DNA of 64,000 nt, taken from Leucobacter triazinivorans (GTDB lineage Bacteria > Actinomycetota > Actinomycetes > Actinomycetales > Microbacteriaceae). The first letter of the stretch is position 1. Every line of letters begins with the position of its first letter. The stretch covers positions 2,852,001 through 2,916,000 of the forward strand of contig NZ_CP035806.1 in NCBI RefSeq assembly GCF_004208635.1, in the 5' to 3' direction. The notes beneath the pieces are model-generated. The model worked only from the letters and a program-made list of their open reading frames with translations, was not told where the DNA came from and searched no databases. The position numbers and the translations under genes were made by a program. Positions 1 through 64,000 of the stretch are shown piece by piece.

Positions 1-697
1 CGGCTACGCCGTTGTCGCTCATCCGGGACGCCGAAGCGTCACGGTCTAAAGGGGTAATCGCCTTCCCCAGCACCGCGGCGAGCTGATCGTTTCGGCCGGT
101 GTCCTGGGAGTGAAACCGTGCCTGCACGAACTCGTCGCGCAGCGGCGAGCCAGGGGCAAATTGCGCGGCGTCGATCCGATAGCCGGCCTGCTCTGCGAGC
201 TGGGAGAAGAACACGAACTGCGTCCGCGTATTGCCCTCACGGAAGCTGTGTACGACATTCAGCTCCCCCCAGCTCTCCGCGAGCTCGTCGACGAACTTCG
301 CTTGCGGCAGTCCGCGCAGATAGTCCTTGCCGGCGAGTTTGGCGTACTCGGCCTCGGCGGCCGCCGTCAGGTGAGGACCGGCGCCGTAGTAGGCGTGCCC
401 GTCCTTTGTCATGAACTGCCCGGCCGGCGCCACCCGTTCTTGACCAGCCCACTCGTAGACATCCTGGAACACGTAAGCGTGGATCGCCTTCATGTGGTCG
501 TAGTCGAACTGGCCGGGAATCGGGTTGTCGTACAGCTCTTGAAGGCGCGTGTGCGCGTATGCCTCTTCCAACTGCCGGAGCTTGTCGGGGTCGGGTTCCC
601 CATACGGCTTGCCGGGTGCGGTGAACTTGTTCCTCAACACAGATGTACCTGGGATGAAGTAGTCATCCCAGGTACGAAAGGTGGTGCCGCGAGGCAT
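1..697 (-). CDS. Fic-family toxin (partial, C-terminus off window)
   Basis: Fic domain protein, an AMP- or NMP-transferase family that typically modifies a target-protein hydroxyl. The frame reads without a stop from the ATG at 697 to the window edge. A YEWAGQER segment lies near residue 81 and the Fic motif HSFREGNTRTQ at residues 150-160. The position after Gly-Asn is Thr instead of the common Gly; the catalytic His150 and the acidic Glu residue are kept. The start overlaps the stop of the upstream small ORF (TGATG), so the pair is translationally coupled as in VbhA/VbhT modules. The target is unknown. Family call is confident; activity is inferred. Confidence 0.85.
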   Translation of the reverse strand, partial: MPRGTTFRTWDDYFIPGTSVLRNKFTAPGKPYGEPDPDKLRQLEEAYAHTRLQELYDNPIPGQFDYDHMKAIHAYVFQDVYEWAGQERVAPAGQFMTKDGHAYYGAGPHLTAAAEAEYAKLAGKDYLRGLPQAKFVDELAESWGELNVVHSFREGNTRTQFVFFSQLAEQAGYRIDAAQFAPGSPLRDEFVQARFHSQDTGRNDQLAAVLGKAITPLDRDASASRMSDNGVA

Positions 698-894
698 CAG
701 CCCTGCACGTGGCGGCGGATCGCAGCGCGCGCCTCATCCCCCGTCAGCTCGTGGCGAGCGGCCCGCTCGACGATGGTGCGCAGCGCCGGGTCGATGACCT
801 CGTGGCCGGCCAGCGCGAGAGCTGCATCCGCGAACGCCAGGCGGTCCTCGGCAGTGGTCGATGCCGGCGGTGCGGCGATGAGCGTACGGACCAT
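697..894 (-). CDS. VbhA-like antitoxin of the Fic module
   Basis: A 65-residue helical protein directly upstream of the Fic gene. Its C-terminal half (ALRTIVERAARHELTGDEA, residues about 37-55) has the spacing seen in antitoxin VbhA-type proteins, which block the Fic active site with an inhibitory helix. A consensus S/T-x3-E-G/N inhibitory motif is not obvious; the nearest helix reads ALALAGHE. A GAGGGG ribosome-binding site lies five bases before the ATG. The stop shares one base with the Fic start. The call rests mainly on size, order and coupling. Confidence 0.7.
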   Translation of the reverse strand: MVRTLIAAPPASTTAEDRLAFADAALALAGHEVIDPALRTIVERAARHELTGDEARAAIRRHVQG

Positions 895-1110
895 GCTTGC
901 CCCTCTCGTGGCGTGCTTCGATTCTATCAGCTATGGGTCGAAAACGGTCGAATCAGGTTTCGGAACATGGGAGGTTTTGGCACGGAGTTTCGGCACGGCG
1001 TGTCGACGTCGACGAGCCGGGGTTGGCACTCGTCCCGAAATCGATCGATTTCGGGACGTCTAGGGAGCGTCGATCCCCGCGGTGTGGGTGGTATCGGACA
1101 GAATTGGTGC
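895..1110. promoter_or_regulatory. Divergent control region with 28-bp perfect palindrome
   Basis: This gap separates the leftward Fic module from the rightward restriction-modification genes. Positions 1031-1058 form a perfect 28-bp palindrome centred on ATCGAT, with arms reading CGTCCCGAAATCGA. A shorter palindrome, GTCGACGTCGAC, lies about 25 bases to its left. No controller gene is visible between the palindrome and the methyltransferase, so the binding factor is unknown. It could also act as an RNA hairpin in the methyltransferase leader. Confidence 0.55.
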
Positions 1111-2769
1111 GTGATCCTCGGCGCGCGCGACCCCTCCGACGGCGCCGAAGCTCGGAAGGCGCGCGGAGCGTTCTTTACTCCCCCTGCGATCGCTTCTTTC
1201 ATCGCCAACTGGGCGGTACGAGACGCGAGCGATCTGATCCTCGAGCCGTCCGCAGGCGATGCCGAGTTTCTTGCGCACGCGGTGTCGCGACTGCGCATGC
1301 TCGGCGTATCAACGCCGGTCGTACACGGTGTTGAGCTGCATGGGTGGAGCGCGGAATACGGAGCCAGACGAATCAGGGCGGCGGGCGGCGAGGTCGTCAT
1401 GACCGTGAGCGACTTCTTCGATACCCCTGCGAGCGGCCAGTACACCGCGGTCGTCGGCAATCCTCCGTACATCCGATTCCAAGACTTCACGGGCGAGGCG
1501 CGCACGAAGGCGCGTGCCGCGGCTCTCCGCGGAGGGGTCGCGCTCTCGGGACTGGCATCGTCGTGGGCGGCGTTCACCGTCCACGGCGCCCTCGGCCTGC
1601 GCGCTGGGGGCCGACTCGGCTACGTACTGCCTGCGGAACTGCTACACGCGAACTACGCCGCCCCCGTCCGTCGGTTCCTCTTCGAGAACTTTGCTCAGGT
1701 CGACCTTGTGCTGTTCGAGCAGCGAGTGTTCGAGGAGGCAGAGACAGAGGCCATTCTGCTCCTGGCCGACGGCTACGGCGGCTCGACCGACCATGCCCGC
1801 ATCCGCCAGGTGGCGAACGCGGCCTCGCTGGCCACCGACTTGCCCCCGATCGCCACCTGGACGCCCCCCGACCCCGCAGCGAAATGGTCAAGCTCGACAG
1901 TCACACCCGAAGCCCTGAAGATCTACGGAAAGCTGATCCTGAGCGGCCAATTCATGGCGATGCAGAACTGGGGCGAGACGTCGCTCGGGATGGTCACCGG
2001 CAACAACAAGTACTTCGCGCTGTCGCCCGCGCGAGTCGCTGAGCTCAAACTGCAGCCGAGCGACGTGGTGCGGCTCTCCCCTCCGGGCTCGAGCCATCTG
2101 CGCGGATTGGAGTTCTCAACCCGCGCGCACACGGAGCTCGGGAAAGCCGGTAAACGTACGATGCTGTTCCGCCCTGCGGACAAGCCGTCCACCGCCGCGA
2201 TGGCGTACATCGCGCAAGGCGAGGAAGAGTCGGTGCACGCGGCCTATAAGTGCCGCGTCCGCAGAGAGTGGTGGCGCGTTCCTCTCGTGAAAAAGGCCGA
2301 TCTGCTCCTGACCTACATGAACGCGGACACCCCAAGAATCACCACCAATACAGCCGGCGCTTTGCACCTGAACTCCGTCCACGGGGTCTACCTCACGCCG
2401 GAGCACCGAAGCATTGGCCGAGAGCTGCTGCCTCTTGCCGCACTGAACTCCGTCACGATGCTGGGCGCCGAGTTCACCGGCCGCGCGTACGGCGGCGGCA
2501 TGCTGAAGATGGAGCCGGGCGAAGCCGACCTGTGGGCGCTGCCCGATCCGTCGACGGTCGCCGCTGCACGTGACGCGCTACTCGCGATCCGCCCCGTCGT
2601 CGGCGGGAAGCTCCGCCGCGGACAAGTCCTCGAGGCCGCCAAGCTCGTCGACGACGTGTTGCTGGTTCGGACTCTCGGCATGCGCCGCCCGGACGTCGCG
2701 GAGATTCGCGCGGCACGCGCTGACCTCTCGAAGCGGCGAGAGTCGAGGAGCCGTCGTGGCAGCGATTGA
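1111..2769 (+). CDS. Type II-like adenine-specific DNA methyltransferase
   Basis: Probable N6-adenine DNA methyltransferase of a restriction-modification pair, 552 residues from the GTG at 1111. The SAM-binding motif I (LEPSAGDAEFL) is at about 44-54 and the catalytic motif IV NPPY at 117-120, giving the order of gamma-type enzymes. The region after residue 250 is the likely target-recognition part. The open frame extends upstream, but residue quality drops before the GTG, which is why this start was chosen. It has no strong ribosome-binding site. The gene overlaps the start of the downstream endonuclease, so the two are co-transcribed. The recognition sequence cannot be read from the protein. 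Confidence 0.85.
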   Translation: MILGARDPSDGAEARKARGAFFTPPAIASFIANWAVRDASDLILEPSAGDAEFLAHAVSRLRMLGVSTPVVHGVELHGWSAEYGARRIRAAGGEVVMTVSDFFDTPASGQYTAVVGNPPYIRFQDFTGEARTKARAAALRGGVALSGLASSWAAFTVHGALGLRAGGRLGYVLPAELLHANYAAPVRRFLFENFAQVDLVLFEQRVFEEAETEAILLLADGYGGSTDHARIRQVANAASLATDLPPIATWTPPDPAAKWSSSTVTPEALKIYGKLILSGQFMAMQNWGETSLGMVTGNNKYFALSPARVAELKLQPSDVVRLSPPGSSHLRGLEFSTRAHTELGKAGKRTMLFRPADKPSTAAMAYIAQGEEESVHAAYKCRVRREWWRVPLVKKADLLLTYMNADTPRITTNTAGALHLNSVHGVYLTPEHRSIGRELLPLAALNSVTMLGAEFTGRAYGGGMLKMEPGEADLWALPDPSTVAAARDALLAIRPVVGGKLRRGQVLEAAKLVDDVLLVRTLGMRRPDVAEIRAARADLSKRRESRSRRGSD

Positions 2770-3487
2770 CGATCGCCTGATCGCGGCTATCCGATCGTGC
2801 GGCTCAAAGCCCGCCGACACCGCTCCGCAGGCCACCAAGAAGAACTACAACGAAAAGCTATCGGCCGCGGTCGCCCTGGCCGTCGCCGCCGAGCTCCGTG
2901 CACGGGGCATGGACGGCGCTAGACCAACCGGACCCGGCGAAGCAGGGGTCAGCGGCGCGGAACGACGTCTGGCCGGCGGGATCGGCGCGAAGAAGGTCGA
3001 CGTGACCTGGGCCACCGAAGAATCCGGGCTCATCCTCGCCGTCAGCGTGAAGACGATCTTGTTCAAGGACGGCCAGACCAGGAACTACCAGAAGAATCTC
3101 ACCAATCGTCGAGCAGACCTCCTCAACGAAGCCGTCACCCTGCATCGCCGGTTCCCGTACGCCGTGCTTGCTGCACTGCTCATCTTCGATGCCGGAGCCG
3201 AGCACGACGGCACGGGTCGGCGAAAGTCGACCTTCATCAACGCTGGTCCACGCCTTCGGCTCTTCACTGGCCGGCAGGACCCTGCCGGCCGAGATGAGCA
3301 GTACGAGAAGTTCTACGTTCTCTTGGCCGATCTGAACGACACGATGCCATCCATCCGCGCATATGAAGCTAACGACCTTGCCACTGAGGTTCCGCTCTCC
3401 GAAGCGTTCGACACGCTCGTCGCGCTTATTGGAGAACGAAACTTCGACCTCTACGAAGGCCTCGACGGGACCGTCACCAAGGCCTGA
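2756..3487 (+). CDS. Restriction endonuclease partner (PD-(D/E)xK-like)
   Basis: A 243-residue protein starting at GTG 2756, inside the end of the methyltransferase and five bases after a GAGGAG ribosome-binding site. The core KKVDVTWATEESGLILAVSV followed by KT (residues 79-100) resembles a PD-(D/E)xK nuclease strand pair: Asp82, an acidic pair at 88-89 and Lys99. The residue two before the lysine is Ser, not Asp or Glu, so catalytic assignment is tentative. The following YQKNLTNRRADL block and position after a methyltransferase support a cognate endonuclease. The overlap would delay nuclease synthesis relative to methylase. Confidence 0.72.
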   Translation: MAAIDDRLIAAIRSCGSKPADTAPQATKKNYNEKLSAAVALAVAAELRARGMDGARPTGPGEAGVSGAERRLAGGIGAKKVDVTWATEESGLILAVSVKTILFKDGQTRNYQKNLTNRRADLLNEAVTLHRRFPYAVLAALLIFDAGAEHDGTGRRKSTFINAGPRLRLFTGRQDPAGRDEQYEKFYVLLADLNDTMPSIRAYEANDLATEVPLSEAFDTLVALIGERNFDLYEGLDGTVTKA

Positions 3488-3520
3488 GCTGCCCCGCGCC
3501 AGTGACACGTCGTCCCGCTC

Positions 3521-3820
3521 GTGTCGGGGGATGGCTTTACGGTCACCGACGTGGTGCAGCACTGGTCGCCTATGTCGCAGTTGCAGCGCTCCCCCGAGCT
3601 GGGGGTCTGGTATGTATTCGACAAGAGCCGGCGCATCGCGATCATTCGCTACGTGGAGGTCCGCGGCCGCCGACTGCTGCGCTCGGTGACCTTCGACCGC
3701 GACCCCGCCGAGCGGCAGCTCATCGGATACTTCCCGGAGGATGCGATGCGTCTCGCGGTCGAGTTCACCTGGTGGGAGTACATCAAGCACACCGGCCGGT
3801 CGACGAGCAACCGACGCTGA
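3521..3820 (+). CDS. Small hypothetical protein
   Basis: A 99-residue protein from a GTG start, 33 bases after the endonuclease and in the same direction, so probably the last gene of that operon. It has mixed polar and aromatic content (WYVFDKSRRIAIIRYVEVRG near residues 30-49) that looks like a small beta-rich domain; no signal peptide or membrane segment is visible. I do not recognise the family. The frame has normal high-GC codon use and no competing gene on the other strand. Confidence 0.55.
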   Translation: MSGDGFTVTDVVQHWSPMSQLQRSPELGVWYVFDKSRRIAIIRYVEVRGRRLLRSVTFDRDPAERQLIGYFPEDAMRLAVEFTWWEYIKHTGRSTSNRR

Positions 3821-3827
3821 GGCAGGC

Positions 3828-4210
3828 CTAGGCCGACTCGGGCGGCGGATCGGTCCGCACGTCCTCGGGCAGGTCCGTCGCGATCGCACCCGTGCGCAGG
3901 TCGCCGTAGTAGGTCACCGCCTGCTCGGCCTCCGAGCTGGTGCCGTACACGGGCGACACGATGACAAGGAAATCGCGATCGGCGCCGGCTCCTCGCTCGG
4001 AATCTCGTCGACAAGGCAATCCCGGTAGACGTGGCCGCTGTAGTAGCCCTCTCGCCCGTCAGCATCCTTGCGCCACAGCTTGTCGGAGTCCTTCTGCAGA
4101 AGCAGGGCGTTCGCCAACGACAGCGTGATACCGAACTCCACGCCTGGGTGCGCCGCCTGGGCGGTATCGAGCACTTGGTCGACGAGCTGCTGCACGGTCA
4201 CGCCGGTCAT
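3828..4210 (-). pseudogene. Frameshifted hypothetical gene downstream of parAB
   Basis: The ATG at 4210 starts a frame (MTGVTVQQLVDQVLDTA) that reads well to about position 3985 and then degenerates. A second frame picks up coding-like sequence (DFLVIVSPVYGTSSEAEQAV) and ends at 3828. The switch falls near the run GATCGCGATTTCC on the coding strand and needs one extra base to restore a single frame. It is therefore either a disrupted gene or a sequencing error. The start overlaps the stop of the preceding gene (ATGA), placing it last in the parA-parB operon. Function unknown. Confidence 0.6.
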
Positions 4211-4683
4211 GCGGAGATCTCCGTTTCGTCGGTGACGTCGGCCGTCTCGATCGAGTCGCGATCGGCGTCGTAGATGAGCCACGTCCGGTCGTTCCACTGG
4301 TTGCGGTAGACGATCCCGCGAGGCGTCAGGGAGTGCCAGACGGCGCCGGGGTTGTACTCGGCGACCCACTCGGCCGCGAGCTGGTCGGCTGCGGCGCGAT
4401 CCTCGGCCGTGCCGCTCTCGGTGGAGCGAACGTGCGCGGCCCACACGGGACGGGCGGCGGTCAGCTTGCGCTCATCCCGACGCAGCTCCTCGATGAGGGC
4501 GGGCAGGCACCCGCACTCGTCCGTGGCGTCGTGGTGGTAGCCGATACAGCGGTCGTCGGTGCATCCGCACTCGTCGCCGCGCCAATCCTTCGCTGACTCG
4601 TACCCGTGGCGTTTCGCCCACTGACCGGGGGTGATCCCCGCCCATCGCAGCGTCTCTCGCGCTTCGTGGTTGAGCTGCGTCAT
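4207..4683 (-). CDS. Hypothetical protein in the parAB operon
   Basis: A 158-residue protein. ATG 4683 is preferred over GTG 4689 because a GGGGGAG ribosome-binding site sits at the right distance. It contains a Cys-rich patch (DECGCTDDRC near residue 36 and a second CGC near 55) that could bind a metal. The segment TAEDRAAADQLAAEWV resembles TAEDRAAADRLW in the protein at 6720-7136, so the two share a small domain. It overlaps the next gene by four bases and follows the ParB-like gene by two bases. Function unknown; it belongs to the plasmid-maintenance operon by position. Confidence 0.65.
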   Translation of the reverse strand: MTQLNHEARETLRWAGITPGQWAKRHGYESAKDWRGDECGCTDDRCIGYHHDATDECGCLPALIEELRRDERKLTAARPVWAAHVRSTESGTAEDRAAADQLAAEWVAEYNPGAVWHSLTPRGIVYRNQWNDRTWLIYDADRDSIETADVTDETEISA

Positions 4684-4685
4684 GG

Positions 4686-5084
4686 TCACTCCCCCATCGG
4701 TCTGCCCTGGGGCAGTTCTCGAGCCCCCACGGGCGGAAACGGCTTGCCGCCGTTGTACTGGCGCTCTAGCCGCTCGACTTCCTTCATAGCGGCCCCGCTG
4801 AGGAACTGCGAGAGGCTGCGCACGCCTTCGTAGGGGATGGTGTGCATGATCGCGCCACGGATGCGGTCAGTGTCCTCCTGCTCCTGGTAGAACGACACCT
4901 TGGGCGGGTACTTGCTGCGCTTCTTCGGTGCGGCCGCCTGCGGCTCTGTGGCGCTCTCTGCAGGCGTGGCCGGTGCGACAGGCGCGGGAGCGGCTGCGGG
5001 AGGCTCCTGCGGCGTCTCAGCGGCCGGTGCGATGGGGTTCCGCCCGCTGAGGGTGGAGCGTTTGCGTTCGGGTCGGGCGCTCAT
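4686..5084 (-). CDS. ParB-like small centromere-binding partner
   Basis: A 132-residue protein whose ATG overlaps the ParA stop (ATGA). The N-terminal 75 residues are a Pro/Ala-rich, basic linker (AAETPQEPPAAAPAPVAP). The C-terminal part (KYPPKVSFYQEQEDTDRIRG, then an alpha-helical stretch ending in LSGAAMKEVERLE) has the strand-helix-helix pattern of ribbon-helix-helix partners used with small ParA proteins in actinobacterial plasmids. Such proteins bind centromere repeats and often repress their own operon. It is one candidate for binding the AGTACT sites nearby. The fold is inferred by pattern. Confidence 0.65.
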   Translation of the reverse strand: MSARPERKRSTLSGRNPIAPAAETPQEPPAAAPAPVAPATPAESATEPQAAAPKKRSKYPPKVSFYQEQEDTDRIRGAIMHTIPYEGVRSLSQFLSGAAMKEVERLERQYNGGKPFPPVGARELPQGRPMGE

Positions 5085-5878
5085 GCGCGTACTCCTTCGA
5101 GGGTGGTCAGGTGGCCGCTGTAGAGGCCGCTGAGGGCGGTTGCTTCGGCGCTCCCCCACTCGTCGAGGCCCTTGGATGCTTCGACGGCATCCGCGATCAC
5201 GACGCGCTTGGGAACCGGCGGGGTGAGCACGCGCAGTCCGCGTGCCTCGGCCGCCTCGGTGAGGTCGTCGAGCCAGGCGCGGCCGCTGACGGTGTTCTCC
5301 TCGTGCTGGTTGATGAGGATGCCGGCGACGTCGAGCTGCGCGTTGTAGTGCTCGCGCACGAGCGCGATCGTGTCGAGGAGCTGCGTCAGGCCGTTGGCGC
5401 TCCACAGCTTCGAGTGCGTCACGACCACTACCCCGTCCGCGGCCGTCAGGCCGTTGCTGGTGAGCTGGTCAAGGCTCGGCGCGCAGTCGATGAGGATCAG
5501 GTCATAGTCGTCTGCAACCTCGCGCAGCGCGGCGCGTAGGCGGCTCTCTCGGCCCGCTCCGGCGATCACGAGTTCATCGCGCACACTGCCGAGCTCGACG
5601 CCCGACGTCGGCACGAGGTCGAGGCCGGGCCACAGTCCCGGCACGATGACGTCGCGCAGCGTCTCGTCGGCGTGCTTGCTCAGCGCATCGGCTAGGCCGG
5701 GCTGATCTTCCTCGACGGTTTCGGCTGCGATCGACGTCGTGAGGTTTCCCTGCGGGTCGAGGTCGACGGCGAGCACGCTACGCCCAGCCAGCACCGCGGC
5801 GCGGGCCAGGTGGAATGTCGTCGTGCTCTTGCCGACGCCGCCCTTCTGATTGCAGAGGGCGAGGATTCGAGCGGTCAC
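5081..5878 (-). CDS. parA: ParA-family partition ATPase
   Basis: Partition ATPase of Walker type, 265 residues. The deviant Walker A KGGVGKST is at residues 12-19, the A' motif (VLAVDLDPQGN) near 40-50 and Walker B (LILIDCAP) near 135. GTG 5878 is chosen because AAAGG lies eight bases upstream; an in-frame ATG at 5893 would place that site inside the gene. It lacks a DNA-binding N-terminal extension, so repression is probably done by the ParB-like partner. An AGTACT palindrome sits 29 bases before the start. Its presence, with Rep and SSB, marks the region as plasmid-derived. Confidence 0.92.
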   Translation of the reverse strand: MTARILALCNQKGGVGKSTTTFHLARAAVLAGRSVLAVDLDPQGNLTTSIAAETVEEDQPGLADALSKHADETLRDVIVPGLWPGLDLVPTSGVELGSVRDELVIAGAGRESRLRAALREVADDYDLILIDCAPSLDQLTSNGLTAADGVVVVTHSKLWSANGLTQLLDTIALVREHYNAQLDVAGILINQHEENTVSGRAWLDDLTEAAEARGLRVLTPPVPKRVVIADAVEASKGLDEWGSAEATALSGLYSGHLTTLEGVRA

Positions 5879-5906
5879 GGTGTCACCTTTCATGTGTAAC
5901 GGCAAT

Positions 5907-5912
5907 AGTACT
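5907..5912. promoter_or_regulatory. AGTACT operator-like site before parA
   Basis: Core AGTACT within CAATAGTACTGTTA, 29 bases upstream of the parA start. This is one of nine copies of the same near-palindrome between 5.9 and 9.6 kb. Confidence 0.65.
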
Positions 5913-5957
5913 GTTAGGGGTGCGCCCCACGGTGGAGGCGCACCCCTGAGTGCGGGA

Positions 5958-6344
5958 TCAGAACGGGGTGTCGTCGCCCTGGTCGGCGGTCGAGGGCTTG
6001 CCGACCACGCGGACGCTCTGCCCGCGCAGGCTCACCGCGATTTCGTCGGCTCGGACCTCGTGCTGCAAGCGGCTCCCCTGGTCGCCCTTGTACTCGGTGA
6101 CGCGGTAGCGGCCGGAGAACGTGACGCGGATGTTCCCCGACTCCTCGGCCGCCTCGACGAGGTTCTGCGCCTGGTTGCCGCTCACGGCGACGTCGTAGGC
6201 GACGGTGGGGCCGTCGGTGTAGCTGCCGTCCTCCTGGCGGATGCGATCGCTGACGAGGACGCGGGCGTAGGTGTACGGGCCGTTGTCCCCTTCGCGGAGG
6301 GTGGGCGTTGCGGCGAGGTTGCCGGTGCGGGTGATGTAGCTCAT
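5958..6344 (-). CDS. ssb: Single-stranded DNA-binding protein
   Basis: A 128-residue OB-fold SSB with the usual start (MSYITRTGNLAATPTLRE) and an acidic C-terminal tip ending DDTPF, a variant of the DDDIPF tail that recruits replication proteins. The linker between fold and tip is very short, as in plasmid-borne SSBs compared with chromosomal ones of 150-200 residues. It binds ssDNA during plasmid replication or transfer. It stands alone after parA with its own AGTACT site 37 bases before the start. Confidence 0.9.
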   Translation of the reverse strand: MSYITRTGNLAATPTLREGDNGPYTYARVLVSDRIRQEDGSYTDGPTVAYDVAVSGNQAQNLVEAAEESGNIRVTFSGRYRVTEYKGDQGSRLQHEVRADEIAVSLRGQSVRVVGKPSTADQGDDTPF

Positions 6345-6380
6345 GGTGTGCTCCTTCGGTTTCGTCCCGGTAGTGGGAAC

Positions 6381-6386
6381 AGTACT
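6381..6386. promoter_or_regulatory. AGTACT operator-like site before ssb
   Basis: Core AGTACT within GGGAACAGTACTATTAGC, 37 bases upstream of the ssb start codon. The GGGAACAGTACT half matches the twin sites at 7729 and 7765. Confidence 0.65.
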
Positions 6387-6416
6387 ATTAGCGGGAATGG
6401 GGTTACAAGGGGATAG

Positions 6417-6650
6417 CTAAGGGCGCTCGACCTCCAATCGCCGGCCATCCATCTGCGCCGGGTACAGCACGTGCTCGACGTCGCTGGTCGGGTGGGGGTT
6501 CACGAGACGCACGCCCTGAACACTCCCCGCTCCGATGTAGCCGAGACGCTGCGCGACGACTCGCGCCGGGCGGTAGGGCCGGCCATCCCAGCTCAGGATG
6601 CGGTCGCCCGCCTGGAGGTCGGCCAGCTTGGTGATGATGAGGTTCTGCAT
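6417..6650 (-). CDS. Small hypothetical protein
   Basis: A 77-residue protein (MQNLIITKLADLQAGDRILS at the N-terminus) with a compact beta-strand-rich pattern resembling a small SH3-like or Hint-like barrel, but I do not recognise a family. No membrane segment or signal peptide. It sits between ssb and another unknown gene, all leftward, and has its own AGTACT palindrome 47 bases upstream, the longest perfect copy in the set. Role in plasmid maintenance is inferred from location only. Confidence 0.55.
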   Translation of the reverse strand: MQNLIITKLADLQAGDRILSWDGRPYRPARVVAQRLGYIGAGSVQGVRLVNPHPTSDVEHVLYPAQMDGRRLEVERP

Positions 6651-6696
6651 GTCGTGTCCTGGTTCCGTATCGTCTCTAGTTCCGTGTAACTCTAAT

Positions 6697-6702
6697 AGTA
6701 CT
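6697..6702. promoter_or_regulatory. AGTACT site inside a 28-bp perfect palindrome
   Basis: The core sits at the centre of a perfect 28-bp palindrome at 6686-6713, whose inner part reads CTAATAGTACTATTAG. It is the best-formed copy of the repeated site. Confidence 0.7.
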
Positions 6703-6719
6703 ATTAGAGTTACTGATGG

Positions 6720-7136
6720 TCAAGCCTTTCGGGCTTCTCCGGCCAGCAGCTCTCCGACCGTTTCGGCCAGCAGCCACAGGCGATCGGCTGCCGCGCGATC
6801 CTCGGCGGTGTAGTCGCGATAGGCGGCCTGGTGCTCGAAGTCCTCACGGCCGCGCCGGGCCATGCTCAGCAGCATGTCGATTCCCTCGCACAGCTCGCGG
6901 TCGACTGGAACAACCCGCCCGCCGCCGTCGACGACGAGGCTCAGCGGTTCGCCCATCCCGTGCACGTGCATGGCGTAGCCGTCGCCCTCGCGCTCGACGT
7001 AGGCCGTCAGGATCGTTCGCGACTCCTCGTCGTCGAAGTCCACGCGCCCGTAGCTGTCGGGGTCGTCCCCGAGCGGCCAGAGCTGCGGCTCCAAGCGGGT
7101 GCCACGGTCATACGGGGTCAGGTTGCGGTCGGTCAT
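6720..7136 (-). CDS. Hypothetical protein
   Basis: A 138-residue acidic protein. ATG 7136 is chosen because AGGAGG lies five bases before it; the open frame extends to 7247 but that part overlaps the AGTACT site and lacks coding character. The C-terminal segment YTAEDRAAADRLWLLAETV matches a motif in the protein at 4207-4683, suggesting a shared helical domain in this element. No membrane segments. Family not recognised; expression is probably controlled by the AGTACT site 22 bases upstream. Confidence 0.6.
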   Translation of the reverse strand: MTDRNLTPYDRGTRLEPQLWPLGDDPDSYGRVDFDDEESRTILTAYVEREGDGYAMHVHGMGEPLSLVVDGGGRVVPVDRELCEGIDMLLSMARRGREDFEHQAAYRDYTAEDRAAADRLWLLAETVGELLAGEARKA

Positions 7137-7157
7137 GATTCCTCCTGTAACGGGATT

Positions 7158-7163
7158 AGTACT
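7158..7163. promoter_or_regulatory. AGTACT operator-like site
   Basis: TAACGGGATTAGTACTATTT, 22 bases upstream of the gene at 6720-7136. On the coding strand it runs straight into the ribosome-binding site. Confidence 0.65.
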
Positions 7164-7179
7164 ATTTGGGGTAGTGGGG

Positions 7180-7428
7180 TCAGGCTGCGAAGTGAGCGGC
7201 GACGCGCTCGATCTGGTCGGGTCGGAGGTCGCACCAGTGATCGTCATCGTCGACCACGACGACGGGGGCCACGGTGTAGCCCAGTTCCTCGGTCACGTAC
7301 TCGCGCGCTTCGGGGTGCTCGGTGATGTTGACCTCGACGTACGGGATGCCCTTGCTGTCCAGCATCATCTTCGTCATCCGGCACTTCCCACACTGGGGAC
7401 CGGTCATGTAGACGGTTAGCGCTTCCAT
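7180..7428 (-). CDS. NrdH-like glutaredoxin/redoxin
   Basis: A small thiol-disulfide redoxin of 82 residues with a thioredoxin fold. The redox motif CGKC is at residues 12-15, preceded by VYMTGPQ; the cis-Pro region reads VAPVVVVDDDD near 51-61. NrdH proteins reduce class Ib ribonucleotide reductase; no nrd genes are in the window, so the partner is unknown. ATG 7428 is chosen for the AGGA site seven bases upstream. It is the only gene in this block without an AGTACT site close to its start. Confidence 0.82.
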   Translation of the reverse strand: MEALTVYMTGPQCGKCRMTKMMLDSKGIPYVEVNITEHPEAREYVTEELGYTVAPVVVVDDDDHWCDLRPDQIERVAAHFAA

Positions 7429-7452
7429 TTCGTGATCCTCCCACCCCACTCG

Positions 7453-7611
7453 TTTTTTTGCCGTGAAGGCGACTTGTCGCCGCTAGGGAGAGCCGGCCGG
7501 AGTGCCAGTGACCGTGGAATACCGGACTGAGCGAAGCGAGGGAGGATATGCCGCGAAAGCACTGGCGCGCAGGTTGGCCGACCGTATGCTGCCGAAGGCT
7601 TCACGGCAAAA
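7453..7611. repeat. Structured element A with 13-bp terminal inverted repeats
   Basis: The element begins TTTTGCCGTGAAG (7456-7468) and ends with the reverse complement CTTCACGGCAAAA (7599-7611). Inside are a short hairpin GGCGACTTGTCGCC, the block GCCGCTAGGGAG, and GGTTGGCCGACCGTATGCTG just before the right end. A second copy lies at 9613-9809 with the same ends and same internal blocks but a different middle. No gene is supported in 7429-7777; the gap holds this element and two AGTACT sites. Confidence 0.7.
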
Positions 7612-7728
7612 GAACGGGTCGATAGGCCCTGACAGTCGGCCGGCTCCGTCCGGCCGTCCGTTAGCCGACGCCGGCTCCGTCCGGCGTCGGCCGGCGTGGT
7701 CGTGAGCTGCGGCACCTGGCCGGGGAAC

Positions 7729-7734
7729 AGTACT
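7729..7734. promoter_or_regulatory. AGTACT site in an 18-bp perfect palindrome
   Basis: GGGAACAGTACTGTTCCC at 7723-7740 is a perfect palindrome. It is 36 bp from the next copy and lies between structured element A and the gene at 7778, so it does not directly precede a start codon. Confidence 0.7.
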
Positions 7735-7764
7735 GTTCCCGCCCCACGCAACAGCGACGGGAAC

Positions 7765-7770
7765 AGTACT
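7765..7770. promoter_or_regulatory. AGTACT operator-like site (second of a pair)
   Basis: GGGAACAGTACTAATAGGG, just after the stop of the leftward gene at 7778-8083 and 36 bp from the perfect palindrome at 7723-7740. A leftward transcript from this pair would first read element A. Confidence 0.65.
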
Positions 7771-7777
7771 AATAGGG

Positions 7778-8083
7778 TCACTCGCATTGCTGGGTGGCTG
7801 CGATCCGGGCGGCGACGTTGCACACGTCGTCCGGGGTCACTTCGTCGAGGAGGATCGTTCGGGTTCCGCCGTCGAGGTCGATCCACCACACCGGGCGCAC
7901 GGTGTCGGCGTCGATCCCGGCGCGGTGCGCGGGAAGCTCTGACGCCGGGTCCACGGGGCCGAAATAGAGCTGAGGAGCCCAGCTATCGGCCCCCATGTCG
8001 GTGTAGAGCGTCGTGGGAAAGGGGAGGAGCTGCGCCACGTCATCCAAGAGGGCGGCAACGTCGCTGGTCGTGAGGGTCGTCAT
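7778..8083 (-). CDS. Small hypothetical protein
   Basis: A 101-residue acidic protein (MTTLTTSDVAALLDDVAQLL) with alternating strand-helix character and no membrane segment. I do not recognise it. It belongs to the run of small leftward genes each preceded by an AGTACT site (here 21 bases before the ATG, with the TTAGGAG ribosome-binding site directly joined to the operator). Location on the plasmid-like element suggests an accessory maintenance or anti-defence role, unproven. Confidence 0.58.
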   Translation of the reverse strand: MTTLTTSDVAALLDDVAQLLPFPTTLYTDMGADSWAPQLYFGPVDPASELPAHRAGIDADTVRPVWWIDLDGGTRTILLDEVTPDDVCNVAARIAATQQCE

Positions 8084-8103
8084 GGGGTTCTCCTAACGGG
8101 ATT

Positions 8104-8109
8104 AGTACT
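8104..8109. promoter_or_regulatory. AGTACT operator-like site
   Basis: CCTAACGGGATTAGTACTAT, 21 bases before the start at 8083. The flanking 20 bases are identical to the copy at 8656. Confidence 0.68.
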
Positions 8110-8116
8110 ATTCGGG

Positions 8117-8635
8117 TCAGTCGTTCGGGGCGGCGAGGTCGTAGCCGCCGAAGGGGGAGCGGCCGCCGACGTGGCGGCCGCCGTACGGGCCGCGTCGACT
8201 GATGACGGGTGCGCCGGGACGCTGCCACTCGGCGGGGTAGTTCTCTGCGCACCACTTGGCCGCCGCGGCGCGCGCCTTCTTCTCGTCGGCGGTGCTGAGG
8301 TTCGTCGGCAGGATCGGCAGGGCTCTCCATCCGGGCATCGCGTGGTCGTGCTCTGCGAGGTCGCACCGGGTGTCGGCGTTGAGCATGTGCAGCTCGTGGG
8401 CCTCGTCGCTAGCGGCGACGTCCTGCCGACCGAAGTACGCGCGGTGCCACATGTGCGAGCGCATCAGGCATCCGAAGTTCCCGTGTTCGCCGGTCCACCG
8501 CTCGAACGCGGCCGCGAGGTCGTCGGGGTGGTGGTAGTCGGTGACGTACCGCAGGGGCACGCCTTCCCAGGGGGTCGCGGCCACGGCCTCGCGCTCGAAC
8601 TCGGCCATATCGAACAGGGTCGGCTCTCCGTGCAT
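8117..8635 (-). CDS. Hypothetical protein
   Basis: A 172-residue protein with several His, Trp and Cys residues (FGCLMRSHMWHRAYFGR near 53-69; KWCAENYPAEWQRPG near 127-141) and a Gly/Arg-rich tail (RRGPYGGRHVGGRSPFGG). The pattern resembles hypothetical proteins of actinobacterial phages and plasmids that I cannot name with confidence. It sits between an unknown and the ArdC-like gene; AGTACT site 21 bases upstream. No membrane segments. Confidence 0.6.
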   Translation of the reverse strand: MHGEPTLFDMAEFEREAVAATPWEGVPLRYVTDYHHPDDLAAAFERWTGEHGNFGCLMRSHMWHRAYFGRQDVAASDEAHELHMLNADTRCDLAEHDHAMPGWRALPILPTNLSTADEKKARAAAAKWCAENYPAEWQRPGAPVISRRGPYGGRHVGGRSPFGGYDLAAPND

Positions 8636-8655
8636 GACGTTCTCCTAACGGGATT

Positions 8656-8661
8656 AGTACT
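8656..8661. promoter_or_regulatory. AGTACT operator-like site
   Basis: CCTAACGGGATTAGTACTAT again, 21 bases before the start at 8635. Confidence 0.68.
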
Positions 8662-8668
8662 ATTCGGG

Positions 8669-9556
8669 TTACGCGGCGACGGGCTCGGGGGCGGGCTCGG
8701 TGATCGCGTCGGCCAGGGCGTGCGCGGTGCGCAGCACGTTTGCCGCGGTGGCCTTGATCGTCTCGGCCTCGCACTTGCTCCACCCGGCGACGTAGCCGAC
8801 GCTGTAGGCGCTCGTGTCGAGTCCGAGAATCCCGGCGACGATGTAGGCGACGCTCTCGGCCTCGGTTTCCTTGATCCCGCGGTGCTCGACGTACTCGGCG
8901 TGATCTTCCTCGGCGTGCAGGATGACGTGGGCGGCCTCGTGAAGGGCGGTCTTGGCTGCCTGAGCGGGGGAGAGGTCCGCGTCGATCACGACGCGCTGCG
9001 TGCCGTCGGTGGTGGTGTACCCGTTCGCGCCTCCGGCGATCTGCTCGCGCTCGACGGTCCAGCCCTTGCCGGTGAGGTAGTCGGCCACGGCGTCGAAGAT
9101 GCCCGCGGGGTCGTCTCCGGTGAGCTGTCGCGCAATGTCGGCCGGGTCGCCCGCTTCCTCGTCGATGAGGTCGGTCTGTCCCATGTCGAACACGGACACC
9201 GGGAAGAATCGCACGCGGCGCTGTTCCTCCTCCTCGCCGGTCTGCTCGTTCTCGACCGTCTCGCGCACGTCGCGGCCGCCGAAGATGCGGATTCCGCGCT
9301 CACCCTTGCGCACCTGGCGGTTGAGCTTCTGCCACGTCCGGTAACCGGCGACGTGCGACGCCTCGGGGCACTGGGCGAAGATCAGCAGCAGGTTCCCCAG
9401 GCTGTAGCGGTGGAACGACTGCGCGAACGTCAGGAACCGCGCCCACGTCTCGGACTCGCGCAGCGCCTCGACCTGTTCCGCGATCGTCGCTTGCAGGGCC
9501 TCGGCCTCGGCGCGACGCTCCTCGGGGCTCTTGGTGTTCTTGACCGTGCGTGCCAT
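8669..9556 (-). CDS. ArdC-like antirestriction protein with zinc metallopeptidase domain
   Basis: A 295-residue two-domain protein. The N-terminal ArdC-type ssDNA-binding domain has the typical FHRYSLGNLLLIFAQCPEAS stretch (48-67) and GYRTWQKLNRQVRKGERGIR (71-90). The C-terminal half carries HEAAH at 206-210 and a downstream ETEAE with Glu near 230, the zinc-ligand set of M78-like peptidases. ArdC proteins protect incoming plasmid DNA from host restriction. ATG 9556 follows GGAGG by eight bases. AGTACT site is 27 bases upstream. This fits an element that transfers between hosts. Confidence 0.85.
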   Translation of the reverse strand: MARTVKNTKSPEERRAEAEALQATIAEQVEALRESETWARFLTFAQSFHRYSLGNLLLIFAQCPEASHVAGYRTWQKLNRQVRKGERGIRIFGGRDVRETVENEQTGEEEEQRRVRFFPVSVFDMGQTDLIDEEAGDPADIARQLTGDDPAGIFDAVADYLTGKGWTVEREQIAGGANGYTTTDGTQRVVIDADLSPAQAAKTALHEAAHVILHAEEDHAEYVEHRGIKETEAESVAYIVAGILGLDTSAYSVGYVAGWSKCEAETIKATAANVLRTAHALADAITEPAPEPVAA

Positions 9557-9582
9557 GTTCGGAACCTCCACCTAACGGGATT

Positions 9583-9588
9583 AGTACT
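9583..9588. promoter_or_regulatory. AGTACT operator-like site before the ArdC-like gene
   Basis: CCTAACGGGATTAGTACTAT, 27 bases before the ardC-like start; the rightmost of the nine copies. Confidence 0.68.
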
Positions 9589-9612
9589 ATTTGCGTCTGT
9601 CTCACCCCCACG

Positions 9613-9809
9613 TTTTTTTGCCGTGAAGGCGGTTTACCGCCGCTAGGGAGGACGGCCGGAGTGCAACCCGGAGGGCGGTGGGGGAGAGAGTTTCGGCGCG
9701 ATGTGAGGGAGCGCAGCGACCGCGTGCCGAAAGTCTCGGAGGAGCCGGCGGCGCAGCCGCTTGCATGGAGGTTGGCCGACCGTATGCTGCCGAAGGCTTC
9801 ACGGCAAAA
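9613..9809. repeat. Structured element B with 13-bp terminal inverted repeats
   Basis: Second copy of the element seen at 7453-7611. Ends are TTTTGCCGTGAAG (9616-9628) and CTTCACGGCAAAA (9797-9809). The blocks GCCGCTAGGGAG, GGCCGGAGTGC and GGTTGGCCGACCGTATGCTG are shared. The middle is longer and includes GCCGGCGGCGCAGCCG-type stem sequence. The shared similarity continues past the right end as AGGCCCTGACAG. The gap 9557-9893 holds this element and the AGTACT site and no supported gene. Confidence 0.7.
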
Positions 9810-9893
9810 CAACGGGCCGAAGGCCCTGACAGCGCCGGCATCGCCGGCTCGACCAGCGAGCCCGTGGGCTCGCCTCCGCGCAGCGGATCGTCG

Positions 9894-11936
9894 CTAGGCG
9901 ACCTGACGTCGCGGTGTCTCGCCCGCCTTGGTGGCGGGGCCGTCGCAGTACCGGCACCTGACACCGATCGTCATCCCGTGCGCGCAGTAGCCCGGATCGA
10001 TCCATTCCGCGTCGACCTCGTCGACGTCGGCGACGTCGACGAGGGTTCTCGAGCGGAGATCTCCGTCGGCGTTGCGGTCGTACGCCCGCACGGCCGTTCC
10101 CTCGCGCTCCTCGACGATGATGCGACGAGCTGCGGCATAGTCCAGCCGGCCATCGGGTCGGCGCGGGTGTGGGCCGTAGGCGTGGGTGCCGTCATCCGGG
10201 ACGAGGGAGAGCTGACCCCGGCTCGGTCGACGTTTCGCGTCGGGTCGACGGGGCGCGTGCATCCACGCCTCCTCGGCCTTCCACCATGCCCACGCCTCGC
10301 GCTCGACGCGGTAGCGGGTAGCGCGGGCGTCGAGTCGGCCGGCGACCCCGGCGCGCTCGGCGGCCACGTCGAGGGGGAGCGCGTCGACGCGGTGCCAGCC
10401 GTCGCGGGCGCGCTCGACGATGCCGGAGTAGGTGAGGCGGTCCAGCAGTCGACGGGTGCGCAGCGGGTCGGCGCCGATCAGAGGGGAGAGTTCGTCGAGG
10501 GGGCGAGCTGTGGTGTCGATTCGTGCGTAGAGGTTCCCGGCCAGGTGTCCGAGCGCAGGGCGGGTAGCGGTGAACAGGTCGTGTGCGGCATCTGTTGTTC
10601 GTGCTCGGAGCGTTGCGAGGATCGCGGTTCTCTCAGCGGCCCCGGCCCCAGGGGGGCGCGGGTCCGCTTGTGACCGGGCATGATCCGAGTTGCTGTGGAG
10701 AGCGCTCTGAGGGTCGATCGTCCAGTGAGCGGCGCGGGGTCCGTCCGCGGCCGCGGTCTGTGCGATCCATCCGTCCTCGGAGAGGCGCAGCAGCGCCGTC
10801 CTGGCCGTCTCACGGCCGACCCCGGCTAGTAGGGCCAGGCGGCGGGTATCGGCTTCCAGAGAGGCGCTGAGGGCGTGCAGGGCGAGAACGCACAGCACGT
10901 CGAGGATGCGGCGATCGGCAGGGCCGCCTCCGCGGGCCCAGCGGCCGGCTGCGGCGTCGGCGCGTTGCTGGACGCCGCGCACGTGCGCGGCGATCGCGTC
11001 GGCGCGACGGTCGAACGTGGGATCGTCCCCGATCTGCCGGTCACTCGCGGCGACGTAGCGCACGGCCTTGTCCCACTGACGGGCGAGGATGCGGCGCTGC
11101 TCGCCGCGGGGGCGGTTCACGCGGCCGCGGACGGTCGCGCGCGTGCGGACGTGCTCTAGGCCGGGCTCGGTGTCGACGAGGGCGGCGACGTCGACGTGCC
11201 GCCACCTGGCGGCCGCTGCGCCGATCAGGACGCGCCAGAGCGTCGCTGAGGCGTCCGCGGGCGTCTCGTGCAGCGCTGCGGCGCTGACGGCGGGGAGCTG
11301 GCGGCGTGGGCCGACCAGGTGCAGACGGCCGTGGGCGTCCAGCGGCAGGGGCGCGTGCGGGTCGATGGTGCGAGCGGGCTCGGTGTCGTCGACGAGGCCG
11401 GCGAGGAGGCTCACGAGCGCGCGCACCTGTGCGGCGGTGGCCGTAGGCGCGCTGAGCGCGTTCAGGTCGCCGCGGAGGACCGTGGAGTGCCCGCCGGCAC
11501 GGTGCGGCGCTCCTGGGGGCCGCACACAGCCCGTCACGGGGTTGCTGAGGGGCGACAGGTCGAGGGTGGGGCACACGTGCCGCGCGAGACGGGCGAGGGT
11601 GGCGACGGTATCGGCGTCGACAGACTCGGCCAGGCCGACCCACAGGTGGCGACCGCCGGTCGGCCCGGACTCGCAGACGACGTGCGACAGGCCGACGTCG
11701 GAGAGGAGGCCGGAGAGCACGTCAGTGTCGCGAGCTGCGGCCGCGGGGTCGCCGTGAGCGTCGAGGTCGAACGCGAGAAGGCGGAACCGCTGATCGGGGC
11801 CGGCGAGGTAGACCGCCCACGGGCGCTCAGGCGCAGCGGCGCCGATCACGCGATCGCGGTACTCGTTCGCGATCGTCCCGTAAGCGTCGACGACAGCCAC
11901 ACGCACGCGCGGCCGCGGGCTAATCGCCTCTGTCAA
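9894..11936 (-). CDS. Plasmid replication protein with primase-polymerase-type N-terminus
   Basis: A 680-residue protein. The N-terminus looks like an archaeo-eukaryotic primase fold: the metal-binding DxD-type motif FDLDAHGD at 56-63, then SGPTGGRHLWVGL at 90-102, in the order seen in plasmid prim-pols. The middle (about 330-530) contains helix-turn-helix-like segments (RRLALLAGVGRETARTALLR), and the C-terminus has a Cys pair (CRYCDG) that may bind zinc. It probably initiates replication of the element. Exact plasmid family is not recognised. It is followed by element B and is the largest gene of the plasmid block. Confidence 0.75.
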   Translation of the reverse strand: MTEAISPRPRVRVAVVDAYGTIANEYRDRVIGAAAPERPWAVYLAGPDQRFRLLAFDLDAHGDPAAAARDTDVLSGLLSDVGLSHVVCESGPTGGRHLWVGLAESVDADTVATLARLARHVCPTLDLSPLSNPVTGCVRPPGAPHRAGGHSTVLRGDLNALSAPTATAAQVRALVSLLAGLVDDTEPARTIDPHAPLPLDAHGRLHLVGPRRQLPAVSAAALHETPADASATLWRVLIGAAAARWRHVDVAALVDTEPGLEHVRTRATVRGRVNRPRGEQRRILARQWDKAVRYVAASDRQIGDDPTFDRRADAIAAHVRGVQQRADAAAGRWARGGGPADRRILDVLCVLALHALSASLEADTRRLALLAGVGRETARTALLRLSEDGWIAQTAAADGPRAAHWTIDPQSALHSNSDHARSQADPRPPGAGAAERTAILATLRARTTDAAHDLFTATRPALGHLAGNLYARIDTTARPLDELSPLIGADPLRTRRLLDRLTYSGIVERARDGWHRVDALPLDVAAERAGVAGRLDARATRYRVEREAWAWWKAEEAWMHAPRRPDAKRRPSRGQLSLVPDDGTHAYGPHPRRPDGRLDYAAARRIIVEEREGTAVRAYDRNADGDLRSRTLVDVADVDEVDAEWIDPGYCAHGMTIGVRCRYCDGPATKAGETPRRQVA

Positions 11937-11982
11937 GGCCCAAGACTCGGCGTGCGGGTACTGGGTTTCTGTAAAGGGAGGG

Positions 11983-12131
11983 GTTATGATGACACCACCT
12001 TTCGATCCCGGTCGATGGGTACGACAAAGGCCCGGTTCCCTACCGGTTCTTGTCGGAACTGCCTTGATCTACCAGGTCGCCAAACTCAGAGGATCAGGCA
12101 CTTAGCTTCGGCCCCCGTCTCGTAAGAGGCG
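11983..12131 (+). ncRNA. Candidate counter-transcribed RNA in the rep leader
   Basis: The gap 11937-12145 upstream of rep has no ORF. On the plus strand it holds a -10-like TATGAT at 11983, hairpin-forming segments (CCGGTTCCCTACCGG near 12035), and a terminator-like hairpin of CCCCCGTCTC and GAGGCGGGGG near 12107-12130. A plus-strand transcript would be antisense to the rep leader, as in copy-control RNAs. No clear -35 box, so this is a hypothesis. The replication origin may also lie here. Confidence 0.35.
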
Positions 12132-12145
12132 GGGGTTCGCTCGTT

Positions 12146-12412
12146 CTATGCGGCTTTCGTCGGGGCCTCCTCCGGCAGGTCGAGCTGGTTCGCGCGGTCC
12201 CGCGCGGGAGGGTCGACGAGCGGCATGCCGCCGTTCTCGTTGACGAGCTTGGTGATGAGCGCATCCAGGTAGTACGACATGGTGACGCCGGATGCCTCGG
12301 CAGCTTCGCGCACGTCGTTGCGCGCGGTAGGGGAAACCCGGCCCTGTAGCAGGACCGTGGGCGCGTCGTTCGGGCGTCGCGCGCGTCGGCCGTAGTCGCT
12401 CATACGAGCCAT
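12146..12412 (-). CDS. Ribbon-helix-helix DNA-binding protein
   Basis: A small basic protein of 88 residues from ATG 12412 (ATG 12403 is also possible; neither has a clear ribosome-binding site). Residues about 18-55 (PTVLLQGRVSPTARNDVREA, then SGVTMSYYLDALI) show the strand, helix, turn, helix order of the CopG/Arc superfamily, where the strand contacts DNA. It lies upstream of rep in the same direction, so a copy-number or operon repressor is likely. It is the best local candidate for the AGTACT-binding factor. Confidence 0.65.
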   Translation of the reverse strand: MARMSDYGRRARRPNDAPTVLLQGRVSPTARNDVREAAEASGVTMSYYLDALITKLVNENGGMPLVDPPARDRANQLDLPEEAPTKAA

Positions 12413-12426
12413 CGTGCCGGGATTCG

Positions 12427-12963
12427 GTGACAAACTACGATCTTCCCTCTAGGTGCAGCGGACCGGGTGCGCCAGCTTTTCGGTGGTACGGATACCCGTC
12501 TTGCAGCATTGGGGAAGACGTGCGAGCAGCTGTTGATCGGCTCATGGGTTCAATCTCGGGTGGCAAGAGAGTATGGAATCCCTATGCCGCTGGCATGGCT
12601 CGTAGCGAGTTCAAGAAGCGAATTGAAAAGGCTCAGCGGGGAGAACTGCAACCAGTTGACGAGGTGAAGCCCGTTGATATCAAGAATCCTCCTCCCCTGT
12701 ACGAGATTCGGTGGACAGGAATCTCTGTGACGGAGCGAGAAGACGATGGATCTCAGAGCCACTCGACGGCGCAGGTACGTATGTACCACTCGGAGCCTGT
12801 GGCTCTTCCTGACTATTTCGTGGGCCACCACGTTCACGAGAAACGACTTGATGTAGAAGACGTGAATGCTGAGCAACAGAGAGAGATTCATGCTGCGGTC
12901 AACTGGTACGCGCACGGCGAACCTGAGAACTGGGGAATTGCCACTGGCTTGCCCGCGATATAA
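12427..12963 (+). CDS. HigB/RelE-like toxin of a toxin-antitoxin-chaperone module
   Basis: Up to 178 residues; the start is uncertain (GTG 12427 or ATG 12544). The core PPLYEIRWTGISV (about 89-101) followed by AQVRMYHSEPVALPDYFVGH resembles a HigB-type ribonuclease fold. A helical C-terminus (NAEQQREIHAAVNWY) completes the pattern. Codon use has clearly lower GC than neighbours, suggesting separate acquisition. The next two genes encode an XRE antitoxin and a SecB-like chaperone, the order of mycobacterial higB-higA-secB-like (TAC) systems. Toxin identity rests on core pattern plus context. Confidence 0.65.
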   Translation: MTNYDLPSRCSGPGAPAFRWYGYPSCSIGEDVRAAVDRLMGSISGGKRVWNPYAAGMARSEFKKRIEKAQRGELQPVDEVKPVDIKNPPPLYEIRWTGISVTEREDDGSQSHSTAQVRMYHSEPVALPDYFVGHHVHEKRLDVEDVNAEQQREIHAAVNWYAHGEPENWGIATGLPAI

Positions 12964-12973
12964 GGTTTAGTTT

Positions 12974-13354
12974 ATGGAACTGAACGGTGCTCAGATTGAA
13001 GCGCTCGCTGATCTGCTCGTTGACTCGCATGACGAGTTGCTGAGCAGCTTGGTCAAGATGCGCAAGAAGCATGGTCTAAGCCAAGAACAGGTTGCTGAGC
13101 GTATGGGCATTAGCCAGCCTGCGGTTGCATCATTCGAACGTTACGACGCCAATCCAACCTTGGCTACCATTCGACGGTATGCGTTGGCAGTTCAGGCTTC
13201 TATCGAGCATCGTGTAGTCGACCAGTGCTGCATCTTGGTTGCTCGGGAAGCCACTGGAGGTGCGAGCCGTTCCATGAGTTGGAATCCGCGACAGTCGGTG
13301 GAATGGGAATGGGCGGCTGGCGAAACCCATGTGAAGGCGTTTGTGAATGCCTGA
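12974..13354 (+). CDS. HigA-like XRE-family antitoxin
   Basis: A 126-residue protein. The helix-turn-helix lies at about 27-75 (MRKKHGLSQEQVAERMGISQ with PAVASFERYDANPTLATIRR). The C-terminal tail after residue 80 carries polar and Trp-rich sequence (SMSWNPRQSVEWEWAAGE), the place where TAC antitoxins hold a chaperone-addiction region. It binds and neutralises the toxin and probably represses the operon. It follows the toxin by 10 bases and overlaps the chaperone gene by eight. Confidence 0.82.
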   Translation: MELNGAQIEALADLLVDSHDELLSSLVKMRKKHGLSQEQVAERMGISQPAVASFERYDANPTLATIRRYALAVQASIEHRVVDQCCILVAREATGGASRSMSWNPRQSVEWEWAAGETHVKAFVNA

Positions 13355-13820
13355 TACTGCCATTACCGAGGTGGGGCAGCTTGTTGAATCTGCTTCACTT
13401 TTAACCATCGAAGTGTTCAGGCTTGGTGCGGAGCGAAAGTTGGATGCTCAGCCCAGCGATGAAGGAGTCGAAATTGCTCCTAAGTACACGCTGGATATAG
13501 ACGTTCGTGATGACAGAAGCGGGTTCCGTATCCGTTTGATGACTGAGATCAATACTCCGTTCGGTGATATTGAATGCGGTGCTTACGCGGAGTATGAACA
13601 TCCGGGAGTAGTTCTTGGAGAAGAATCATCTGCTGCCGCTTCAGAATTCGTGAACAACGTGGCGTTGATGCACCTGCTCCCTTTCGTGCGTCAGTCAATC
13701 GCAGACATTACTCAGAGAGTCTTCACCGCTCCATTATTGATGCCGATAATTCAGCGCGGAGAGCTTGAATTTGAGCTCGAGATTCGATCGCCTGGATCGA
13801 GAGTGGACCACGACTCCTGA
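13347..13820 (+). CDS. SecB-like chaperone of the TAC module
   Basis: A 157-residue protein. The C-terminal half matches the SecB-like pattern: a strand pair (TLDIDVRDDRSGFRIRLMTE), an FVNNVALMHLLPFVRQSIAD helix near 109-128, then ITQRVFTAPLLMPIIQRGEL. Proteobacterial SecB has a similar YPYLRE and PPLLLPPINF arrangement. In mycobacterial TAC systems this chaperone stabilises the antitoxin. Lower GC than flanking genes, like its two partners. It is the last gene before the tRNA-Phe fragment that bounds the element. Confidence 0.78.
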   Translation: MPDTAITEVGQLVESASLLTIEVFRLGAERKLDAQPSDEGVEIAPKYTLDIDVRDDRSGFRIRLMTEINTPFGDIECGAYAEYEHPGVVLGEESSAAASEFVNNVALMHLLPFVRQSIADITQRVFTAPLLMPIIQRGELEFELEIRSPGSRVDHDS

Positions 13821-13841
13821 CTCCTGGACGAGTGCGGATCC

Positions 13842-13892
13842 TGTGCCATATTTGTGCCATAAATCCGGCAAGAAGCAACTGAAAGCAACTGA
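13842..13892. repeat. Short direct repeats near the element end (possible integrase arm sites)
   Basis: TGTGCCATA occurs at 13842-13850 and 13853-13861. AGCAACTGA occurs at 13874-13882 and 13884-13892. Both pairs lie 75-120 bases inside the tRNA-Phe fragment, where recombinase arm-binding or excisionase sites commonly occur. No gene is supported in 13821-14211. Confidence 0.45.
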
Positions 13893-13964
13893 TACTCACC
13901 GACCTGAACAGCGTGATTCTGCCGATTCGCCTATATATAAGGTGAAGAAAAATCCCTGATCAAT

Positions 13965-14007
13965 CTGAAAATCGAAAGGTCACCGGATCGATGCCGGTCG
14001 GAGCCAC
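13965..14007 (+). other. 3' fragment of tRNA-Phe(GAA), attachment-site remnant
   Basis: The sequence begins with the anticodon loop CTGAAAA of tRNA-Phe, continues with AGGTC, a complete T arm (ACCGG, loop ATCGATG, CCGGT), and ends in the acceptor strand CGGAGCC plus discriminator A. The 5' half (no GGCTCCG, no D arm) is missing. Identity starting in the anticodon loop is the usual crossover region of tyrosine integrases using tRNA genes, so this is the right attachment site of the element to the left. The intact tRNA should lie outside the window. Confidence 0.75.
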
Positions 14008-14031
14008 GTAACGGCTATTACACCGTTGCTG

Positions 14032-14062
14032 AACCCTCGCAAGGCTTCTACTTGCGGGGGTT
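14032..14062 (+). terminator. Hairpin downstream of the tRNA-Phe fragment
   Basis: AACCCTCGCAAG pairs with CTTGCGGGGGTT across the loop GCTTCTA, with one G-T pair, and is followed by CTTCTATTTT. It is probably the original tRNA-Phe terminator. Its 3' arm is the attachment core of the second island. Confidence 0.65.
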
Positions 14063-14065
14063 CTT
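14047..14065 (+). repeat. attL core of the second island (19-bp direct repeat)
   Basis: TCTACTTGCGGGGGTTCTT, identical to 25364-25382. The copy sits 147 bases from the integrase gene end. The two copies bracket 11.3 kb of accessory genes. Confidence 0.75.
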
Positions 14066-14110
14066 CTATTTTCCCTGGTCAGCGCTTGGTTTCGGGCCGC
14101 GTCGCCGCGC

Positions 14111-14194
14111 CGTCGTCCTGCGTCCCGAGACTGTCGTCCTGTGCGCCGAGACCCTCATCCTGTGCGCCGAGACCGTCATCCTGCGCGCAGTCGC
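14111..14194. repeat. Four 21-bp tandem repeats beside the integrase gene
   Basis: Four consecutive 21-base units of the type TGTCGTCCTGTGCGCCGAGA plus C start at 14111, 14132, 14153 and 14174. The last unit runs into CTGCGCGCAGTCGCAGGATC, a short hairpin sequence found again near 41381 in the core chromosome. Confidence 0.75.
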
Positions 14195-14211
14195 AGGATC
14201 CATCGCGGCGC

Positions 14212-15537
14212 TTACAAGCCGAGCCCTCCGCGACCTTGGGCCATTCTTGGGCCATTTCCGTGGCCCGTACTGTAGCCGGCGGTTCCGAACGGATCGTTGA
14301 ACGGAACGCCGAACGGGTCGGCGAGGTTCGGGCTCGCAGACGAGCGCCGCGACTTCTTCGCGCCGCTCGTCTTGCTGCTCTTCTTGGTGTTCTTCTTCGG
14401 CTTCGGCTTGTCCGGCTCGAAGAGCCCGTCGAGCACCGACCCGGCACGCCGCGCGACACCCTCGCGTGCGCGTGAGTAGCGCTCGGTGACCTGCAGGCTG
14501 GAGTGTCCGAGTACGGCTTGCACGTCGGGTGCAGAGGCTCCTGCGTCGAAGAGGATCGTGGCGAAGGTGTGGCGGAGGTCGTGCACCCGCAGCTCGGGGC
14601 GGTGAAGCTCGGTCTTGATCTTCTCCCAATCGACGGCGCGGCGGAAGTTCCGCGCAGTGAGCCTGCCGCCATTCGGCCCCGCCCACAGCAGATCATCCCG
14701 TTCCTTGCCCTTGATGGCCTCGATGACGGACGGACGGAGCTGCTTCGTGATCGGTGCTTCCCGCTCCTTGTGGCTCTTGGGGCTCTGCTCGATCAGTTCG
14801 CCGTTCTTGCCGGGGGAGAAGCTGCGGCTGATACGGAGGATGTTCTGCTCCAGCTCGGCGTCGCGCACCCGCTGTGCCGTCGCCTCGCCAGCGCGCATTC
14901 CGGTGAAGACGAGCGCTGCCGCGTAACGCCGGTACACGCCCGCGGGGATGAGTTCGAGCAGCTTTCTGATCTGCTGCACGGTGAGCGCCCGCGAGGTTGG
15001 GGAAGTGGAGGTGTCCTGGCTCGGGCGCTTCACCTCGCGCGCCGGGTTGTAATCGATGATCCTCGCCCGGCGTGCGCCGTCGAGCAAGCGGCTGAGCACC
15101 GCGAGCGAATCGACCTTGATTGACGGCGACCCAGCCCATGACACCATCGCCGACTCGATGAGCGGCGAGGTGATCTCTTCGAGCTTCTTGTCGCCGAGCG
15201 TCGGCTGCACCCGCTTGCGCCATGACACGTCATAGCCGCGCGCTGTTCCGACCCGCACCGAGGCGGCGATGGCGGGCCAGTAACGTTCATGCCACTGCGT
15301 GAGCGTCATTCCCGCGTTCGGGTTGCGGCCCGACACCTCTTTCGCCAGCTCGCGCTTCGCTTCCGCGAGGGTGAGGAACATGCGAGAGCGATGCTGCTTG
15401 TTCCCGGCGAGGTCGGTCACCGTCACGCGAATTTGATACCGCCCTCGATCCGTCCGCCACCGGATGCCCTCGGGCATCGGGCGACCCGTGTTCGGATCGA
15501 CCCGAGCTGGGGAGGTATTCGACGGACGCCCGGCCAT
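14212..15537 (-). CDS. Tyrosine-type site-specific integrase
   Basis: A 441-residue integrase. The arm-binding domain (RYQIRVTVTDLAGNKQHRSR near 33-52) is followed by a SAM-like core-binding domain (about 78-170) and a catalytic domain with Arg215 (FTGMRAGE), HDLRHTFATIL at 319-329, LGHSS near 343-347 and nucleophile Tyr354. A 50-residue basic tail (KPKPKKNTKKSSKTSGAKKS) is unusual and may be a DNA-binding extension. It overlaps the excisionase stop (TAATG). Its position 147 bases from the 14047-14065 repeat makes it the recombinase of the second island. Confidence 0.93.
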   Translation of the reverse strand: MAGRPSNTSPARVDPNTGRPMPEGIRWRTDRGRYQIRVTVTDLAGNKQHRSRMFLTLAEAKRELAKEVSGRNPNAGMTLTQWHERYWPAIAASVRVGTARGYDVSWRKRVQPTLGDKKLEEITSPLIESAMVSWAGSPSIKVDSLAVLSRLLDGARRARIIDYNPAREVKRPSQDTSTSPTSRALTVQQIRKLLELIPAGVYRRYAAALVFTGMRAGEATAQRVRDAELEQNILRISRSFSPGKNGELIEQSPKSHKEREAPITKQLRPSVIEAIKGKERDDLLWAGPNGGRLTARNFRRAVDWEKIKTELHRPELRVHDLRHTFATILFDAGASAPDVQAVLGHSSLQVTERYSRAREGVARRAGSVLDGLFEPDKPKPKKNTKKSSKTSGAKKSRRSSASPNLADPFGVPFNDPFGTAGYSTGHGNGPRMAQGRGGLGL

Positions 15538-15734
15538 TAGCGTCTCGTTCCGCCGACTTCGAGGAACTCCTCGATGGTGTCTGCGCGCCAGAGCTTGTGC
15601 TTGCCGACCTCCGCGTCAGGTTCAGGGATCAGCCCGTCGCGGCGCAGCTTGTCGAACGTCGGCAACGGCACTCGGCAGCGAGCAGCGGGCTCGGCGCGCG
15701 TGAGGTAGTCCGTCTGCACTGTTGCCTCGGTCAT
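15537..15734 (-). CDS. Excisionase / AlpA-like DNA-binding protein
   Basis: A 65-residue winged-helix protein of the excisionase class (LTRAEPAARCRVPLPTFDKL, then GLIPEPDAEVGKHKLWRADTIEEFL). The motif starts with a recognition helix and ends with the W-R-x-D-x-I-E-E-F-L pattern of AlpA/Xis proteins. It directs the integrase toward excision and can regulate the island. It shares one base with the integrase start, so both are made from one transcript. Confidence 0.85.
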   Translation of the reverse strand: MTEATVQTDYLTRAEPAARCRVPLPTFDKLRRDGLIPEPDAEVGKHKLWRADTIEEFLEVGGTRR

Positions 15735-15866
15735 GCCCTTTCCTTTCGTTGGAAGCTCGCGCGCTGCTCTGATCTAGCGTTATTGCGAGTACCTGATATT
15801 GAAACACAAACAACACGTAATCGCAACTACATTAGATAGGTGTACCTGTTCGCTAGACTGATGCGC

Positions 15867-16556
15867 ATGGCACTTCCGACGCCCCGCCCCTGGGATCAGA
15901 CCGCGGACGGCCTGATCGCCCAGACTGATCTGCCAACTGGCTGGCACCTCGCTGCCCGGTTCCCCGGAGAACGTGCCGACGATGCCAGTGACGAGATAGA
16001 CCGCGTGCTCGGCTACGACGACCAGGCAAGCGATGCCGACTCGGAGCAGAACGAGACTGCTGATGGCCGCTGGCGTTACATCGAGCACGAGGCCACCGCT
16101 ACCCGCGTGATGATCCGCTTGCAGCGCCAGCTCTATGCCACCCCCGAGGAAGTGCGGATCACGGGTGTGATCTATCTGCCGTGGCGACCGGGCGACCCGA
16201 TCACGAGTCACCTGCTGCGCGAGATCCCGACCGCGAAGATCGAGGCCGCGATCAACAAGCGTCTATTCGCCATGAAGCGCGTCGCCACCGTGACCGGGAA
16301 TAAGGTTGTGCTCCCGAGCGGTCGCAAGGTCAGCGACCGAGACCTGTTGAAGCCGCTCGGCAATCCCAAGCAGGTGCCCGACTTCTACGAACTCGTCGCG
16401 CTCCAGCATGGAAAGCTCTCGGGTCAGGGTGACGAGAACCCCTCCGCGACGATGGCCGAGATCAACGGCGTCGCCCTCAGCACCGCCCAGGGGTGGGTCG
16501 CCAAGGCCCGCAGTCGGAGCCTACTTCCGCCAGGGCGTCGCGGACGCGCTGGGTGA
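15867..16556 (+). CDS. Hypothetical island protein with C-terminal HTH-like motif
   Basis: About 229 residues, transcribed divergently from the integrase. A TAGACT -10-like box (15853-15858) ends eight bases before the ATG at 15867, suggesting a leaderless mRNA; ATG 15861 is the alternative. The C-terminus (MAEINGVALSTAQGWVAKAR followed by RSLLPPGRRGRAG) is a helix-turn-helix type pattern often found in proteins next to actinobacterial integrases. The N-terminal 150 residues are not recognised. A regulator of the island is plausible. Confidence 0.65.
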   Translation: MALPTPRPWDQTADGLIAQTDLPTGWHLAARFPGERADDASDEIDRVLGYDDQASDADSEQNETADGRWRYIEHEATATRVMIRLQRQLYATPEEVRITGVIYLPWRPGDPITSHLLREIPTAKIEAAINKRLFAMKRVATVTGNKVVLPSGRKVSDRDLLKPLGNPKQVPDFYELVALQHGKLSGQGDENPSATMAEINGVALSTAQGWVAKARSRSLLPPGRRGRAG

Positions 16557-16585
16557 GAAAATGAATACGTTGAATCGGGGTGCCC

Positions 16586-17692
16586 ATGAGTAAAGACGAA
16601 GAATACGAGGAAGAGATCCGCCTTGTTCGACGCAAGAAGGGCACCTATCGATCGAACTCAACGAAGTCCAATGAATTTGAAAGTGACTTGCTGCGTGACA
16701 AGCACACCAGGAGTGTTGCCGGCCCCACAGAGTCCCGTGCCGTCGACGAAGAGGAGCTTCGTCGGAGGTATCAAGGTGATCCGGTAGTCCTATACCAAGA
16801 GTCAGCGCAGAGTGTTGACGAAGATGCCGACGACGATATCGCCGGACTAGTCGCCGGGCTGGCTCTCCTTGGCCTCTCCGTGGGGGCTGTAGCCATCGCC
16901 GGAATTGGATCCCGTAGGCAGCGCCGCCGTGAACTTGAATGGGAGCAAGCAGAGGCGCGGAGACAAGCTCTCATCACCCCTATCGTTCAGACGTCAACTG
17001 CGGCCCCGGCGGGCTGGTACGAGGTGGGTGATGGACGCCAGCAGTGGTGGGACGGTCAGAATTGGACGGGGCATATCAAGGCTGATGTGCATAGAGCGCC
17101 GCCGCCTCCTGGCTGGTATGACGACGGCGCTGGCAGTCGACGCTGGTGGGACGGACGAGAGTGGACAGCGCACACGCAAGGTAGTCTCAGCGCATCTCCA
17201 CAGTCCGGGATGATCGAAAGTGTAGACGTGCAAGTAAGCACAAATGAGCTGCAGCATGTGGTTGAAGTTCCCATCGTCACAATGAGTAGCGAAGAATGGC
17301 GTGAGCGTGCACGCGCCATGCTCGTCGCGCGAGCATTCAGCGAAGAGCAATGGCGGCTCCTATCGCATGCACGTATTGAAGATGGCGAAACGGCATTGCT
17401 GGAGTGGCAAGGGCAATTGAAGAACCTTACGCCCGAGGACTTCTCAAACAGGATCAATCATGTGCTTGAGGCACGCCGTGGGCAAGGTCATCAGGCACTG
17501 ACTGCTGGAGTCAGCGGCGGCAGTCTTGACGAAAGATCAGGGGGCGACTTGCCGCCACAGGAAATGGAAGCCCTTCTTGTTGATCGCAGTCAAGCGCAAC
17601 TCCCCAGGGAAAAGACGAGGCCTCCTGGTTGGTACAACGACCATGACGGTCGGGCTCGATGGTGGGACGGTTCGAGATGGGCTGAGTACTGA
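16586..17692 (+). CDS. DUF2510 protein with three repeat domains
   Basis: A 368-residue protein. One hydrophobic segment (GLVAGLALLGLSVGAVAIAG, about 86-105) is followed by basic residues. Three DUF2510 units with the PGWY...WWDG.W pattern lie at about 139-160, 173-194 and 348-367 (PPGWYDDGAGSRRWWDGREW is one). DUF2510 is a short, membrane-associated domain of actinobacteria whose role is unclear. ATG 16586 follows a GGGG site. The N-terminus is highly charged. It precedes, convergently, a TM2 protein; both families often co-occur. Function unknown. Confidence 0.8.
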   Translation: MSKDEEYEEEIRLVRRKKGTYRSNSTKSNEFESDLLRDKHTRSVAGPTESRAVDEEELRRRYQGDPVVLYQESAQSVDEDADDDIAGLVAGLALLGLSVGAVAIAGIGSRRQRRRELEWEQAEARRQALITPIVQTSTAAPAGWYEVGDGRQQWWDGQNWTGHIKADVHRAPPPPGWYDDGAGSRRWWDGREWTAHTQGSLSASPQSGMIESVDVQVSTNELQHVVEVPIVTMSSEEWRERARAMLVARAFSEEQWRLLSHARIEDGETALLEWQGQLKNLTPEDFSNRINHVLEARRGQGHQALTAGVSGGSLDERSGGDLPPQEMEALLVDRSQAQLPREKTRPPGWYNDHDGRARWWDGSRWAEY

Positions 17693-17739
17693 TTCAAAGC
17701 TGAACTCTTGTCGGCGGAAGTCTAACGAGGTGGTGTGGC

Positions 17740-18720
17740 CTACCTTGCAGACTCAAGGGCCTGATCTAGTTCTTTGTGGAGGACTAGTTTGCGCTCGGCG
17801 TTGACCTGCCTGATGTTGTCGATGAGCTGCGAGTCAATCACCATGATTGCTCTTCGCCCCGCACTAACGTGTTGTTCCACGTCATCCCAAAGGTGAGGGT
17901 TGGATAGCATGTCGAGTAGATGGTCCTGGTCGAGAATTATCGCAAGCTTGCTCAACTTCTCGGCGTAGGCTTTCTTGACCCGACTGATTTCCCGACGCCT
18001 AGATTTTCTTTGCAAGCGGCCATACAGCTCTTCGACGTTCTTCAACAGTGAATCGAGTTGTCGCACAATTCCGGCGGCGGTCTCGTCGCCGATAGCCGCG
18101 AGTAAGACGTACTGGTTGCGGAGAGAAGCAAATTTCTCGACGGGGGATCGGGCGTCCGTCGAGTCGTGATGCGCTGCTCGAGTCTCGGATGCTCGTCGAC
18201 TCTGCGACCGTCTGCGCAAGAAGTACACCAGACCGAGCACGGCTCCCGCTGCGCAGAGGACAGCTATGGCAACCCACCCGATGGTGGTCAACCCGTTGCT
18301 GTCGAATGAAGCATAGATCAGAGAGAAAATGGCGCCGAGCGCGAACATTGAAGCAAAGAAGATCCCGATTACTTTCCAGACCAACTTGCTATATCTGTCG
18401 TAGCCTTGCAGTCGAAGTCCCCAAGTGTCGCGTTGCCCGCCGAAGAGCGTGATCAACACGTCGATAACGATCCAGTACCCAAGTCCCCCCAACGTGAACA
18501 GCTTGAACAATGCAGAGCGGGTCTTGCCGAGGTAGAAGCGGTCAACTCCGAAGATGCCAAGGAAGAGCGCAAAGAGCAGGGTGGCCAGATAGCTTTTTCT
18601 CCCTTCAGGTACCGGATGCTGACGGCCAGCACTCTGCGGGAGGTGTGGCGGCGCTGAACCCGGCTGGGATACATGCTGTAGAGATGTGCCTGGGATCGGG
18701 TGGGGATCGGCGCTTGACAT
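17740..18720 (-). CDS. TM2-domain membrane protein with cytoplasmic coiled-coil tail
   Basis: A 326-residue membrane protein. The Pro-rich N-terminus (1-40) precedes a TM2 domain: SYLATLLFALFLGIFGVDRF, then YLGKTRSALFKLFTLGGLGY, about 43-85. Two further membrane segments follow near 115-135 and 145-165. A basic stretch (RRRSQSRRASETR) is followed by a long charged, coiled-coil-like C-terminus. TM2 proteins pair with DUF2510 proteins in actinobacteria, and the neighbour at 16586 fits that. The specific role is unknown; transcription is convergent with the DUF2510 gene. Confidence 0.8.
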   Translation of the reverse strand: MSSADPHPIPGTSLQHVSQPGSAPPHLPQSAGRQHPVPEGRKSYLATLLFALFLGIFGVDRFYLGKTRSALFKLFTLGGLGYWIVIDVLITLFGGQRDTWGLRLQGYDRYSKLVWKVIGIFFASMFALGAIFSLIYASFDSNGLTTIGWVAIAVLCAAGAVLGLVYFLRRRSQSRRASETRAAHHDSTDARSPVEKFASLRNQYVLLAAIGDETAAGIVRQLDSLLKNVEELYGRLQRKSRRREISRVKKAYAEKLSKLAIILDQDHLLDMLSNPHLWDDVEQHVSAGRRAIMVIDSQLIDNIRQVNAERKLVLHKELDQALESAR

Positions 18721-18850
18721 TCCCCTCCTCCGGAATCTGCGACGTGGTTACGGCTCCATTATGCGCTATGCGAGAGTTTCCAATCCGACGAGGCATAGTA
18801 AGTCAAGATCGACGGTGTCGCCTTCAGCGTCGTGGGATGCTGCGCAGCAG

Positions 18851-19381
18851 TTAGTCGGAGAATCCGAGACCGCTACCGTTGTAAAAACCGACCATCGGGT
18901 TGCCAGTCCTGAAGGAGGCGCTGAGGAGGTCGTGCAGTTCAAGGAACCCATACCCTGCGTCAAGTAGGTGTCGCTCGGAGTCGCCACCCGCGTGGTCGAG
19001 CACCGCCTGTAGTTCAGTGAGGGCGGAGGCCGCGAGCTCTGGCTCGGCGATGACAACGGCGGTGTCAAATCGCGAACCTCGCTCAAGTACCTCGGCGAGC
19101 GCCGGGCACCGGCCTGTATCGAGCGAATGTTTGATCACACCAATACCGGACCGCTCAGCCCACCAAGTCAGGCAGATCTCGCGCATGCCTTCGTGTGCGC
19201 AGGCCTTCGATCCCCACCACTGCCAGAGTGCTTCATCCTCAGTGTCGTCCATGCCGTACAACCCGATGGGTTTGATCTGGCCGAAACGGTCGTAGTCGAG
19301 TTCTGCTCGGTCAATGGGCGGTTGAGAAGCTAAGCCGTCGCGGAAGCAATTGCAGGCAACAAATGCCTCATGTTCACTCAC
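18851..19381 (-). CDS. Hypothetical protein
   Basis: A 176-residue acidic protein starting at GTG 19381 after GGGAAG. It contains several Trp (EALWQWWGSKACAHEGMREI) and two Cys, with no signal or membrane segments. I do not recognise the family. It lies immediately beside the IS256-family insertion. The 130 bases between it and the TM2 gene (18721-18850) hold nothing I can identify. Confidence 0.55.
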   Translation of the reverse strand: MSEHEAFVACNCFRDGLASQPPIDRAELDYDRFGQIKPIGLYGMDDTEDEALWQWWGSKACAHEGMREICLTWWAERSGIGVIKHSLDTGRCPALAEVLERGSRFDTAVVIAEPELAASALTELQAVLDHAGGDSERHLLDAGYGFLELHDLLSASFRTGNPMVGFYNGSGLGFSD

Positions 19382-19436
19382 GGTACTTCCCTCAGTTTGG
19401 TTTCACGGTATTGGGATGAGGGGGAGTGACAGTAAT

Positions 19437-20840
19437 GCCCCATAAAGTGGTGTAGCGCACGGTGGCCAGCGCGTCGTAGAACATGGGCGCGGTCACCGTG
19501 TGGTCCTTCGAGGAATCTCCTACAACCCACCCGAAAGGCATCAACACGATGACCGCTCCTACTATTGTCGACCCTGCCGGCCTGTTCAGCGAAGCTCTCA
19601 TCGACGCGTCCCCGGATCTGATGCGTAGTCTGTTGCAGACCATGATCAACGCGCTCTTGTCCGCGGACGCGGACGCGGTGGTCGGCGCTGAATGGGGCAA
19701 GCCCTCATCCGACCGGATCACGCAGCGCAACGGCTACCGACACCGCGACCTCGACACCCGGGTCGGCACGATCGATGTCGCGATCCCGAAGCTTCGTCAG
19801 GGAACCTACTTCCCCGAATGGCTGCTCGAGCGCCGCAAACGCGCCGAGACCGCGCTGATCACCGTCGTCGCGGACTGCTACCTCGCCGGCGTGTCCACAC
19901 GCCGGATGGACAAGCTCGTCAAGACCCTCGGGATTCACTCGCTGTCGAAGTCGCAGGTGTCCCGGATGGCGGCGGAGCTCGATGAACACGTCGAGCAGTT
20001 TCGACACCGTCCGCTCGACGACGCCGGCCCGTTTACCTTCGTTGCCGCCGACGCGCTCACCATGAAAGTTCGCGAGGGCGGACGCGTCATAGGCGCAGTG
20101 GTGCTGGTCGCGACCGGCGTCAACGGCGACGGGCGCCGCGAGGTGCTCGGCCTGCGCGTGGCCACCAGCGAGACAGGGGCGGCCTGGAACTCGTTCTTCG
20201 CCGACTTCGTCGCCCGCGGTCTCGGAGGCGTCCGCCTCGTCACCAGCGACGCCCACTCAGGCCTCGTCGAAGCAATCGCAGCGAACCTGCCCGGTGCTGT
20301 TTGGCAGCGCTGTCGCACGCACTACGCGGCGAACCTGATGAGTGTGACACCGAAGGCCATGTGGTCGGCGGTGAAGGCGATGCTGCACTCCGTCTACGAC
20401 CAGCCCGACGCCGCCGCGGTCCACGCTCAGTTCGACCGACTCCTGGACTACGTCGACGGGAAACTGCCCGACGCTCACGAGCACCTCGACGCGGCCCGCG
20501 CCGATATTCTCGCCTTCGCGCAGTTCCCGGAAGGCCTGTGGCAGCAGATCTGGTCCAACAACCCCAACGAGCGTCTCAATCGGGAAATCCGCCGCCGCAC
20601 CGACTCCGTCGGCATCTTCCCGAACCGGGAAGCGATTATCCGCCTCGTCGGCGCGGTCCTGGCCGAGCAGACCGATGAATGGGCCGAAGGACGCCGCTAC
20701 CTCGGCCTCGACGTTCTCGCGAAGAGCCGCCTCACCCTCGTCACTGACAACGACGTCGAGGAGGTGATCGACACCGTTCTCGAGCTCAGCGCCTGACTCC
20801 ATCACCACGAAAGACCAACCGTTACACCACTACCCGCGAC
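19437..20840 (+). mobile_element. IS256-family insertion sequence
   Basis: The IS carries one transposase gene and imperfect terminal inverted repeats sharing AGTGGTGTA(A/G)CG about 10 bases from each tip (19446-19457 and, inverted, near 20823-20832). The exact tips are uncertain and no target duplication was found at these positions. The right end supplies the last codons and stop of the gene at 20822-21166, showing insertion into that gene. Confidence 0.75.
19549..20796 (+). CDS. IS256-family (mutator-type) transposase
   Basis: A DDE transposase of 415 residues from ATG 19549 (the open frame runs back to 19483). It shows the family features: [20 protein letters not shown] near 60-80, the first catalytic Asp in FVAADALT, the second in VTSDAHSG, an [10 protein letters not shown] segment, and the catalytic Glu in [10 protein letters not shown]. 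No internal stops or frameshifts, so it appears intact. It moves the IS by a copy-paste-type mechanism. Codon use is high-GC like the host, so transfer between related actinobacteria is likely. Confidence 0.92.
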
Positions 20841-21166
20841 TTGACCCACGCCGCCCGCTCGTCGGCGGTCACCTGGCGGTCAGAACCTGCCTCGCTCAGC
20901 GTTTGCTCTAGCTGCGTGATGCACGCTTGGGTTGCGTTGTCGCCCTGGTTTGCGTTCGCCACATTCACGAGCACAATGATTGCGACTGCCACGGCAATGA
21001 TGCCAAGTGCGACCCATTTGATCCAGCCCGGAGCTTTGGCCGCTTTCAGAGCTTGGTCGGCCCGCTTCAACTCCCGCTTGGTGTACGAGGAGGGTGCGGA
21101 TTGCGCCTGCTGGAGAGCGTGCTCGTATTTGGCTTGAGCTTGTGCGATGCGATCTTCTCTAGTCAC
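20822..21166 (-). pseudogene. Small membrane protein gene cut by the IS256 element
   Basis: Starts at GTG 21166 after AGGAGG. The charged coiled N-terminus (REDRIAQAQAKYEHALQQAQ) is followed by one membrane segment (WIKWVALGIIAVAVAIIVLV) and a short outside domain. The final codons SRVVV and the stop come from the IS end, so the natural C-terminus is lost. A short open tail just left of the IS (ITVTPPHPNTVKPN on the minus strand, ending at 19392) could be the severed remainder, but no target duplication confirms this. Confidence 0.65.
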
Positions 21167-21269
21167 TCTACGTTCCTCCTGTGGCATGTTGCTCCGTGGT
21201 GCAGACCTTTGCATCGCAGGGCAAAGGTGTGCACTGCGCTGAGTACCACGCCGAGGATGGACTGGTTTC

Positions 21270-21527
21270 GTGAACTATCCGACCCGCGACGCAAACCTTG
21301 GCGCGCTCCGACTCCGGTTGAGTAAGGAACGTAGTAAGCGGGAATAGTCGTATGATGTGCTCGCGGAGCGAACCGGCTTGGCCCGTCGCACCCTAATAAA
21401 TTTGGAAACAGCTAAGACTATGGGCACTGTCGATAGCTGGTACAAAGTCGCGCAGGCGTTTGGCATGACAGCGGGTGAGTTCTTCGCCTTGATTGAGACC
21501 CCGTTCGGCGCAGAGTCCGAGAGTTGA
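21270..21527 (+). pseudogene. XRE-family regulator with in-frame amber codon
   Basis: From GTG 21270 the frame reads 25 codons (NYPTRDANLGALRLRLSKER), then TAG at 21345-21347, then continues as a clean helix-turn-helix (SYDVLAERTGLARRTLINLE and onward to AGEFFALIETPFGAESES). The 86-codon frame has the size and pattern of small HTH regulators, where Trp or Met is common at this position. A single TGG-to-TAG change would explain the stop. A shorter product from GTG 21357 would lose the first helix. Confidence 0.65.
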
Positions 21528-21588
21528 TCGGTTGCCGGTAATCAGTGGTCGCATCGCAGCGCGACCGCGCAACCGTGTCGGAAGCTAT

Positions 21589-22449
21589 CTATTGCTCAGT
21601 CACTCCTGACGTATAAGCCATTGGATTGCGAAGGTATAGCTCTTGGGCTTCTTCTCCTGCCTGCACATACCAAATGACCTGCTCAACATAGTCGATAATG
21701 CGAGGTATCTCGACGAAGGGCAACTCGGGTAGACCATCGAGGTCGATCGCCAAGTGGAAGTCGACATGACCCGTGACCGAGAGGTTGGAAACATAACTCG
21801 GAACCACCGCATCGAAAACAATGGCCCCGACTGCAGGCTCAGGACTGGCTGTGAAGTTTGAGGGAGCCTGCAGCCAGGCTCCGAACTGATGCGCCTTTAC
21901 AGGCCCCGCATACTCGACGTTGATATCAGCTCCTGGAGCTGCCGTCCCGCGTAGCGCAATAGAGGTTTTGTGTTTGTCAAGATTGCTTAGCATCCTGAGG
22001 ATATTCAGCGGGTGTTCCGGGTACCCGGTTTTGAGGCTGAACGGCTGACAAAACTTGACCCGGTCTAGAAGCGGCAGTTGGGCTCCAGCCAGCCAGCTTT
22101 TCGCTTTCGCTTCCCACGAGTCGGGGTCGTCGAGAATCGGGAACTGAAGGTTGCTTCCATCGTTCCGATTCTGACCAGCATTGAGTATCTGCCAAACTGT
22201 TGAATCTAGCGCCCCGCGAAGTGCGTTGGCAATCTCACCAACGTAGACGGACATCTTTGCTACATCTGGTGGCGTGAAAGACTCAATGACGCTTTGGACT
22301 CGCTCATTGGCTGTGCCGTGGGCAGTGGATATGCGAAAGGGCTTGCTGTTGGCGTACAGCTCGACCTGATTGAGTAACTGTTTGTGTCTGAGGCGGGCGT
22401 GTTTTATCCGGTAGCTGGGCCAGGCGTTCACCTGATATGTGGTGATCAC
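21589..22449 (-). CDS. Hypothetical protein
   Basis: A 286-residue soluble protein starting at GTG 22449. The motif RMLSNLDKHKTS near 153-164 recurs in a group of uncharacterised bacterial proteins found on mobile elements, which I cannot name precisely. It has lower GC than the core genome and no membrane segment. The start is separated by about 36 bases from the next leftward small gene, so both are probably co-transcribed. Function unknown. Confidence 0.6.
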   Translation of the reverse strand: MITTYQVNAWPSYRIKHARLRHKQLLNQVELYANSKPFRISTAHGTANERVQSVIESFTPPDVAKMSVYVGEIANALRGALDSTVWQILNAGQNRNDGSNLQFPILDDPDSWEAKAKSWLAGAQLPLLDRVKFCQPFSLKTGYPEHPLNILRMLSNLDKHKTSIALRGTAAPGADINVEYAGPVKAHQFGAWLQAPSNFTASPEPAVGAIVFDAVVPSYVSNLSVTGHVDFHLAIDLDGLPELPFVEIPRIIDYVEQVIWYVQAGEEAQELYLRNPMAYTSGVTEQ

Positions 22450-22485
22450 TAGTCCTCCACCCTGGCCGCAGATGCTTCTGGCGCT

Positions 22486-22698
22486 CTAGCTGCGAGCTTC
22501 AAAGAGTTCATCGAACTTACTTCGGAGACCGTCTGTTGGGAGTTCCTGGCGTAGCATCTCGTGATTCCCGCCAGCAAGTGCCTCTCCGACGAGACGTTGG
22601 GCATGAACGAGATCATGCCCAGTGATGTACTTGCTCGTCTTGAGCTTGGGCACCTCACCGCACTCGCATAGGCAAGCGGGGCGGTTGGCAGAACTCAT
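22486..22698 (-). CDS. Small Cys-rich hypothetical protein
   Basis: A 70-residue protein beginning MSSANRPACLCECGEVPKLK. The CLCECGE...SKYITGHD pattern is a short Cys/His cluster found in small proteins of phages and islands, probably zinc-binding. It sits upstream of the unknown 286-residue gene in the same direction. ATG 22704 is an alternative start two codons earlier. Confidence 0.55.
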   Translation of the reverse strand: MSSANRPACLCECGEVPKLKTSKYITGHDLVHAQRLVGEALAGGNHEMLRQELPTDGLRSKFDELFEARS

Positions 22699-22784
22699 AG
22701 TCACATACTAGCGGCGGCATGAGTGTTCCTGGCCTTTCATGGAGTCAGTGAGTATCGCATCGACGCGTGACATAGTAACGCCCC

Positions 22785-23579
22785 CTATCGAGACAGCTCG
22801 GGGTCCGTGATGGGAACTTCGGTTCCGTCTCGCAGAACCACGGAGAAGCTAGCGCCCTCCAGAAAGTCGGGGGAGCTTGCCTTCATTGCAGCGTAGATTG
22901 AGCGTGACCCTGCAAGGAGGCTAGACACCAGGTGCGCATCGCGCACCGGATCAATCGTGCCGTTGTCGGTGTAAGCCATTTGGAGTGCGTCAAGTCGCCA
23001 ATCATTGGGAAAGCTCAGAACGGCGTGTGCGACATCTTCTGACATAAAGCTAACCAGCGGAGCGAGTGTCTGCTGAGTCTTAGTCGCTGCAAGGATGTAA
23101 TGCGACATCAATCCAGTTCGTTCCGGCCCGAAGAAGGCCGGATCCTGACTAGCTATTACCTTCGCTGCTTCTGCAAGCTCGTTTGCATCCCAGCTATCGA
23201 AGTCGACCCCTGGCCCACGCACATAGTGGCGATACGGCACTAAAGCGATAGGACCGAGGCCTGCAAGAGTCTGCAAATGGATCTCGTAGTCCGAGTAGGT
23301 GCGCCGTTCTCTTGTGCGTTTCGGTACCTCGACAACAAGCCAACCGAATACCACAGCGGCAAGCAGCGCATAGGCGAGATTTCTTATCACGATGGACAAC
23401 ACATGCCCTCCGGGCACTACCTCCGGCCAATATTGTGCGACCTCAAGGCTGACGGCAATAAGAAGCAGGGCAACGCTCGCCTGGAGAGGGTGGCGAAGGA
23501 TACGCGACGCCACCGCAACGCTCTTTTCGTAAAGAAGCTTTGTCTTGTCAAGGCTCCTACTCAGACGACTTCCGTTCAT
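22785..23579 (-). CDS. Two-TM membrane protein of unknown function
   Basis: A 264-residue protein. After a basic N-terminus come two membrane segments (about 32-50, LQASVALLLIAVSLEVAQYW, and 62-82, VIRNLAYALLAAVVFGWLVV). The remainder is a large cytoplasmic domain with no recognised motif. The ATG overlaps the stop of the upstream small gene (ATGA), so the two form a coupled pair. The layout of a small soluble protein followed by a membrane protein on an island is seen in several defence and toxin systems, but no direct evidence supports that role here. Confidence 0.65.
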   Translation of the reverse strand: MNGSRLSRSLDKTKLLYEKSVAVASRILRHPLQASVALLLIAVSLEVAQYWPEVVPGGHVLSIVIRNLAYALLAAVVFGWLVVEVPKRTRERRTYSDYEIHLQTLAGLGPIALVPYRHYVRGPGVDFDSWDANELAEAAKVIASQDPAFFGPERTGLMSHYILAATKTQQTLAPLVSFMSEDVAHAVLSFPNDWRLDALQMAYTDNGTIDPVRDAHLVSSLLAGSRSIYAAMKASSPDFLEGASFSVVLRDGTEVPITDPELSR

Positions 23580-23815
23580 GCTTGGTCTAACTCGCTCTCT
23601 GGAAACATGGGCAGCATTTTGACGAGTAGGTCGTAGTAACTGGGATATTGCTTGAAGTGCTCTTGCAACCCTTGAGATAGCTCCTCGAAACTTGACGCCC
23701 CCGCGCCCACCTCACGGGTGAGCGCCTCCTGATCGGCAATCACCTGCCGAGGGTCGATACCTACGGTGTAGTTCACAAGGCGCGCTAAGCGCCGGGAAAA
23801 ATCAGCTGTCATCAT
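23576..23815 (-). CDS. Small helical protein coupled to the membrane protein
   Basis: A 79-residue, mostly helical protein (MMTADFSRRLARLVNYTVGI) starting at ATG 23815 six bases after AGGA. The open frame extends upstream to 23998, but that part lacks a ribosome-binding site and good codon use. It ends inside the start of the next gene. The N-terminal segment could be a degenerate helix-turn-helix; that is a guess. The gap 23816-24003 has no other supported gene. Confidence 0.5.
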   Translation of the reverse strand: MMTADFSRRLARLVNYTVGIDPRQVIADQEALTREVGAGASSFEELSQGLQEHFKQYPSYYDLLVKMLPMFPESELDQA

Positions 23816-24003
23816 TTCTGTTCCTATCTGCTCGTATCGTAAACGCCACCACTGACATTCCATCGGCGCTCGATGGGGTCTTCCTGGAACTTGCGGGGTT
23901 GCTCGGCTATTCGCGCCCACCCCGCGCCCCTCAGGTCGCAGGAGAGCCGGAGAGAAGACGAGGCCCCCGACCAGTCGAAACCAGCCGGGGGCCTGCACCT
24001 TGC

Positions 24004-24510
24004 CTATTCCTGGATCAGCCCAGGGCGAGGGGGCGGTGCCGTCGCAACCTGCCGAGTAGCCACGACCAGAATCTGCTCAAGCATCGAGGTCGCGCCCTGC
24101 ATCTTCTCCTGCTCCGAAAGCACAATGTCGCCCTTCGTGACATTCGCATAGGCGCGCATCGCGGCGTCGGTTGACTGCATCAACGCCTGACGCCTGCGCG
24201 GGTCAGATTCCGACTCAGCAAGCTCCAGCGTCCGGTCGGTCTGATCCAGCAGCTTCTCCGCGATCCGTTCACGCCGATCCCGCATGTACTCCGAGCGGTA
24301 CGCCCGCGCGCGATCCATCGCGTCGGGTGTGCCCGACGAGCCCGAACCGGTGCGCGCCCACTCGACCTGGTTACGCTTCGCGATGTCGGTGAGGGTGCGC
24401 TTGCTCAAGCCAAGCTCCTCCGCAATCTGCGGACGGGTCTTCCCCTCGCGGATCAGCTCGACCGCCTGCTGCTCCACCTCCGGCGGGGTGCGGTACCCGC
24501 TCGGCATCAA
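24004..24510 (-). CDS. Phage terminase-small-subunit-like HTH protein
   Basis: A 168-residue protein. The N-terminal helix-turn-helix (GKTRPQIAEELGLSKRTLTD, about 23-42) is followed by a basic linker and a long helical region (SEYMRDRRERIAEKLLDQTD), the layout of small terminase subunits that recognise pac/cos DNA. The large subunit is absent from the window. Its start overlaps the upstream gene's stop (ATGA). A lone terS-like gene next to the attachment site is a feature of phage satellites. An ordinary HTH regulator remains possible. Confidence 0.55.
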   Translation of the reverse strand: MMPSGYRTPPEVEQQAVELIREGKTRPQIAEELGLSKRTLTDIAKRNQVEWARTGSGSSGTPDAMDRARAYRSEYMRDRRERIAEKLLDQTDRTLELAESESDPRRRQALMQSTDAAMRAYANVTKGDIVLSEQEKMQGATSMLEQILVVATRQVATAPPPRPGLIQE

Positions 24511-25199
24511 GCCACCGCCTTGGAACGGATCACGCGATCCAGCGCCTGCACGCGCTGGTCAACCTCGATGTCCGCCGAGGCGAACTCCGAACGATCCATC
24601 GCCGCGAACCCCTCTGGGTCGGCCTGGTGCAGTGCGGTCACAGCGCCGAGGCTCGGCTGACCCTCCAAAGCCTCCGAGAGCACGCGTCGCCAGGCGTTCG
24701 GAGCCGACACCGCCTGCTGTGCGGCGCGCACCTGCGCTGCGCCCTCGTCGCCTGCCTCGGCCAGCCGGTTGAACACGAGGGAGCGCACCTCGGACACCAC
24801 CTCGTCCGGCGCAATCGACGACACCACCTCCGGCAGGGTATCGATATACGCGGCCACCGCCCGGAGCCGTGCGGGGGAGGCAGTGTGGATGATCTGGTCG
24901 AGGGAGCGGCCCGAGTCGAGCAGTGCCTTCGTCTGCCCCCACTCGAACTGTGCGACCGCCACCTGATCGGCGGTGGTCGGGCGGAGCGAGTCGATATACT
25001 CCGCCGGGGTCGGGCCGGTCGCTGTCGCCTCAGCAGGGATCGCGGCGAGCAGGTTCTTCCGGGCCTCCATCAACCGGCGGGCGCGCTCACGCGTGATAGC
25101 CGAATTGGTGTAGTCCGGGTTCGACCACTTCACCGCTTCGGCAAGTTCCGTGCGGTACCGCTGGTACGCCTGCGCATGAGGGTTGATGTTGGTATTCAT
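24507..25199 (-). CDS. Phage-like hypothetical protein
   Basis: A 230-residue soluble helical protein from ATG 25199 (GAAGG seven bases upstream). Composition is polar and Ala-rich, with no membrane segment or recognised catalytic motif. It is coupled to the terminase-small-subunit-like gene by an ATGA overlap and is the last gene before the right attachment repeat. Similar-sized leftmost genes in prophage packaging modules are common, but the family is not recognised. Confidence 0.55.
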   Translation of the reverse strand: MNTNINPHAQAYQRYRTELAEAVKWSNPDYTNSAITRERARRLMEARKNLLAAIPAEATATGPTPAEYIDSLRPTTADQVAVAQFEWGQTKALLDSGRSLDQIIHTASPARLRAVAAYIDTLPEVVSSIAPDEVVSEVRSLVFNRLAEAGDEGAAQVRAAQQAVSAPNAWRRVLSEALEGQPSLGAVTALHQADPEGFAAMDRSEFASADIEVDQRVQALDRVIRSKAVA

Positions 25200-25363
25200 T
25201 ATGAACCTTCAAGGGTTTTGGGCGGGGCGGATGCCCCTGGGTGAACCGCTGCCAGACGCCCCGACAGCGGGGGCCTGTTAGGCGGCTCTTGCCAGAGCCT
25301 CAATAGTGAAGGCAAACGAGGGGAGCGCGGTTACGCGGCCCGGTAACCCTCCGGTGTCGCGCG

Positions 25364-25382
25364 TCTACTTGCGGGGGTTCTT
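25364..25382 (+). repeat. attR core of the second island (19-bp direct repeat)
   Basis: TCTACTTGCGGGGGTTCTT, identical to 14047-14065. Left of it the gap 25200-25363 holds no gene. Right of it (25383 on) sequence and gene content become typical core chromosome. Confidence 0.75.
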
Positions 25383-25496
25383 TTGTCTCCCGGGCCACGC
25401 GAGCGCCTCGCACCGCGGAGTGCTGCGCGCCCAGGCTCTCACGGCTCCACCCGCACCACGACGCGCTGGTAGGCTGAGCGCGCGGAAGGGGCGGGA

Positions 25497-26732
25497 ATGG
25501 GTCGCATGATGGCGGTGCTGCGCCGGATCACGCGTCGCGTGTGGTTCCGAGCGGCGCTGATGACGCTGGGCGGGATCCTGCTCGCCCTGCTTGCCGGCCT
25601 TCTGGGCGCCTGGATCCCGACCTCGATGTCGATCGATCTCGGCCAGGGGTCGGTCAGCACACTGCTGCAGATCATCGCGAGTTCGATGCTCGCGGTGAGC
25701 ACCTTCTCGCTCACGATCATGGTGACGGCCTACTCGTCCGCGGCCACGAGCGGTACGCCGCGCGCGACGCAGCTGCTCATCGAGGATCGCACGTCCCAGA
25801 ACGTGCTCTCGCTGTTTATCGGCAGCTTCACCTTCGCCCTCGTGGGTATCGTGGCGCTGTCCACGGGCTACTACGACGAGAAGGGGCGCACGGTCCTTTT
25901 CCTGGGCACCCTCGTCGTGATCGCGCTGATCGTGATCGCGCTGCTGCGTTGGATCAATCATCTCGCGCACTTCGGCCGGGTAGCCGACACGATCGACCGG
26001 GTCGAGCGTGCAGCGCTCGAGGTCGTGTGCGAGTACGCGAAGCGGCCGACGATGGGCGGGCTTCCGCTTCGCGGGCTTCCGCGCAGGCCGTTGCGCGCGG
26101 TGCACGGAACACGGGTCGGGTACGTCACCCACCTCGACATGGCTGGTCTGCAGAGCGCCGCCGAGTCGGCCGAGACGGACATCTACGTCGTTGCCACGCC
26201 GGGGCGGCAGGCCGATGTGGTCGTCCCGCTGGCCTATGTGCCGGCGGAGTCCGCCGAGGACATCGACGAGTCCGTGCGGCAGGCGTTTCTCGTGGACGAT
26301 CACCGCACCTTCGAGAGCGACCCGCGGCTCGGGGTGATCGCCCTCTCGGAGATCGGGATCCGAGCGCTGTCCCCGGCGATGAACGACCCGGGAACCGCCA
26401 TCGAGGTGATCGCCGCCCTCGAGCGCGTGTTCGCGGCGATGGCCGACGTCGAGCCCCGGCCGGAACCCGATTACGACCGCGTGCACGTGCGCGAGGTGCA
26501 GCTCTCCGATCTGGTGACCGATGCGTTTCGCCCGCTCGCACGAGACGGAGCCGGCTTTATCGAGGTGCACCTGCGGGTGCAGCGCACGCTCAGCGCGCTG
26601 GCCGCCCTCGGGGGCCCCGAGTGGGCGCGCCCGTTCCGCGAGGCCGCGGCCGACGCCGCTCGCCGCGCTGCTGCCGGTCTCGACCGCACCGATCGGCGCG
26701 TGCTGCGCCGGGCCCGCCGCGACTACTGGTAG
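25497..26732 (+). CDS. DUF2254 predicted membrane protein
   Basis: A 411-residue integral membrane protein of the DUF2254 family. Four hydrophobic segments lie in the first 150 residues (AALMTLGGILLALLAGLLGA; TLLQIIASSMLAVSTFSLTI; LSLFIGSFTFALVGIVALST; VLFLGTLVVIALIVIALLRW). The conserved FSLTIMVTAYSSAATSGTPR stretch and IALSEIGIRALSPAMNDPGT are family hallmarks. The C-terminal half is cytoplasmic. Function unknown. It is the first core gene right of the island, so the island disrupts no coding gene here. ATG 25497 or 25506 could be the start. Confidence 0.85.
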   Translation: MGRMMAVLRRITRRVWFRAALMTLGGILLALLAGLLGAWIPTSMSIDLGQGSVSTLLQIIASSMLAVSTFSLTIMVTAYSSAATSGTPRATQLLIEDRTSQNVLSLFIGSFTFALVGIVALSTGYYDEKGRTVLFLGTLVVIALIVIALLRWINHLAHFGRVADTIDRVERAALEVVCEYAKRPTMGGLPLRGLPRRPLRAVHGTRVGYVTHLDMAGLQSAAESAETDIYVVATPGRQADVVVPLAYVPAESAEDIDESVRQAFLVDDHRTFESDPRLGVIALSEIGIRALSPAMNDPGTAIEVIAALERVFAAMADVEPRPEPDYDRVHVREVQLSDLVTDAFRPLARDGAGFIEVHLRVQRTLSALAALGGPEWARPFREAAADAARRAAAGLDRTDRRVLRRARRDYW

Positions 26733-26870
26733 GCGGGTCCGACGCCGGCGTTCGGCGTCGCCGCGCGGGATCGGGGGAGCGTCGAGCCGCCCGCCGCCGA
26801 GCTGCCCGGTGCCCTCGCGCCGCCCGGTGTCGTCGCGCGCCCCGGCGGGCCCGGAACGTATCATGAGAGC

Positions 26871-27419
26871 ATGACCGCCTCGACCGCACTCGCCGAGCCC
26901 ATCGTCGGCCCCCTCGTCACCCTGCGCGCGCCGCTGAGCGCCGATCTCGACCCGCTCGTCGCAATCCTCACCGAGCCCGAGGTGGCGGAGTGGTGGGTGG
27001 GCTACACGCCGCAGCGCGTGCGCGAGGAGTTCATCGAGGCCCCGGAGACGACCCGCATCATCGAGGTCGAGGGGGAGTGCGCGGGCGCGCTCTACGTGCT
27101 GCGCGGCGAGGATCCCGAGTACCCCACCACGGTGATGCACCTCTTCCTCAGCACCCGCTTCCGCGGGCGTCGCATCGGCGAGGAGGTGCTGGCGCTCGCG
27201 ATCCGGGCCGAGTTCGCCGACGGGATCTCCCGCGTCACGCTCGACCCGAACGTGCACAACGAGGGCGCCATCCGCAGCTACGAGCGCCTCGGATTCCGCC
27301 GCATCGGCGTGCTGCGCGACTACCAGGTGCGTCCGGGCGGGCACCTCGAGGACGCCCTCTTCCTCGACCTCACCCGGAGCGACTTCCCCGACGGCCCGCC
27401 GCTCCCGCCGCGGGGCTGA
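26871..27419 (+). CDS. GNAT-family N-acetyltransferase
   Basis: A 182-residue GNAT enzyme that transfers an acetyl group from acetyl-CoA to an amine. The acetyl-CoA loop RFRGRRIGEEVLALAI is at about 101-116, followed by the conserved NVHNEGAIRSYERLGFRRIG (about 127-146). The N-terminus (LVTLRAPLSADLDPLVAILT) resembles RimJ/aminoglycoside 6'-type enzymes. The substrate cannot be read; resistance function should not be assumed. It stands alone between the DUF2254 and MFS genes. Confidence 0.85.
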   Translation: MTASTALAEPIVGPLVTLRAPLSADLDPLVAILTEPEVAEWWVGYTPQRVREEFIEAPETTRIIEVEGECAGALYVLRGEDPEYPTTVMHLFLSTRFRGRRIGEEVLALAIRAEFADGISRVTLDPNVHNEGAIRSYERLGFRRIGVLRDYQVRPGGHLEDALFLDLTRSDFPDGPPLPPRG

Positions 27420-27605
27420 CCTCGGCGTCCGCCGGCCCAACCCGAGCGAATTGCTCGAAACCGAGCGAATCGTCTGCGCTGGACGGCTCTGTTTCGCGCA
27501 TCGGGCTCAGTTTCGGCGAACCCGGGCCCGGCGCACGCCCGGCGCACGCCCGGCGCACCCCGCCCCGCGGCGAGCAGCGCCCCGCCGGGCCGCTAGCATG
27601 GACCC

Positions 27606-28997
27606 ATGCGAACCGCGCGGCCCCTGCTCCCCTGGGTCGTCTGGGGAGTCGCGGCCCTCGCCTACGCGGTCGCCATCATCAACCGCTCCTCGCTGTCGGC
27701 GCTCGGCCCTGCGGCGCAGGAGCACTTCGGCATCGACGCGACCGCGCTGTCGATGTTCGCCATGATCCAGCTCGTCGTCTACGCCGGGCTGCAGGTGCCG
27801 GTGGGCGTGCTGCTCGACCGCTTCGGCTCGACCAACATGATCCTCGGCGGCGGCGTGCTCATGGTGATCGGGCAGACGGTCATGGCGCTCGCCCCCGATG
27901 TGAGCCTCGCGATCCTCGCCCGCGTGCTGGTGGGGGCGGGCGACGCCTGCACGTTCATCAGCGTGATGCGCATCCTGCCCGAGTGGTTCGCGGTGCGGCA
28001 GCTCCCGACGGTGAGCCAGCTCACCGGCCTCATCGGCCAGGCGGGCCAGCTGGTCTCGGTGGCGCCGCTCGCCCTGCTGGTGAGCGTCGCCGGGTGGGCG
28101 AGCGGTTTTCTGGGCATCGCAGCGGCGGGGCTGCTGGTCGCGCTCCTCGGATCCCTCGTGCTGCGCAACCGCCCTGGAGACAGCACGCTCGCCGAGCGCA
28201 TCATCGGCCGTCAGAGCCGCACGAGTCGCGATGCCCGGTCGCTCGCGACGCCGCCCGTCACCGGCGTCGTGGAGATGGCGCCTCCCGCGACCGAGATGAT
28301 CCCGGTCATGAAGGAACCGCGAGTGCGCGGCCTGGGATTCTGGTCCCGCGCGCGTCGTCTGCTGCGGATCCCGGGCGTGCGCCTCGCCTACTGGGTGCAC
28401 TTCACCTCGCCGTTCGCCGCCAACGTGTTCATCCTGCTGTGGGGCACGCCGTTCCTCGTGGGCGGCGTCGGCCTGTCGCCGCCGGCGGCGAGCGGCCTGC
28501 TCAGCCTCACGGTCGTGTCGTCGATGCTGGCCGGCCTGCTGCTCGGCCCGATCAGCTCGCGCTTCGTGGAGCGTCGGGTGTGGATCAACGTCGGCATCAC
28601 GGTGGCGCTCGCCACCGTGTGGATCGCCGTGCTGCTCTGGCCCGGCGCGCCGCCGATGTGGCTGCTCGTGCTGCTGCTCGTGGTGATGCCGTTCGGCGGC
28701 CCTGCGTCCATGATCGCCTTCGAGGTGGCGCGATCCCACACGCCACGCAGCTTCGCGGGCTTCGGCACCGGCCTCGTCAACACCGCGGGCTTCACGGCGT
28801 CGCTGCTCGTGATCCTGCTCATCGGGCTGGTGCTCGACCTGCAGGGCGCGGGCTCGCCGGAGGACTACTCGCTCGGAGCGTTCAAGGTGGCGTTCGCGGT
28901 GCAGGTGCCCTTCTGGCTGCTGGGGCTCACCATGATCGTGATCGAGGCCCGCCGCACGAAGGGGTGGATGCAGGAGCACGGTCGGCGGCTGCGCTGA
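27606..28997 (+). CDS. MFS transporter
   Basis: A 463-residue major facilitator superfamily permease with about 12 membrane helices. The inter-helix 2-3 loop motif GVLLDRFGSTNMILGG is at about 68-83, and MRTARPLLPWVVWGVAALAY forms the first helix. A central hydrophilic loop (about 195-250) joins the two six-helix bundles. Substrate unknown. The gap 27420-27605 before it has short tandem CGGCGCACGCC units near 27530-27570 and nothing else identified. Confidence 0.88.
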   Translation: MRTARPLLPWVVWGVAALAYAVAIINRSSLSALGPAAQEHFGIDATALSMFAMIQLVVYAGLQVPVGVLLDRFGSTNMILGGGVLMVIGQTVMALAPDVSLAILARVLVGAGDACTFISVMRILPEWFAVRQLPTVSQLTGLIGQAGQLVSVAPLALLVSVAGWASGFLGIAAAGLLVALLGSLVLRNRPGDSTLAERIIGRQSRTSRDARSLATPPVTGVVEMAPPATEMIPVMKEPRVRGLGFWSRARRLLRIPGVRLAYWVHFTSPFAANVFILLWGTPFLVGGVGLSPPAASGLLSLTVVSSMLAGLLLGPISSRFVERRVWINVGITVALATVWIAVLLWPGAPPMWLLVLLLVVMPFGGPASMIAFEVARSHTPRSFAGFGTGLVNTAGFTASLLVILLIGLVLDLQGAGSPEDYSLGAFKVAFAVQVPFWLLGLTMIVIEARRTKGWMQEHGRRLR

Positions 28998-29014
28998 GCC
29001 GCGACAGGGCTCAG
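28994..29014. terminator. Small hairpin shared by convergent genes
   Basis: CTGAGCC and GGCTCAG pair across a 7-base loop. The hairpin overlaps the stop codons of both the MFS gene and cysE. There is no T-run, so its terminator strength is uncertain. Confidence 0.4.
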
Positions 29015-29580
29015 ATGACGTAGAAGTCGGCGAGGTCCGGGGTCTCGGCCCGCGGTGCCCCCCGGCGCGGGCGGCCGTGCGCCGGGATCCCGGTGAGTGT
29101 GGTCCACGGCGGGGCAGAGTGCACCACCACCGCGTTCGAGCCGACCGCGCTGTCGTGGCCCAGCTCGATGTTGCCGAGCACCTTCGCGCCGGCGCCGAGG
29201 ATCACCCGGTCCCCGATGGTCGGGTGGCGCTTGCCGCGGTTGTGGCCCGTGCCGCCGAGCGTGACCCCGTGGTAGATCAGCACATCGTCGCCGATGACGG
29301 CGGTCTCGCCGATCACCACGCCCATGCCGTGATCGATGAACAGGCGCCTGCCGATCGTGGCCCCCGGGTGGATCTCGATGCCGGTGAAGAAGCGCACGAG
29401 CTGGGAGAGCGCCCGGGGAAGGAGGCGCATGCCGCGATTCCAGAGCGCGTGCGAGACGCGATGCCACCAGACGGCGTGCAGCCCCGAGTAGATCAGGAAC
29501 ACCGAGGCGCCGCTGCGCGCGGCGGGATCGCCGGCCTGCGCGGCGCCGATGTCTTCGCGGATGCGGGAGAAGATGCTCAC
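29011..29580 (-). CDS. cysE: Serine O-acetyltransferase
   Basis: Makes O-acetyl-L-serine from serine and acetyl-CoA, the first step of cysteine synthesis, in the cytoplasm. 189 residues with a short N-terminal helical domain and a left-handed beta-helix of hexapeptide repeats ([40 protein letters not shown]). GTG 29580 follows AAGGG by five bases. The C-terminus (DLADFYVI) ends in Ile, as needed for docking into CysK. It lies downstream of cysK in the same direction, separated by a strong hairpin, so it may be read at a lower level. Confidence 0.92.
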
Positions 29581-29668
29581 TGCGACCCTTCGCACTCGAT
29601 CGGACGGATCCGCCGTTCCCGCTGCTCCCGCCGCCGCGGGGCCGGGGACGGATCCTTGCGTGCTGCAA

Positions 29669-29707
29669 CAGCGGGCCCGCGCAGAAGATTCCCGCGCGGG
29701 CCCGCTG
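29669..29707 (-). terminator. Strong hairpin between cysK and cysE
   Basis: CAGCGGGCCCGCGC (29669-29682) pairs perfectly with GCGCGGGCCCGCTG (29694-29707) over 14 bp with an 11-base loop. It sits just past the cysK stop and probably attenuates reading into cysE. Confidence 0.7.
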
Positions 29708-29718
29708 CGATGCGCGTG

Positions 29719-30654
29719 CTAGACCTCGAGATCCTCGAACAGCACCGTCGAGAAGTAGCGCTCGCCGAAGTCGGGCACCACGACCACGATCTTCTTGCCC
29801 GCGTTCTCGGGGCGCTTCGCGAGCTGCGTCGCGGCCCACACGGCTGCGCCGCCCGAGATGCCCGCGAGGATCCCCTCGTCGGTGCCGAGCGCGCGAGCCT
29901 TCGCGATCGAGTCTGCAAGGGTCACGTCGATGACCTCGTCGTAGATCTCGCGGTCGAGGATATCGGGCACGAAGTTGGCGCCGAGCCCCTGGATCTTGTG
30001 CGGGCCGGCCGTGCCCTCGGTGAGCAGCGGCGAGTCGATGGGTTCTACCGCGACGACGCGCACGTCGGGGTTCTGCTCCTTGAGGTACCCGCCGGCGCCC
30101 GTGATCGTGCCCCCGGTGCCGATGCCGGCGACGAAGATGTCGACCTGACCGTCGGTGTCGTTCCAGATCTCGGGGCCGGTGGTGGACCGGTGGATCGCCG
30201 GGTTCGCAGGGTTTGCGAACTGCTTCGCGAGCACGGCGCCCGGGGTGCTCGTCGCGATCTCTTCGGCCTTCGCGACTGCACCCTTCATGCCGAGCGGGCC
30301 CTCGGTCAGCACGATCTCGGCGCCGTAGGCGGCGAGCAGCTTGCGGCGCTCGATGCTCATCGTCTCGGGCATGGTGAGGATCACGCGGTAGCCGCGCGCG
30401 GCGCCGACGAAGGCGAGCGCGATGCCCGTGTTGCCGCTCGTGCCCTCGACGATGGTGCCGCCGGGCTGCAGCTCACCCGACTGCTCGGCCGCGTCGATGA
30501 TCGCGATGCCGATGCGGTCCTTCACGGATCCAGCGGGGTTGTAGAACTCGAGCTTGGCGAACACCTCGGCCTCGGCGCCGTCGGTGACGCGGTTGAGGCG
30601 CACGAGCGGGGTGTTCCCGAAGGCCTGGGTGATGTTGTCGTAGGTGCGTGTCAT
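29719..30654 (-). CDS. cysK: Cysteine synthase A (O-acetylserine sulfhydrylase)
   Basis: PLP enzyme converting O-acetylserine and sulfide to cysteine. 311 residues, the usual length. Motifs: [13 protein letters not shown] near the N-terminus, PLP Lys within NPAGSVKDR (about 39-47), [11 protein letters not shown] phosphate-binding loop near 68-78, and [14 protein letters not shown] near 175. Partner of CysE in the cysteine synthase complex. An inverted repeat in the upstream region (30718-30744) is a candidate control site. Confidence 0.95.
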
Positions 30655-30717
30655 GCGCTTCGATCTCCTTCTGGAGGTGATGGGAGTCAGGTGGGGGCCA
30701 CCGAGAACTATAGCGCG

Positions 30718-30744
30718 AAGTTATTTGAGGAGTATCAATAACTT
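30718..30744. promoter_or_regulatory. Inverted repeat upstream of cysK
   Basis: AAGTTATT and AATAACTT (8 bp each, 11-base spacer) stand out as AT-rich in a high-GC background 64-90 bases before cysK. TTGATA and TATAGT boxes on the cysK strand lie close by. Candidate promoter with operator. Confidence 0.45.
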
Positions 30745-30825
30745 ATGCAATGCGTCACCGTGTGACGGCGGCGCCGGCGGTGCCGCGCTGACACCGGGGC
30801 CGCGCGCGCGTGGACGAATGCCGCG

Positions 30826-31731
30826 GTGTGGCAGAGTGGGGGAGTGGAAGAGCGGAGCGCCGAGCGGGCGCAGCGGACCGGAGATCTGCTCGCCGAGCTG
30901 CGAGCGGTGCTCGCCGCGGGCGGGATCGAGGATCCCGACGCGGAGGCCCAACTGCTCCTCGGGCACGCGCTCGGGGCGTCGCGGGGGCGGGTGCAAGCGA
31001 TGTCGGTGCTCGGCGCGCCGGTCGATCCCGAGCGCGTGGACGCGGTGCGCGAGCTCGCCGAGGAGCGTGCGCGCAGAGTCCCACTGCAGCATCTGACCGG
31101 CCGGGCGCCCTTCCGCTCGATCGAGCTCTCCGTGGGCCCCGGCGTGTTCGTGCCCCGCCCCGAGACCGAGACGGTCGCGCAGTTCGCGATCGATGCGCTG
31201 CAAGCGGTTCCGGATCCCGAGCCGGTCGCCGTCGATCTCTGCACGGGCAGCGGCGCCATCGCACTCGCGATCGCGGCCGAGGTGCCGACCGCGCGCGTCT
31301 GGGCGGTGGAGAAGAGTCGGGAAGCGCACGCGTGGGCCGAGCGCAACGTGCGCGAGTGGGGCGCCGGCAGGGTCGAACTGCTGCTCGGCGATGCGCGGGA
31401 TCCGCAGCTGCCCGAGCGGATCGTCGGCCGAGTCGACGTGCTCGTCTCGAATCCGCCATACGTGCCCCGGGACATGGTGCCGCGGGACCCGGAGGTGCGG
31501 GACCACGATCCCGAGCTCGCGCTCTACAGCGGCGCCGACGGGCTCGAGCTGATCCGCGCCATCAGCCTCGTCGGCCTCGGACTGGTGCGCCCGGGCGGCA
31601 CCCTCGTGCTCGAGCACGCCGAGATGCAGGGCGAGTCGATCCGCCGCCTCCTCGCCGCCGACGGCTGGCGCGCGGCGGCGACCCATCGCGATCTCACGGG
31701 GCGGGATCGCGCAACGACCGCGCTGCGCTGA
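30826..31731 (+). CDS. prmC: Peptide chain release factor N5-glutamine methyltransferase
   Basis: Methylates the GGQ glutamine of release factors RF1/RF2 using SAM. 301 residues: an N-terminal helical domain (AELRAVLAAGGIEDPDAEAQ) and a Rossmann methyltransferase domain with motif I VDLCTGSGAIALAIA near 132-146 and catalytic NPPY in VLVSNPPYVPRDM near 207-219. The start is uncertain: GTG 30826 or GTG 30844. It begins the prmC-tsaC-wecA-atp cluster typical of actinobacteria; prfA, often upstream, is replaced here by divergent cysK. Confidence 0.9.
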   Translation: MWQSGGVEERSAERAQRTGDLLAELRAVLAAGGIEDPDAEAQLLLGHALGASRGRVQAMSVLGAPVDPERVDAVRELAEERARRVPLQHLTGRAPFRSIELSVGPGVFVPRPETETVAQFAIDALQAVPDPEPVAVDLCTGSGAIALAIAAEVPTARVWAVEKSREAHAWAERNVREWGAGRVELLLGDARDPQLPERIVGRVDVLVSNPPYVPRDMVPRDPEVRDHDPELALYSGADGLELIRAISLVGLGLVRPGGTLVLEHAEMQGESIRRLLAADGWRAAATHRDLTGRDRATTALR

Positions 31732-31739
31732 GCCGCCCC

Positions 31740-31883
31740 CGCCGGTCGAGCGAGCGCAGCTCCCCGCCGGTCTGGCGCAGCGCAGCTCCCCGCCGATCGA
31801 GCGAGCGCAGCGAGTCGAGATCGAGCATCCGCGCGTTCGACTCGCTGCGCCTGCCCACCCGGCGGGGAGTAGAGTGAAGGGCT
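31740..31883. repeat. Intergenic GAGCGAGCGCAG repeats
   Basis: Two copies of GGTCGAGCGAGCGCAG-type and CGCAGCTCCCCGCCG-type blocks lie here, ending in GAGTCGAGATC. A related block, GCGAGCGCGCTTGCTCAG, is in the terminator at 43088. They look like short dispersed repeats. No gene. Confidence 0.45.
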
Positions 31884-32549
31884 ATGGCCGAAGTCTTCGA
31901 TTGCTCCGATAGTCCCCAGCTGCTCGCGGGCATGCGCACCGCGCGGCGGGCGATCGGGCGCGGCGAACTCGTGGTGATGCCCACCGACACGGTCTACGGC
32001 GTGGCGGCCGACGCCTTCACGCCCGAGGCGGTGCAGCGACTGCTCGACGCCAAGGGGCGCGGCCGCCAGTCTCCGCCGCCCGTGCTCATCCCGAACACGA
32101 ACACCCTCGCCGCGCTCGCCGCTGAGGTCACGACCCCGCTGCGCCGTCTGGCCGAGACGTTCTGGCCGGGCGGGCTCACGATCGTCACGCGCGCCAACCC
32201 GTCGCTCAGCTGGGATCTCGGCGAGACGGGCGGCACGGTCGCGCTGCGGATCCCGAACCACCCGCTCGCGCTCGAGCTGCTCGAGGAGACCGGCCCGCTC
32301 GCGGTCTCCTCGGCCAACCTGACCGGGGCCGCCGCGGCGCGCACCGCGGCGGCGGCGCAGGAGATGCTCGGCGACTCGATCTCGGTCTATCTCGAGGCGG
32401 GAGAGGCGGCGGGAGACGGCGTCGCCTCCACCATCATCGATGCGACCGGGCTCAGCGAGGACGGCGGCGTGCTGCGCGTGCTGCGCGAGGGCGGGGTGAC
32501 CCGCGAGGCGATCGCCGAGCTGCTGCCGCAGGTGGCCTTCGGGGACTGA
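31884..32549 (+). CDS. tsaC: L-threonylcarbamoyladenylate synthase (Sua5/YrdC/YciO)
   Basis: Makes threonylcarbamoyl-AMP from Thr, bicarbonate and ATP for the t6A37 modification of ANN-decoding tRNAs. 221 residues with the YrdC core: GELVVMPTDTVYGVAADAFT near 27-46, TFWPGGLTIVTRA near 92-104, VALRIPNHPLA and SSANLTGAAAA near 138-148. The usual KxR-x2 stretch reads LLDAKGRGRQSPPPVLIPN. It lacks the extra Sua5 C-terminal domain. It overlaps the usual actinobacterial position between prmC and wecA. Confidence 0.92.
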   Translation: MAEVFDCSDSPQLLAGMRTARRAIGRGELVVMPTDTVYGVAADAFTPEAVQRLLDAKGRGRQSPPPVLIPNTNTLAALAAEVTTPLRRLAETFWPGGLTIVTRANPSLSWDLGETGGTVALRIPNHPLALELLEETGPLAVSSANLTGAAAARTAAAAQEMLGDSISVYLEAGEAAGDGVASTIIDATGLSEDGGVLRVLREGGVTREAIAELLPQVAFGD

Positions 32550-32551
32550 GC

Positions 32552-33787
32552 ATGGCCCCCTATCTGGTCGTCGTCGCGGTCGCGGCGGTCGTGACCGCAG
32601 CTGCTTCCTACGCGATGCTGCGGCTCAGCCGGCGCTACCGGCTCGCCCCCGAGGTGCGGGCCCGCGACGTGCACCGAACGCCCACGCCGCGTCTCGGCGG
32701 GGTGGCGATGTTCGCCGGGATCCTCGCGGCGTTCGCGATCGCCGGCACGCAGGCCGAATTCGCCTCGCTCTACGAGCAGGGATCGAGAATGTGGGCACTG
32801 CTGGGGGCATGCGCCATCATCGCCGTGATCGGGGTGCTCGACGACCTGCTCGATCTCGACTGGATGATCAAGCTGGCGGCGCAGCTCGCGGCCGCCGGAC
32901 TGCTGGCCTGGAACGGGGTGCAGATCGTCTCGCTCCCGCTGGGCGACACCCTCGTGGTCGGCTCGCCCATCGCCAACTTCGTGATCACCGTGTTCCTCAT
33001 GACGCTCGTCATGAACGCCGTCAACTTCGTCGACGGCCTGGACGGCCTGGTGGCCGGCGTCGCGATCATCGCGAGCTCGGTGTTCTTCATCTACACCCGC
33101 ATGCTGCACGCGCAGATGGGCCAGTTCGACTCAGTGGTGTTCGCGAGCCTCATCGCGATCGTGCTGATCGGCATCTGCATCGGCTTCCTCCCGTTCAACT
33201 GGCATCGCGCCCGCATGTTCATGGGGGACACCGGTGCGCTGCTCGTCGGCCTGCTCATGGCGACCTCGACCGTCTCGGTGACCGGGGAGCTCAACCCGGC
33301 CGCGCTCGATCAGAAGCTCGTGCTCGCCGCCTACATCCCCATCATCCTGCCGGTCGCGGTGCTGGCGCTGCCGCTCGCAGACTTCTCCCTCGCCGTGGTG
33401 CGACGTCTGCTGGCGGGCAAGAGCCCGTTCGCGGCCGACCGCCAGCACCTGCACCACCGGCTGCTCGACATGGGGCACTCGCCGGTGCAGGCGGTGCTCA
33501 TCTTCTACCTCGGCACCGCCGTGCTGTCGATCGCGCTGCTGCTCGTGTTCACGCCCCAGAGCCTCGTGCTGCCCCTCGCCGTGCTGGTGGTCGGCACGCT
33601 CGCCTGCGGGCTGGTGCTGTTCTTCCCCGCCTCGCGGGTGCGCGCAGCCCTCGCGCAGCGGCGCTTGGTACGGTTGGGGGAGCGGGGAGTGCCCGCCGCC
33701 GACGCCACGCGCAGCTCGCGGACGGCCCTGAACCGCACGGGCGAAGCCGACGATGCAGACGAGGCAGACGAAAGGATCCCCGAGTGA
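32552..33787 (+). CDS. wecA: Polyprenyl-phosphate N-acetylglucosaminyl-1-phosphate transferase
   Basis: WecA/MraY superfamily membrane enzyme that loads GlcNAc-1-phosphate onto decaprenyl or undecaprenyl phosphate, starting arabinogalactan-like or teichoic wall polymers. 411 residues, about 11 membrane helices. Motifs: HRTPTPRLGG (about 47-56), the Asp pair VLDDLLDLDW near 94-104, NFVDGLDGL near 155-163, MFMGDTGALLVG near 221-232 and HLHHRLLDMGH near 295-305. Starts two bases after tsaC and overlaps the next gene by four bases. The C-terminal 50 residues are a hydrophilic tail. Confidence 0.92.
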   Translation: MAPYLVVVAVAAVVTAAASYAMLRLSRRYRLAPEVRARDVHRTPTPRLGGVAMFAGILAAFAIAGTQAEFASLYEQGSRMWALLGACAIIAVIGVLDDLLDLDWMIKLAAQLAAAGLLAWNGVQIVSLPLGDTLVVGSPIANFVITVFLMTLVMNAVNFVDGLDGLVAGVAIIASSVFFIYTRMLHAQMGQFDSVVFASLIAIVLIGICIGFLPFNWHRARMFMGDTGALLVGLLMATSTVSVTGELNPAALDQKLVLAAYIPIILPVAVLALPLADFSLAVVRRLLAGKSPFAADRQHLHHRLLDMGHSPVQAVLIFYLGTAVLSIALLLVFTPQSLVLPLAVLVVGTLACGLVLFFPASRVRAALAQRRLVRLGERGVPAADATRSSRTALNRTGEADDADEADERIPE

Positions 33788-34254
33788 GCAACCCCGCGAC
33801 CCCCGAGTCGTTCGAGACCGAGCCGGCGCCCATGCCGACCTCGCAGCCGGTGCTGCTGCGCGCGTTGCGGTGGGGCATCCTGGCCACGATCGCGCTGGTG
33901 GTGGTGTTCGGGGGTATCGGATGGCTGGTGGCCGAGGGCCGCGGGCTCACGGGCGGGGCGATGGGCGCGGCCTTCGCGGGCGTGTTCCTGCTGCTCACCG
34001 TCGGCAGCATCGCCTTCGCCAACCGATTCGTCGACAGCCCCGTCTACGTGCCGGTGTTCTTCGGAATCGTGATGGGCGCCTGGCTCGTGAAGTTCATCGG
34101 GTTCATCGTGGCGCTCCTGATCCTGCGCGGCCAGCCGTGGCTGGATCCGCGCATGTTCTTCTTCGGACTGCTCGCCGGCGTGATCGTCTCGCTCGTGATC
34201 GACGTGCTCGTGGTGACGAAGTCGCGCATCCCTTACGTCTCCGATCCTCGCTGA
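33784..34254 (+). CDS. atpI: AtpI-like membrane protein preceding the ATP synthase operon
   Basis: A 156-residue protein from GTG 33784, overlapping wecA by four bases (GTGA). Four membrane segments follow a Pro/Glu-rich N-terminus (WGILATIALVVVFGGIGWLV; GAAFAGVFLLLTVGSIAFAN; FFGIVMGAWLVKFIGFIVAL; FFFGLLAGVIVSLVIDVLVV). The arrangement and position match AtpI-type proteins, which assist ATP synthase assembly or Mg2+ handling. Sequence similarity to classical AtpI is weak, so the name is by position and topology. Confidence 0.7.
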   Translation: MSNPATPESFETEPAPMPTSQPVLLRALRWGILATIALVVVFGGIGWLVAEGRGLTGGAMGAAFAGVFLLLTVGSIAFANRFVDSPVYVPVFFGIVMGAWLVKFIGFIVALLILRGQPWLDPRMFFFGLLAGVIVSLVIDVLVVTKSRIPYVSDPR

Positions 34255-34274
34255 GCGGATCCCGTTCCCCGATG

Positions 34275-34330
34275 TGGGCGCCGAGTTTCGCCCGGGGCTG
34301 AATCCTTGTTAGGATGGGGGAGTTCCCTGC
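34275..34330 (+). promoter_or_regulatory. Possible promoter of the atp operon
   Basis: TTTCGC and TAGGAT lie 18 bases apart before the long atpB leader (34255-34418). GGTCGTGCTTG and its near-complement CGGGGGCACGACC in the leader could form a hairpin at 34333-34374. Weak evidence. Confidence 0.3.
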
Positions 34331-34418
34331 CGGGTCGTGCTTGAGCCATGCCTGTCAGGCCGGGGGCACGACCATCGTTCGACGCTGTACAGCTATGTCT
34401 GTACCCCGAATCAGGAGA

Positions 34419-35240
34419 ATGGCGCTGTTCGCAAACGCTATGCACCTCGTGACCCCGACTCTCTTCGCCGCGGAAGGTGAGTTCCATCCGCCGTCGATCA
34501 ACGAGTTCTTCCCGCCGGCGCTCTGGTTCGAAGGCACGCCCTTCGAGATCAACCGCATCATGCTCATCCGCATCGTCATGGCGGTGCTGCTGCTCGTGCT
34601 GTTCTGGATCGGCACCCGCCGCATGCGCGTGATCCCCACTCGGGGGCAGTCCCTCACCGAGATGGCGCTCGACTTCGTGCGCATCAACATCGCCGAGGAT
34701 CTGCTGGGCAAGGTCGACGGCCGTCGCTTCCTTCCCATCCTCACCGCGATGTTCTTCATGATCCTCGCGTTCAACATCACGGGTGTCATCCCCGGGCTCA
34801 ACATCGCGGCGTCGTCGGTCATCGGCACCCCGCTCGTGCTCGCGGTCGTGTCGTACGTCACCTTCATCTACGCCGGCATCAAGAAGAGCCCGAAGAACTT
34901 CTTCAAGAACTCTCTCTTCCCCTCGGGCGTTCCGTGGCCGGTCTACATCATCGTGACCCCGATCGAGCTGATCTCGACCTTCGTCATCCGCCCGGTCACG
35001 CTGACCCTCCGTCTGCTCATGAACATGATGGTCGGGCACCTGCTGCTCGTGCTGTTCTTCGCGGCCACCAACTTCTTCATCCTGTACGCCGGGGGCTTCT
35101 TCCCCGCGCTCGGCGTCTTCACCTTCGCGTTCGGCTTCGCGTTCACGCTCTTCGAGATCCTCGTGGCCGTGCTCCAGGCCTACGTGTTCACCCTGCTCAC
35201 CGCGGTCTACATTCAGCTCGCGCTGGCCGAAGACCACTAA
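34419..35240 (+). CDS. atpB: F1Fo ATP synthase subunit a
   Basis: Membrane stator subunit forming the proton half-channels. About 273 residues from ATG 34419; ATG 34395 or 34440 are also possible because AGGAG is only one base from 34419. The essential Arg lies in RPVTLTLRLLMNMMVGHLLL, and the C-terminal FTLFEILVAVLQAYVFTLLT with the channel Glu/Gln pair ends the protein. Six hydrophobic segments are visible. First gene of the atpBEFHAGDC operon. Confidence 0.93.
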   Translation: MALFANAMHLVTPTLFAAEGEFHPPSINEFFPPALWFEGTPFEINRIMLIRIVMAVLLLVLFWIGTRRMRVIPTRGQSLTEMALDFVRINIAEDLLGKVDGRRFLPILTAMFFMILAFNITGVIPGLNIAASSVIGTPLVLAVVSYVTFIYAGIKKSPKNFFKNSLFPSGVPWPVYIIVTPIELISTFVIRPVTLTLRLLMNMMVGHLLLVLFFAATNFFILYAGGFFPALGVFTFAFGFAFTLFEILVAVLQAYVFTLLTAVYIQLALAEDH

Positions 35241-35522
<282 letters not shown>

Positions 35523-35545
35523 TCCCGCATCTGCAACAACCTTGA

Positions 35546-36105
<560 letters not shown>

Positions 36106-36106
<1 letters not shown>

Positions 36107-36882
36107 TGGGAAGCGCGTCACGCGAAGCACTGGCCCAGGCGCGCACCGCGCTGCGGGCGGGGCTCGATCAGGCTGCCGGCGGCGAACTGCTGCGGGTGGC
36201 GGGCCGTATCGCAGAGAGCCCCGCGCTCGCTGCCGCACTCGGCGACGCCTCGGCGGACGCCGTGGCGAAGACCCAGGTGGTCGAGCGACTGTTCGGCGGG
36301 ATCTCCGCTGACGCGCGCTCCGTGCTCGTCGCCGCCGTGCATGCGCGGTGGTCGAACGTCGACGAGTTCGTCGCCGGTGTCGAGGAGCTCGGCCTGCGCG
36401 CCGAGGGCATCGCCAACCCGGAGCTCTCTGACGAGCTGCTCGCGGTCGCCGATCTGGTGGATCGCAGCCACGAGCTGCAGCTCAGCCTCGGCAGCAAGCT
36501 CGCCGAGCCCGCCGGTAAGGTGACGCTGGTGCAGCGCCTGCTGTCGGGCAAGACCTCCGCCTCGACCGTCGCGGTCGTGAGCCACCTCGTGGCGAACCCG
36601 CGCGGTCGTCGCCTCGATGCCGCTCTGCGCCAGGCTGCCCGCACGGCCGCGGATCAGGGCGGCAGCGAGCTCGCGACCGTCACGGTCGCGGCCCCCCTCA
36701 GCGGCGCACAGCAGGACCGTCTGGCCCGCGCGCTCGAGCAGTCGGCCGGTCGTCCGGTCAAGATCACCACGGTCGTCGATCCCGAGCTGATCGGCGGCGT
36801 GCGCATCCAGCTCGCCGACGACGTGATCGACGGCAGCGTCCGCGCCCGCCTGGAGGATCTCCGCCAGCAGCTCGCAGCGTAA
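36106..36882 (+). CDS. atpH: F1Fo ATP synthase subunit delta
   Basis: Peripheral stalk cap protein of 258 residues joining F1 to subunit b. The actinobacterial length is greater than the ~180-residue E. coli form because of an N-terminal extension. The C-terminal part carries the family segment [20 protein letters not shown] and [20 protein letters not shown]. Its start shares one base with the atpF stop. Confidence 0.93.
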
Positions 36883-36937
36883 GGCACAACTTTTCACCAC
36901 CGGGGGCGGCGCTTCCGGACCAGACAGAGGAAACGAA

Positions 36938-38563
36938 ATGGCAGAACTCTCAATCAGCCCGGACGAGATCCGCGACGCGCTGAAAGACTTCGCAGCGTCG
37001 TACGAGCCGACCCAGGCGGAGAAGACCGAGGTCGGCACGGTGGTCGACGCCGCAGACGGCATCGCACACGTCGCGGGCCTTCCCGGCGTGATGGCGAACG
37101 AGCTGGTGCGCTTCGAAGACGGCACGCTCGGCCTCGCGCAGAACCTCGAGGAAGACGAGATCGGTGTCGTCGTGCTCGGCGAGTTCACCGACATCGCCGA
37201 GGGCCAGCCGGTCACCCGCACCGGCGAGGTGCTCTCGGTACCCGTGGGCGAGGGCTACCTCGGCCGCGTGGTCGATCCGCTCGGCAACCCGATCGACGGC
37301 CTCGGCGAGATCGCCGGCGTCGAGGGGCGTCGCGCGCTCGAGCTGCAGGCGCCCGGCGTCATGCAGCGCAAGTCGGTGCACGAGCCGCTGCAGACCGGCA
37401 TCAAGGCCATCGACGCGATGATCCCCGTAGGCCGGGGCCAGCGCCAGCTCATCATCGGCGACCGTCAGACCGGCAAGACCGCGATCGCGATCGACACGAT
37501 CATCAACCAGAAGGCCAACTGGGAGTCGGGCGATACGACGAAGCAGGTGCGCTGCATCTACGTCGCGATCGGTCAGAAGGGCTCGACCATCGCCTCGGTG
37601 AAGGGCGCGCTCGAGGACGCGGGCGCGATGGAGTACACCACCATCGTGGCCTCGCCGGCCTCCGATCCCGCCGGCTTCAAGTACCTGGCGCCGTACACCG
37701 GCTCGGCCATCGGCCAGCACTGGATGTACGACGGCAAGCACGTGCTCATCATCTTCGACGACCTGTCCAAGCAGGCCGAGGCCTACCGCGCCGTGTCGCT
37801 GCTGCTGCGCCGCCCGCCGGGGCGCGAGGCCTACCCGGGCGACGTGTTCTACCTGCACTCCCGCCTGCTCGAGCGCTGCGCGAAGCTCTCGGATGAGCTG
37901 GGCGCCGGTTCGATGACCGGCCTGCCGATCATCGAGACGAAGGCGAACGACGTCTCCGCCTACATCCCGACCAACGTGATCTCGATCACCGACGGCCAGA
38001 TCTTCCTGCAGTCCGACCTCTTCAACGCCAACCAGCGTCCCGCGGTCGACGTGGGCATCTCGGTGTCGCGCGTCGGCGGCGACGCGCAGGTGAAGTCGAT
38101 CAAGAAGGTCTCCGGCACGCTCAAGCTCGAGCTCGCCCAGTACCGCGCTCTCGAGGCGTTCGCGATGTTCGCCTCGGATCTCGACGCGGCGAGCCGCAAG
38201 CAGCTGGAGCGGGGCGCCCGCCTCACCGAGCTGCTCAAGCAGCCGCAGTACACCCCGTACCCCGTCGAGGAGCAGACCGTCTCGATCTGGGCCGGCACCA
38301 ACGGCTACCTCGACGAGGTGCCGGTCGAGGACATCCTGCGCTTCGAGCGCGAGTTCCTCGACTACCTGGGCCGCAACTCGGAGGCGCTGAACACGCTCCG
38401 CTCGACCAACGTGCTCGACGACGACACCGTCGCCGAGGTCACCGCGCAGATCGAGAAGTTCAAGAGCGAGTTCCGCACCTCCTCGGGCAAGGCCCTGAAC
38501 GAGCAGTTCGAGGCGCTCGACGAGGCAGAGATCAAGCAGGAGCAGCTGGTCGTCAAGAAGTAG
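36938..38563 (+). CDS. atpA: F1Fo ATP synthase subunit alpha
   Basis: Non-catalytic nucleotide-binding F1 subunit, 541 residues. Walker A GDRQTGKT near 173-180, then the [13 protein letters not shown] stretch before it. The [20 protein letters not shown] segment near 368-387 and the catalytic-site Arg finger (within SVSRVGG) are present. RBS AGAGGAAACGAA before the ATG. Complete and typical. Confidence 0.96.
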
Positions 38564-38642
38564 CGACGGCTTCGGCGGGGGCGCGAGCCCCCGCCGATCC
38601 CGAGCCACCTGACCAGCCAGCCCCGACCAGTACAGGAGAGAC

Positions 38643-41020
<2,378 letters not shown>

Positions 41021-41022
41021 GC

Positions 41023-41283
41023 ATGGCGCTCAACGTCAGCGTCGTCTCCGCCGATCGCGAGGTCTGGACCGGCTCGGCCGCCCAGGTCATCGCGAAGACG
41101 GTCGAGGGCGAGATCGGCATCCTCGGTGGTCACGAGCCGCTGCTCGCGAAGCTCGCGCAGGGCGAGGTGCGGGTGACCACCGCCGACGGTGAGAAGGTCA
41201 AGGTCGATGCCGAGGGGGGCTTCCTCTCCGTCGATCACGACACGGTGACCATCGTCGCCGGGCGAGCTGCACTCGTTCAGTAG
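41023..41283 (+). CDS. atpC: F1Fo ATP synthase subunit epsilon
   Basis: Central stalk subunit of 86 residues that couples rotation and inhibits ATPase activity. Beta-sandwich N-domain with IGILGGHEPLLAKLAQGEVR (about 32-51) and GGFLSVDHDTVTIVAGRAAL. The C-terminal helical domain is absent, as in several actinobacteria, so inhibition must work differently from E. coli. It starts two bases after atpD. Confidence 0.94.
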   Translation: MALNVSVVSADREVWTGSAAQVIAKTVEGEIGILGGHEPLLAKLAQGEVRVTTADGEKVKVDAEGGFLSVDHDTVTIVAGRAALVQ

Positions 41284-41304
41284 CAGTTCTTCCGCTCCGA
41301 CGCC

Positions 41305-41341
41305 GAGGCCGGACGTCGCCCCCGTGGGCGGCTCCGGCCTC
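41305..41341 (+). terminator. Terminator hairpin of the atp operon
   Basis: GAGGCCGGA (41305-41313) pairs perfectly with TCCGGCCTC (41333-41341), with an inner GCCCCC/GGGCGGC stem. Located 22 bases after atpC. Confidence 0.7.
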
Positions 41342-41428
41342 TCGTCGTCTCCGCGGCCCTGCACTCCGGTCATCGTCATGCTGCGCGAAGTCGCAGGATC
41401 CATCCCGTCTCCGAAAGGGAACCTCCGA

Positions 41429-42235
41429 ATGCTCGTGCTCCTTCCGCCTTCCGAGACCAAACGCCTCGGAGGATCGGGTGCGCTGGATCCCGCCGCGCTG
41501 CACGCGCCTGAGGCGTTGCAGGCGGCTCGTGAGCGGGTGCGCGCCGCGCTGGTCGAGCTGAGCCGCGACGAGGAGGCGGCGGCGAAGAGCCTGAAGCTCG
41601 GGGTGAAGAACCGCGGCGAGCTCGACCACAATCTGCGGCTCGGCTCGAGCGGCGTGATGCCCGCGATCGAGCGCTACACCGGAGTGCTCTACGACGCACT
41701 CGACGTCGGGTCGCTCTCTGCCCCCGAGCGCGCCTGGATCGATGCGCACGTCATGGTGCAGTCCGCGCTCTTCGGCCTGGTGAGCGCGGGAGACGCGATC
41801 CCGGCGTACCGGCTCTCGGCGGGATCGCGTCTGCCGCAGCTCGGAGCGCCCCTCAAGCGGGTGTGGGGCGAGGCCCACGCCCAGGTCAGCTGGGCCGAGG
41901 GCACCCTGCTGCTCGACCTGCGCTCCAAGGACTACGGTGCGCTCGCTCCGCTGCCGAATGGGTACTTCCTCAACGTGGTGCAGCGAGGCGAGAACGGCGA
42001 GGTGCGTGCGCTGAACCACTTCAACAAGGCGGCCAAGGGTGATCTCGTGCGGCGTCTCGCCCGATCCGGCGCCACCCCCGGGGGCGCAGAGATCGTCGGC
42101 GTCGAAGAGCTGCTGCGCTGGTCCCGCGACGAGGGGCTCGAGATGACGCTCTCCGAGGCGGATCGCTCGGTCACGCTGGTGACCGAGCTGGGGGCGCCTG
42201 CTCGCGCGTCCTCCTCCGGCGCGGTGGCGCGATAG
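41429..42235 (+). CDS. yaaA: YaaA-family (DUF328) peroxide-stress protein
   Basis: A 268-residue YaaA/UPF0246 protein. In E. coli YaaA lowers intracellular unincorporated iron during H2O2 stress and binds DNA. The family start MLVLLPPSETKRLGGSG is intact (ATG 41429 after AAAGGGA); PAIERYTGVLYDALDVGSLS and the end pattern GYFLNVVQRGENGEVRALNH with FNKAAKGDLVR are hallmarks. The open frame reaches to 41324, but that part spans a hairpin repeat and is not coding. Confidence 0.88.
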   Translation: MLVLLPPSETKRLGGSGALDPAALHAPEALQAARERVRAALVELSRDEEAAAKSLKLGVKNRGELDHNLRLGSSGVMPAIERYTGVLYDALDVGSLSAPERAWIDAHVMVQSALFGLVSAGDAIPAYRLSAGSRLPQLGAPLKRVWGEAHAQVSWAEGTLLLDLRSKDYGALAPLPNGYFLNVVQRGENGEVRALNHFNKAAKGDLVRRLARSGATPGGAEIVGVEELLRWSRDEGLEMTLSEADRSVTLVTELGAPARASSSGAVAR

Positions 42236-42265
42236 GATGTTGAAGATGTCTATGGAGCGGAAGCA

Positions 42266-43075
42266 GTGACCACTCGAGGTGAGAACGCGTCTCACCGGCG
42301 TCTGCGCTACCGCGGTGACCGCGACACCGAGATCGAGCTGTCGTGGTTCGCGCTGACCGACGTCGGTCGTCGGCGTGACACCAACCAGGACAGCTATGTC
42401 GCTCTGCCGCCCATCTTCGCGGTGGCCGACGGTATGGGCGGACACTCGGCCGGCGAGATCGCGTCAGCGGCGGTGGTGCGTCGCCTGGCCGAGCTCGGCG
42501 GCAACATGGAGGTCGGCGAAACCGACATCGACGAGATGCTGAGCGACGCCGTCGACGACATCGAGCTCGATGCGGGGGAGACCGAGCTCGGCGCAGGCAC
42601 GACCGTTACGGGCGTCTGCATGAGCCCCGAAGACGAGCCGACCTGGCGCGTCTTCAACATCGGCGACTCGCGCGTCTACCAGTACTTCAAGGGAGCGTTG
42701 AGTCAGATCACCGTCGATCACTCGGTTGTGCAGCACCTTCTCGACACCGGTGCGATCACCGAGGAAGAGGCGGAGATCCATCCGCACGCCAACGTGATCA
42801 CCCGCGCGGTGGGCTTCAACGAGGCGCCGATTCCGGACTACACCGCCCTCGCGCTGATCCCGGGGCAGCGCCTGCTCATCTGTTCCGACGGGCTGACCAA
42901 GGAGCTCACCGACATCGGGATCCAGCACTTCCTCGCCACTCAGCCCACCGCTGAGGACGCAGCGCGCACCCTGGTGCAGCAATCGCTCGAGAACGCGGGA
43001 CGCGACAACGTGACTGTGATCGTGATCGATGTGCACGCGGTCGGCGAGGATCGCACGGAGGAGATCACGGTCTGA
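42266..43075 (+). CDS. PP2C-type serine/threonine protein phosphatase
   Basis: A metal-dependent Ser/Thr phosphatase of 269 residues from GTG 42266. Metal-ligand Asp motifs: ALTDVGRRRDTNQDSYVA (about 31-48), VADGMGGHSAGEIAS (about 54-68), FNIGDSRVYQYFKG near 131-144, ICSDGLTKEL near 209-218 and GRDNVTVIVIDV near 245-256. No transmembrane or kinase domain is attached. In actinobacteria such stand-alone phosphatases often oppose PknA/B; no kinase is in the window. Confidence 0.9.
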   Translation: MTTRGENASHRRLRYRGDRDTEIELSWFALTDVGRRRDTNQDSYVALPPIFAVADGMGGHSAGEIASAAVVRRLAELGGNMEVGETDIDEMLSDAVDDIELDAGETELGAGTTVTGVCMSPEDEPTWRVFNIGDSRVYQYFKGALSQITVDHSVVQHLLDTGAITEEEAEIHPHANVITRAVGFNEAPIPDYTALALIPGQRLLICSDGLTKELTDIGIQHFLATQPTAEDAARTLVQQSLENAGRDNVTVIVIDVHAVGEDRTEEITV

Positions 43076-43087
43076 CCGTGCCCCGTC

Positions 43088-43123
43088 CCGCTGGCTGAGC
43101 GAGCGCGCTTGCTCAGCCAGCGG
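43088..43123. terminator. Bidirectional terminator hairpin
   Basis: CCGCTGGCTGAGC pairs perfectly with GCTCAGCCAGCGG around a 10-base loop, between the convergent phosphatase and aminotransferase genes. Confidence 0.72.
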
Positions 43124-43127
43124 CCGC

Positions 43128-44477
43128 TCAGGCTGCGGCGAATGCCGCCTCGAGTACGTCGATCACATCGTCGATCAGCTCGTCGCTCATCTTGAGCGAG
43201 GGCAGGAAACGGATGCCCTGGTTGTAGATGCCGGTGCTCAGCAGGATGACGCCGTTGCGCGATGCGTAGTCGATGACCTTCGCCACGAGATCGGCATCGG
43301 GCTCGAGGGTGCCGGGCTTCACGAGCTCCACGGCCAGCATCGCGCCCCGTCCGCGCACCTCGGCGATGGCCGGGTACTGCTCCTTGAGCCGGTTCAAGCC
43401 GGCGGTGAAGCGGGCTTCGATGCGCTTCGCCTCGGCGAGCAGCGATTGTGCCTCGAGCTGCTCGAACACAGCCACCGCAGCCGCGCACGCCACGGGGTTG
43501 CCGCCGAAGGTGCCGCCCAGCCCGCCCGGCTGCGACTTGTCCATGATCTCGGCGCGGCCGGTGATGCCCGCGAGCGGCAGTCCGCCGGCGATGCCCTTCG
43601 CCGTGAGCACGATGTCGGGTTCGACGCCGAACTGCTCGATCGAGAAGACGGTGCCGGTGCGCGCCATGCCGGCCTGCACCTCGTCTGCGATGAAGACGAT
43701 CCCGTTCTCGCGGCACCACTCGGCGAGCGCCGGCAGGTAGCCTTCGGCGGGCACGATGAACCCGCCCTCGCCCTGGATGGGTTCGACCACGAGGCACGCC
43801 AGATCCTCGGCCCCTGCGGTCTTCTCGAGGTGGGCGATGGTGCGCGCCGCTGCTTCGGGGCCGGTCAGCCCGTCGTGCAGCGGGTACGAATTAGGTGCCC
43901 GATAGATATCGCCGGCGCGAGGGCCGTAGCCGTAGGCGTAGGGCACGGCCTTGTGGTTCATGCTGCTGGTGAGCAGGGTGCGACCGTGGTAGGCGTGCTC
44001 GAGTACGGCGACACCGGGACGGCCGGTGTACTTGCGCGCGATCTTCACGCCGTTCTCGACGGCCTCGGCGCCCGAGTTCATGAGCAGGGTCTTGTAGGGC
44101 TGCTCGGGCGTCGATCCCGGCACGTGCTGCGCGAGGTACTCGGCGACCCGCACGTAGGGTTCGTAGGGCGTCATCGTGAAGAGGGTGTGCGTGACCTTGT
44201 TGAGCTGTGCCGTGGCGGCGGCGACCACGGCCTCGTCGGTGTGACCGATCGTGGTGACGCCGATGCCGCCGCAGACGTCGACGAGCTGGTTGCCGTCGAC
44301 GTCGACGACGATCGCGTCGTGGGAGCGCTCGATGTATACGGGCAGCACGCTGTGCACGCCCGGCGGCACGACGGCCCTGCGACGCTCATGGATCTCTCGT
44401 GAGCGGGGACCCGGGATCTCGGTGACGACGAGACGCTGCTGGGGAATGCTGGTTTCGGAGAGGGTCGCTTCGCTCAT
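43128..44477 (-). CDS. gabT: 4-aminobutyrate aminotransferase
   Basis: PLP-dependent class III aminotransferase, 449 residues, converting GABA and 2-oxoglutarate to succinate semialdehyde and glutamate. Motifs: NSGAEAVENGVKIARKYTGR near 126-145, IADEVQAGMARTG near 255-267, and the PLP Lys in LTAKGIAGGLPLAG near 290-303. ATG 44477 gives the usual family length. No succinate-semialdehyde dehydrogenase is adjacent. Related omega-aminotransferase specificity cannot be excluded. Confidence 0.87.
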   Translation of the reverse strand: MSEATLSETSIPQQRLVVTEIPGPRSREIHERRRAVVPPGVHSVLPVYIERSHDAIVVDVDGNQLVDVCGGIGVTTIGHTDEAVVAAATAQLNKVTHTLFTMTPYEPYVRVAEYLAQHVPGSTPEQPYKTLLMNSGAEAVENGVKIARKYTGRPGVAVLEHAYHGRTLLTSSMNHKAVPYAYGYGPRAGDIYRAPNSYPLHDGLTGPEAAARTIAHLEKTAGAEDLACLVVEPIQGEGGFIVPAEGYLPALAEWCRENGIVFIADEVQAGMARTGTVFSIEQFGVEPDIVLTAKGIAGGLPLAGITGRAEIMDKSQPGGLGGTFGGNPVACAAAVAVFEQLEAQSLLAEAKRIEARFTAGLNRLKEQYPAIAEVRGRGAMLAVELVKPGTLEPDADLVAKVIDYASRNGVILLSTGIYNQGIRFLPSLKMSDELIDDVIDVLEAAFAAA

Positions 44478-44564
44478 ACGCCTGATCTTACTCTCGGAGC
44501 GGTCGAGATCTTGCCGGGAGCCGCTCCGTGATGGATGCGGGATCCGCGGCGGTAGTGTGGGCGC

Positions 44565-45041
44565 ATGAAGGATCTGCACGAGTACCGCATCGGGATCGAG
44601 TGGACGGGCAATCGGGGAACGGGCACGAGCGGGTATCGCGCGTATGGGCGGCAGCTGCTGATCCACGCGGAGGGGAAAGCGGCGCTGGAGGGTTCGGCCG
44701 ACCGCACGTTCCACGGCGACGCCGACCGCTGGAACCCGGAGGAATTGCTGGTCACTGCACTCGCGCAGTGCCACATGCTGTCGTACCTCCACATGGCCGT
44801 CCGGGCCGGTGTGGTCGTGACGGCCTACACCGACGACGCCGTGGGGACGATGCGCCAGGAGGGGCTGGGCGGGGCCTTTTCAGGCGTCGTGCTGCGTCCG
44901 CGGGTGACGGTGGCCGACGCGTCGATGGTCGAGGCGGCCCGCGCGGCGCACGCCGAGGCCCGCGAGGTCTGCTTCATCGCGAACTCGGTCAACTTTCCCG
45001 TGACGCACGAGCCGCAGATTCTGGTCGCGCACGCGGAGTGA
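44565..45041 (+). CDS. OsmC-family peroxiredoxin-like protein
   Basis: A 158-residue OsmC/Ohr fold protein that probably reduces organic hydroperoxides through two Cys residues: one in LVTALAQCHMLSYLH (about 61-75) and one in AREVCFIANSVNFPV (about 131-145). NPEELLVTALAQC is the typical active-site helix. Divergent from gabT. Substrate unknown. Confidence 0.88.
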   Translation: MKDLHEYRIGIEWTGNRGTGTSGYRAYGRQLLIHAEGKAALEGSADRTFHGDADRWNPEELLVTALAQCHMLSYLHMAVRAGVVVTAYTDDAVGTMRQEGLGGAFSGVVLRPRVTVADASMVEAARAAHAEAREVCFIANSVNFPVTHEPQILVAHAE

Positions 45042-45120
45042 CCCGGGCGGCGGCTCTCGTGCGGGTGAGCGCCAGTCGTGCAGGACAAAACCCGTCATAC
45101 AGGACGATTGGGAGGAAAGG

Positions 45121-45246
45121 CTCCTGCATGACCGGAGTTCTCCTGCATGACGGGAGTCCGCGCTGGGACGCCGGGCGCCGGGACGCCGGGCGCCGGGCGC
45201 CGGGCGCCGGGCGCCGGGACGCCGGGCGCCGGGACGCCGGGCGAGC
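45121..45246. repeat. Two short tandem arrays upstream of metG
   Basis: Two 19-bp units CTCCTGCATGACCGGAGTT and CTCCTGCATGACGGGAGTC lie at 45121-45139 and 45140-45158. They are followed by a GC array of GGGACGCCGGGCGCC units to about 45244. The gap 45042-45276 has no gene. Confidence 0.7.
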
Positions 45247-45276
45247 CTGTCACCGGTTCCGAATACAATGGAACCC

Positions 45277-46905
45277 ATGGCACCGGACCCCCAGGCACAG
45301 CCCGCGCAGGCGCAGCCCTCCTCGTTCTTCCTCACGACGCCCATCTTCTACGTCAACGACGCGCCCCACATCGGGCATGCCTACACGGAAGTGGCGGCCG
45401 ACGTGCTCGCGCGCTGGCACCGCCAGGCCGGAGACGACAGCTGGTTCCTCACCGGCACCGACGAGCACGGCCAGAAGATCCTGCGCACGGCCACGGCGAA
45501 CGGCGTCGCGCCGCAGGAGTGGGCCGACCGTCTCGTCGAGTCGGCGTGGAAGCCGCTGCTCGACACCATCGACATCTCGAACGACGACTTCATCCGCACC
45601 ACGGATGCGCGCCACGAGACGGGCGTCGCCAAGTTCCTGCAGAAGCTGCACGACGACGGGCACGTCTACGCGGGCGAGTTCGAGGCGCTCTACTGCGTCG
45701 GGTGCGAGGAGTTCAAGCCGAAGAGCGAGATCGTCGACGGCACCGGCGCCTTCGCGGGTGAAAAGGTCTGTGCGATCCACTCCAAGCCGCTCGAACTGCT
45801 GCAGGAGAAGAACTACTTCTTCAAGATGAGCGCGTTCCAGGATCGGCTGCTGGCGCTCTACGAGGAGCGCCCCGACTTCGTGCAGCCGGCCAGCGCGCGC
45901 AACGAGGTGGTCGCCTTCGTGCAGCAGGGGCTCGAAGACCTGTCGATCTCGCGCACCTCGTTCGACTGGGGCATTCCGATCCCGTGGGATTCGAGCCACG
46001 TCACCTACGTCTGGTTCGACGCGCTGCTCAACTACGTCACCGCCATCGGCTACGGCGAGGATCCCGAGCAGTTCGCGCGTCGCTGGCCCGCGACCCACAT
46101 CGTCGGCAAGGACATCCTCCGCTTCCACGCGGTGATCTGGCCCGCGATGCTCATGGCGGCGGGGCTCGAGGTACCGGAGCACGTCTTCGCGCACGGCTGG
46201 CTGCTGGTGGGCGGCGAGAAGATGTCGAAGTCGAAGCTCACGGGGATCGCGCCGCAGGAGATCACCGACACCTTCGGTAGCGACGCGTTCCGTTACTACT
46301 TCATGCGCGCCATCTCGTTCGGCCACGACGGGTCCTTCAGCTGGGAGGATCTGGCGGCCCGCTACCAGGCCGAGCTGGCCAACGGCTTCGGCAACCTCGC
46401 CAGTCGTGCGCTCGCGATGAATCGCAAGTACTTCGACGGCCGGGTGCCGCAGGCCTCTGCGGACGCGGACACCGCCGCAGAGGCGCAGATCCGGGAGCTC
46501 GCCGCGAGCGTGGCGGCCCGGGCCGATGAACGCATCGAGGCCTTCGCGATCCACGAGGCCATCGCCGCGGTCTGGGAGCTGGTCGACGCGCTCAACGGGT
46601 ACATCACCGAGCAGGAGCCCTGGGCGCTCGCGAAGGATCCGGCGCAGCGCGAGCGGCTGGCCACCGTGCTCTACACCGTGTCCGAGGGGCTGCGCGCGCT
46701 CGCCGTGCTGCTGGCCCCGGTGATCCCGCAGGCCACCGCGAAGCTGTGGACGGCGCTGGGCGCCGAGGCCGCGCTCGGGGCTCTTTCCGAGCAGCCGATT
46801 CGCGAGGCCGGCGCGTGGGGCGGTCTGCCCGCGGGTGCCGAGCAGCAGCCGCTCGCCGTGCTGTTCCCGCGCATCGAGGCCGAGGTAGGAGCAGATTCGC
46901 GATGA
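45277..46905 (+). CDS. metG: Methionyl-tRNA synthetase
   Basis: Charges tRNA-Met. 542 residues with the class I motifs HIGH (DAPHIGHAYTEV near 28-39) and KMSKS (GEKMSKSKL near 311-319); the zinc-knuckle part reads YCVGCEEFKP near 139-148. A TACAAT -10 box ends eight bases before ATG 45277, so a leaderless mRNA starting at this ATG is favoured over ATG 45268. Overlaps tatD by four bases. Confidence 0.93.
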   Translation: MAPDPQAQPAQAQPSSFFLTTPIFYVNDAPHIGHAYTEVAADVLARWHRQAGDDSWFLTGTDEHGQKILRTATANGVAPQEWADRLVESAWKPLLDTIDISNDDFIRTTDARHETGVAKFLQKLHDDGHVYAGEFEALYCVGCEEFKPKSEIVDGTGAFAGEKVCAIHSKPLELLQEKNYFFKMSAFQDRLLALYEERPDFVQPASARNEVVAFVQQGLEDLSISRTSFDWGIPIPWDSSHVTYVWFDALLNYVTAIGYGEDPEQFARRWPATHIVGKDILRFHAVIWPAMLMAAGLEVPEHVFAHGWLLVGGEKMSKSKLTGIAPQEITDTFGSDAFRYYFMRAISFGHDGSFSWEDLAARYQAELANGFGNLASRALAMNRKYFDGRVPQASADADTAAEAQIRELAASVAARADERIEAFAIHEAIAAVWELVDALNGYITEQEPWALAKDPAQRERLATVLYTVSEGLRALAVLLAPVIPQATAKLWTALGAEAALGALSEQPIREAGAWGGLPAGAEQQPLAVLFPRIEAEVGADSR

Positions 46906-47939
46906 GCGCCGACGCTTCTCGTCGTGCTGCGCGAGCGGAGCGAGTCGACCGATCGGCGGGCTCGGCCCCCGCGGCGCCGCACCGCGCCGAGGCGGAGGGC
47001 CGCACGGCGCCTCCGGGTGGTCTGCGCAAGCGCACGACGTCGGAGGGGCGGGACCTGACCCGCCCCCCGAGTCCCGAGCCGCTGCCGATTCCGCTCTACG
47101 ACAACCATGCCCATCTCGAGTTCGAGGACGGCATCGATCAGCTCGATCCGCTCGACTCCCTCGATCGCGCCGGGGCCGTGGGCGTGCGCGGCGTCGTGCA
47201 GGTCGGCACCGACCTCGAGACGAGCCGCTGGAGCGCGCAGCTCGCGCAGAGCGACCCGCGCGTGCTCGCCGCCGTCGCACTGCACCCGAACGAGGCGCCG
47301 AAGCTCTTCGCGCAGGGGTGCCTCAGTGCGCAGCTCTCCGAGATCTCCCGCCTCGCTGCTCAGCCTCGCGTGCGCGCGGTGGGGGAGACGGGGCTCGACT
47401 TCTTCCGCACCGGCGAAGACGGGCGGGATGCGCAGATCGAGTCGTTCGAGACGCACATCGAGATCGCAAAGGCCAACGGGATCGCCCTGCAGATCCACGA
47501 CCGCGACGCTCACGACGAGGTGGTCGCGACTCTGCTGCGCGTCGGCGCCCCCGAGCGCACGGTGTTCCACTGCTTCTCGGGCGACACTCGGCTCGCCCGC
47601 ATCTGCAACGAGCACGGGTGGTACATGTCGTTCGCCGGTACGACCACGTTCAAGAATGCTCCGGCGCTCCGCGAGGCGCTGACCGTGGCCCGGCCCGAGC
47701 TGGTGCTCGCCGAGACCGACGCGCCGTTCCTCACCCCGGAGCCCTACCGCGGGCGTCCCAACGCCCCGTACCTCCTGCCGCACACCGTGCGTCGCATGGC
47801 CGACGCACTCGACGAGCCGCTCGACACGCTCTGCGAGCGCATCGCGGCGAACACGGTGCGGGTCTACGGCTCGTGGGATCCGGATGCGGCGGCCGGTGCG
47901 CGGAATCCCGAACCCGCCGCCGTCGGGGATTCGGCGTGA
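46902..47939 (+). CDS. tatD: TatD-family metal-dependent DNase/hydrolase
   Basis: A 345-residue protein with an unusual N-terminal extension of about 60 residues before the TatD barrel. The barrel starts YDNHAHLEF (about 66-74) and continues with VGETGLDFFRTG, HDRDAHDEVVATLL, HCFSGDTRLA and LAETDAPFLTPEPYRGRPNA, which carry the metal ligands. The start ATG lies in the metG stop (ATGA). 3'-5' exonuclease or deacylase activity is known for the family. Overlaps rsmA. Confidence 0.9.
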   Translation: MSADASRRAARAERVDRSAGSAPAAPHRAEAEGRTAPPGGLRKRTTSEGRDLTRPPSPEPLPIPLYDNHAHLEFEDGIDQLDPLDSLDRAGAVGVRGVVQVGTDLETSRWSAQLAQSDPRVLAAVALHPNEAPKLFAQGCLSAQLSEISRLAAQPRVRAVGETGLDFFRTGEDGRDAQIESFETHIEIAKANGIALQIHDRDAHDEVVATLLRVGAPERTVFHCFSGDTRLARICNEHGWYMSFAGTTTFKNAPALREALTVARPELVLAETDAPFLTPEPYRGRPNAPYLLPHTVRRMADALDEPLDTLCERIAANTVRVYGSWDPDAAAGARNPEPAAVGDSA

Positions 47940-48961
47940 GCGACGGCATCGGCCCGGCGGGGTCGGGGGAGCACGGTGACCCGAACGGTACGCCATCTCG
48001 GAGGTCCGCGCTGCTGGGCCCCGCCGAGGTGCGGGAGCTCGCCGAGCGACTCGGCGTCTCACCGACCAAGAAGCTCGGGCAGAACTTCGTCATCGATCCC
48101 AACACCGTGCGCAAGATCGTGCGTCTCGCGGGTGTCCGTGAGGGCGACCGCGTCATCGAGGTCGGCCCGGGGCTCGGGTCGCTCACGCTCGGCATCACCG
48201 AAGCCGGCGCGGAGGTAACGGCCGTTGAGATCGACCACCGTCTCGCCGCAGAACTGCCGAGCACCGCGCGCGCGATGCAGCCAGATATCTTCGCCGATCC
48301 AGCGCGGCCCCGCCTGCACGTGGTGCGCAGCGACGCGCTCGAGGTGACGCTCGCGGATCTGCTCCTCCGGCGTCCCGGTCGGGCCGCGGAGATGGAATCT
48401 ATCGCCACATCCGCCTCGCGGGATGAAGCCCGCGACTCGCATGGCTCAGTGGCGCTGCCCGAGGTGCTCGTGGCCAATCTGCCGTACAACGTCTCGGTGC
48501 CGATTCTCATGCATCTGCTCGAGTTGCTGCCGAGCCTGCGCCGCGGGCTGGTCATGGTGCAGTCGGAGGTCGGCACCCGCATCGCGGCCTCGCCCGGATC
48601 GAAGGAGTACGGCGCCCCGAGTGCCAAGGCCGCGTGGTACGGGGAGTGGCGGATCGCCGGCACTGTGAGCCGGCGCATCTTCTGGCCGGTGCCCGGCGTC
48701 GACTCGGTGCTGGTGAGCTACGAGCGACGCGGGCAGCCGCGCGGCGACGAGGCGGAACGGCACGGCACGTTCGCGCTGGTCAATGCCGCCTTCGCGCAGC
48801 GCCGCAAGATGCTGCGCCAGGCGCTGCAACCCGTGCTGGGCCCCCTCGACCGCGCGATCGCGGTGATCGAGGCCGCCGGGCTCGACCCGACGTCTCGGGC
48901 GGAACAGCTCGGTATCGACGACTATCTCGCGCTGGCCCGCAGCCACGCTCGACGCTCCTGA
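47936..48961 (+). CDS. rsmA: 16S rRNA dimethyladenosine transferase
   Basis: Dimethylates A1518 and A1519 of 16S rRNA; loss gives kasugamycin resistance. 341 residues from GTG 47936 in the tatD stop. N-terminal extension before [20 protein letters not shown] (about 43-62), SAM motif [20 protein letters not shown] near 73-92, and catalytic [16 protein letters not shown] near 179-194. An insertion of about 20 residues occurs before the NLPY motif ([18 protein letters not shown]), within a low-complexity loop. Confidence 0.93.
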
Positions 48962-49001
48962 GGATCCGCGCAACCCGCGAGCGCGGCGGTGCGCTAGCGT
49001 T

Positions 49002-49940
49002 ATGCCTATGAGCACGAGGGGGCTGCGATCGATCACGGTGCGTGCGCCGGGCAAGGTCAACGTATTCTTCCGCGTCGGCGCGTTGCAGGACGACGGATAC
49101 CACGACGTCGCCTCGCTCTATCAGGCGGTCTCGCTGTTCGAGGAGGTGACCGCGACCGAAGCCGACGATTTCTCGGTGCGCGTCACCGGTCCGATCGACG
49201 CGAGCGGTCTGCCCCTCGACGACCGCAACCTCGCGCTGCGCGCCGCGAAGCTGCTCGCGGCGCGCACCGGCACCGCTCGCGGTGCGGCGCTCACCGTATT
49301 CAAGCGGGTGCCGATCGCGGGGGGCATGGGCGGCGGATCGGCTGACGCGGCGGCCACGCTCGTGGCCTGCGACGAGCTCTGGGGTACGGGACTCGGGCGC
49401 AGCGGACTGCTGCCGCTCGCCGCCGAACTCGGCGCCGACGTGCCGTTCGCGCTCGAGGGCGGCACGGCCGTCGGAACGGGGCGCGGCGACGAGCTGAGCC
49501 CTGCGCTCGCCAAGGGCACCTTCCACTGGGTGCTCGCGCTCTCGGACAACGGGCTCAATACGCCCGTCGTCTACCGCGCGCTCGATCGGCACCGCGACGA
49601 GCACCTGGTCGATCTCGGGCGTCAGCCCGACCTGGTGAAGGTCGATACGGCCGTGCTGCAGGCAGTGCGCGTCGGTGACGCCGGGTCGCTCGCCGAAGCG
49701 ATGCACAATGATCTGCAGGTCGCGGCGCTCAAGCTCGCTCCCGAGCTGACCGACCTGCTCGAACTGGGGGAGACGCGCGGCGCGCTCGCCGGCATCGTCT
49801 CGGGATCCGGGCCCACGGTCGCCTTTCTCGTCGACAGCGCGCAAACAGCGGCCGAGCTGAGGAGCGCGCTGACGCGCGGCGGCGTGCAGGCGCTCACCGT
49901 CACCGGGCCGGTGCCCGGCGCTCGGGTGCTGGACGGCTGA
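49002..49940 (+). CDS. ispE: 4-diphosphocytidyl-2-C-methyl-D-erythritol kinase
   Basis: MEP isoprenoid pathway kinase, 312 residues (ATG 49002, or 49008 two codons later). GHMP motif [20 protein letters not shown] near 103-122 binds ATP; the substrate-binding [12 protein letters not shown] is near 12-23, and the C-terminal ATP-binding loop is [15 protein letters not shown] ([14 protein letters not shown]). TAGCGTTATG just before the start suggests a leaderless transcript. In related genomes ABC-F follows directly; here a large accessory insertion separates them. Confidence 0.92.
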
Positions 49941-50127
49941 CCGCTCGGCTCGTTCCCGGCGCGCGGGTGCCGCGCGTCTGACCGTGCGTCTGACCGCGCG
50001 TTTCGCTCTCGGCCCTCGTGTGGTTTGGGGTGGGTGGTGCGGGTGTACTGGTTTGTGGGCTGGGGGTACTCATTCGGGGTTGTTTACCGGTGGGGGTGGT
50101 GGGTGCGTGTGTAGCGTGCGAGTCATT

Positions 50128-53100
50128 ATGGATGATTTGCGTGCGGAGAAGACTCGTTGTGCGTCTCGGGGTGTGCGGGGTGTGCGTGGTGTGCGTGGGA
50201 AGCGGAGCGCGACGTCGGTGTTGTTGAGTGTGGTGTCGGCGGGTGCTGCGGGTGCGTTGTTGGTGGGGGTGTTGCCGGTGATGCAGGTGGGGGTGTTGTC
50301 GCGTGCGGCGGATGGGGCCGAGGTGCCGCGGACGTGGTCGTCTGCGGATCTCGCGGTGAGTGGTGCGGTGACGTCGCCTGCGGGGGTGCCGGGGACGTCG
50401 GGGGCGGTGGAGTATGCGTGGGGTGTGGAGTACGCGGGGGATCTCTCGGCGGCTGGTGGGGCGATGACTGGGGAGGAGCTTCCTGAGCGGCTGATCAGTG
50501 TGCTTCAGGGGGATACGGTCACGGGGAGTGCTGCGGTGTGGGGTGCTGCGGGGGATGAGTCGGGTGGGGTGGTGGGTGCTCCGGAGGTGCGTGGGGTGCC
50601 TGATCCTGGTCTCGGTGGGGCGTTGTCGGTGCTTGGGCAGGAGGTGTCGGAGGCGGGGGTCGGGAATACGCGGTGGCGGATCCGTGAGGCCGATGCGGTG
50701 CGTGTGAATACTGATGGTGGTCCGACTCCGTTGCGGTTCGAGGGTGCGTCTGCGGGGGCTGATGAGGCGTCTGCGGGGGTTGATGAGGCGGCTGGGGCTG
50801 ATGAGGCGGCCGGGGCTGCTGCGGATGGTGGGGATGGGGTGCGGGTGTTCGTGGTGGATCCGGGGTTGGGGGTGACGTTGGAGGCCTGCGTGTCGGGTAC
50901 GGCCTGTGATCCTGATGATGATGCCGATTGGGCGGCTGATCCGGCTGCGGTGGGTGCGGGGCCGGTGCCGGAGGAGCTCACGTGGCGTGCGGTCGCCACG
51001 AATATGGGCAATGTTGTGCTCAGTGATGTTCGTGTGGTCACGCTCACGGCAGATGCTGCCCCGCTCGAGGGGGTTTCGTTTCCGTCGTTCGGGGAGCTTG
51101 CGGTCGGGGCGACTGCGGCGGCGACGTTCACGACCCCGGTGCAGAGCGTGGGGCGCACGGTCGCGGTGACCGCGTCGGCGGTGTTCGAGGGTGACGGGCC
51201 GGACGGTGTGCCGCTCGCCGATCGTTTCACCGACGCTGCGGGAACGGTGGGGCGGTTGCCGTCGGCAGAAGCGACGGCAATGTACCCCGTCGCGGAGAAC
51301 ACCGACACTGAGAACACCGAGCCCGACGCGGAGAGCGCCGACCCCGAAGGGGAGAACACTGAGGCCGAGGCCGAGGCTGAGGACACCGAGGCTGGGGACC
51401 CCGAGGCCGCGGGCGACGATGATCCGACGCACGAGACCGGTGAGCCGTTCCTCCTCGAAGACGGAATCAGTGCGCGGACCGGGCCTCCGGTCAACACGCA
51501 TACCTATATGAGGTTCGCGCCCACGTTCTATGCTTATGCGGACGCCGGTGACAACGTCGATGTCACTCTGAGCCGGGCGGGCGACCCAGAGTCGATGAAT
51601 GACCCGGCAAAGGTCGAGATCCTTCCCCCGGGAGGGGGCAGCTGGACGTGCACGATCCCGGCGGGCGCGGCGCTGAACACGGCCTGTCAGCGGCTCGACT
51701 ACACGAGCACCCGGGCCGGGGTGTGGACGATCAGGTTCAGCTCACCGGTCTCGTACCCCATCGGGGCCTTCGGGTGGGATGTCACTGTTCAGAGCGGCAG
51801 CACCGACAAGCCCGGAAGGGTGTGGACCGAACAGCTCGACCTCCGGCAAGGAGCGGCCGATAGCAGTTTCAGCCTGTGGTACCTGGGACCGTACGGAAAC
51901 TTCTATCGGGCTGACTACCAGAAGCTCAACGGAATCGACTCGAACTTCCGGTCCAATCAGTTCGGGGTGGTGAAGAAGGGCACCTGCGTCTCCGCGTACC
52001 GAAGCATTGACAAGGCCGATGCGCAGCACTCGGGATACAACGCATCGTGCGGTGTGCCGTATCACATCTTCCTCGAACCGCCGTCGGCGAGTCTGCCGGC
52101 TGCTGCTACCGATCACGCCAATAAGACGCACTATGTGCTGCCGCCGCTCGCGACGCCGTCGCTCGACGATGTCTCGTACGCGTCGACGGCGCCGGCGTCG
52201 GCGACTCCGCGTGCCGGCGCGTTCACGGTGAGAACGCGCAACTACATCGGCAACGCCACCCTGCAGCTCGACCTGAACGGCAACGGCGTGTACGGCGAGG
52301 CCGCCGACGGTGAGCAGGAGTTCGCGGTCGTGGGCGACACGACCGTGGTGCCGTGGGCCGGCACCTCCGCGGGCGGGCAGCCCCTGCCCACCACGAGTAG
52401 CGTCAATGCGCGGGTGCTGCTGGAGGGGAGCGGCGAGGTGCACTTCACCATGGACGACGTGGAGCGACGCCCCGGTATCACGGTGACGAAGTTGAACGGG
52501 CCCGAGGCCAACGATGCGACGCTGTACTGGGACGACAGCGCCCTGAGCACCGCCGGTCGCATGCCGGCATGTCTGCCGCCGGTCTTGAAGAGCGGCGCGT
52601 CGGGCGCGAACAGCGCGGTCCTGGGCGGGGTGCACGGATGGGACTGTCCGGCAACCAGCGCAGACGCCACTGGCCAGGCGTGGGGCAATGAGCGCGTGAT
52701 CGACGATTGGACATTTACCAGGTTTAGTGCGTCTCGGGAGGTGAAGCTCCCCGCGTATTCGGTGACGAAGTCGGCTGTGCCCGGCAGTGGCGGTATTCTG
52801 CGGGCGGGCGAGACCGTGACGTACACGGTCGAGGTGGAGAACACCACGAACGCGTACCTCGACCCCAAACAGTTGGCGCCCACGGTGATCGACGACCTGA
52901 CCGGTGTGCTCGATGATGCGAGCTACAACAACGACGCCCAGGCCAGCCTGGGCGGCGTACCGGTGACACCGATGATGGGGGCGGTGTCGTTCGATGCGGC
53001 GACCGGGAAACTGTCGTGGGTGACCGGTGCCGCACCGAACTGGGGGCCGGGACAGAAACTGACGATCACGTACTCGGTGACGGTCACAGACCGCGCCACC

Positions 53101-54204
53101 CTCCTCGGAGGGACGCACAACGGGGATCTGATGCTGCGCAACCAGGTGGCCAGCCACGGATGCACCACAGCCCAGGCCTGCGCGACCGAGCACCCCGTGG
53201 ACGCAGAAGGAGACACGGTGCTGCAGGTCGACAAGCAGTTCGTGTCTGCCACCGGGTGGGGTGCCGGTGACACGATCACGTGGCAGATCGATGTCCGCAA
53301 CGGTGACGACACCAAACCCGCCTACCAGGTGCAGGTCGCAGACACCCCCGATACGGGCCTGGACCACGGGAACGCGGTATGGCAGGCACTGCCCGCGGGA
53401 ACCACCGCCACGGGCACGACCTGGAAAGTGGGCACCCTCGATCCGGGCGAAACGAAAACCGCCCGCGTCACCACGGTGATCGCGCAGGCCGCCGCACCCC
53501 ACGGCCCCACCTACCGCAACGCCGTCACGGTCAGCAACCCGACCAACCCGTACGACACCCAGCGTCCGCTCACCGACATCGAACCCAACGAGACCGTCCA
53601 AGAAGACGCCGACCAAGCCGACCTGGCAGAAACACGCGCCCCGACAGCAACCTTCCACATCGACAAAGTCGGCGAGTCCGGCGACTGCCCACCCCCCGAC
53701 ACGTCGTGCTGGGTGGCGATGCCCGGATCCGACTGGCGGATCTACCCCGTCACCGGCGGAAACATCTCCCCGACCCCCGCCGCAGGGGTAGACATCACCC
53801 CGATCGACGGCGTCGCCGCCGGCGCAGGAGCCCCCGGCACCGCCACCCAGTTCCTCGTCACCGGACTGCTCCCCGGAGAATACGCACTCATCGAACACAC
53901 AGCCCCCGAAGGATTCAGCCTGCTGGCAGCACCCCTGAAACTGACCGTGACCACCACCGGAACCGTGTCCTTCAACACCACCGACATCGCCGACGGCACC
54001 ATCACGATCGGCGAGATCGACGCCGGCCCCGCAGGGAAAGTCCCGCAGGTCACCGTACGAGACGTCCCCAACCTCGTATTCCCCGTAGCCGGCGGCGCAG
54101 GATCCGCTCTCGTGCAATGGGCAGCAGCACTCCTCTGCGCAGCAGGCGGCGCGCTCCTCATACGCACCCTCACCACCAGACGCCGCACCCTCACCCACCT
54201 CTGA
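50128..54204 (+). CDS. Large secreted surface protein with DUF11/isopeptide-like and Cna_B-like domains
   Basis: About 1,358 residues from ATG 50128 (the open frame extends to 49984 but no signal start is there). N-terminal basic region and signal helix (SVLLSVVSAGAAGALLVGVL), then a Gly/Ala-rich low-complexity domain, an acidic Glu/Asp-rich linker (ENTDTENTEPDAESADPEGE), DUF11-like beta domains (GETVTYTVEVENTTNAYLDP; GAGDTITWQIDVRNGDDTKP), and a SpaA/Cna-B-like domain (LVTGLLPGEYALIEHTAPEG). The C-terminus ends FPVAGG plus a hydrophobic helix and RRR, a degenerate sortase signal. Probable wall-linked adhesin. The gap 49941-50127 has no gene. Confidence 0.82.
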   Translation: MDDLRAEKTRCASRGVRGVRGVRGKRSATSVLLSVVSAGAAGALLVGVLPVMQVGVLSRAADGAEVPRTWSSADLAVSGAVTSPAGVPGTSGAVEYAWGVEYAGDLSAAGGAMTGEELPERLISVLQGDTVTGSAAVWGAAGDESGGVVGAPEVRGVPDPGLGGALSVLGQEVSEAGVGNTRWRIREADAVRVNTDGGPTPLRFEGASAGADEASAGVDEAAGADEAAGAAADGGDGVRVFVVDPGLGVTLEACVSGTACDPDDDADWAADPAAVGAGPVPEELTWRAVATNMGNVVLSDVRVVTLTADAAPLEGVSFPSFGELAVGATAAATFTTPVQSVGRTVAVTASAVFEGDGPDGVPLADRFTDAAGTVGRLPSAEATAMYPVAENTDTENTEPDAESADPEGENTEAEAEAEDTEAGDPEAAGDDDPTHETGEPFLLEDGISARTGPPVNTHTYMRFAPTFYAYADAGDNVDVTLSRAGDPESMNDPAKVEILPPGGGSWTCTIPAGAALNTACQRLDYTSTRAGVWTIRFSSPVSYPIGAFGWDVTVQSGSTDKPGRVWTEQLDLRQGAADSSFSLWYLGPYGNFYRADYQKLNGIDSNFRSNQFGVVKKGTCVSAYRSIDKADAQHSGYNASCGVPYHIFLEPPSASLPAAATDHANKTHYVLPPLATPSLDDVSYASTAPASATPRAGAFTVRTRNYIGNATLQLDLNGNGVYGEAADGEQEFAVVGDTTVVPWAGTSAGGQPLPTTSSVNARVLLEGSGEVHFTMDDVERRPGITVTKLNGPEANDATLYWDDSALSTAGRMPACLPPVLKSGASGANSAVLGGVHGWDCPATSADATGQAWGNERVIDDWTFTRFSASREVKLPAYSVTKSAVPGSGGILRAGETVTYTVEVENTTNAYLDPKQLAPTVIDDLTGVLDDASYNNDAQASLGGVPVTPMMGAVSFDAATGKLSWVTGAAPNWGPGQKLTITYSVTVTDRATLLGGTHNGDLMLRNQVASHGCTTAQACATEHPVDAEGDTVLQVDKQFVSATGWGAGDTITWQIDVRNGDDTKPAYQVQVADTPDTGLDHGNAVWQALPAGTTATGTTWKVGTLDPGETKTARVTTVIAQAAAPHGPTYRNAVTVSNPTNPYDTQRPLTDIEPNETVQEDADQADLAETRAPTATFHIDKVGESGDCPPPDTSCWVAMPGSDWRIYPVTGGNISPTPAAGVDITPIDGVAAGAGAPGTATQFLVTGLLPGEYALIEHTAPEGFSLLAAPLKLTVTTTGTVSFNTTDIADGTITIGEIDAGPAGKVPQVTVRDVPNLVFPVAGGAGSALVQWAAALLCAAGGALLIRTLTTRRRTLTHL

Positions 54205-54282
54205 CCCCACACCCCAACACCCACCCGCGACGAACACGCTCGCGCCGGGAATACCCGGGCCTCGCGCTGTGCTGTACCCGTC

Positions 54283-54954
54283 ATGAGTGAGAAGATCCGC
54301 GTCGACATCTGGTCCGACATCGCCTGCCCGTGGTGCTATCTCGGCAAGCACCGCTTCGAGGCGGGGGTGGCCGCGTTCCGGGAGTCCCGCCCCGACGTCG
54401 AGTTCGAGGTCGAGAGCCACAGCTTCGAGCTGGCACCCGACACTCCGCTCGACTTCGCCGGCACCGAGATCGACTTCCTCGTCAAGCACAAGGGAATGCC
54501 GGCCGAGCAGGTCGAGCAGATGCTGGGACAGATGACCGAGTTGGCCGATGCTGAGGGCGTGACCTTCGCGTTCGACCGGGTGAAGCACGCGAATACCGCG
54601 CGAGCGCACCGGATCCTGCACCTCGCGAAAGAGCAGGGCGTGCAGTCCGTGCTGCAGGAGCGTCTGTTTCGCGCCTACTTCTCGGAGGGGGAGGACATGT
54701 CTGATCCCGAGGCGCTCGCGCGACTCGGCGCAGATGCGGGCCTCGATCCCGACGCCGTCCGCGCCGCGCTCGACGACGACGCGTACGGTGACGCCGTTGA
54801 ACGCGACATCACCCGAGCGCGAATGCTGGGGGTGAACGGGGTGCCATTCTTCCTGATCGACGAGAAGTACGGCGTCTCGGGGGCGCAGACAGCCGAGGCC
54901 TTCGCCGGCGCGTTCGAGCAGGTGCTCGGGCTGCGCGACGGCGCGGCCGGTTGA
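54283..54954 (+). CDS. FrnE/DsbA-family thiol oxidoreductase
   Basis: A 223-residue protein of the DsbA-like FrnE clade (2-hydroxychromene isomerase-related). The active-site motif CPWC at 15-18 sits in DIWSDIACPWCYLGKHRFE, followed by a helical insert and the cis-Pro loop near GVNGVPFFLIDEKYGVSGAQ (about 186-205). No signal peptide, so it is cytoplasmic. FrnE proteins act in oxidative and metal stress (cadmium, disulfide handling). It lies directly before the Cys-rich peptide gene, 36 bases away. Confidence 0.87.
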   Translation: MSEKIRVDIWSDIACPWCYLGKHRFEAGVAAFRESRPDVEFEVESHSFELAPDTPLDFAGTEIDFLVKHKGMPAEQVEQMLGQMTELADAEGVTFAFDRVKHANTARAHRILHLAKEQGVQSVLQERLFRAYFSEGEDMSDPEALARLGADAGLDPDAVRAALDDDAYGDAVERDITRARMLGVNGVPFFLIDEKYGVSGAQTAEAFAGAFEQVLGLRDGAAG

Positions 54955-54990
54955 GTGCAGCGAAGCAAAACCGAAACCAGGGAGATGAGC

Positions 54991-55155
54991 ATGACCGAGA
55001 AGACAGAGATGACCGAGACGGCGGAGCCGACCGAACTGAACCAGGAGGCCGGCATCGCGGCGGCGGCCGTCGCTGAGAGCACCGAGATCCTCAACCTGCT
55101 CGGTGATGCCGAGTCGGGTGGGGCGTGCTGCGGGGGATCCTGCTGCAGCGTCTGA
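54991..55155 (+). CDS. Small Cys-rich peptide with terminal CCGGSCC cluster
   Basis: A 54-residue peptide from ATG 54991, with GGAG six bases upstream; the open frame begins at 54955 but has no ribosome-binding site there. The first 40 residues are acidic and helix-prone (AESTEILNLLGDAESGG) and end in a Gly-Gly, after which the tail is ACCGGSCCSV. Options are a metal-binding peptide (a CC-x3-CC cluster can bind Cu, Zn or Cd), a substrate of the adjacent FrnE-like oxidoreductase, or a peptide precursor with a double-Gly leader. No modifying enzyme other than the oxidoreductase is nearby. Confidence 0.6.
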   Translation: MTEKTEMTETAEPTELNQEAGIAAAAVAESTEILNLLGDAESGGACCGGSCCSV

Positions 55156-55350
55156 CGACGCTGAGTTGGATCCCGGAGGCTGGTGAGCCTCCGCGGCATC
55201 GGCGCGCGCAGAGCTCCGCTCTGCGTGGTGCGCCTGGCCGCCGCTGCAGCGTCTGACGACGCTGAGTTGGATCCCGGAGGCTGGTGAGCCTCCGCGGCAT
55301 CGGCGCGCGCAGAGCTTCGCTCTGCGTGGTGCGCCTGGCTGCCGCTGCAG
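55142..55350. repeat. 101-bp tandem repeat with two hairpins per unit
   Basis: Two near-identical 101-base units at 55142-55242 and 55243-55343, then a partial GCTGCAG. Each contains CGGAGGCT-GGTG-AGCCTCCG (8-bp stem) and CGCAGAG-x5-CTCTGCG (7-bp stem). The first unit contains the last codons of the Cys-rich peptide gene. The gap 55156-55420 contains these repeats and the ABC-F leader; no gene. Confidence 0.85.
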
Positions 55351-55420
55351 AACGACGATCTGCGCACACCTGGGCCGCCGCACCCCGACCAATCTGGGAG
55401 CGCCGTAGACTGGAGAGGTT

Positions 55421-56920
55421 ATGGCGCATCTTCTGGGGGCCGAGGCCCTGCACCTCGAGGTACCGACCAAGACCGTCTTCGACTCGGTGACCCTGGGGGT
55501 CGCCGAGGGGGACCGCATCGGGATCGTCGGCCGCAACGGCGACGGCAAGTCGTCGCTGCTCATGATGCTCGCGGGGCGGCGCGAGCCCGACGGCGGGCAG
55601 GTGACCATGCGTGGTGGCACCACCATCGGCGTGCTGGATCAGGCCGACGCCTTCGGGCCCGGCGAGACCGTGAGCGGTGCGATCGTCGGCGACCGGCCCG
55701 AACACGAGTGGGCGGGCGATGCGCGCACGCGCGAGGTGATCGCGGGTCTCGTGGGCGACCTCGGCTGGGACGCGCCGCTCGACGCGCTCTCGGGCGGGCA
55801 GCGGCGCCGGGTGGCGCTCGCGCAGCTGCTGGTGGGCGACTACGACCTGCTGTTCCTCGACGAGCCCACGAACCACCTCGACGTCGAGGGCATCTCGTGG
55901 CTCGCGCAGCACCTCAAGCGGCGATGGCCGCGCGGTCAGGGGGCGCTGCTGGTCGTGACCCACGACCGGTGGTTTCTCGACGAGGTGTGCGAGACGACCT
56001 GGGAGGTGCACGATCGCATCCTCGAGCCGTTCGAGGGCGGGTACGCCGCGTACATCCTGCAGCGAGTCGAGCGGGATCGCCAGGCCGCCGCGATCGAGCA
56101 GAAGCGCCAGAATCTGGCCCGCAAGGAGCTGGCCTGGCTGCGACGCGGCGCGCCGGCGCGCACCTCGAAGCCGAAGTTTCGCATCGACGCCGCGAACGAG
56201 CTCATCGCCGACGTGCCCGAGATCCGCGACAGGGTGTCGCTGCAGTCGATGGCCGTGCAGCGTCTCGGCAAGGAGGTCGTGAACCTGGAGGAAGCCGGGG
56301 TGACGTATCCGGCGCTCGAGCCGAGCGCGGAGCGCGGAGCCGACATCCGAGGGCTGCCCCGGCCGATCCTCGAAGACGTGACCTGGCGTCTCGCCCCCGG
56401 CGAGCGCACGGGCATCCTGGGGGTCAACGGCGCCGGCAAGTCGACGCTGCTGGGGCTCATCTCGGGCGACGTGGCGCCCTCGACGGGGCGCGTCAAGCGC
56501 GGCAAGACGGTGAAGGTGGCCACGCTCACGCAGCGGCTCGACGAGCTCGAGGAACACCTCAACGAGCCGGTGCGCACGGTGATCGGGCGGTTGCGCACGA
56601 GCTTCACGGTGGGGGCGGGATCGAAGGCGCAGGAGCTCACCCCGGGGCAGATGCTCGAGCGCATGGGCTTCACGAGCGCGCAGCTCTCGACCCCGGTGAA
56701 GGATCTGTCCGGCGGGCAGAAGCGGCGACTGCAACTGCTGCTGATCCTGCTCGACCAGCCGAACGTGCTGATCCTCGACGAACCGAGCATGTCCGAGGCG
56801 GGTTGGGCTTGTCCCTTGATTTTACGGGGTTCTCGGCCGAAGCGGAAGCGTCTGAGCGGGCGCGCCGCTTTGCGGACGATGCATCGCCCCCATCTTGCGG
56901 CCCGTGTAGGGAGGGGCTGA
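55421..56920 (+). pseudogene. Chromosomal ABC-F ATPase gene truncated by an element
   Basis: ABC-F proteins are soluble tandem ATPases acting on ribosomes. Residues 1-456 read as a normal ABC-F: Walker A GRNGDGKS (37-44), LSGGQRRRVAL signature, FLDEPTNHLDV Walker B, the inter-domain linker, second Walker A GVNGAGKS, LSGGQKRRLQL signature, and ILDEPS. At about 56788 homology stops and the frame runs 44 unrelated residues to a TGA at 56918-56920. The missing end should contain the H-loop (VVSHDRYLVE). It is therefore probably non-functional. High GC matches the host genome and the metG-ispE-ABC-F order. Confidence 0.85.
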
Positions 56921-58704
56921 TGGCGCATCTGTTGGGGGCAGAGGCTCTGCACCTGGAGTACCCGACTCGCGTGGTGTTCGACTCGGTAACGCTCGGCGTG
57001 AACGAGGGCGACCGTATCGGGATCGTCGGTCGCAACGGTGATGGAAAGTCGACCCTGCTGGGAATGCTGTCGGGACGGATTGAACCCGATTCCGGCCGGG
57101 TCACGCGCCGCGGTGGGGTGACCGTGGGTGTGCTCGACCAAGCGGATACGTTGGACGACTCATCGACGGTCGGATACGCGATCGTGGGCGATCGACCAGA
57201 GCATGAGTGGGCTGGTGACGCGAAGGTGCGCGAGGTGATCTCCGGACTTGTGTCCGATGTTCCCTGGGACGCATTGATTGGTTCGCTCTCCGGCGGGCAG
57301 CGCCGCCGTGTTGCGTTGGCTGCGCTGCTGACCGGCGAGTGGGATGTTGTGGCTCTTGACGAGCCGACAAACCATCTCGATGTCGAGGGCATCAGCTGGC
57401 TTGCCGGGCATCTGCGTTCGCGGTGGACGAAGAACGCTGGGGGGCTTCTGGTCGTCACGCACGACCGTTGGTTCCTCGATGAAGTCGCCACGACGACCTG
57501 GGAGGTTCACGACCGGATCGTAGAGCCATTCGAGGGCGGCTATGCCGCGTATGTCCTCCAACGGGTCGAGCGGGATCGGCAGGCCGCGGCGATCGAGGCC
57601 AAGCGGCAGAACCTCATGAAGAAGGAGTTGGCCTGGTTGCGTCGTGGGGCACCGGCTCGCACGTCCAAGCCGAAGTTCCGCATCGAGGCGGCCAACCAGC
57701 TCATCGAGGACGTGCCGCCCCTGCGTGACCGGATCGAGTTGAACCGGCTGGCGGTGGCGCGACTCGGTAAGGATGTGATTGATCTGCTGGACGCGGGTGT
57801 GTCCTTCGACGGACGCGAGGTGCTGCGTGATGTCGAGTGGAGGATCGCACCCGGTGAGCGCACCGCGATCCTCGGTGCGAACGGCGCTGGGAAATCCACC
57901 CTGCTCGGTCTCATTGCCGGGACCGTTCAGCCCACAACCGGGCGGGTTAAGCGCGGCAAGACCGTGAAGCTTGGTGTGCTCGATCAGCAGTTCCGCGAGC
58001 TAGATGACATCGCCGCTGACCGAGTGCGCGATGTCCTCGCCCGCGCCAAGACAAGCTACGTCATCGACGGCAAGGAACTCACCCCCGCACAACTCCTCGA
58101 ACGTCTCGGCTTTGCCCGCGCACACCTGTCGGCCCGTGTTGGTGAACTCTCCGGCGGACAAAAGCGGCGCCTGCAACTGCTCCTCATCCTGCTCTCGGAA
58201 CCTAACCTGATCGTTCTCGATGAGCCTTCAAATGACGTGGACACCGACATGCTCGCCGCGATGGAAGACCTGTTTGATTCGTGGCCGGGCACACTCATCG
58301 TGGTCAGTCATGATCGTTATCTCGTGGAGCGGATCACCGATCAGCAGTACGCGATCCTCGACGGTCGCCTGCGGCACCTGCCCGGCGGGATGGATGAGTA
58401 TTTGCGACTGCGTGAGACACGGTCAAGCACGCCGTCCGCTGCGGTCACTGTTGCCTCACCCGCCGCACCTGAGCAGGAGCTGACAGGTGCGGAGGAACGG
58501 GCCGTGCGCAAGGAACTCAGCGCTACTGAGCGCAAGCTGGAGAGGCTGGGCGAGCACGTCGCGCGCATCCATGAGCGTATGGCTGAACACGATCAGGGCG
58601 ACTATGCGGGTCTGAGCCGCCTGAACGATGAGTTGCGCGAGGCAGAGGAAGAATCCGCAGCGCTAGAGGAACGGTGGTTCGAGCTTTCCGAACGCGTCGG
58701 CTGA
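56920..58704 (+). CDS. Complete second ABC-F ATPase, carried on the mobile element
   Basis: A 594-residue ABC-F protein from ATG 56920 (GGGAGGGG three bases upstream, sharing one base with the stop of the truncated gene). Both ABC domains are intact: Walker A GRNGDGKST, LSGGQRRRVAL, ALDEPTNHLDV, then GANGAGKST, LSGGQKRRLQL, VLDEPSNDVDTDML and the final H-loop VSHDRYLVERITDQQYAILD. The C-terminus has a helical tail (KELSATERKLERLGEHVARI). Codon use is less GC-biased than the first copy, indicating foreign origin. It may protect the ribosome from an antibiotic or replace the broken copy; which is not decidable here. Confidence 0.88.
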   Translation: MAHLLGAEALHLEYPTRVVFDSVTLGVNEGDRIGIVGRNGDGKSTLLGMLSGRIEPDSGRVTRRGGVTVGVLDQADTLDDSSTVGYAIVGDRPEHEWAGDAKVREVISGLVSDVPWDALIGSLSGGQRRRVALAALLTGEWDVVALDEPTNHLDVEGISWLAGHLRSRWTKNAGGLLVVTHDRWFLDEVATTTWEVHDRIVEPFEGGYAAYVLQRVERDRQAAAIEAKRQNLMKKELAWLRRGAPARTSKPKFRIEAANQLIEDVPPLRDRIELNRLAVARLGKDVIDLLDAGVSFDGREVLRDVEWRIAPGERTAILGANGAGKSTLLGLIAGTVQPTTGRVKRGKTVKLGVLDQQFRELDDIAADRVRDVLARAKTSYVIDGKELTPAQLLERLGFARAHLSARVGELSGGQKRRLQLLLILLSEPNLIVLDEPSNDVDTDMLAAMEDLFDSWPGTLIVVSHDRYLVERITDQQYAILDGRLRHLPGGMDEYLRLRETRSSTPSAAVTVASPAAPEQELTGAEERAVRKELSATERKLERLGEHVARIHERMAEHDQGDYAGLSRLNDELREAEEESAALEERWFELSERVG

Positions 58705-58733
58705 GCGGTGTGCGCTGAGCACCTGAGAAGGTT

Positions 58734-59105
58734 CTACGCCTCAATCGGTGCGGGCGCAGGTAACTGTGCCAACTCGCTTGTTGCGCGAGCCTGACGACGC
58801 TCGATCGCTTCGCGCATCCGGGATCGAACCAGCAAAGCCACGCTGACGGGTCCCATGATGATGAACTTCATCGTGTTCCACAGGCAGAGGAGCACGAGGA
58901 GGTTGAGCCAAGCGGGGCCACCGTCGGCAATGAGCTGGGTGAAGGTGCTCGCGGCCAAGAGGTAGGGCACAGCGAGGAGCATCGCGGGTACGCCCCACTT
59001 CAAGCCTCGGCGGGTGCGGATGGCGTCGAGGAGGATGTTGGTGGGCATGTAGCGGCGCAGGAATGCGCGGGTGTGGACGCTGAGGGTCCAGAGCTGGCGG
59101 ATCAT
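58734..59105 (-). CDS. Small conserved membrane protein of a conjugative element
   Basis: About 123 residues from ATG 59105 (AGAGG upstream; GTG 59123 is an alternative). Two hydrophobic segments (KWGVPAMLLAVPYLLAASTF; WLNLLVLLCLWNTMKFIIMG) and an N-terminal positively charged RAFLRRYMPTNILLDAIRTR. Similar small proteins occur next to MobF relaxases in actinobacterial elements, where some carry the unconvincing name sulfate permease. Lies downstream of the relaxase in the same direction. Role in transfer is inferred. The gap 59106-59257 has nothing identified. Confidence 0.65.
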   Translation of the reverse strand: MIRQLWTLSVHTRAFLRRYMPTNILLDAIRTRRGLKWGVPAMLLAVPYLLAASTFTQLIADGGPAWLNLLVLLCLWNTMKFIIMGPVSVALLVRSRMREAIERRQARATSELAQLPAPAPIEA

Positions 59106-59257
59106 GACGGGGTTTCCTCTCACATGCGCGACAGAGCGTCGGAGGCGGTGCGTGTGTGAGTGGCCTTGCGGCCTGCCCCGAGGAGCGTCATATCAAGGAG
59201 AAATCCGCCTCACATTCAAGACTACGCCGCACCGGAGACATTTGGAAGGGCAATCGG

Positions 59258-62200
59258 TCACAACCCTCGTCTCACACCTTCACGTCGCGCCGTCCGTGAT
59301 GGGTCTTCGCGTCCTTCGGTGCCAGCGACATCGCGGAGTCTTGCGAGGGCGACTTTCGCTCGTGCGGCGTCGATCTTCTGCGCGTCACTGTCGGGTGCCG
59401 GACCGAGCGGCGTGCGCGCGGTGAGGCCGTACCGGTCCCGGTACGCAGCCACGGTTCGCGCCTGCTGTTTCCACGCTGCTGCGGCTCTCGTCACGGCGGG
59501 TATGTCTCCGAGTGTGAGCGCCCATTCCTGACGTTCGGTGAGAGCCTGGTCGAGGACGGCCACGGCGCGTACTTCGATCAGCTCGCGTCGTTCTGTGAGG
59601 GCCTTCCGCATCTCAGCGCTCATGGACCCGGTGGCTTCCGGGATGAGGCCGGCGATCAGGCGGGGCGCCTTGCGGGTGCGCCCGGAACCGGCGGGTCTAA
59701 CGGTAGCCCGGGCAAGACGGTGATGGAGCACGGAAGCGATGTCATCGGCGCCGCCGAAACCGCGTGCTGCGACGAGGCGCGGCATGAGGGCGTCGATGTT
59801 GTGATGGTTCGCTTCCGCCCGGCGGAGTTCGGCGGTGAGCGCCCCGAATGCGTCGGAATGGATCATGTCTTCTGCCTCGTCCGGGGTGAGGCCGGATTGA
59901 CGGATGAGGGTGGCGAAGCGGTCGTGTTGGGCGGCTTGCGCGATCGTCTCGTACTCCGCCGCAAGCTGCGCCACTGACCCCCAGGCCTCCTGTTCGGCGA
60001 TGATCGTCTCGTGCGCGGAGAGTTCCGCGCCGACGTGCTGCAGCACTCCATAGAGCACGCTCCGCGCGGTCGCATCCGAGTCATCCGCCGGGTGCGGGCT
60101 GGTGTGGTTGTCGTCGGGGCGGTCGGTGGCGACATATGCGAGGTTCGTGCGCCGGCCGCGGGTCATTGCGACATACAGGTTCTCCCTGGTCGTGGATGGA
60201 TCAATGAGCACATGCGAGGTATCGGTCGTGATTCCTTGCGCTCTGTGTGCCGTAACTGCGTACCCCAGGTCAACGTGATCGGAGACGTAGTCGGCCGGGA
60301 GGATCACAGTGCCGCGGCTATCGGCGCGGCGGGCGGTGAGTGATCCATCGTCTCGGAGGTTGGTCACCACCCAGCGGTCACCGTTGCGTACCCATCCCCG
60401 CGGGGTGCGGAGCCGGCGGTCATTCTTCCGGGTAATGATCGTGTCACCGACCCCGGCGCGGGCGTCTCCTTGGAGGGCGACTTCGCGGCGGGCGTCCACG
60501 GTGCCATCGAGGATGAGGTCGGCGCGGGCGCGCTGGTTCAGAGCATTCATTGCTTCGTTCGAGTCCGCGATCAACACCGTCGAAGCTCCACTGAGGGTGT
60601 CGGTGCGCCAGGCGGTGTAGGCGGCGTCGATCATGGCCTCGGTGTCGCCGCCGGTGATGCGGTCGTGTTCGGCGTAGGTATCGATGGCCTCGGGGTGTCC
60701 GTGGCGGAGATCGAGGGAGGCGGTCTTCTCCCACTCGTTGACGAAGCGGTGCACGTCGACCAGTTCTGGGGCGTCGGCGTGGTCGTGGACGAGCAAAGAG
60801 AACGCGCCGCCGGCGGTGACGGATTGCAGTTGCGCCCAGTCACCCACGAGCAGCGCTTTCGCACCCATCTCGGCTGCGTGCTCCGTGATGCGATCCAGAG
60901 AGAGGGTGCCGGCGAGGGAGGCTTCGTCCACGATCACCAGTTGCCCCTTGCGGAACGATGTGCCCGCGTTCTGGTGGTCTTGCCACCACTTCGCGGTGTT
61001 CTCCGTCTTGATACCGAGATCATGGGCGAGGACCTGTGCGGCGACCGCTGACGGTGCGAGGCCGACGACGCTGCCACGCCCGTGCTCACGCTCCCACGCG
61101 GTACGCAGGGCACGCATTGCTGTCGTCTTCCCAGCGCCAGCAGGGCCGACCAGCACATCGACTGCGCGTCCTGATGTCGCAACAGCGGTGAGCGCTGCTG
61201 TTTGGTCATCGGCGAGGAGCCGTCCGTCGCGATCCGGGCGGCGGGTGACCTTCTCGATGACCTCGACCGCCACTGTGGGTGCGGTCATGGTGCGACCGCG
61301 TTCGAGTAGCCGATCTTCTGCCGCGAGGATGTCAGGCGACGAGTACACCGTCGACGCGATCGGACGGAACCTGCTCGTGTCATTCGCCCGGCGAAACACA
61401 GCGGGGCTGGATGCGAGCTCGGGCGGAGTCAGTTGGAGGGAGGCGCGCTCCGCCGCATCGACGATCATTCCTACGACAGCTTCACGATCCACAGTGGTCG
61501 CAAACCGGTAGAGCATGGTCTGGCGGGCGGCCTCGGCGGTGAGGTTCCATCTGCGCCAGGTCGACCGCTTCTCACCGACCGACTCAACCACACTCCGGCC
61601 AAGGGAAGTGATCACATCCAAAGGCATGTCATCTGCGCGCAACAGCAGCGACGTGCCGTTCGCGGTGACAGTGTGTGCCCAGCGGGTGGCGTCTTCGCCG
61701 AGCAGGTGCGACGCACGCTCCCGCCACTCGCCGGTGAGGTCCGCAAGCGAGCGAACCTGCTTCTCCGGTCTGGTCGCCAACGTCGCCTGCGCTCGAAGCT
61801 TGATGACCGTCGCCAGCGATGGTTGTCTGCCGTGACGGGCAACATACTCAGCGATGAGCCGGTTCTTCTCCTGATCTATCTGTCTGGACCTGGACGAGAA
61901 CTCCGCCACCAACCTCTCCGGCACCGTGCTGATCGCCCAGGCGGGGTTGCGGTCACGTCCCATGTCTCTAGCTTCCCACTCGACACCGAAAGCGCGGGTG
62001 AGATGGTCGGCGAACACCGCCTCGTGGAGTTCGGAGAGAGCGACCGTCGCAGCATGGAGGGGTCGCCCGTCGAGAGAGCGCCACTTCCCATCGTGGACGG
62101 TCTGCACCTTGTTCGAGATCACCACATGCGTATGCAGATGCGGATCACCAGCCCGCGAATCGTAATGATCGAACGCGGTCGCGATCACGCCAGAGACATC

Positions 62201-62806
62201 GTCTTGCGCAACCGCCCCATTGCGTCCTGCGGCACCGACACGGGTTGCAGCAACCTCGCGTTCGATGAACGCAACCATCTCCGCAACCGCCGCATGATGC
62301 GCCTCCGCAATCAGTGATTGCGTACCCGCGTCAGACACCGCCCACAGCACCGACGCGGACTTCGGAATCGAGAACGTGAAGTCGAACCCTGCAACCGCCT
62401 TCCGGGCGCCGCGTGCACTCTCCTCCGCCTCTATTGCGGCGACCGCCTGGGCGCGCTCTGTCACTGGAAGGCCTGCGTCGAGCCTCGCGGTGCGGCGCTC
62501 GATCCGCTCAGTGACGGTCGGATACTTCCGGTACGCGCTCCCCAGTGCCCGGTCGGTCACCGGGTCACGCCCCAGCCCGATCAGGCGTTGAAGCTGTTGC
62601 TCCGAGACCTGATCGCCGACGGCGATTGCACCACCTCCGAGCGCGGAGACCGCTGACCCTATCCAACGGCCCGGCGGGGTTCCTTCTTCGGTGTAGTACC
62701 TCGTCAGCGGGCTGGAAAGTACGCGGTCGCCGTCGCCTGACGCGACGGTGCGCAGGAGGTACTTGTAGCCGTCGCCGGCGGACATCACCCGCATCGAAAC
62801 CGTCAC
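59258..62806 (-). CDS. MobF-family conjugative relaxase with RecD-like helicase domain
   Basis: About 1,182 residues from GTG 62806 (AGG upstream; ATG 62794 possible). The relaxase domain has the N-terminal Tyr nucleophile region (MRVMSAGDGYKYLLRTV), the metal-binding three-His motif DPHLHTHVVISN near 221-232, and FDFTFSIPKSASVLWAV near 141-157. A RecD/TraI-type helicase domain follows with Walker A VGPAGAGKTT near 553-562, Walker B IVDEASLAG, and AVTAHRAQGITTDTSHVLID near the end. It nicks oriT and unwinds DNA for transfer. Longer N-terminal open frame to 63109 is not coding. Shows the element right of the broken ABC-F gene is mobilisable. Confidence 0.93.
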   Translation of the reverse strand: MTVSMRVMSAGDGYKYLLRTVASGDGDRVLSSPLTRYYTEEGTPPGRWIGSAVSALGGGAIAVGDQVSEQQLQRLIGLGRDPVTDRALGSAYRKYPTVTERIERRTARLDAGLPVTERAQAVAAIEAEESARGARKAVAGFDFTFSIPKSASVLWAVSDAGTQSLIAEAHHAAVAEMVAFIEREVAATRVGAAGRNGAVAQDDVSGVIATAFDHYDSRAGDPHLHTHVVISNKVQTVHDGKWRSLDGRPLHAATVALSELHEAVFADHLTRAFGVEWEARDMGRDRNPAWAISTVPERLVAEFSSRSRQIDQEKNRLIAEYVARHGRQPSLATVIKLRAQATLATRPEKQVRSLADLTGEWRERASHLLGEDATRWAHTVTANGTSLLLRADDMPLDVITSLGRSVVESVGEKRSTWRRWNLTAEAARQTMLYRFATTVDREAVVGMIVDAAERASLQLTPPELASSPAVFRRANDTSRFRPIASTVYSSPDILAAEDRLLERGRTMTAPTVAVEVIEKVTRRPDRDGRLLADDQTAALTAVATSGRAVDVLVGPAGAGKTTAMRALRTAWEREHGRGSVVGLAPSAVAAQVLAHDLGIKTENTAKWWQDHQNAGTSFRKGQLVIVDEASLAGTLSLDRITEHAAEMGAKALLVGDWAQLQSVTAGGAFSLLVHDHADAPELVDVHRFVNEWEKTASLDLRHGHPEAIDTYAEHDRITGGDTEAMIDAAYTAWRTDTLSGASTVLIADSNEAMNALNQRARADLILDGTVDARREVALQGDARAGVGDTIITRKNDRRLRTPRGWVRNGDRWVVTNLRDDGSLTARRADSRGTVILPADYVSDHVDLGYAVTAHRAQGITTDTSHVLIDPSTTRENLYVAMTRGRRTNLAYVATDRPDDNHTSPHPADDSDATARSVLYGVLQHVGAELSAHETIIAEQEAWGSVAQLAAEYETIAQAAQHDRFATLIRQSGLTPDEAEDMIHSDAFGALTAELRRAEANHHNIDALMPRLVAARGFGGADDIASVLHHRLARATVRPAGSGRTRKAPRLIAGLIPEATGSMSAEMRKALTERRELIEVRAVAVLDQALTERQEWALTLGDIPAVTRAAAAWKQQARTVAAYRDRYGLTARTPLGPAPDSDAQKIDAARAKVALARLRDVAGTEGREDPSRTARREGVRRGL

Positions 62807-62818
62807 CAGCAGCCACCT

Positions 62819-62880
62819 ATCCTCACCCCGAAGGTGAGCCCCACAGCCCGCGGCTCTGTGACTTCTGAGGTCACTTTCGG
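62819..62880. promoter_or_regulatory. Candidate oriT with inverted repeats
   Basis: Just upstream of the relaxase start: CTCACC-x5-GGTGAG (62822-62838) and GTGAC-x7-GTCAC (62858-62874). Inverted repeats directly 5' of a MobF relaxase gene are the usual place of oriT. The nick site is not recognisable. The gap 62807-63089 also has a weak plus-strand open frame starting at GTG 62947, which I do not call a gene. Confidence 0.4.
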
Positions 62881-63089
62881 ACGGTGGCGCTCCTCGCTTG
62901 CAAGACGCGTGACAATCCATTGAAGCGAACCGCGAAGGGGTGAGAAGTGGGCCAGCCGTTGATGGCTGCCGCGCGAGCTGGGCGGGGGCTTGTTGAGCCG
63001 GTGGCAGTGGGCGAGTTCGTGCACCTGGTTGGTGACCAGCTCGGCGCCGCAGCACGGCTCCGGGGATCACCGTTCCAGGAGGTTCGCCC

Positions 63090-63305
63090 GTGGCAGACCA
63101 GTCTTTCACCCATCCGGCCGCGCCATTGCGTATCGGATCGTTGTTCTCCGGCTACGGCGGACTGGACCTCGCCGTCGAGGAGGTCTTCGACGCTCAAACG
63201 ATCGGGTCTGATGTCGGTTATGTTGACTCGGGTTTCTCTTCACGCCGCGAGTGCGACGCTGCCTACATTAACAACTTCAAACTCCACTGGGGTAAGTCTC
63301 CCTAG
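63090..63305 (+). pseudogene. C5-cytosine methyltransferase interrupted by an IS3-family element
   Basis: GTG 63090 follows AGGAGG. The N-terminus RIGSLFSGYGGLDLAVEEVF is motif I of C5-cytosine DNA methyltransferases, with the FSGYGGLD SAM loop. After about codon 40 (FDAQTIG) the frame enters the IS end (GTTATGTTGACTCGGG) and stops at 63305. The rest of the gene would be beyond the IS, outside the window. The original protein was probably a solitary or phage/plasmid-type methyltransferase that masks the element from host restriction. Confidence 0.8.
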
Positions 63306-64000
63306 CCTGCGCTGGCGACGCTTCCGGTGATACTTCCCCTCAACCCAAGAAACAATCGCCAAACGAAGCTCTTCCCGGGTCTCCCACACCTTCCGATCTA
63401 GAACATTCTTCTGCAAAAGCGAGAAGAAACTTTCCATCGCCGCGTTATCCCCAGCAGCACCCACGCGCCCCATCGAGCCCTGCAACTGGTGCCGACGTAA
63501 CGCCGATTGGAAGCTCTGGGAACGAAATTGACCGCCTCTGTCTGAGTGCACCACCGTCCCGACCGGACGACCGCGCTGCATGACCGCGTTCTCAAGCGCC
63601 CCCACCGCAAGCGATGCCTGCATGCGTGGCCCGATTGAGTAGCCGACGACTTTGTTAGACCAGACGTCTTTCACCGCGCACATGTACAGGCGACCCTCGT
63701 TCGTCCATTGCTCTGTAATGTCGGTCAACCACAACCGGTTCGGGCCCTGGGCGGTGAACTGGCGCTCGACGAGATCGTCACCCACCGGAGCACCAGCACG
63801 ACTGGCACGGCCCTTCCGCTTCGTGATCACTGATCGAATGCCTGCCTGTTTGCACAGCCGCCACACACGCCGTTCAGTGACGGCATAGCCGAGGCCCTGC
63901 ATCTCGTCAGCGAGGAACCGGTACCCAAACTCGGGATCTTCAGCATGAAGCGTACGCAGCACCCCGATGAGATGCCGATCATCAGCTTCGCGTTTCGAAA
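63209..64000 (-). mobile_element. IS3-family insertion sequence (cut by window edge)
   Basis: The right tip begins around 63209 (TGATGTCGGTTATGTTGACT) inside the methyltransferase gene, and the IS runs leftward to beyond 64000. It carries the OrfB-type transposase. The other end and OrfA are outside the window. Confidence 0.8.
63240..64000 (-). CDS. IS3-family transposase OrfB (partial N-terminus off window)
   Basis: Integrase-core (rve) transposase of IS3-type. DDE residues: Asp in LWLTDITEQWTNEGRLYMCA, Asp in VVHSDRGGQFRSQSFQ, Glu in GAAGDNAAMESFFSLLQKNV. The frame stays open to the window edge (DRHLIGVLRTLHAEDPEFGY), so the gene start lies beyond 64000. Preceding HTH_21-like region is partly present (TERRVWRLCKQAGIRSVITK). 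Catalytic residues are intact, so it could be active if OrfA is present. Confidence 0.9.
   Translation of the reverse strand, partial: SKREADDRHLIGVLRTLHAEDPEFGYRFLADEMQGLGYAVTERRVWRLCKQAGIRSVITKRKGRASRAGAPVGDDLVERQFTAQGPNRLWLTDITEQWTNEGRLYMCAVKDVWSNKVVGYSIGPRMQASLAVGALENAVMQRGRPVGTVVHSDRGGQFRSQSFQSALRRHQLQGSMGRVGAAGDNAAMESFFSLLQKNVLDRKVWETREELRLAIVSWVEGKYHRKRRQRRLGRLTPVEFEVVNVGSVALAA

Follow-up and report, generated by a model that had tools for sequence, protein, structure and literature searches.

The Locus and Its Palindromes

The window (the whole stretch of 64,000 nucleotides of DNA analysed here) contains a block of leftward genes best explained as backbone genes that a plasmid-derived element has brought into an actinobacterial chromosome. 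The genes concerned are as follows:

4686–5084, minus strand: ParB-like RHH centromere-binding protein (CB_ParB_C), candidate binder (Pfam E 1.9e-18; PDB 3no7 E 2.2e-6)
5081–5893, minus strand: ParA Walker ATPase; homologues begin at GTG 5878
5958–6344, minus strand: SSB (domain search)
6417–6650, minus strand: 77-aa protein without assigned function, with relatives in several related plasmids (domain search and locus comparison)
6720–7136, minus strand: 138-aa protein without assigned function (domain search)
7180–7428, minus strand: glutaredoxin (domain search)
7778–8083, minus strand: 101-aa protein without assigned function (domain search)
8117–8635, minus strand: DUF6349 protein (domain search)
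8669–9556, minus strand: ArdC-like antirestriction protein (ArdcN and M78; domain search)

The ParB-like protein measures 132 aa, has CB_ParB_C (an RHH family) as its sole Pfam match, and carries the beta-strand KVSFYQ. A preliminary description had placed nine AGTACT-centred palindromes in this block, and all nine cores are present (5907–9588):

5897–5922, minus strand: candidate ParB-box pair before parA, core 5907; -10-like TACTAT, no TTG at -35
6371–6396, minus strand: candidate ParB-box pair before ssb, core 6381; overlaps the -10 of a promoter-like sequence
6687–6712, minus strand: candidate ParB-box pair before gene 6417–6650, core 6697; perfect palindrome, top matrix score (44.8)
7148–7173, minus strand: candidate ParB-box pair before gene 6720–7136, core 7158; TACTAA, no -10
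7719–7744, minus strand: candidate ParB-box pair, first of a tandem, core 7729; weak outer arms, score 7.0
7755–7780, minus strand: candidate ParB-box pair, second of the tandem, core 7765; 36 bp from the first
8094–8119, minus strand: candidate ParB-box pair before gene 7778–8083, core 8104; no -10
8646–8671, minus strand: candidate ParB-box pair before the DUF6349 gene, core 8656; no -10
9573–9598, minus strand: candidate ParB-box pair before ardC, core 9583; no -10

The preliminary description had held that a motif frequent elsewhere in the genome would argue against a regulon operator; across the whole 3.48-Mb chromosome, WWNAGTACTNWW occurs ten times, nine of them inside the block, with four occurrences of the reversed control pattern. 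Similarly, AWYAGTACTRWT occurs nine times in the chromosome (control, once), and a scan of the window with ATTAGTACTATT, up to two mismatches allowed, yields 15 strand-matches (shuffle mean 0.14), all at eight of the nine cores, core 7729 being the one missed. A matrix built from 21 other loci likewise assigns the nine sites the highest scores in the window. Four copies described as nearly fixed indeed share an identical 19-mer, TAACGGGATTAGTACTATT, at 7148, 8094, 8646, and 9573, and the two perfect palindromes (28 bp at 6686–6713 and 18 bp at 7723–7740) were correctly reported. A chromosome-wide regulon was rejected on the concentration of nine of ten sites in the block and on the 53 other genomes of the same genus, each with at most one site.

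Seven of the sites do lie shortly before start codons, at core-to-start distances of 20–46 nt: 28 for parA (to the GTG used by homologues), 36 for ssb, 46 for the 6417 gene, 21 for the 6720 gene, 20 for both the 7778 and 8117 genes, and 26 for ardC. The claim of a site before seven of eight leftward genes thus stands for these seven, but the glutaredoxin gene (7180–7428) has no close site; the tandem pair 7729/7765 stands upstream of this gene at a distance of roughly 300–340 nt, and a conserved structured element lies between the two. The parB and 4207 genes come after parA and have no site of their own.

Box Architecture

The AGTACT core is best read as the junction of two inverted 9-bp units, TCTAATAGT|ACTATTAGA, a reading that draws on spacing in related plasmids. 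The unit is ACTRTTAGA-like, and each of the nine window sites consists of two units only. Counting same-strand RTTAG pairs by their spacing gives nine at lag 9 in a selection of eight divergent plasmids, against a background of 0.15 per lag. In a selection of 18 AGTACT-type loci there are 14 at lag 9 (background 0.25), and the runner-up, lag 15, has six. Relatives carry the unit as four-unit palindromes (L152, L153) or as direct repeats (L149, L132, L206) with the 9-bp register kept, and two to three units stand before parA in relatives. Moreover, half-site preferences reach position 13 on both sides among 91 family sites. These are the unique sites of the promoter and half-site set, drawn from 19 of the 20 chosen loci (L192 left out) whose 107 sites, 94 of them unique, form the site-start set; sites close to the end of a stretch were passed over, as was L138, which is near-identical to L134.

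The form of the box appears to vary loosely with the beta-strand of the accompanying ParB. KVSFYQ goes with two-unit AGTACT boxes, KVAYYQ (L155, L190) with cores 18 bp apart, and KTSFYQ (L152, L153) with four-unit palindromes, while other box letters accompany KMGYYA (L156), KATFYA (L157), KISYYQ (L154), KVTFYQ (L147), and KVSFEQ (L151). The link is a loose one because KVSFYQ also occurs without AGTACT (L150/L195, L209, L212) and because KVGFYQ (L203) and KTAYYA (L192) are likewise accompanied by AGTACT cores. L150 and L195 belong to one record.

Recurrence in Related Plasmids and the Candidate Binder

Scanning related plasmids, as the preliminary description had proposed, reveals homologous sites before genes of actinobacterial plasmids. 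In six annotated plasmids (of 25 plasmid records compared), 34 of 44 sites are found in the last 60 bp before a CDS start, a zone that takes in 5–9% of positions, and two of 44 fall inside a CDS. At least 118 stretches in genome contigs match the 15-mer, from which four loci (L031, L038, L046, L073; three Microbacterium genomes) were taken. That one operator is repeated across the plasmid block is well supported.

The sites go with the ParB at 4686–5084, a homologue of pCXC100 ParB and their putative binder. Of 398 family genomes, four (the window's own, G405, G403, and G172) have at least three AWYAGTACTRWT sites within 5 kb, and in all four a CB_ParB_C gene lies within ~1.0–1.4 kb of the cluster; CB_ParB_C is found in 33 of the 398 overall. 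A draw of 396 genomes from the order, 22 with CB_ParB_C, added clusters in G629 (three sites) and G702 (two sites), with CB_ParB_C ~1.9 and ~2.7 kb away, respectively. ParB thus stands beside every multi-site cluster in both draws except one odd array, the 9-bp triple repeat of L206 (G656), whose genome gave no CB_ParB match. Among 45 compared loci, 28 have a site and 25 of these match ParB. The exceptions are L046 (of which the first 8 kb of the contig were covered), L206, and L143, for which ParB sits in L145 of the same record. Over the stretches compared, ParB is absent from fewer site-bearing loci than any one of ssb, ardC, rep, and glutaredoxin; L142 and L144 have ardC (86–87%), glutaredoxin, and rep in common with the window and possess neither ParB nor any site. 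ParA is linked to ParB, and co-occurrence does not separate the two; L203 matches ParA weakly (28%, in part). Among plasmids, the comparison covers a part of the 145 records matched by ParB (E up to 1), all from hosts other than Rhodococcus and Streptomyces, and p-values are nominal since related plasmids recur (L188 resembles L133).

It is nonetheless conceivable, if unlikely, that a different protein binds the palindrome, either one that the element encodes (e.g., the RHH protein at 12146–12412 or the HTH protein at 12974–13354) or a host regulator, and that ParB is no more than linked to it. Of the 17 site-free loci, 13 match ParB (L141, L150, L151, L154, L156, L157, L193, L195, L207, L208, L209, L211, L212), which favors such an alternative. 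Inspection by eye found variant units in L151, L154, L156, L157, L194 (the record of L193), L208, and L212, no convincing ones in L141, L195, L209, or L211, and one palindrome in L207. The RHH protein is encoded close to the block, and L046, the closest relative, has eight sites along with a 92% relative of this protein. However, among the three checked of the 22 plasmids with an RHH homologue, L142 and L144 have no sites and Tessaracoccus has one, and no other site-bearing plasmid record compared has such a homologue. Of the two binders that the preliminary description had offered, the ParB-like protein is consequently retained and the RHH protein set aside. The HTH protein, in turn, matched none of the 45 loci. 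Against a host regulator, the box follows the plasmid rather than the host, because site-bearing plasmids span several host families (Corynebacterium pAG1, Cutibacterium modestum, Glutamicibacter, Xylanimonas, Miniimonas) and two plasmids of Microbacteriaceae hosts (L151, L156) have variant units.

Promoter-Like Overlap and Proposed Mechanism

Two window sites coincide with promoter-like sequences:

6379–6408, minus strand: promoter-like TTGTAA-18-TACTGT of ssb (-35/-10 spacing)
6695–6723, minus strand: promoter-like TTGACC-17-TACTAT of gene 6417, the -10 inside the palindrome

The box covers the -10 of a TTG-N17/18-TACTRT sequence in these two of nine window sites and in 25 of 91 family-set sites. 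Where the sixth base of the -10 is T (65 sites), TTG stands exactly 17 or 18 bp from TACTRT in 25; it does so in none of the 26 sites lacking that T, and the same arrangement in the opposite direction occurs in one of 91. In the window, seven of nine sites have no TTG at -35 and four of nine (the identical copies) no -10. The "combined promoter-operator" of the preliminary description is supported for this subset. Because the box overlaps the -10 in that subset, repression there is likely to proceed by occlusion.

A conserved promoter (-10 region) with an incidental palindrome would account for the sharp placement of TTG-N17/18-TACTRT in those 25 sites, but is very improbable given the 26 of 91 sites (four of nine in the window) without T at the sixth -10 position, preferences extending to position 13 in both half-sites, and long palindromes and 9-bp arrays that are not promoter features. 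Action at the RNA level near the ribosome-binding site, in the manner of the start-associated sequences carried by cluster K phages, would suit the many sites 16–46 nt before a start codon that adjoin a Shine-Dalgarno-like sequence, yet is exceedingly improbable, as promoter-type palindromes overlap the -10 and are hence partly untranscribed, the tandem 7729/7765 is ~300 nt from the next start, and a 9-bp phase kept in either orientation fits a dimer that binds DNA. A simple promoter or RNA element was set aside. A phage-type start-associated sequence was also rejected: the three viral matches (L129–L131) come from AT-rich contigs in which the palindrome is matched once apiece, and four phage records matched solely in their ardC or glutaredoxin part. 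The 19-mer had no match in viral contigs.

We consider it quite probable that the palindromes are inverted 9-bp box pairs for the element's own pCXC100-type ParB, which would repress the backbone genes. Two ParB dimers are proposed to bind each box pair cooperatively and block transcription; at ssb and gene 6417, bound ParB would cover the promoter -10, and at copies without a -10 it may form a roadblock between genes. With parAB under its own box, ParB would repress its own synthesis, and how strongly ssb, ardC, and the small genes are expressed would therefore be set by the level of ParB. More tentatively, it is possible that centromere and regulon are one, the two-unit promoter-proximal boxes over ~4 kb acting jointly as a dispersed centromere that silences ssb, ardC, parAB, and their neighbors. 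Were this true, formation of the partition complex alone would silence these genes, and expression would be the default in a new, ParB-free cell (an establishment switch).

A ParB regulon of this kind would be testable and sequence-defined for actinobacterial plasmids of Microbacterium, Leifsonia, Cryobacterium, Glutamicibacter, Corynebacterium, Cutibacterium, and others, and no earlier description was found among the best-ranked results of a literature search. Such a regulon would tie partition to how a plasmid expresses the anti-restriction and ssDNA-binding genes that it needs on entering a new cell, and suggests that in many actinobacteria one small ParB may both help to distribute the plasmid and control its housekeeping genes. 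RHH ParB variants with differing boxes also offer a natural series for recognition studies.

Comparison with Known Systems

The closest system is ParA-ParB-parS of pCXC100 (type Ib; RHH ParB, PDB 3no7), whose ParB has a homologous RHH domain (E 2.2e-6); looking for pCXC100 among the plasmids gave a single distant record. Its arrangement, a Walker-type ParA followed by a small RHH ParB, is found here. The parS unit is reportedly 9 nt according to the 2011 pCXC100 paper, and the box pair at 5897–5922 before parA is likewise built on a 9-bp unit. The centromere core of pCXC100 is said to comprise four contiguous units, whereas window sites have two each and four-unit sites occur in L152 and L153. 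A review places ParA directly upstream and repeats upstream of the par operon, and describes the centromere as direct repeats only (PMC5016525); the window instead has two-unit inverted boxes spread before seven genes.

Omega (ParB)/parS of pSM19035 also employs an RHH ParB, and several genes of that plasmid have promoters overlapped by repeat arrays; parS there consists of 7-bp WATCACW units in arrays of 7–10, two of which, direct or inverted, give high-affinity binding (PMC9499535). In contrast, the window has 9-bp ACTATTAGA-like units, two per site, and no 7-bp WATCACW units, and its site genes are ssb, ardC, DUF6349, parA, and small genes without assigned function. By analogy, the system may work like Omega/parS with 9-bp rather than 7-bp units, on the premise that ParB binds them. 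KorB is an HTH CTPase ParB, unlike the window protein, for which CB_ParB_C (RHH) alone matched. Nevertheless, KorB/KorA of RK2 exemplifies a partition-type protein doubling as a plasmid-wide repressor (PMC11790492), the same dual role that is predicted for the ParB proposed here.

Palindromic Sites in a Plasmid-Like Block

The window belongs to a single-contig chromosome of 3.48 Mb, in which a plasmid-like block spans 4.2-12 kb of the window and comprises, together with the adjoining gene, the following features:

4686-5084, small ParB
5081-5893, parA
genes for ssb, a glutaredoxin, a DUF6349 protein and an ArdC-like protein
after the ArdC-like gene, a 680-aa protein with no Pfam match; its relatives occur on the plasmids that carry relatives of the block
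14212-15537, integrase adjoining the block

The block thus appears to be a plasmid backbone integrated into the chromosome. The integrase, of the tyrosine type, lies beside it together with a small frame (14212-15734) judged excisionase-like by eye; no tRNA gene was found in the 64-kb window.

The nine AGTACT cores lie where the preliminary description placed them, at 5907, 6381, 6697, 7158, 7729, 7765, 8104, 8656 and 9583. Rather than being common elsewhere in the genome, the motif is largely confined to the block, which holds nine of the ten genome-wide matches to WWNAGTACTNWW, and AWYAGTACTRWT occurs in more than one copy in none of the 53 other genomes of the genus that were searched. A 26-bp matrix derived from 164 half-sites at 21 loci other than the window scores all nine sites above every other window position, with values of 44.8 to 25.9 for eight sites and 7.0 for that at 7729, against -1.6 for the next-best position and 5.4 for the best position in the window read backwards.

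Conservation of the Sites on Plasmids

Relatives of the block are present in many plasmids (tblastn and blastn), of which 26 stretches from 25 records were compared. Counted over whole records, WWNAGTACTNWW matches number 14 in M. proteolyticum, 8 in Xylanimonas, 7 in Cryobacterium, 6 each in Leifsonia and Rathayibacter, 5 in Miniimonas, 4 in Paenarthrobacter YJN-D, 2 in Corynebacterium pAG1, 1 in Tessaracoccus, 1 in Glutamicibacter pR912B (which has many further sites with GAT arms) and 0 in pTZC1, Microbacterium J1-1 and Herbiconiux; the reversed control pattern gave 0 in each of these first 13 records. A second set yielded matches in six of 13 records, M. proteolyticum again included, and one control match in each of two. 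C. modestum has no WWNAGTACTNWW match, yet carries two AGTACT sites with different arms. Of 44 sites on six annotated plasmids, 34 precede a CDS start by at most 60 bp, a zone that takes up 5-9% of positions, and only two fall inside a CDS, versus 63-87% of positions.

A Candidate Binding Protein and its 9-bp Unit

The C-terminal half of the 4686-5084 protein, the proposed binder, matches Pfam CB_ParB_C (E 1.9e-18) and structure 3no7 (E 2.2e-6), the ParB of pCXC100. CB_ParB_C is present in 33 of 398 family genomes, and adjoins the sites in all four that have at least three sites per 5 kb. The order draw has it in 22 of 396 genomes; site places were listed there for every genome with at least two sites except the window's own, and those with at least two per 5 kb were in G629 and G702, both next to a CB_ParB_C gene, and in G656, which has none and where the place is an overlapping 9-bp array. 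Genome G405 resembles the Leifsonia plasmid L133 and is probably a repeat of the same plasmid. When 14 window proteins were scored across 45 loci, ParB was matched in 25 of 28 site-bearing loci and in 13 of 17 site-free loci, many of which are remoter relatives, carry variant units or lack an intact parA. ParA has no match in loci L207, L211 and L195, and in L209 the match is limited to 99-267; loss of parA may account for loss of the sites. The predicted DNA-contact strand, placed as in other RHH proteins, reads KVSFYQ in loci with two-unit AGTACT boxes; where the boxes differ it is often altered, with exceptions.

A 9-bp unit becomes apparent in more distant relatives, where the palindrome is opened up. 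Loci L152 and L153 have TCTAACAGT-TCTAATAGT / ACTATTAGA-ACTGTTAGA; two AGTACT cores lie 9 bp apart in L149 and L132 and 18 bp apart in L155 and L190; and ACTATTAGC-ACTATTGGA stands at parA of pAG1 and pR912B. Same-strand RTTAG pairs peak at lag 9 in both comparison sets (9 versus 0.15 per lag, and 14 versus 0.25), the next-highest lag having 2 and 6, respectively. The opened palindromes and the lag-9 peak together argue that AGTACT is the junction of two inverted units, and each window site has exactly two good units. The repeat unit of pCXC100 is reportedly 9 nt.

Two further arrangements were seen. Locus L206 (5147-5173, G656:C6), in a genome without a CB_ParB_C match, has three direct 9-bp repeats AATAGTACT preceding a frame whose HPFREGNGR motif is Fic-like (by eye). 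Sites also occur in pairs 32-36 bp apart, in the window (7729/7765) and in loci L132 (6261/6295), L134 (7466/7498), L136 (4063/4097), L137 (6570/6604) and L139 (5823/5857); the arms that face each other make up an inverted repeat, and the pair often directly follows ardC or the preceding gene.

Putative Promoter Overlap and Proposed Control

Of 91 unique sites, 25 have a TTG spaced exactly 17 or 18 bp from, and upstream of, a TACTRT within the palindrome; read in the opposite direction, one of the 91 does. Position 6 of the -10 element is T in 65 sites, and these include all 25, compared with none of the other 26 (Fisher p 5e-5, nominal since related plasmids recur). TTG with at least four of six matches to TTGACA occurs 14 and 8 times at the two offsets and at most 6 times at any other. 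Two window sites have this form:

ssb, promoter-like TTGTAA-18-TACTGT, a TTG-spaced site
gene at 6417, promoter-like TTGACC-17-TACTAT, also the only sigma-70-like match of a promoter search

The earlier proposal of a combined promoter-operator is supported for ssb and the 6417 gene. The four identical copies (7158, 8104, 8656 and 9583) have TACTAA without TTG. At the TTG-spaced sites ParB would cover the -10 element, while the four identical copies may block read-through polymerase or serve a promoter of unrecognised type. We infer that parAB would be autorepressed, with ssb, ardC and the small genes under joint control, their expression being high without ParB, as after transfer, and low once ParB had accumulated.

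A Twin Structured Element and a Nearby Repeat

Two copies of a structured element of ~200 nt lie on the minus strand at 7445-7640 and 9605-9850, ahead of the glutaredoxin and ardC genes. By blastn the element has matches in at least 24 of 45 loci, including L141, L142, L144 and L156, all without AGTACT boxes. RNAalifold on an alignment of 19 chosen copies predicted 19 pairs, of which five show a double change in one or more copies; three of these belong to the closing helix GCCGTGAAG...CTTCACGGC and its U/A extension and two to a hairpin, the covariation term being small (-0.96 of -15.07 kcal/mol). Folded singly, the copies were unremarkable (z -1.4 and -0.9). A search of the window gave no Rfam family at its cut-off and, at E <=1, one weak match outside the element. 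The element may represent a new class of RNA.

Immediately upstream of the parA box, a GC-rich inverted repeat AGGGGTGCGCC...GGCGCACCCCT (5916-5947), with similar repeats in L134, L135, L137, L139 and L145, may be the ssb terminator or belong to parS.

Comparison with Known Systems

Omega, the RHH protein of pSM19035, binds units of 7 bp, and six parS sites overlap the copS, delta and omega promoter regions; a pair of units is enough for high-affinity binding, but full activation of the ParA ATPase needs four contiguous ones (PMC9499535). By analogy, the two-unit window sites would be operators and not full centromeres, unless they act together. The pCXC100 centromere consists of direct repeats only, upstream of par (PMC5016525). 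We would assign the par genes to the pCXC100 type and liken the working of the regulon to that of Omega. Our literature searches found no published description of a paired 9-bp box regulon among the best-ranked papers, and the new part is the wide spread of these paired boxes.
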